Of a stretch of 20,856 nucleotides of DNA, positions 1 through 20,856 are shown piece after piece; the first letter of the stretch is position 1; every line of letters begins with the position of its first letter. Below the pieces are notes generated by a model, which saw only the letters and a list, made by a program, of their open reading frames with translations, made no database searches and was not told where the DNA came from. Origin of the DNA: a virus. The translations under genes and the position numbers were made by a program. The DNA is taken from positions 1-20,856 of IMG/VR virus record IMGVR_UViG_3300043446_000255; one strand, written 5' to 3'.

Positions 1-1538
1 AAAAAATGCGCATCACCCCCAGTGGCAACGTTGGGATTGGGACGAGTAGTCCATCCACAAGATTATCATTAGGAACAGGGGTTGGTCCTAAGTTTATGGT
101 GTATGATAATGGAAGTAACGTTTATGCTGGCATGGGCCAAGATTTGGCTGCTGGCAACTCCACTGATATTTTTGCACATGGAGCTGGTGGAGGATTTATT
201 ACGTTTGGTAACTTAGGAACAAATAAAACTACATACACGGAGTGGGTAAGAATAAGTACTACTGGCAACCTCTTGATTGGAACGACAACGGATGCTGGAT
301 ATAAATTAAATGTAAATGGAACAGCAAGATTTATTGATAATGTTGTTACAGAGGGGGTAAATGGTATTAGTTTAACTTGGAGTGGTAATACATTTAATGA
401 TAGTAGAAATGGTAGAATAAGGGCAATATCTAGCCCAGATGTTAATCCATATTCTGGTGGTTTAGCATTTGATGTTTATAGATATGAAGCACCAAGTTAC
501 CAATATTTCGAAGCTGTAAGATTTAAAGCTAATGGCAACGTTGGTATTGGGACGAGTAGTCCGAGTACATTGCTTCATGTAAATGGTTCTGGAACAATTG
601 GTAGATTTCAATCAAGTGTATCTTATGTGGATTTGTCATTCATAAATTCTACAAGTTCTAATGGATTCATACAATACAATGGAAATAATTTTAATTTTTT
701 TGCAAATAGTGGGTCAACTCCTACAATGACAATAACTGGAGGAGCTCCTGGAAACGTATTGATTGGAACTACAAGTGATAATAATAGTGCAAAGTTGCAA
801 GTAAATAATGGGACTGGTAATGCTTTATACATTGATACAACTGTAGCAGATGGTGCCACAAGAGATGCTATTTATTTATTTGAAGACGATGGCCAAGCTT
901 CAGGTCGTCAAGCTATTTCTTGGTACAATGGAAACCAAAGTTATTATAAAGCTAGATTATGGACTCAGGTAGGGTCTAGTTATGCTGCAACAGTATTTGG
1001 TATTGATGTAGCAGATGATTCTAGAACTGTAGCTACAAGATTAGCTATTAGAAATGGCAACGTTCTGATTGGAACTACTACAGATGCAGGCTACACATTG
1101 AATGTTGCAGGAAATGCTCAAATAATAAAGAGCACTACATCTACTGCATTGGTTGCAGGATTGAGTGGTGTAACAGGTTCAATAATAAGATTTAGCTACA
1201 ATGGCAGCTTTGTAGGTTCAATATCAACTGATGGTTCTAACACTGCATACAACACTTCTTCTGATTATAGATTGAAAGAGGAACTTAAACCTATTGACAA
1301 TCCACTACAGAAAGTATTAAGCTTAAATCCTGTTAACTTTAAATACAAAAATTCTAAGACTAGACAGGATGGATTCATAGCTCACGAGATACAGGAAATA
1401 CTTCCATATCTTGTGACAGGAGAAAAGGATGGAGAACAAATGCAAGAGGTTGATTATTCAAAACTTACTCCTATATTAATCGCTGCAATTAAGGAACAAC
1501 AAAAACAAATAGAAGAACTTAAAAATAAGGTATCATGA
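1..1538 (+). CDS. Tail-fibre-like protein with C-terminal S74 self-cleaving chaperone domain (5' end outside window)
   Basis: Host-recognition fibre or appendage protein; 510 residues are visible from the first ATG at 6. The frame stays open to the window edge, and that ATG lies inside a repeat unit (MRITPSGNVGIGT), so the true start is probably upstream. Residue numbers count from the ATG at 6. The body holds five beta repeat units starting GNVGIGT or GN(V/L)LIGT at residues 7, 87, 177, 249 and 351. The last ~95 residues match the S74 intramolecular chaperone family: SDYRLKEEL with Ser419 and Lys424 spaced as a Ser-Lys dyad, then DGFIAHEIQEILP and a C-terminal coiled coil (IKEQQKQIEELKNK). 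In that family the domain trimerises the fibre and then cuts itself off just before the serine, so the mature fibre should end near residue 418. The stop overlaps the next start as ATGA. Domain call is firm; fibre role is inferred. Confidence 0.85.
   Translation, partial: KMRITPSGNVGIGTSSPSTRLSLGTGVGPKFMVYDNGSNVYAGMGQDLAAGNSTDIFAHGAGGGFITFGNLGTNKTTYTEWVRISTTGNLLIGTTTDAGYKLNVNGTARFIDNVVTEGVNGISLTWSGNTFNDSRNGRIRAISSPDVNPYSGGLAFDVYRYEAPSYQYFEAVRFKANGNVGIGTSSPSTLLHVNGSGTIGRFQSSVSYVDLSFINSTSSNGFIQYNGNNFNFFANSGSTPTMTITGGAPGNVLIGTTSDNNSAKLQVNNGTGNALYIDTTVADGATRDAIYLFEDDGQASGRQAISWYNGNQSYYKARLWTQVGSSYAATVFGIDVADDSRTVATRLAIRNGNVLIGTTTDAGYTLNVAGNAQIIKSTTSTALVAGLSGVTGSIIRFSYNGSFVGSISTDGSNTAYNTSSDYRLKEELKPIDNPLQKVLSLNPVNFKYKNSKTRQDGFIAHEIQEILPYLVTGEKDGEQMQEVDYSKLTPILIAAIKEQQKQIEELKNKVS
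24..562 (+). repeat. Pair of near-identical 29-bp repeats (24-52 and 534-562) in the fibre gene
   Basis: Positions 24-52 and 534-562 match at 28 of 29 bases (single G/T difference at 35/545). Both encode GNVGIGTSS. A shorter shared core, aatggcaacgtt, recurs at 531-542 and 1053-1064. Related but more diverged units start near 264 and 750. This is the DNA-level face of the protein repeat. The identity at synonymous positions suggests recent duplication or recombination between units. Confidence 0.75.
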
Positions 1539-1864
1539 AACTAATAGAACCTGTCCAAATCTGGGACAATGGAACAGTACAAGAAGCGAAGATATTAAAT
1601 GCTTATGCTGTAAACGTAACACTTAGCACCTCTGCTACATTCTACTATCAGCTATTTGCTGAAAATGAAAACCTATTTCAGGGGCCACAGCTTGCTCAAG
1701 GAAACCTGACTATGACAGGTGAAGCTTATGCACAATGGGAAGTGGATGCGTATGCGTGGTCGTGGATAGCGGAACAATTAAATCTAACTATAACTGGAGA
1801 CTATATTCCTCCTGTAATTGAAAATGAAACAAATCAAGCATCATCCGAATTACTCGATAACTGA
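1535..1864 (+). CDS. Small fibre-associated protein, conserved hypothetical
   Basis: 109-residue protein of unknown function. Its ATG at 1535 overlaps the fibre stop codon (ATGA), so it is probably translated by re-initiation and its product likely works with the fibre. The sequence is aromatic-rich and looks compact: MKLIEPVQIWDNG at the start, a middle segment FYYQLFAENENLFQGPQLA, then MTGEAYAQWEVDAYAWSW and the beta-like LNLTITGDYIPP. No signal peptide or membrane helix is seen. I recall similar small proteins next to fibre genes in Bacteroidota phages, but I cannot assign a role. The last ~14 codons overlap the HNH endonuclease gene out of frame. The tail after residue ~95 (VIENETNQASSELLDN) is low in structure and may have been replaced when that gene arrived. 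Confidence 0.75.
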   Translation: MKLIEPVQIWDNGTVQEAKILNAYAVNVTLSTSATFYYQLFAENENLFQGPQLAQGNLTMTGEAYAQWEVDAYAWSWIAEQLNLTITGDYIPPVIENETNQASSELLDN

Positions 1865-2342
1865 AGACGGTAGAGTATTCTCTCATAATGTAAATAGATT
1901 TATAGCCCCATTTAATTCTAAAGGTTACCTAAGAGTATCTTTACTAAGTAAGAATAAATCTAAAAAGTATTTGGTTCATAGACTTGTTGCAGAATGCTTT
2001 ATTCCAAACGTTGAGAATAAACCGCAAGTAAACCATATAAATGGTATTAAGACTGATAATAGAATTAATAATTTAGAGTGGTGTAACAATTCTGAAAATG
2101 TAAAGCACGGTTACAGAATAGGTCTATATGGTGAAGATAAAAGAAAAATGTGTGGTGATATAGGTAAGATAACTATTAAATCAGCTCAAAAAGCAAATAA
2201 AAAAATAGTTCTTGATGTTTCTACTGGCATATTTTATGAATCAGCAAAAGAAGCTTCTGAATGGCTTAATATAAAATATTGGAATGTAACCCAATACTTA
2301 ACAGGAAAAAGAAGAAATAAAACTAACTTAATTTACGTATAA
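1824..2342 (+). CDS. Free-standing HNH homing endonuclease (NUMOD4-HNH-NUMOD1-like)
   Basis: 172-residue site-specific nuclease from the ATG at 1824; a TTG at 1818 adds two residues. Domains in order: NUMOD4-like segment at ~1-48 (YSITEDGRVFS, then GYLRVSLLSK); HNH nuclease at ~50-95 with VHRLVAECF (His52), VNHINGIKTDNRINNLEW (His71, Asn79, Asn83) and His95; a C-terminal NUMOD1-like DNA-binding segment at ~128-165 (DVSTGIFYESAKEASEWLN). This is the usual build of phage homing endonucleases: the HNH ββα-metal core nicks or cuts DNA, and the NUMOD parts give site specificity. It begins inside the 3' end of the preceding gene in another frame and ends 4 nt before the next ATG. That placement suggests a passenger that inserted between two fibre-region genes. 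No intron ends are evident. Catalytic residues look intact. Confidence 0.88.
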   Translation: MKQIKHHPNYSITEDGRVFSHNVNRFIAPFNSKGYLRVSLLSKNKSKKYLVHRLVAECFIPNVENKPQVNHINGIKTDNRINNLEWCNNSENVKHGYRIGLYGEDKRKMCGDIGKITIKSAQKANKKIVLDVSTGIFYESAKEASEWLNIKYWNVTQYLTGKRRNKTNLIYV

Positions 2343-2346
2343 TAAT

Positions 2347-2583
2347 ATGTCAATCATCAATTCTTATCCAACCGATGCAAATCTTTCCTATAGTGATAAA
2401 TTAATAGGAACAGATGCAGAAGATAGCAATGCCACCAAAAACTTTACTCTTGGAAGTATTCTATCTATGCCTCTACCAAATGTGCCTGTATATGCAAACA
2501 ATGCTGCCGCTATTGCAGGCGGCCTTGCTGTTGGACGTGTGTACAGAATCACAGGGACAGGTCAACTAGGAATCGTTTATTAA
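2347..2583 (+). CDS. Small fibre-tip-like protein with Ala/Gly-rich C-terminal motif
   Basis: 78-residue protein. The N-terminal half (INSYPTDANLSYSDKLIGT, then TKNFTLGSIL) resembles the phage fibre opening in which a protein lists the value it is to hold before a beta structure. The C-terminal half reads VYANNAAAIAGGLAVGRVYR followed by ITGTGQLGIVY. I recognise this C-terminal pattern (YANNAAAxAGGLxxGxxYR) as a recurrent module at the ends of phage tail or capsid appendage proteins, possibly a trimerising tip. That is family memory, not a search. Start ATG 2347 lies 4 nt after the HNH stop. The stop TAA shares its last base with the next start (TAATG). A virion appendage role is inferred. 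Confidence 0.7.
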   Translation: MSIINSYPTDANLSYSDKLIGTDAEDSNATKNFTLGSILSMPLPNVPVYANNAAAIAGGLAVGRVYRITGTGQLGIVY

Positions 2584-2810
2584 TGGATATCAGAAAAATA
2601 TCAATAGGTCCTGATTACAAGGGTAGTGCAATGCACTACATCGTGGGTCAACGTGTCCTTGGAGACACAAATGAAATTCATTTGATTAAATTCGATGAAA
2701 CAAAAAACTCTTTCAAGATATTTATCATCAATGATAAAGAAGAAGTAGTTCTTTGGAAAGAATTTAATGCCACAATTCCTGTTGCTATTGAGTACAATAT
2801 TAATATTTAA
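2583..2810 (+). CDS. Conserved small protein of the crAss-like fibre/packaging cluster, function unknown
   Basis: 75-residue soluble protein with no signal peptide or membrane segment. It opens MDIRKISIGPDYKGSAMHYI and alternates short beta-like runs (NEIHLIKF, FKIFIINDK, EEVVLWKEF), ending VAIEYNINI. The composition looks like a small beta sandwich or barrel. It overlaps both neighbours by one base in TAATG junctions, so its translation is probably coupled. I think I have seen this protein in related environmental phages, but no function is known to me. Confidence 0.7.
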   Translation: MDIRKISIGPDYKGSAMHYIVGQRVLGDTNEIHLIKFDETKNSFKIFIINDKEEVVLWKEFNATIPVAIEYNINI

Positions 2811-3373
2811 TGAGGTCCCCATTTTATTTTATAGCAAAACCTGTTGATGGTAAAAGGTATGCAAATACCAAAGAAATAGCAGGAGTAGAATTAATCGTTA
2901 GCACATCTGAAGAGGACCATAAATTCTCAAATAGATTTGCAGAAGTGGTTGAAACTCCTCTAGGCTACAATGGTCCTATTGAATCAGGAGATATTTTGCT
3001 TGTACATCATAATGTCTTTAAGTTCTATAATGACATTAGAGGCAGACAGAAAAGTGGTAAGTCATTCTTTAGAGATGATTTGTTTTTTATAGAAACAGAC
3101 CAATTCTTTATGTTTAAAAAGAACGACAGATGGAATGCTTATAGCAGGTATTGTTTTGTAAAACCAATAAAGCCAACAGAAAGCTACATCAAGAAACCAT
3201 TTAGCGAGGAGCCTCTCATGGGTATAATGAAATATCCTAATGAATACCTATTAACACAAGGTATAAAAGCAGGAGACTTAGTTTGTTTTAGTCCTGATAG
3301 TGAATATGAATTTACTGTTGATGAAGAAAAGTTGTACAGAATGTATGACCATCAGATAACAATTAAACTATGA
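2810..3373 (+). CDS. Hypothetical protein, possible tandem GroES-like (co-chaperonin-fold) domains
   Basis: 187 residues. The order of elements at ~4-75 recalls the GroES fold: FYFIAKPVDGKRYANTKEIAG, a loop-like acidic segment at ~31-40, then AEVVETP and SGDILLVHHNVFKF, comparable to GroES 'V-KP...T-AGI...G-V...GD-V'. Residues ~115-187 may repeat it, ending AGDLVCFSPDSEYEFTVDEE and LYRMYDHQITIKL, comparable to the GroES C-terminal strand pair. Phage co-chaperonins such as T4 gp31 show that a phage can supply its own GroES partner for capsid folding, but this protein is longer than the ~95-110 residues usual for that family. The similarity is weak, by eye, and the fold could instead be a generic small beta barrel. 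It has TAATG and ATGA junctions with its neighbours, directly before the dioxygenase. Confidence 0.6.
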   Translation: MRSPFYFIAKPVDGKRYANTKEIAGVELIVSTSEEDHKFSNRFAEVVETPLGYNGPIESGDILLVHHNVFKFYNDIRGRQKSGKSFFRDDLFFIETDQFFMFKKNDRWNAYSRYCFVKPIKPTESYIKKPFSEEPLMGIMKYPNEYLLTQGIKAGDLVCFSPDSEYEFTVDEEKLYRMYDHQITIKL

Positions 3374-3846
3374 ATCTACTAACATTTGATAATGTACTAA
3401 AACACCCCAATGACTATGTATCACAAATTCACTTACACGGATTTCAGGATTTGGCAGATGGATATAACATATTTAGAAACATTCAGCCACGAGACAATAA
3501 CGATGAGTTTGCCAAATTTGTCTCTAATCTATTTCTTGACCACAGAGTAGAATTTAACTTTGTAAGAAAGTCTCCATTTAATCAACAAGAACCTAACTTT
3601 ATTCATACCGATGAGATGATGGGAGATATTACTTGTATATTGTATTTGAATCAAATGTCTCCAAGTGAAGACGGTACAACAATATACGATGAAGATAAAA
3701 CCCCAATAGTTAAAGTTTACTCAAAGTTTAATAGGATGGTAGCTTTCAACTCTGATGCTTTTCATTCTAGGAATATATTTGAGAATTTTGGAGAAGGAGA
3801 ATCTGCTAGACTTATTCAAGTGGCGTTCTTAAGAGAGATTCAATGA
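3370..3846 (+). CDS. 2-oxoglutarate/Fe(II)-dependent dioxygenase (DUF6445-like)
   Basis: 158-residue enzyme of the 2-oxoglutarate/Fe(II) oxygenase superfamily, predicted to couple O2 and 2-oxoglutarate decarboxylation to hydroxylation of an unknown substrate. The iron-binding HxD...H triad is visible as NFIHTDEMMGDITCILYLN (His79, Asp81) and NSDAFHSRNIF (His132). Arg147 in ESARLIQVAF is placed to bind the 2-oxoglutarate carboxylate. The order beta core, TDITCILYLN strand, DGTTIYDED loop and C-terminal beta strand fits the prolyl-hydroxylase-like group, and the short length is close to a minimal catalytic domain. It is joined by ATGA overlaps to both flanking genes. The context is virion and packaging genes, so modification of a virion or host protein is possible, but nothing in the sequence fixes the substrate. 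Confidence 0.78.
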   Translation: MNLLTFDNVLKHPNDYVSQIHLHGFQDLADGYNIFRNIQPRDNNDEFAKFVSNLFLDHRVEFNFVRKSPFNQQEPNFIHTDEMMGDITCILYLNQMSPSEDGTTIYDEDKTPIVKVYSKFNRMVAFNSDAFHSRNIFENFGEGESARLIQVAFLREIQ

Positions 3847-4133
3847 GAGAAGTAAAAGAAATAAAATTAAGAATAATTGAGGCGGGATATAAAGCCGTGA
3901 CTCATTTAATTAAAGTTGCCGAGGAAGACATTATAAATAATGATTCTGATAATATTGAAGTGGCTGCCGATAAAATGAAGAATGCAGCAGCTGCAAAAAA
4001 ACTAGCTATATTTGATGCCTTTGAAATTCTTAATAGAATAGAGTCAGAAAAAGAAAGTCTTGAAGCGGTAGAAAGAGGAATAAGTAAAACAGACACTAAA
4101 CAAGGATTTGCAGAGCGAAGGTCAAAACAATAA
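3843..4133 (+). CDS. Small helical protein upstream of terL (candidate small terminase subunit)
   Basis: 96-residue protein that looks almost wholly helical: MREVKEIKLRIIEAGYKAVT, then HLIKVAEEDI and an Ala/Lys-rich helix (DKMKNAAAAKKLAIFDAFEI), followed by a charged, flexible C-terminus (TKQGFAERRSKQ). It starts in an ATGA overlap with the dioxygenase and ends 1 nt before the preferred TerL start. Small terminase subunits usually sit in this position, are mainly helical and bind DNA as rings, so a TerS role is plausible by position. At 96 residues it is short for TerS and lacks an obvious helix-turn-helix. The alternative is a conserved packaging accessory protein. Confidence 0.7.
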   Translation: MREVKEIKLRIIEAGYKAVTHLIKVAEEDIINNDSDNIEVAADKMKNAAAAKKLAIFDAFEILNRIESEKESLEAVERGISKTDTKQGFAERRSKQ

Positions 4134-4134
4134 C

Positions 4135-6357
4135 TTGTGCCTAGTCCTTAAGGACCAAATACAGGCCGCCGTCATCTCTAATAAAAATAGAGTGAGGTCA
4201 TGGCTATATGGATATAACGAACAGTATGATGTAGTTGTCATATCCAAAAGCGGTCAAATAGGAGATATAATAGAAATATCAGGATTAAAAATTGCTTTGC
4301 CTGCTGCTCCTGATAAATGCTTTGCAAGAGATTCAAAACCATCAGAGCAATATTGGGAGCGTCAAGATATTCCTAGAGACTTAGCAAAGATTCAATCTAT
4401 ATTCCAATGGAACGAAAAGCCAAAGGAGTTCAAGGATAGATGGGTTGATTATATTGAGCAGGAGTTTGACTACAGAGAGCAAGGCTATTGGTTTATGAAC
4501 AACGGTGTGAAGACCTATATTACAGGCTCACACTATATGTATTTGCAATGGTCTAGTATTGATGTAGGCTATCCTGACTTTAGAGAGGCTAATCGAATCT
4601 ATTGGATTTTTTGGGAGGCTTGTAGAGCAGACCCAAGAAGCTTTGGAATGATATATCTTAAGATTAGACGCTCAGGATTTTCGTTCATGTCATCATCTGA
4701 ATGCGTGAACATAGGTACACTTGCACGTGACTCTCGTATTGGTATCTTGTCTAAAACAGGAGCCGATGCAAAGAAAATGTTTACTGATAAGGTTGTTCCC
4801 ATCAATAGCCGTCTTCCATTCTTTTTCAAACCTATCATGGATGGTATGGACAAACCTAAAACTGAATTAGCTTTTAGGGTTCCTGCATCTAAGATTACAA
4901 AGAAGAATATGTATGAATCAGATGATTCAGAGATTGATGGCCTTGATACTACAATAGATTGGAAGAACACCGAAGACAACTCTTATGATGGTGAAAAGCT
5001 TTTATTCTTGGCTCATGACGAATCGGGAAAATGGACAAAGCCTGTGAACATCAAGGAGAATTGGCGTGTAACCAAGACTTGTTTGCGTTTGGGTAGCAAG
5101 ATTATTGGTAAATGTATGATGGGTTCTACCTCAAATGCTTTAAATAAAGGCGGTCAGAACTTCAAAGACATTTATGAGGAGTCAAATGTAAAGTATAGAA
5201 ATGCAAATGGTCAAACTAAATCAGGGCTCTATGCCATATTTATTCCAATGGAATGGAACATGGAAGGGTTTATTGATATATATGGTCATCCTGTATTTAG
5301 AAAACCTGATAAACCAATAAAAGGAGTTGATGGGAATTGGATTACAAATGGAGCTGTTGATTATTGGGAAGCTGAAGTTGATTCATTAAAAAATGATGCA
5401 GATGCATTGAATGAATTTTACAGGCAATTTCCTCGTACTGAATCCCACGCTTTCCGTGATGAAAGCAAGCAGTCATTATTCAATCTAACTAAAATATATC
5501 AGCAGATTGATTACAATGACTCAATGATTAAGGAGCATTACCTTACCCGTGGCTCCTTCTCTTGGAAGGATGGAATTAGAGATACTCAAGTAATATGGAC
5601 ACCTGACTCTAGGGGAAGATTTCTAGTAAGTTGGTTCCCACAAAAACATTTACAGAATAATGTACATATAAGAAATGGAATTAAGTATCCAGGCAATGAA
5701 CACATCGGTTCATTTGGTTGTGACTCTTATGATATTTCTGCTGTAGTTGGAGGAAGAGGTTCTAACGGAGCGTTACATGGAATGACTAAGTTCCACATGG
5801 ATGATGCTCCTGTAAATGAGTTCTTTCTAGAATACATAGCAAGACCTCAAACTGCTGAGATATTTTTTGAAGAAGTTTTAATGGCTTGCGTATTTTATGG
5901 TATGCCAATCTTGGTTGAGAACAACAAACCACGATTGCTTTACCATTTAAAAAATAGAGGATATCGAGGGTTTTCAATCAATAGACCTGACAAACAGTTT
6001 GCTAAACTGACAAAGACTGAACGAGAATTAGGCGGTATACCTAACTCATCAGAAGATGTTAAGCAAGCTCACGCATCGGCAATTGAGTCATACATTGAGA
6101 AATTTGTAGGACTTGATTTAGAAGGAAAGTACAGGGATGCTGACCTGATGGGGACAATGCCATTTACTAGAACGCTTGAGGATTGGGCTAAATTTGATAT
6201 AAATGACAGAACAAGATTTGATGCTTGTATTAGTTCAGGACTAGCTATAATGGCCAATCAAAAGCACCTATATGTGCCTGAAAAAAAAGAATCAAAATTA
6301 ATTATTAACTTCGCTAAATATAAGAACGAAGGGATAATCAGTCAATTAGAAAAATAA
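4135..6357 (+). CDS. terL: Terminase large subunit (crAss-like)
   Basis: 740-residue packaging motor that hydrolyses ATP to drive DNA into the prohead and cuts the concatemer. I prefer the TTG at 4135 (MCLVLKDQIQAAV), which fits the N-terminus I recall for relatives; a TTG at 4108 would add nine residues overlapping the previous gene. Numbering from 4135: ATPase domain ~90-400 with a P-loop-like KIRRSGFSFMSSS (176-188) and Walker B LLFLAHDE (Asp295, Glu296), followed by CMMGSTSNAL, which fits the coupling motif. RNase H-like nuclease domain ~525-710 with FGCDSYD (Asp530, Asp533), LVENNKP (Glu595) and RFDAC (Asp696). Notable: the usual GK(S/T) lysine of the P-loop is Phe here. The ATPase and nuclease acidic residues are otherwise intact. 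An endonuclease gene begins at the very next base. Confidence 0.93.
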   Translation: MCLVLKDQIQAAVISNKNRVRSWLYGYNEQYDVVVISKSGQIGDIIEISGLKIALPAAPDKCFARDSKPSEQYWERQDIPRDLAKIQSIFQWNEKPKEFKDRWVDYIEQEFDYREQGYWFMNNGVKTYITGSHYMYLQWSSIDVGYPDFREANRIYWIFWEACRADPRSFGMIYLKIRRSGFSFMSSSECVNIGTLARDSRIGILSKTGADAKKMFTDKVVPINSRLPFFFKPIMDGMDKPKTELAFRVPASKITKKNMYESDDSEIDGLDTTIDWKNTEDNSYDGEKLLFLAHDESGKWTKPVNIKENWRVTKTCLRLGSKIIGKCMMGSTSNALNKGGQNFKDIYEESNVKYRNANGQTKSGLYAIFIPMEWNMEGFIDIYGHPVFRKPDKPIKGVDGNWITNGAVDYWEAEVDSLKNDADALNEFYRQFPRTESHAFRDESKQSLFNLTKIYQQIDYNDSMIKEHYLTRGSFSWKDGIRDTQVIWTPDSRGRFLVSWFPQKHLQNNVHIRNGIKYPGNEHIGSFGCDSYDISAVVGGRGSNGALHGMTKFHMDDAPVNEFFLEYIARPQTAEIFFEEVLMACVFYGMPILVENNKPRLLYHLKNRGYRGFSINRPDKQFAKLTKTERELGGIPNSSEDVKQAHASAIESYIEKFVGLDLEGKYRDADLMGTMPFTRTLEDWAKFDINDRTRFDACISSGLAIMANQKHLYVPEKKESKLIINFAKYKNEGIISQLEK

Positions 6358-7011
6358 GTGGCTTGCGTGTATAGGCATATTAGAAAAGACTTGAACCTTC
6401 CTTTTTACATAGGAATAGGAAAAGAAGTTTCTAGGGCGTACTGCAAGCTTAATAGAAACAAACATTGGAATAACATAGTTGGAAAAACTAATTATGAGAT
6501 TCAGATTCTTTTTGACGATGTAAGCTATGAGTTTGCAAAAGAAAAAGAAAAAGAGTTTATTGAATTGTACAAAAGAAAACAAGATGGTGGAATCCTTTGC
6601 AATCTTACAAAAGGTGGTGATGGGGTCCTTGGCATAATTCATACTGAGGAAGCCAAAAAGAAAATGGGAGAGCCGAACAAAGGAAAGACCATATCAGAAT
6701 GGCATAAACAAAGAATATCTGAGTTTAATAAAGGTAAAAAATGTTCTGAAGAGACAAAGAAAAAAATGTCTGAAAGTAGAATAGGAAAAAATTTAGGCAG
6801 AAAAGCTTCTGAAGCTACAAGAAAAAAGATGTCTAATTCAGCTATAAAAGGAGAGAATCATTATTTCTCTAAACTTAAGAAATCAGATATATTAGAAATA
6901 AGGAGATTAAGCTCTGAAGGAATTGGGCAAAATAAAATATCCAAATTATTTGGAGTAGCTAAGTTTACTATATATAGCATTTTAAAAGGACTTACTTGGA
7001 AACACGTATAG
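6358..7011 (+). CDS. GIY-YIG homing endonuclease with NUMOD3 repeats and C-terminal HTH
   Basis: 217 residues, GTG start directly after the TerL stop (TAAGTG). Residues ~3-88 form a divergent GIY-YIG nuclease: CVYRHIRKD (in place of GIY) and FYIGIGKEVSRAY (16-28, the YIG strand and catalytic-arginine region), a KEFIEL helix carrying the expected acidic residue near Glu66, and NLTKGGDG. Residues ~95-160 hold NUMOD3-type DNA-binding repeats (HTEEAKKKM, SEETKKKMSESRIGK, SEATRKKMSN). Residues ~172-217 are a resolvase-like helix-turn-helix (KKSDILEIRRLSSEGIGQNK through the TIYSILKGLTW helix). This modular build is typical of phage homing endonucleases. It sits between terL and portal with spacings of 0 and 1 nt, so it uses their transcript. 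The Lys-rich composition differs from its neighbours. It is a free-standing passenger; no intron flanks were seen. Confidence 0.87.
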   Translation: MACVYRHIRKDLNLPFYIGIGKEVSRAYCKLNRNKHWNNIVGKTNYEIQILFDDVSYEFAKEKEKEFIELYKRKQDGGILCNLTKGGDGVLGIIHTEEAKKKMGEPNKGKTISEWHKQRISEFNKGKKCSEETKKKMSESRIGKNLGRKASEATRKKMSNSAIKGENHYFSKLKKSDILEIRRLSSEGIGQNKISKLFGVAKFTIYSILKGLTWKHV

Positions 7012-7012
7012 A

Positions 7013-9448
7013 ATGAAAAACGTAACAATAAATATTCAACCTACATCTTTTCCTAGTCAGTTGGCTACTGATGCTGAAAAGGCTACTATGGAGTATGGCC
7101 TACAAGTAGCAAATTCTATCCAATATGAGTGGTTCAGGAAAGATGGAAACTCATGTAGATATTACGGTCAGTGGCAAGATTTCAGAAGATTAAGACTCTA
7201 TGCTCGTGGAGAGCAACCTATTGGAAAATATAAAAATGAACTTGCAATAGATGGAGACTTATCTTATTTGAATCTTGATTGGACTCCTGTTCCTATTCTT
7301 CCTAAGTTCATTGACATTGTTGTAAACGGAATGTCTGATAGGCTTTTCAAGGTTAAGGCGTACGCTCAGGATGCGATGTCTCAAGCTAAAAGAAGTAAGT
7401 ATCAAGACCTAATTGAAGGACAAATGGTAGCTAAACCTGTGCTTGAAATCATTCAAGAACAAACAGGTGCTAATCCATTTATGATGGACCCTGAAGAATT
7501 ACCTGAAACAGATGAGGAACTATCACTATATATGCAGCTTAACTATAAGCCTGCAATAGAGATAGCTGAAGAGGAGGCTATTAATACCATATTTGATGAA
7601 AATCATTACGATGACATTAGGAAAAGAATAGACTATGATATTACTGTAATTGGTATTGGTATTGCTAAGCATGAGTTTCTTCAAGGAACAGGAGTTAAAC
7701 TTTCTTATGTAGACCCTGCTAATGTTGTTTATAGTTATACTGAGGACCCATTCTTTAAAGATTGTTTTTATTGGGGAGAAATTAAAACAGTACCTATCAC
7801 TGAGCTATTGAAGATAGACCAATCGCTCACAAAAGAAGACCTTCAACAAATCACTCAGTACAGTCAATCATGGTATGATTATTACAACGTTGCTCAGTTC
7901 TATGAGAACAGTATGTTCTACAGAGATACCTGCACGTTATTGTATTTTAATTATAAGACCACTAAGAAGATTGTTTATAAGAAAAAGAACTTAGAAGGTG
8001 GTGGTTCTAGGATAATTGAAAAAGATGAGACTTTCAATCCTCCTGTTGAAATGATGGAGGAAGGAAACTTTGAGAAGATTGAGAAGACCATTGATGTATG
8101 GTATGAAGGCATCTTGGTTATGGGTACGAATATCCTTCTTCAATGGAAGATGTCTGAGAATATGGTAAGACCTAAGTCAGCTTCTCAGCACGCTCTTCCA
8201 AATTATGTAGCTTGTGCCCCACGTATGTATAAAGGAGTCATTGAGTCATTGTGTAGACGAATGATTCCTTTTGCTGATTTGATTCAAATCACTCACTTAA
8301 AATTACAGCAAGTAATTGCACGTACAGTTCCTGATGGTGTATTCATTGATGCAGATGGTCTTAACGAGATTGACTTGGGAACAGGTAATGCTTATAACCC
8401 TGAGGATGCATTGAGGCTATACTTCCAAACAGGTAGTGTTATTGGTAGAAGCTACACTCAAGATGGAGACTTTAATAATGCTAGAGTTCCTATTCAGCAA
8501 TTGACATCAAACTCAGGGGCATCTAAGACTCAGATGTTGATTACCAACATGAATCATTACATTGATATGATTCGTTCTGTGACAGGACTCAATGAGGCTA
8601 GAGATGGTTCTAATCCTGACCCTAACTCTTTGGTTGGTCTACAGAAGTTAGCAGCGTTGAACTCAAATACAGCAACAAGACATATTCTTGATGCTTCATT
8701 GTATTTGTATCGTTCAATGGCTGAGGCTTTGACATATAGAGTAGCTGATATACTAGAGTACTCTGATTTTGCAGATGAATTTGCTAATCAAATTGGAAAG
8801 TACAATGTATCTATCTTGGATGAGATTAAGTATTTGTACATTTATGACTTTGGTATCTTCATTGAGATATCTCCTGATGAGGAGCAGAAGGCTCAACTTG
8901 AGGCCAATATTCAAATGGCATTGTCTAAAGGAGACATTAATCTTGAGGATGCAATTGACATTCGTGAGATTAGAAATCTAAAGCTTGCCAATCAGTTGCT
9001 CAAGATGAAAAGAATGAGGACTCAAGACCGTGCTGAGAAAATGGCTATGCAACAGCAAGCCATGCAAGCACAACAGCAAATGCAAGTTCAGCAGATGGCA
9101 GCAGAGACTGCTATGCAAAAGATACAACTAGAAACTCAAGCGAAGATGCAATTGAAACAAGCTGAGGTTGCATTTGAGATTGAAAGAAATAAAAACGAGG
9201 CTGCTCTTAAATCTCAATTGATGAGAGAAGAGTATGAATATAATTTAAGATTGAAAGGTATGGACACCGTTAGTTTAACTGAACGGGAGAAGTTGAAAGA
9301 AAATGCAAAAGCAAAAAGAATTAGTCAACAGAATACCGAGCAATCTAAACTTATTAATCAAAGGAAGAACAATCTACCTCCGATGAACTTTGAATCAAAT
9401 GAGGATAGTTTAGATGGCTTTGATTTGGCTGAATTTGAGCCTCGATAA
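7013..9448 (+). CDS. Portal protein (crAss-like)
   Basis: 811-residue portal expected to form the dodecameric ring at the capsid vertex through which DNA passes and on which TerL and later the tail connectors dock. Support: position right after terL, length fitting large podovirus portals, and portal-like N-terminal sequence: FRRLRLYARGEQPIGKYKNE, the LPKFIDIVVNGMSDRLFKVK helix and a core with DITVIGIGIAKHEF at ~210-223. The C-terminal ~120 residues (from ~664) are strikingly Gln/Met-rich and helical (MAMQQQAMQAQQQMQVQQMA), a long coiled coil probably making the barrel or a flexible internal tail. The final ~30 residues are acidic (SNEDSLDGFDLAEFEP). ATG at 7013 is 1 nt after the GIY-YIG stop. 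The call rests on context plus recalled family signature. Confidence 0.88.
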   Translation: MKNVTINIQPTSFPSQLATDAEKATMEYGLQVANSIQYEWFRKDGNSCRYYGQWQDFRRLRLYARGEQPIGKYKNELAIDGDLSYLNLDWTPVPILPKFIDIVVNGMSDRLFKVKAYAQDAMSQAKRSKYQDLIEGQMVAKPVLEIIQEQTGANPFMMDPEELPETDEELSLYMQLNYKPAIEIAEEEAINTIFDENHYDDIRKRIDYDITVIGIGIAKHEFLQGTGVKLSYVDPANVVYSYTEDPFFKDCFYWGEIKTVPITELLKIDQSLTKEDLQQITQYSQSWYDYYNVAQFYENSMFYRDTCTLLYFNYKTTKKIVYKKKNLEGGGSRIIEKDETFNPPVEMMEEGNFEKIEKTIDVWYEGILVMGTNILLQWKMSENMVRPKSASQHALPNYVACAPRMYKGVIESLCRRMIPFADLIQITHLKLQQVIARTVPDGVFIDADGLNEIDLGTGNAYNPEDALRLYFQTGSVIGRSYTQDGDFNNARVPIQQLTSNSGASKTQMLITNMNHYIDMIRSVTGLNEARDGSNPDPNSLVGLQKLAALNSNTATRHILDASLYLYRSMAEALTYRVADILEYSDFADEFANQIGKYNVSILDEIKYLYIYDFGIFIEISPDEEQKAQLEANIQMALSKGDINLEDAIDIREIRNLKLANQLLKMKRMRTQDRAEKMAMQQQAMQAQQQMQVQQMAAETAMQKIQLETQAKMQLKQAEVAFEIERNKNEAALKSQLMREEYEYNLRLKGMDTVSLTEREKLKENAKAKRISQQNTEQSKLINQRKNNLPPMNFESNEDSLDGFDLAEFEPR

Positions 9449-9466
9449 AATGTCGAAATAATTAAT

Positions 9467-9474
9467 TAAGTTTG
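9467..9474 (+). promoter_or_regulatory. Possible Bacteroidota -7 box upstream of the scaffold gene
   Basis: TAAGTTTG matches TAnnTTTG and lies 20 nt before the scaffold ATG in the 46-nt gap after portal. No TTG is found at the usual -33 distance, so it is only half supported. It could give a separate head-gene transcript. Confidence 0.3.
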
Positions 9475-9494
9475 TACAAATAAAATCTAATAAA

Positions 9495-10586
9495 ATGGAA
9501 ATTAAAGTAAGAGCACTAGATGTTATTGAACCCAAAGGGGTTCAAGAAGTAGAAAATGAATTGATTGAAAAACATGAGCAATCATTAAATGAAGAAGCTC
9601 AATCTCAAGAAAGCAACTTTGATGATACTGAAGTTGCTATTGAGCAAGAAGTCAATTTAAAAGACGAGGACGTTCTTTCATATATTGGGAAAAGATACAA
9701 TAAGCAGATTAACTCGCTAGATGATTTGGTTGCTGAGAGACAAGAATCAGAACCACTTCCTGAGGATGTAGCTGCTTATTTAAAATACAAAAAAGATACA
9801 GGTAGAGGATTCGAAGATTTTATTAAAATCAATAAAGATTATGATAAAATGAATCCTGAGCAGCTTGTTAAAGAATATCTCGCTTCTACCCAAGAAGGAT
9901 TAGATAGTGAGGATATTGATGCTTTAATGGAAGAGTATTCATATAATGAAGATTTAGATGATGACTCAACTATTAAGAAAGCAAAGATTGCAAGGAAAAA
10001 AATAATTGCTGAGGCTAAGAAATACTTCAATAATCAGAAGGAGCTATATAAGTTACCACTTGAGTCAAGTACGGTAACTGTTTCCGATGAAGAGAAATCG
10101 TTGTATGATAGCTATAAGCAATATGTTCAAGAGGCGAAGACGATAGAGGAGGAAACTAATCGAAAGCGTAGATGGTTTGACCAAAAGACAGATGAGGTTT
10201 TTAGTAAAGATTTCAAGGGATTTGAGTTCAATGTCAACGACAAGAAGATTACGTTTACTCCAGGGGATGCCAATGAATTGAGAAAAGCTCAATCAACTCC
10301 ACAGAACTTTATAAATAAGTTTTTGGATGAGAATGGTATGATTCGAGATGCAGCTGGATACCATAGGTCATTAGCCATCGCAATGAATCCTGAGAAGTTT
10401 GCCAAGTTCTTTTATGAACAAGGATTATCGGATGCTACTGATGATGTTACTCGTAAAATTAAGAACATCAATATGTCAGAGCGAAGGGCTCCTGAGATTG
10501 GCAAAATAACAGGAGGAATGCAGGTGAAGGCGGTAAACCCTGATTCAGGTAGAAACCTGAAAATCCGCAGCGCAAAAAAATTGTAA
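9495..10586 (+). CDS. Scaffold-like head morphogenesis protein
   Basis: 363-residue protein between portal and major capsid protein, the usual scaffold position. It is highly charged and largely helical. Acidic residues dominate ~20-60 (EEAQSQESNFDDTEVAIEQE) and ~135-160 (EDIDALMEEYSYNEDLDDDS), followed by Lys/Glu-rich coiled-coil segments (IKKAKIARKKIIAEAKKYFN; AKTIEEETNRKRRWFDQKTD). The C-terminus turns basic (KAVNPDSGRNLKIRSAKKL), as seen in scaffolds that bind capsid protein through a basic C-terminal element. No Ser/His/Asp protease motif was seen, and no separate head protease lies between portal and capsid gene. A minor internal capsid or cargo protein is the alternative. ATG 9495 follows an A/T-rich leader with a possible promoter box at 9467-9474. 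Confidence 0.72.
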   Translation: MEIKVRALDVIEPKGVQEVENELIEKHEQSLNEEAQSQESNFDDTEVAIEQEVNLKDEDVLSYIGKRYNKQINSLDDLVAERQESEPLPEDVAAYLKYKKDTGRGFEDFIKINKDYDKMNPEQLVKEYLASTQEGLDSEDIDALMEEYSYNEDLDDDSTIKKAKIARKKIIAEAKKYFNNQKELYKLPLESSTVTVSDEEKSLYDSYKQYVQEAKTIEEETNRKRRWFDQKTDEVFSKDFKGFEFNVNDKKITFTPGDANELRKAQSTPQNFINKFLDENGMIRDAAGYHRSLAIAMNPEKFAKFFYEQGLSDATDDVTRKIKNINMSERRAPEIGKITGGMQVKAVNPDSGRNLKIRSAKKL

Positions 10587-10606
10587 AACTTAAAACTTAA
10601 AGAAAA

Positions 10607-12025
10607 ATGCCAAGTGCTTTATTAAACAACCCTACCTATGCGTTGCAGCCTAGTGCTGAACAGGTGGCGTTACAGACCAACTACATTACCAACTTTAACT
10701 TCTTGAATCAGTATCTTCCTGATACTTACGAGAAAGAATTTGAGCGTTATGGTAATAGAACTATTGCTTCCTTCCTAAGAATGGTAGGAGCTGAGATGCC
10801 TTCTAACTCTGACCAAATTAAGTGGGCAGAACAAGGCCGTTTGCACATTAAGTACACCAACGTAACTTCAGCTGCTGCTGCAGGTTCCGCTACAGCTACT
10901 TTCACAGTTGCTGACTCAGGTGTTACTTACATTGCTATCCGTGTTGGACAAACCGTAATGATTCAGAACAACACTTCAGGTGTGTTCAACAAAGCAATCG
11001 TTACTGCTGTTCCTTCTGCAACTACTTTCACTGTTGCTTTCTATGAGGCAGCTGGACAAGCTTTCGCTGTTTCTACTCAGTGTACTGTATTCATCTACGG
11101 TTCTGAATTTAAGAAAGGAACTAACGGAATGGTTGGTTCTTTGGAATCTGAAGATGATATCTTCTCTAACAACCCTATTATCATCAAAGATAAGTATGCG
11201 GTTAACGGTTCTGACATGGCTCAAATCGGTTGGGTTGAAATTACTACTGAGAACGGTGCTACAGGTTACTTGTGGTATTTGAAATCTGAGCATGAGACTC
11301 GTCTTCGTTTCGAAGATTATCTTGAGACTGCAATGATTGAAGCTGTTCCTGCTGCTTCAGGTTCAGGTGCTGCTACTGCTGGTATGATGGGTTCTGAAGG
11401 TATCTTCTACGTAGTTAACTCTCGTGGTAACGTATGGGGCGGTGGAACTCCTACCTCTCTTTCTGATTGGGATTCTATCGTATCTCGTCTTGATAAGCAA
11501 GGTGCTATCGAAGAGAACGTAGTATTTGTTAACAGAGGTCTTAGCTTCGACATCGACAATATGTTGGCTACATTGAACGGATATAACGGAGTTAATGCTG
11601 CTGGTGCTGCATCTTACGGTCTATTCGACAATGACGTTGATATGGCGTTGAACCTTGGATTCACTGGATTCCGTAGAGGATATGACTTCTACAAGTCTGA
11701 TTGGAAATACTTGAACGACCCAACCATGCGTGGTGGCCTAAACCAAACTGCTGCTACTGCAACAGGTACTATCACTGGTTTGTTGGTTCCTGCAGGTTCT
11801 ACTTCAGTATATGACCAAATCATGGGTAAGAACGCTAAGCGTCCATTCTTGCACGTTCGTTACAGAGCTTCTGAAGCTGAAGACAGACGTTACAAGACTT
11901 GGATTACAGGTTCTGCTGGAGGAGCTGCTACTAGCGACCTCGATGCAATGGAGGTTAACTTCTTGTCCGAGCGTTGCGTATGTACCTTGGGTGCTAACAA
12001 CTTCATCTTGTTCAGATACGGTTGA
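10607..12025 (+). CDS. Major capsid protein (HK97 fold, crAss-like)
   Basis: 472-residue main shell protein. Evidence: position after the scaffold, and the C-terminal signature WITGSAGGAATSDLDAMEVN then LSERCVCTLGANNFILF, which I recognise from crAss-like capsid proteins. N-terminal region: FLNQYLPDTYEKEFERYGNR, ASFLRMVGAEMPS. Residues ~84-165 are a beta-rich Ala/Thr/Val insertion (TNVTSAAAAGSATATFTVAD ... TVFIYG) likely exposed as an insertion domain. Codon choice differs clearly from its neighbours: many CGT, GGT, GCT, AAC and TCT codons and less A/T at third positions, as expected for a very highly expressed gene. This also creates long but spurious open frames on both strands. Leader is A-rich (10587-10606), and a hairpin terminator follows the stop. 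A second stop (TAG) comes right after the TGA. Confidence 0.92.
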   Translation: MPSALLNNPTYALQPSAEQVALQTNYITNFNFLNQYLPDTYEKEFERYGNRTIASFLRMVGAEMPSNSDQIKWAEQGRLHIKYTNVTSAAAAGSATATFTVADSGVTYIAIRVGQTVMIQNNTSGVFNKAIVTAVPSATTFTVAFYEAAGQAFAVSTQCTVFIYGSEFKKGTNGMVGSLESEDDIFSNNPIIIKDKYAVNGSDMAQIGWVEITTENGATGYLWYLKSEHETRLRFEDYLETAMIEAVPAASGSGAATAGMMGSEGIFYVVNSRGNVWGGGTPTSLSDWDSIVSRLDKQGAIEENVVFVNRGLSFDIDNMLATLNGYNGVNAAGAASYGLFDNDVDMALNLGFTGFRRGYDFYKSDWKYLNDPTMRGGLNQTAATATGTITGLLVPAGSTSVYDQIMGKNAKRPFLHVRYRASEAEDRRYKTWITGSAGGAATSDLDAMEVNFLSERCVCTLGANNFILFRYG

Positions 12026-12037
12026 TAGATTAATAAC

Positions 12038-12067
12038 AGAGGGGGCCAATTTGGCTCCCTCTATTTT
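12038..12067 (+). terminator. Hairpin terminator after the major capsid gene
   Basis: agagggggcca (12038-12048) pairs with tggctccctct (12052-12062) in an 11-bp stem with one G-T wobble and a 3-nt loop (att), followed by attttaac. The T-tract is short, so it may attenuate rather than stop transcription fully, or protect the 3' end of the abundant capsid mRNA. Confidence 0.72.
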
Positions 12068-12103
12068 AACTTTTAATTCAATTAAATAAAATCAAATCAT
12101 AAA

Positions 12104-12844
12104 ATGGCAAAGAATATACCTGTAGACAAAGTCTACAAATTAAAAATCGGAAGTCCCCTTTCTTACACATTGGCATCAAGAAACCACCACAGGTTTCCAC
12201 TAATGTGGTTTGACGAAAAGAATAATGTAAATCGTGCTCTTAGATATGCTACCAATCAGAAGTCTCCCTTTGAGGATGAGCAAGATGGTAATGCTATTAT
12301 TGAGCCAATTATATTTGAAGATGGGTTTTTAAGAGTTCCTAAAACTAATCCTGTACTACAACAATTCCTGCACTATCATCCACTAAATGGTATTATATTT
12401 ACCGAAGTTGATAAAGAAAAAGAAGCAGCTGAAGAAGTTGAGGATTTGAATTTGGAAGTTGAAGCTTTAGTTGAAGCCCGTCAATTAACCATTGAGCAGA
12501 TTGAAACTCTTACTAGAGTAATGTTTGGCAAAGACCCATCAACGGTATCAACAGCTGAGCTTAGACGTGATATCTTGGTATTTGCTAAGACTGACCCAAG
12601 AGAGTTCTTGAATATATTAAATGACCCCGAACTTAAATTTCAAGCTAAGATTAGAATGTTCTTTGAAAATAAATTATTAGTTTTGAGGAACAATGACAAA
12701 GAAATTTGGTTCAATACATCAACCAATAAAAAGAAGATGATGTCTATACCTTATGGGGAAGACCCATACGAAATAGCAGGAGGCTTCTTACAAAGTGATG
12801 AAGGTATTGATTCATTAAGAATGTTGGAATCTTTATTAGCTTAA
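12104..12844 (+). CDS. Conserved capsid-module protein of crAss-like phages, function unknown
   Basis: 246 residues, first gene after the capsid terminator. Residues ~1-105 look beta/mixed: VDKVYKLKIGSPLSYTLASR, HRFPLMWFDEKNN, EPIIFEDGFLRVPKTNPVLQ. Residues ~105-140 are an acidic helix, probably coiled coil (VDKEKEAAEEVEDLNLEVEA). The C-terminal ~100 residues are helical (STAELRRDILVFAKTDPREF; FQAKIRMFFENKLLVLRNND). I recall similar proteins placed just after the capsid gene in relatives, which suggests an auxiliary head or completion role, but I know no demonstrated function. No signal peptide or membrane segment. ATG at 12104 has an A-rich leader. A strong terminator at 12878 ends this transcription unit. 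Confidence 0.78.
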   Translation: MAKNIPVDKVYKLKIGSPLSYTLASRNHHRFPLMWFDEKNNVNRALRYATNQKSPFEDEQDGNAIIEPIIFEDGFLRVPKTNPVLQQFLHYHPLNGIIFTEVDKEKEAAEEVEDLNLEVEALVEARQLTIEQIETLTRVMFGKDPSTVSTAELRRDILVFAKTDPREFLNILNDPELKFQAKIRMFFENKLLVLRNNDKEIWFNTSTNKKKMMSIPYGEDPYEIAGGFLQSDEGIDSLRMLESLLA

Positions 12845-12877
12845 ATTTGTTGTTTATTATTGTTTATGTTTGAAAAT

Positions 12878-12908
12878 AGGGGGCATCGTTGTGCCTCCTT
12901 TTTTTTTG
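12878..12908 (+). terminator. Strong intrinsic terminator between head and connector/tail modules
   Basis: agggggca (12878-12885) pairs with tgcctcct (12892-12899) in an 8-bp GC-rich stem with one G-T wobble. The loop is tcgttg, followed by an uninterrupted T-run to 12907 (nine T including the stem end). This is a textbook Rho-independent terminator on the + strand, in the largest gap of the window (12845-12932). Confidence 0.88.
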
Positions 12909-12917
12909 TTATATTTG
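12889..12917 (+). promoter_or_regulatory. Candidate Bacteroidota-type promoter for the connector/tail operon
   Basis: TATATTTG at 12910-12917 matches the Bacteroidota -7 consensus TAnnTTTG. A TTG at 12889-12891 lies 18 nt upstream, within the range for the -33 element. It follows the terminator at once and precedes the ATG at 12933 by 15 nt. Two further boxes, TAAATTTG (12842-12849) and TATGTTTG (12865-12872), lie just upstream, before the terminator. The -33 element overlaps the terminator loop, so initiation and termination signals are interleaved. Confidence 0.48.
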
Positions 12918-12932
12918 TAAAAAGGCGAAAAA

Positions 12933-13886
12933 ATGATAAACTCTGTTAGAAATGCGGTACTATCCGTTTTGAACAAGAACAATTACGGTTACATTTCTCC
13001 TTCTGATTTCAATCTATTCGCAAATAATGCACAGATGGAATTGTTTGAGGAATATTTCAGCAGCTATAACAAAGTAATAAATGCTGAAAATACTAGGTTA
13101 TCAGGAACTGATTATGCTGATATTGAGCAACCATTATCTGAAACTATGGAGACTTTTTTAAGGACTGATTATTTAACTAAGATTTCAGGAAATAAATTTT
13201 CAGCTCCTTCTTTGGCAACAACAGGATATCTTGCTTATTATCTTTTAGATGTTCAATGCAAGCCTGTGGTATTAGCAACAGGAACCAATACATTAGTTTC
13301 TGCTGGTAACTTGGTAAACAGTTCAGGGGCATTCTTATCAAAGAATATAGTTGCAGGAGATGTGGTTACAAACATCACAACAGGATTAGTTACTAATGTA
13401 GTTGCTGTATTGAACAATACCACCATACAATTGGAAGTAAACATATTTACTGCTGTAGGAAATTCATACGCAATATTTTCTTCTTCTTCCGTGGTTCAAG
13501 CTGAAAAGGTTAATCAATCAAAAATTACTCTTTTAAATAATTCAAATCTTACCGCACCTACAATTGAGTTTCCTGTATATACTTTAAAAGGTGAGGAACT
13601 TACTTTGTATCCAAATTCAATCAGTAACAAAGGACAAGTGGAGGCCACATACTTTAGATTTCCAAAAGTACCAAAGTGGACCTACTTGACTTTGTCAAGC
13701 GGTGAGCCTGTGTTTGACCAATCACAACCTGACTACCAAGACTTTGAATTACCACTAGAAGATGAATATAAATTGGTAACTAAGATTCTTGAATATTGCG
13801 GTATGTCTATCCGTGAGAGTGAAGTTACTCAGTTTGGTATGGCTCAACAGCAACATGAGCAGCCTACATTCAGTATGCAACAATAA
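12933..13886 (+). CDS. Connector/ring protein candidate (crAss-like virion protein)
   Basis: 317-residue virion protein, first gene of the connector/tail unit. The N-terminal ~85 residues are helical and typical of head-tail connector or ring proteins (MINSVRNAVLSVLNKNNYGY, FNLFANNAQMELFEEYF, then SETMETFLRTDYL). Residues ~113-187 are an inserted beta-rich module with repeating Asn/Thr/Val (TNTLVSAGNLVNSSGAFLSK ... AGDVVTNITTG ... TTIQLEVN). Residues ~215-290 return to the core (PVYTLKGEELTLYP; VEATYFRFPKVPKWTYL; DEYKLVTKILEYCGMSIRE). The C-terminus is Gln-rich (QQQHEQPTFSMQQ). Position between capsid genes and the muzzle gene suggests a ring below the portal. Which ring cannot be told from sequence alone. 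Start ATG 12933 has the leader aaaaaggcgaaaaa with a modest AAGG. Confidence 0.78.
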   Translation: MINSVRNAVLSVLNKNNYGYISPSDFNLFANNAQMELFEEYFSSYNKVINAENTRLSGTDYADIEQPLSETMETFLRTDYLTKISGNKFSAPSLATTGYLAYYLLDVQCKPVVLATGTNTLVSAGNLVNSSGAFLSKNIVAGDVVTNITTGLVTNVVAVLNNTTIQLEVNIFTAVGNSYAIFSSSSVVQAEKVNQSKITLLNNSNLTAPTIEFPVYTLKGEELTLYPNSISNKGQVEATYFRFPKVPKWTYLTLSSGEPVFDQSQPDYQDFELPLEDEYKLVTKILEYCGMSIRESEVTQFGMAQQQHEQPTFSMQQ

Positions 13887-13898
13887 AAATTTTAAAAG

Positions 13899-14822
13899 AT
13901 GGCATATATATCACAGTATCAATATTACGAGAATGGAGGCGCATCCCCCGAAAATCTTAATTGGGGTTCATATCAATATGTTAGCCTTAAAGATATTGTC
14001 AACAATTTCTTGTTGATGTATTCAGGAAATCATTCATTGGTAAATAACGAAGAACGATACAAAGTTTTATTTCATGCAAAGAGAGCTATTCAAGAATTGA
14101 ACTACGATGCGTTTAAAGAAATCAAGGTTCTTGAGCTTGAAGTTCCTGACAGTTTAAAATTTATTCTCCCATCAGACTATGTCAATTGGGTTCGTATTTC
14201 TTTGTATAAGGATGGATGGCTTAGACCATTATCAGAAAACATTCAAACATTATCTGCTAGAGCATATCTTCAGGACAATCAAGGAAGGATTTTATTTGAT
14301 GAGGAAGGGAATGCTTTGTCTCCTGAGTATTCTAATATTGATTACGACAACCTTACTAAAATTAAAAAGAGTATTTATTTGAATAAGGCCAATCAATTTT
14401 ATGGTAGTGAGGGGTGGAACTACGATGGGATGTGGTATTTCGAAGGTAACATTGGTGCAGCTTATGGTTTAAATACTGAGACTGCTAACTTTAATCCTAC
14501 CTTTAATATCGACCGTAAAGCAGGTGTAATCAATTTTGATTCACCTATGGCAGGGAAACAATGTATTGTTGAGTATATCTCAGATGGTATGGAGCAAGGA
14601 GATAATTCTAAGATTACCGTCAATAAATTATTTGAAAAATATATTTATGCTTACATTCAGTATGAAATTCTAAATAGCAAATTGGGCGTACAAGAGTACA
14701 TTATTGCTCGTGCTCGTAAAGAGAAATCTGCCTTATTGAGAAACGCAAAGATTAGAATCAGTAACATTCATCCTGGAAGACTCTTAATGAACTTGAGAGG
14801 ATTAGACAAGCAAATTAAATAA
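13899..14822 (+). CDS. Head-tail connector/ring protein candidate (crAss-like conserved)
   Basis: 307 residues. The family signature is clear to me from relatives: MAYISQYQYYENGGASPENLNWGSYQYVSL near the start (read in two parts: MAYISQYQYYENGG and SPENLNWGSYQYVSL), YKVLFHAKRAIQELNYDAFK at ~54-73, FILPSDYVNWVRIS at ~88-101, INFDSPMAGKQCIVEYISDG at ~211-230 and the highly conserved C-terminal helix NAKIRISNIHPGRLLMNLRG. The helix-rich ends around a beta middle resemble podovirus connector proteins that stack under the portal. It lies 12 nt after the previous gene and 1 nt before the giant gene, so the three are probably co-transcribed and their products assembled together. Exact ring identity is not determined. 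Confidence 0.82.
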   Translation: MAYISQYQYYENGGASPENLNWGSYQYVSLKDIVNNFLLMYSGNHSLVNNEERYKVLFHAKRAIQELNYDAFKEIKVLELEVPDSLKFILPSDYVNWVRISLYKDGWLRPLSENIQTLSARAYLQDNQGRILFDEEGNALSPEYSNIDYDNLTKIKKSIYLNKANQFYGSEGWNYDGMWYFEGNIGAAYGLNTETANFNPTFNIDRKAGVINFDSPMAGKQCIVEYISDGMEQGDNSKITVNKLFEKYIYAYIQYEILNSKLGVQEYIIARARKEKSALLRNAKIRISNIHPGRLLMNLRGLDKQIK

Positions 14823-14823
14823 G

Positions 14824-17800
14824 ATGGTAAAGATTAGCAGAAACTTTATTGCGGGAAGAATGAATAAAGTCTACGATGAGAGACTTATTCCTGAAGGAGA
14901 ATATATTGATGCCATGAATATCAGAATGGGTTCTACCGAGAACTCAGAGATTGGTGTCATTGAAAACACCAAGGGAAATTTACCCTTGACTTCCTTGGCA
15001 TACCTAGACGGTACTCCGCTTAGTGTTTCTGCAAGATGTATTGGTGCTATTCAAAATAGCTTTACAGAAACAATCTATTGGTTTGTTCATGACCCTGCAT
15101 TCCCTGTTGGGCCCACAGGAAAACTTGACTTAATAGTTTCATTCAATGTAAATACCAACATCCTTACCTACCATGTTATTTCAATTAATGATGGAGGTAA
15201 CGTAAATACGACTTTAAATTTTAATCCAAACTATCTCATCACAGGTGTAGATATTTTGGACAATAAGCTTTTGTTTTTTACAGATGACTACAATGCTCCA
15301 AGAGTAATTAATGTTCAAAGGAGTTATCCTAATCCTATATCAAACATAGATGCCGTAAGTGCAGAGTCACTTCTTGTAATTAAGAAGCCACCTGTTCAAT
15401 CTCCTAGTGTTCAGCCTACAGTAAATAATGGCCAAGAGAATTACCTAGAGACTAGATTCATTTGTTTTGCCTATAGGTATCAATACATAGATGGAGAATA
15501 TAGTGCAACTTCTCAATGGTCTGCTCCTGCTTTTATACCAAAGCCATTTCAATTTAGCGTTGATAGCTATTTGAATGAAGGGATGACAAACTTTTGCAAC
15601 TCTGCAATTATCACTTATAATTCAGGTGGACCACTTGTGGTTGGTATAGACTTGCTATTTAAGAAGGCCGATGGAAATATTATACGTGTAATTGAAAAGC
15701 TTGATAAGGCTAATCTAGGATTAATAAACAATACTGATTATCCATATACATTCACTAATAGTAAGATATTCACGATACTTTCAGAATCTGAATTATTGAG
15801 ATTGTACGACAACGTACCTCGATTTGCAAAGGCTCAGACCATCATGGGGAATCGTTTGATGTATGGAAACTATATTGAAGGATATGACTTATTGGATTCA
15901 AATGGAGTACCTATAAAGTTTGAGTATACCACTTCATTGGTATCAACAAGCATAGGTCTTTCTAGTGTTGACACACAAGTTGATACAGGGAATTATTCTA
16001 TTGATGGGGCAATATCTGTACCTGATTCAATTGTTTATGTTGATTTGGATGGAATAGATTTGAATGAAGGTTCTTCATTTAGTTTAGACATAACACTACA
16101 GCATGACCAATTTACAGGAGATACTCCTTTCCCTACTGAGATTACTGAGAATGTTAAATTAAGCTTTGCTTTTTTCTTATCTAAGAGTTACAACTCAGTA
16201 TATGATTTTGCTACAAGCGTAGAGTTTCAAGAAGCAATTGGTACAAGTGGAACTGTTGAACCTATAGCAAATGCTTGCAATGGAATTACATTTACAGACC
16301 AATTCAACTGTGCTATACCAAATAACTTAGATGCATTAAATAAGGCAGGGAGTGGTATTATTACGTTGAATCAGCCTATATCTATATTAACATCGGTTGC
16401 TAGTAATGAAATTGGATTACAGATTCCTGCAATGAAATTTGTAGATAATCTTGTAACGCCAACACAAGAAGTTTATGAGTACTATAGTATTTCATTTGCT
16501 CAGGCTTCTTTCCAAGAAGTAGCAAATACTCAAAGCCTCCACAGTAACAGAGATTATGAGATTGGCATTGTCTATATGGATGATTTTAATAGGGCTACAA
16601 CCGCTTTGGTTAGCCCTAACAATACTGTCCATATCCCCTGTGGATTGTCCTCTTACAAGAACTCTATACAGGTCACAATACCATATCAACAGAAACCACC
16701 AGCTTGGGCTACTAGATACAAGTTTGTAATTAAGCCTGATGAAGAGAACTATGAAACAATTTATTGTAGCATATTCTTTGAGGACCCTGACAGCAATAAT
16801 GCTTTCTTCTTATTGGAAGGAGAGAATGCTAGGAAGGTTGAAGTAGGAGATAGATTAATAGTTAAGGCAGATTCTGAAGGACCAACTTCAAATTGCGTGT
16901 ATGCTACTGTGCTTGAGAAATCATCTCAGGCTTCAGGATTTATTGAGGTACCAAGTGAGAATGACCCATTAGTTTTAATCCCTGTACCTGCTGGAGTATA
17001 CGTTAAAATTAATCCAAATAGCTTTAACATTGTTAAAGAGGATAATGCTATAGTTGCCCCTGGTATTATAACAGTAAAGGAGAAGCAAGGAGGAGATTAT
17101 CCTACCTTGTACTATCCAATGAACGTAGAAGGAACTGACCCTCTAAATCCTGGATTTACGCATATAGATTACAATGTTCCTGCGGGAAGTAGAATTGTAA
17201 TGTCAATAAAGCAATTTAGAGCAGGTGCAACAAGTGGATGCGAAGAAAGACGCAACACTCTTGAGAAGACTTTTATTTCAGCAAACTCATACGATAATAT
17301 GTATGATTGGTTTGTTGGAGAAAACATTGAGCAATATTTGAACGATGGAATAAAAATAGTTGGAGGAAATGGTTGCGATATTAATAACGTATTTCAGGGC
17401 ATTACTACTGATTTGGTTTTAGACCCAATTGGTCCTCCTACCGTTTGTACTAACTATTACAAGTTCTATAGAAACTTAACTACCAATCAACTTCAATTTC
17501 TAGTTACAGGTACTGAAGCTTGTACAGGAGCAGGATTAAAACCAAGGAATAGAGATTCAAATATTCAGGTAAATTTCACAGTATTTAGAGCTGAGAACAT
17601 TATCATATTTGAAACTGAACCATCTGATGCATTGCCTGATGTATTCTTTGAAAATGATATGTCATTTGCTATTGTAAATGGAAACCATCAAGGAAATATA
17701 CAGAATCAAAATATTGGAGCAGGAACTCCTGCTATAGTTGATACTAAATTCTTTAACTGCTTTGCTTTTGGAAATGGTGCTGAAAGTTATAAGATTAGAG

Positions 17801-19338
17801 ACTCAATTATCGGTACTCATTTTAATCTTGGTAACAGAGTAACTAGCGTATCTGCTCAGGATTATAAGGCGGCAGATAGATTTTCTGATATCACTTATAG
17901 TGGAATATATAGCGCAGAATCAAACGTAAATAAACTCAATGAGTTTAACCTTGGTCTATTAAACTATAAAGTTCTTGAGCCATCATTTGGAGATATATAT
18001 GTGATGGATGGTAGACAAACAGATGTGCTCGTTCTTCAGGAAGATAAGATATCATACGTTCTTGCAAGTAAGAACTTAATATCGGACTCTACAGGAGGTG
18101 GTGTGGTATCATCTGTACCTGAGGTATTAGGAACTCAAATAGCTAGAACTGAAACTTATGGTATTAGTTTTAACCCTGAGAGTTACGTTCATTGGGGATT
18201 CAATAGATTCTTTACTGACGTAAAAAGAGGGGCTGTTATTCAACTAGTTGGTGACTCTGCGGGCAATGACCAATTGGCTGTCATTTCTGAGCTTGGTATG
18301 AGAACTTGGTTTAGAGATGAGTTTAACTTATCCTACAATACTCAGAAGCTTGGAGGATTTGACCCTTACATGAATGAGTATGTATTGTCTACAAACAATA
18401 TACAAATACCATCTAATCCTCAATGTTTAGGTTGTGGTGTTCTTCAAACATTCACTCTTAGCACTATTGCTCTTGAAACCAAGACTTTGCAATACTGTGT
18501 TGATTTAGGCCCTATTGTTGGTTCATCAACTATTAATTATACTGTTCAGACAATTAGTGCAGGGGCAACTTTCCAAGTGTCAGTGAATTATAATGGTACC
18601 ATCTATAACTCAGGAGTTGTTTCAACTAGTGGTAGTTTAACTATCAATAAGAACAACATTTCTGTAGAGACAGCTACCATTACAATTACTTACACAGGGG
18701 ATATTGTTCTTTCAGTCCTTGCAGGATGTACCGTAGCTAATAATCTTACAATAATTCAGGTTGTTGTAACAAATAACTACGAAGCAGGTAAGACAATTCA
18801 TACAGAATACAGATATGTAAATGGGGCTTACACATCTCCATTGCAATCTACGCTTACTACTTTTGCGACATCATTTGATAATCCATTGGTTTCACGATAT
18901 AGTTCTTTGACAGGCCCTGTAGGATTTGGAACATTCCCTCCTGCTGGAAGTACAATGAGGATTATTTCTAATAAGTTTTCTACTGATACATTTGTATTTA
19001 ATCCTATTACTGACAGGTTCAAATACTTGATGTCAAATACATTGTACACCAATACTCCTGCAAACATAAGTACGTTATTGGGACTAGCTAATACCGCTAC
19101 TCCAATTTTAGGAGGAGGTAATAATAATTACGCTCAGTTTACTGTTCCTGCTTTGCAGAATTACTTGTATCTTATTTGGGATTTCAGAGATTCAGTACCT
19201 TTGACATTATGTTACTCAGCTACGACTGCAATAGATGCTTGTTGTGGATGCGCACCTGAGCCTTCATTTCCAATACAATTATGTTATTCAAACACAAGTA
19301 GCCTAGACGCTTGTTGCGGCTGCGAAGAACCTTCTTAA
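14824..19338 (+). CDS. Giant tail barrel/muzzle or stabilization protein (crAss-like) with Cys-rich repeat tail
   Basis: 1504 residues, the largest gene here. It opens with MVKISRNFIAGRMNKVYDER and GEYIDAMNIRMGSTENSEIG, the hallmark of the so-called stabilization protein of crAss-like phages, which I take to correspond to the muzzle that closes the tail barrel. Most of it is beta-rich, with propeller-like hints early (LITGVDILDNKLLFFTDDYN; FICFAYRYQYIDGEYS) and late in the conserved part (ITYSGIYSAESNVNKLNEFN; YVMDGRQTDVLVLQEDKISY; SYVHWGFNRFFTDVKRGAVI). From ~1200 the sequence is more like an added adhesion region: Thr/Val/Asn-rich beta segments (TINYTVQTISAGATFQVSVN). The end is a Cys-rich tandem repeat LCYSxTxxxDACCGC at 1462 and 1486. 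No signal peptide or transmembrane helix. It starts 1 nt after the connector gene; the next gene starts 1 nt after its stop. Confidence 0.87.
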   Translation: MVKISRNFIAGRMNKVYDERLIPEGEYIDAMNIRMGSTENSEIGVIENTKGNLPLTSLAYLDGTPLSVSARCIGAIQNSFTETIYWFVHDPAFPVGPTGKLDLIVSFNVNTNILTYHVISINDGGNVNTTLNFNPNYLITGVDILDNKLLFFTDDYNAPRVINVQRSYPNPISNIDAVSAESLLVIKKPPVQSPSVQPTVNNGQENYLETRFICFAYRYQYIDGEYSATSQWSAPAFIPKPFQFSVDSYLNEGMTNFCNSAIITYNSGGPLVVGIDLLFKKADGNIIRVIEKLDKANLGLINNTDYPYTFTNSKIFTILSESELLRLYDNVPRFAKAQTIMGNRLMYGNYIEGYDLLDSNGVPIKFEYTTSLVSTSIGLSSVDTQVDTGNYSIDGAISVPDSIVYVDLDGIDLNEGSSFSLDITLQHDQFTGDTPFPTEITENVKLSFAFFLSKSYNSVYDFATSVEFQEAIGTSGTVEPIANACNGITFTDQFNCAIPNNLDALNKAGSGIITLNQPISILTSVASNEIGLQIPAMKFVDNLVTPTQEVYEYYSISFAQASFQEVANTQSLHSNRDYEIGIVYMDDFNRATTALVSPNNTVHIPCGLSSYKNSIQVTIPYQQKPPAWATRYKFVIKPDEENYETIYCSIFFEDPDSNNAFFLLEGENARKVEVGDRLIVKADSEGPTSNCVYATVLEKSSQASGFIEVPSENDPLVLIPVPAGVYVKINPNSFNIVKEDNAIVAPGIITVKEKQGGDYPTLYYPMNVEGTDPLNPGFTHIDYNVPAGSRIVMSIKQFRAGATSGCEERRNTLEKTFISANSYDNMYDWFVGENIEQYLNDGIKIVGGNGCDINNVFQGITTDLVLDPIGPPTVCTNYYKFYRNLTTNQLQFLVTGTEACTGAGLKPRNRDSNIQVNFTVFRAENIIIFETEPSDALPDVFFENDMSFAIVNGNHQGNIQNQNIGAGTPAIVDTKFFNCFAFGNGAESYKIRDSIIGTHFNLGNRVTSVSAQDYKAADRFSDITYSGIYSAESNVNKLNEFNLGLLNYKVLEPSFGDIYVMDGRQTDVLVLQEDKISYVLASKNLISDSTGGGVVSSVPEVLGTQIARTETYGISFNPESYVHWGFNRFFTDVKRGAVIQLVGDSAGNDQLAVISELGMRTWFRDEFNLSYNTQKLGGFDPYMNEYVLSTNNIQIPSNPQCLGCGVLQTFTLSTIALETKTLQYCVDLGPIVGSSTINYTVQTISAGATFQVSVNYNGTIYNSGVVSTSGSLTINKNNISVETATITITYTGDIVLSVLAGCTVANNLTIIQVVVTNNYEAGKTIHTEYRYVNGAYTSPLQSTLTTFATSFDNPLVSRYSSLTGPVGFGTFPPAGSTMRIISNKFSTDTFVFNPITDRFKYLMSNTLYTNTPANISTLLGLANTATPILGGGNNNYAQFTVPALQNYLYLIWDFRDSVPLTLCYSATTAIDACCGCAPEPSFPIQLCYSNTSSLDACCGCEEPS
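19207..19338 (+). repeat. Cys-rich 24-residue tandem repeat at the end of the giant protein
   Basis: Two copies in frame: LCYSATTAIDACCGC from residue 1462 (base 19207) and LCYSNTSSLDACCGC from residue 1486 (base 19279), each followed by an acidic-Pro linker (APEPS, EEPS). The period is 72 bases. The synonymous codons differ (tgtggatgc versus tgcggctgc), so this is not a very recent copy. Four cysteines per unit could form disulfides or bind a metal. Confidence 0.8.
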
Positions 19339-19339
19339 T

Positions 19340-19819
19340 ATGGCAACATCAGCAACATTTTACTTAAACGCTCCATCTCTTGCTTCTGCAACAGCTGTAT
19401 ATTCAAATGCTTCGTTAACAACGCTTGCAGCTGATGGGTATTATTCTGACGGTACTATAGTTAGACAACAATCATCGGGCTCATTATTGCCTCAGGTTAC
19501 TTGTCCATCTTGTGCTGCGTCTCAATCTTTTACCATATACTTTGATGTAACAACTAGTCCAAACACTTATGGATGGAGTGGTTCATCAGCAGCTTGTGCA
19601 GGAACAGGAACTCCTTTGACGGTATATATTATTGGTACTGCTACTGATTTGTATGATGCTGTAGTTACTCAAGGGAAATCCTTATACACGGACTCAATGA
19701 CCACTACATTGTTAAATGGTAACAATACTTGGTATAAGACTGTATCTGCACCTGCTAGTGGACAAAGTTTTCAAGTAGGAACATTAGGAGATACATCAGC
19801 ATGGGGAGGACCTTGTTAA
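19340..19819 (+). CDS. Small Cys-containing appendage module protein
   Basis: 159 residues. The first ~60 (TFYLNAPSLASATAVYSNAS, LAADGYYSDGTIVRQQSSG, LLPQVTCPSC) form a module I recall at the C-termini of larger phage and Bacteroidota surface proteins, often directly after DACCG-type segments like those ending the upstream gene. The rest (SFTIYFDVTT; CAGTGTPLTVYIIGTATDLY; KSLYTDSMTTTLLNGNN; QSFQVGTLGDTSAWGGPC) looks like a second beta module. No membrane helix or signal peptide is evident. It starts at an ATG 1 nt after the giant gene's stop, in the +1 frame, and the open frame extends only a few codons upstream. I infer a separate virion or adhesion subunit that works with the giant protein. 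Confidence 0.75.
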   Translation: MATSATFYLNAPSLASATAVYSNASLTTLAADGYYSDGTIVRQQSSGSLLPQVTCPSCAASQSFTIYFDVTTSPNTYGWSGSSAACAGTGTPLTVYIIGTATDLYDAVVTQGKSLYTDSMTTTLLNGNNTWYKTVSAPASGQSFQVGTLGDTSAWGGPC

Positions 19820-19822
19820 GAT

Positions 19823-20629
19823 ATGGCAAATTATACACTAACATATAGCGAAGCATCACCAGGTTGGGTGTCATTCTATTCCTACTATCCTGATTGGATG
19901 ATAGGAATGAATAATTATTTCTACACCTTTAAAGGAGGAGACCTTTACAGGCACAATGTGAACTCAAATAGAAATACATTTTATAGTCAGTGGCAAACTA
20001 AAAATGGAACTCCTGCAAATGCATTTACTCCTACTAGATTGGAAAGCGTTTTTAATACAGGTGTTTTAGAGAATAAACTATTTAAGACAATAGATTTAGA
20101 AGGCGATGCCAAGTGGTCAGCAACCTTGCAGACAGACCTTCAAGTTTCAGGATTTATTCAAGCAAGTTGGTTTGAAAAGAAAGAGGCATCTTTCTTTGCT
20201 TTTATTAGAAACAATGCAGTGGGAGAGTTAGCTCTAAGAAGTGTAAACGGAATAGGAAAAAGTTCTCAGGTTGTTGGTGGTAATGTGGTAAGATTTCCTT
20301 TGAGTGTTTCCATTGGAAATATTATAAGTGTTGGAGATTTACTATATTTCTTAACACCACCATATTCTAGTGCTCCTATTCTAGCTGGTAAAGTAACTGC
20401 AATTACTGTTGATTATCCTAATGGTGTAAATCAACTTACTATTGATACCACTATTCCAGGTACTACTCCTATCCCTATTCAAGATGCCTTTTTCTTGTAC
20501 ATCAAAAACTCAGTAGCTGAATCTCACGGAGTGTTAGGTCACTACTGTGTATTCACTCTTGAGAATGATTCAACAGCTAAGATTGAACTATTTGCTGTTC
20601 AGTCTGAAGTAATGAAAAGTTTCCCTTAA
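19823..20629 (+). CDS. Conserved virion protein of crAss-like phages (tail-region beta protein)
   Basis: 268 residues. The N-terminus TLTYSEASPGWVSFYSYYPD and WMIGMNNYFYTFKGGDLYRH, followed by LFKTIDLEGDAKWSATLQTD, is a signature I recognise from crAss-like virion protein sets. Residues ~152-227 form a small beta insertion (GNIISVGDLLYFLTPPYSSA ... AGKVTAITVD ... QLTIDT). Then comes the conserved KNSVAESHGVLGHYCVFTLE and a closing strand pair ending SEVMKSFP. It is probably a structural protein of the tail or its surface; the precise place is unknown. ATG 19823 comes 3 nt after the preceding stop. It is followed by a short gap with a possible promoter box. Confidence 0.8.
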   Translation: MANYTLTYSEASPGWVSFYSYYPDWMIGMNNYFYTFKGGDLYRHNVNSNRNTFYSQWQTKNGTPANAFTPTRLESVFNTGVLENKLFKTIDLEGDAKWSATLQTDLQVSGFIQASWFEKKEASFFAFIRNNAVGELALRSVNGIGKSSQVVGGNVVRFPLSVSIGNIISVGDLLYFLTPPYSSAPILAGKVTAITVDYPNGVNQLTIDTTIPGTTPIPIQDAFFLYIKNSVAESHGVLGHYCVFTLENDSTAKIELFAVQSEVMKSFP

Positions 20630-20635
20630 AATTAA

Positions 20636-20643
20636 TATCTTTG
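20636..20643 (+). promoter_or_regulatory. Possible Bacteroidota -7 box before the last gene
   Basis: TATCTTTG matches TAnnTTTG and is 7 nt before the ATG at 20651, which would give an almost leaderless mRNA. No TTG is found at the -33 distance. Weak support. Confidence 0.25.
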
Positions 20644-20650
20644 TTATGAT

Positions 20651-20856
20651 ATGGCACTAAAAATACGAGAGTTAAACGATAACGATTACGATGATATTCT
20701 TGTAGGATGGTGGAAAGATTGGGGATGGGAGCCTCCGATGAGAGACTTCCTCCCCGATGGTGGCAAGGGTGGAATCATTATTTATGACGAAGATATTCCG
20801 ATTTGTGCAGGATATATTTATCTTACTAACTCTAAGGTTTGTTGGGTAGATTGGAT
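20651..20856 (+). CDS. GNAT-like acetyltransferase, 3' end outside window
   Basis: The ATG at 20651 opens a frame with no stop to the window end (68 complete codons visible). The N-terminus reads MALKIRELNDNDYDDILVGW, then WKDWGWEPPMRDFLPDGG and GIIIYDEDIPICAGYIYLTN. This is the first strand, helix 1 and the strand 2/3 pattern of small phage GNAT N-acetyltransferases; the acetyl-CoA site (R/Q-x-x-G-x-G/A) would lie beyond the edge, so activity cannot be judged. The WWKDW...PP...LPD...GG pattern is one I recall for a protein next to virion genes in similar phages. Substrate unknown. Confidence 0.7.
   Translation, partial: MALKIRELNDNDYDDILVGWWKDWGWEPPMRDFLPDGGKGGIIIYDEDIPICAGYIYLTNSKVCWVDW

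Follow-up and report, generated by a model that had tools for sequence, protein, structure and literature searches.

A predicted tandem GroES-like co-chaperonin and a putative accessory protein hydroxylase in a swap slot of a phage late operon

Two overlapping genes just upstream of the packaging genes of a virus, analysed here over the whole 20,856 bases of record IMGVR_UViG_3300043446_000255 (positions 1 to 20,856, hereafter the window, a longer assembly being absent), are in our view fairly probably a core tandem co-chaperonin gene and an accessory protein-hydroxylase cassette that sits in a swap slot among late genes. They would thus represent two separate things in one late operon. The 187-aa product of the first gene would most likely serve, beside an ordinary Cpn10, as an additional lid of the GroEL that the phage itself encodes; it would bind GroEL, form a ring and assist the folding of late proteins of the virion or the packaging machinery. 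The 158-aa product of the second gene, whose slot separates the co-chaperonin from the packaging genes, would be expressed late and would hydroxylate a protein, probably on proline, with 2-oxoglutarate (2OG) and O2, as the families involved suggest for the reaction. The family of viruses with a GroES-like gene just 5' of the packaging genes probably has Flavobacteria as hosts.

The genes of this region follow the conserved order hyp75, GroES-like gene, slot, p96 and terminase large subunit (TerL), and all of them are located on the plus strand of the window. The 75-aa conserved protein hyp75 (2583..2810, taken from the ORF list) adjoins the GroES-like gene upstream, a position that is kept in nearly all relatives with contigs extending that far. 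The GroES-like gene (2810..3373, 187 aa) and the oxygenase gene (3370..3846, 158 aa) lie where the initial annotation had placed them, and they share an ATGA (3370..3373), in which the TGA stop of the 187-aa ORF overlaps the ATG of the 158-aa ORF and which forms the left edge of the slot. At 3843, another ATGA links the oxygenase gene with p96 (3843..4133), a 96-aa ORF that is conserved in relatives and represents the right edge of the slot. The 3' end of p96 overlaps the start of TerL (4108..6357; phrog_6681, E 1.2e-180). No family match was obtained for p96 in PHROG and Pfam profile searches, and we infer from its location only that it may hold the position of the terminase small subunit. 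Downstream of TerL follow the portal gene (7013..9448; phrog_6547, E 1.9e-138) and genes for virion structural proteins, so that the PHROG matches agree with the previously proposed neighbourhood of virion and terminase genes.

Other features of the window were recorded as well. Positions 6-1538 encode a tail-fibre-like protein with a C-terminal Peptidase_S74 chaperone-of-endosialidase domain. Homing-endonuclease-like genes with HNH_3/NUMOD4 and NUMOD3 matches are located at 1818-2342, beside a 109-aa ORF, and at 6358-7011, between TerL and portal, and the gene at the TerL/portal junction is found at the same junction in loci L127, L129, L130 and L148. An in-frame insert of 309 or 318 codons with Hint and LAGLIDADG matches, i.e. 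an intein with a homing endonuclease, occurs at one and the same place of TerL in several relatives (L045, 5288-6214; L139, 2752-3705; also L066, L148 and L247), and the TerL gene of the window is without this insert. The comparison of the window with phage records at the DNA level returned a single weak match, to a structural gene of ctfjg026.

The 187-aa protein had been described as showing the GroES-like order of elements twice, which was borne out by structure prediction. The AlphaFold model, which was built from 59 relatives (pLDDT 82.5), comprises two domains, with domain 1 spanning approximately residues 1-106 and domain 2 approximately residues 107-187. Its best match in the PDB was chain R of 7ekq (Foldseek E 3e-5; VIA Z 10.8), with an alignment of 158 residues at an rmsd of 4.4 that spans residues 1-187, followed by single Cpn10s, GroES and T4 gp31, which matched residues 107-187 with Z scores of 7 to 8.5. 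Domain 1 alone resembled the GroES-like domain of MDR dehydrogenases (Z 4-5). The entry 7ekq represents the Chlamydomonas chloroplast ClpP/co-chaperonin complex, which includes CPN11, CPN20 and CPN23 (PMC8889267); with 194 residues, chain R fits the tandem Cpn20 type in size, and we take it to be of this type on the basis of its length and of that publication. The likeness to the Cpn20 type consists in two Cpn10 folds arranged head to tail in about 190 aa and in the coexistence with a chaperonin and a Cpn10 of the ordinary type, whereas there is no significant sequence identity, the loop of domain 2 is degenerate in the phage protein and the phage gene is part of a packaging operon.

At the sequence level, residues 1-178 of the protein matched positions 1-190 of the 200 positions of phrog_13932 ('co-chaperonin GroES') with an E value of 4.8e-22, which chance would not explain. 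The window protein itself gave no match to Pfam Cpn10 (PF00166) at the curated cut-off, which counts against our reading; the cut-off was passed by the C-terminal halves of phi13:2 gp096 (1.4e-7) and phi38:1 gp089 (2e-6). Searching the PDB with the sequence by itself likewise returned no match, and the profile of the protein reached GroES at E 0.06. The annotation chaperonin cpn10/co-chaperonin GroES is carried by a relative in Elemovirus (gp30, 37% identity) as well as by gp089 of Cellulophaga phage phi38:1 (Pervagoviridae) and gp096 of phi13:2 (Pachyviridae), and the core genes of the Pervagoviridae include chaperonin cpn10 (PMC8776804). These proteins belong to the same family and their genes share the place close 5' of TerL, with one 300-bp ORF intervening in phi13:2, but in contrast to the window none of the three genomes has an oxygenase beside the GroES-like gene. 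The median omega (NG86) of the co-chaperonin was 0.047, which indicates purifying selection.

Profile comparisons with the Cpn10 that the phages encode themselves gave an E value of 3.7e-6 for domain 2 and a weak match for domain 1 (P 0.009), in which the mobile loops are nevertheless in register: hhalign placed ELIVSTSEED of domain 1 on GLILSGED of the phage Cpn10 (SGLILSGED...), and members from Elemovirus have NGLILN at this place. Residues 31-40, the least confident part of domain 1, and residues 121-130 form low-confidence blocks of the model that match the location of the GroES mobile loop. Based on model confidence, hhalign register and the alignment with Elemovirus, the probable mobile loop of domain 1 (residues 20-42, approximately) was assigned to 2867..2935 on the plus strand. 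With respect to the hydrophobic tripeptide that binds GroEL, domain 1 has residues of the ELIV/LIL type, from which we infer that its loop may bind GroEL; domain 2 is without a clear tripeptide in the group of the window, a further point against our reading. When the profiles of domains 1 and 2 were compared with each other, only their shared overlapping end matched, so that the basis of the tandem claim is the predicted structure and not a repeat within the sequence. From the model, on which the case for domain 1 mainly depends, we conclude that the 187-aa protein consists of two GroES-like domains. The annotation of the family as co-chaperonin already existed, and the tandem protein would provide a Cpn20-like arrangement outside plastids; in the open-access literature we found no statement that the phrog_13932 protein is tandem, nor one on tandem GroES in phages.

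In the window, which is a 20.9-kb fragment, no GroEL gene was seen, a point that also weighs against our reading, and the evidence for a GroEL partner comes from near-complete relatives. Among 27 records, made up of three reference phages and of relatives represented by large contigs, GroEL is encoded in 24 and a conventional single-domain Cpn10 in 25, the misses including two contigs of 53-54 kb, and the two genes are close together wherever both were found. With separate GroEL and Cpn10 genes present in the relatives, the tandem protein would represent a third chaperonin component, as Cpn20 does in chloroplasts, where tandem Cpn10 domains coexist with ordinary Cpn10 (PMC5780408). T4 gp31 is likewise a phage-encoded co-chaperonin of the GroES fold (domain 2 vs 1g31, Z 7.1) and replaces host GroES in its role (PMC6318259); it differs in being single-domain, and the group of the window carries its own GroEL and Cpn10 as well.

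The 158-aa protein had been assigned to the 2OG/Fe(II) dioxygenases on account of an intact HxD...H and an Arg, and these residues could be confirmed as H79, D81 and H132 (iron) and R147 (2OG). H79, D81 and R147 are present in 31/31 diverse members and H132 in 30/31. The protein scored 28.6 bits against Pfam 2OG-FeII_Oxy_3 (PF13640; curated cut-off 27), and the nearest fold to its model (pLDDT 90.2) was PHD2 (Z 15.3, rmsd 3.4, 151/158 residues). Also near were Trichoplax PHD and the PPHD of Pseudomonas putida, either by itself or bound to EF-Tu, with a Z score of 14.2 and an rmsd of 2.7 over 149 residues for PPHD:EF-Tu (4iw3). PHD2 and PPHD share with the window protein a double-stranded beta-helix that extends along the entire chain and the order HxD...H...R, whereas the window oxygenase is shorter, shows 15-20% identity and has a longer spacing between His and Arg. 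R147 begins the strand 148-156 after the distal His, so that H132 and R147 are 15 residues apart, compared to about 9 as is typical of PHD2, and this long spacing also speaks against our reading. Taken together, the 158-aa protein is a 2OG/Fe(II) oxygenase with a predicted PHD/PPHD-like fold and most likely a protein hydroxylase of the prolyl type, which makes the earlier proposal that a protein is hydroxylated plausible.

A protein search with the oxygenase in 50,697 phage records found nothing at E 0.01, the matches to cyanophages by tblastn were partial with E values of 0.02 or worse, and bacterial genomes contributed a single relative (39% identical), located in a MAG contig with phage-like genes (L342). 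The 2OG-Fe(II) oxygenases of T4-like cyanophages (phrog_1644 and phrog_274) belong to the same Pfam superfamily and are the best PHROG matches, but the similarity is weak and partial and they reside in other phages and other gene neighbourhoods. Both PHROGs match 2OG oxygenases over the catalytic region and carry the names 'minor coat protein' and 'DNA endonuclease V', which look wrongly transferred.

The initial annotation regarded the two genes as coupled, with a companion that helps folding or holds the substrate of the enzyme. The contents of the slot were determined at 103 distinct loci, which were retrieved with the co-chaperonin alone and from which exact block duplicates were removed; since the best 80 loci per query were retained and more than 600 co-chaperonin loci exist, the counts describe the relatives of the queries. 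The slot holds the oxygenase found in the window (the first oxygenase) at 50 of these loci, once together with an amidase, and is empty at 41; a second 2OG oxygenase of 188 aa was found at nine loci (once together with an amidase), a SET-domain protein at two and an amidase alone at one. PF13640 matches at most once per genome and does not match in genomes with an empty slot. Thus, the GroES-like gene often occurs without the first oxygenase (53/103), and the reverse, a first oxygenase without the GroES-like gene, was not found where both are visible: at every placeable locus among 157 loci of the phage group the first oxygenase is in the slot, so that a link of the enzyme to this locus may still exist.

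The second oxygenase shows a conserved HxD...H...R of its own and exceeds the cut-off of DUF6445, a family that the first oxygenase matches more weakly, and this shared signal suggests that the two enzymes are probably distant relatives. It adjoins the co-chaperonin in 71/82 loci; the other 11 comprise six contig ends, two loci in which it lies just upstream of the block and three other phages. In the counts of 82 and 157 loci duplicates were kept, and loci from different queries may share a contig. Both oxygenases occur in tandem at three loci (L211, L230 and L234), and both are under purifying selection, with a median omega (NG86) of 0.085 for the first and 0.12 for the second. The SET-domain protein (125 aa; Pfam SET 6e-8), which bears the motifs NHS and EEILVNY, was detected at three loci, always in the slot (L063, 3099-3473; L305; L341, 4001-4375). 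The Amidase_2 gene, which encodes 216-218 aa of the endolysin type, is located in the slot either alone or after either oxygenase (L003, L007, L041, L082, L088, L090 and L093).

The contents of the slot change frequently. On a TerL tree made by a quick method from 159 rows and 306 columns, at least 26 changes of slot content are required, compared to a mean of 72 after shuffling, and when well-supported branches only are counted, the oxygenase still requires 7 changes and the empty state 9. A locus with the oxygenase (L055) and one with an empty slot (L261) have co-chaperonin genes that are 98.2% identical, with TerL at 95.8% over 900 bases. Where the slot is empty, the stop codon of the co-chaperonin gene directly overlaps the p96 start, and the inserted genes use the identical ATGA, from which we conclude that the overlap belongs to the operon as such and does not speak for a dedicated pair. 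Likewise, a slot that is variable or empty in many viruses argues for the enzyme as an optional extra and not as a fixed partner of the lid.

These observations bear on how the two genes may be related. That they form one functional unit, in which the oxygenase receives a substrate presented or folded by the co-chaperonin, could be argued from the ATGA overlap between them, from the first oxygenase being found only directly 3' of the GroES-like gene or within the slot, as is nearly always the case for the second, and from three kinds of candidate protein-modifying enzyme in one slot. We nevertheless regard such a unit as improbable, given that the slot is empty in 41/103 loci, that close relatives with and without the oxygenase have near-identical co-chaperonins, that the functionally unrelated amidase also occupies the slot and that ATGA overlaps are ordinary in this operon, including the one between co-chaperonin and p96. 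Of the proposed coupling, the overlap at 3370 is real, but a dedicated two-component unit does not agree with a slot that is otherwise filled in a further 12/103 loci. In the open-access literature we found no paper on a GroES-like/oxygenase pair or on protein hydroxylation in phage virions.

The opposite view, in which the occupants share a tolerated insertion point only and serve unrelated purposes, deserves some weight, although we consider it rather unlikely. The amidase, the frequent swapping on the TerL tree and the homing endonucleases at other junctions nearby would fit a neutral parking place of this kind, whereas all non-empty sampled slots but one hold a 2OG oxygenase or a SET protein, the slot enzymes are under purifying selection without decay, and two distantly related 2OG oxygenases have entered one slot. 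It is, in turn, quite doubtful that the slot serves modification coupled to the chaperonin, such that a GroEL with two lids (Cpn10 and the tandem Cpn20-like protein) would enclose a client, e.g. a capsid or packaging protein, which is modified by plug-in enzymes as it folds in the chamber. The plug-ins would in this case be both of the distantly related 2OG hydroxylases as well as the SET-domain protein, acting as a methyltransferase on the same client.

For the accessory hydroxylase that we favour, we tentatively consider a late or virion protein of the phage as the target and give a lower chance to host EF-Tu or the ribosome, the remainder falling to other targets. A PPHD-like enzyme that tunes translation in the infected host by hydroxylating EF-Tu or a ribosomal protein would be in line with a fold that is about as near to PPHD:EF-Tu (4iw3, Z 14.2) as to many PHD2 entries, with Pro54 of EF-Tu as the target of PPHD (PMC6235002) and with uS12 as a target of the prolyl hydroxylase OGFOD1 (PMC4396695). 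We consider this host-directed role unlikely, as similarity in fold does not transmit the substrate and the gene is located in the packaging region and not among early host-takeover genes.

An action on nucleic acid or on a small molecule (repair, base modification or 2OG drawdown) appears more unlikely still. Such roles have been proposed for cyanophage 2OG-Fe(II) proteins (PMC3037559), and relatives of the second oxygenase are found in metabolism or replication modules, namely beside primase/helicase and metabolic genes in Elemovirus and, in Pseudomonas phage GP100, next to genes for an exonuclease and a phosphatase; these settings indicate that a virion substrate is not required. However, the closest folds are protein prolyl hydroxylases, the position is among late genes, and L248, from another phage, has a 40%-identical relative of the second oxygenase that is flanked by the two terminase subunit genes, small and large. 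Together with the bacterial MAG contig L342, where a tape-measure-like fragment and a DUF6950 gene precede the relative of the first oxygenase, L248 supports a late-gene or virion setting. A collagen-like substrate found no support, as the window contains no Gly-X-Y run of 6 or more and a run of 8 or more occurs in 2/73 long loci. The association of Pro, Lys, Asn, Asp and His columns of hyp75, the GroES-like protein, p96 and TerL with the presence of the oxygenase gave no usable signal, the independent pairs being too few.

Little work has addressed protein hydroxylation in bacteriophages, whose 2OG oxygenases are usually classed as auxiliary metabolic genes; here, a predicted PHD/PPHD-like oxygenase keeps a fixed position within a large group of phages from aquatic habitats. 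Since natural pairs of viruses with and without the gene are otherwise very close, the question of its substrate is directly testable in virions and infected cells. The tandem co-chaperonin, if the model holds, would provide a compact model for how an even number of GroES domains meets a seven-fold chaperonin.
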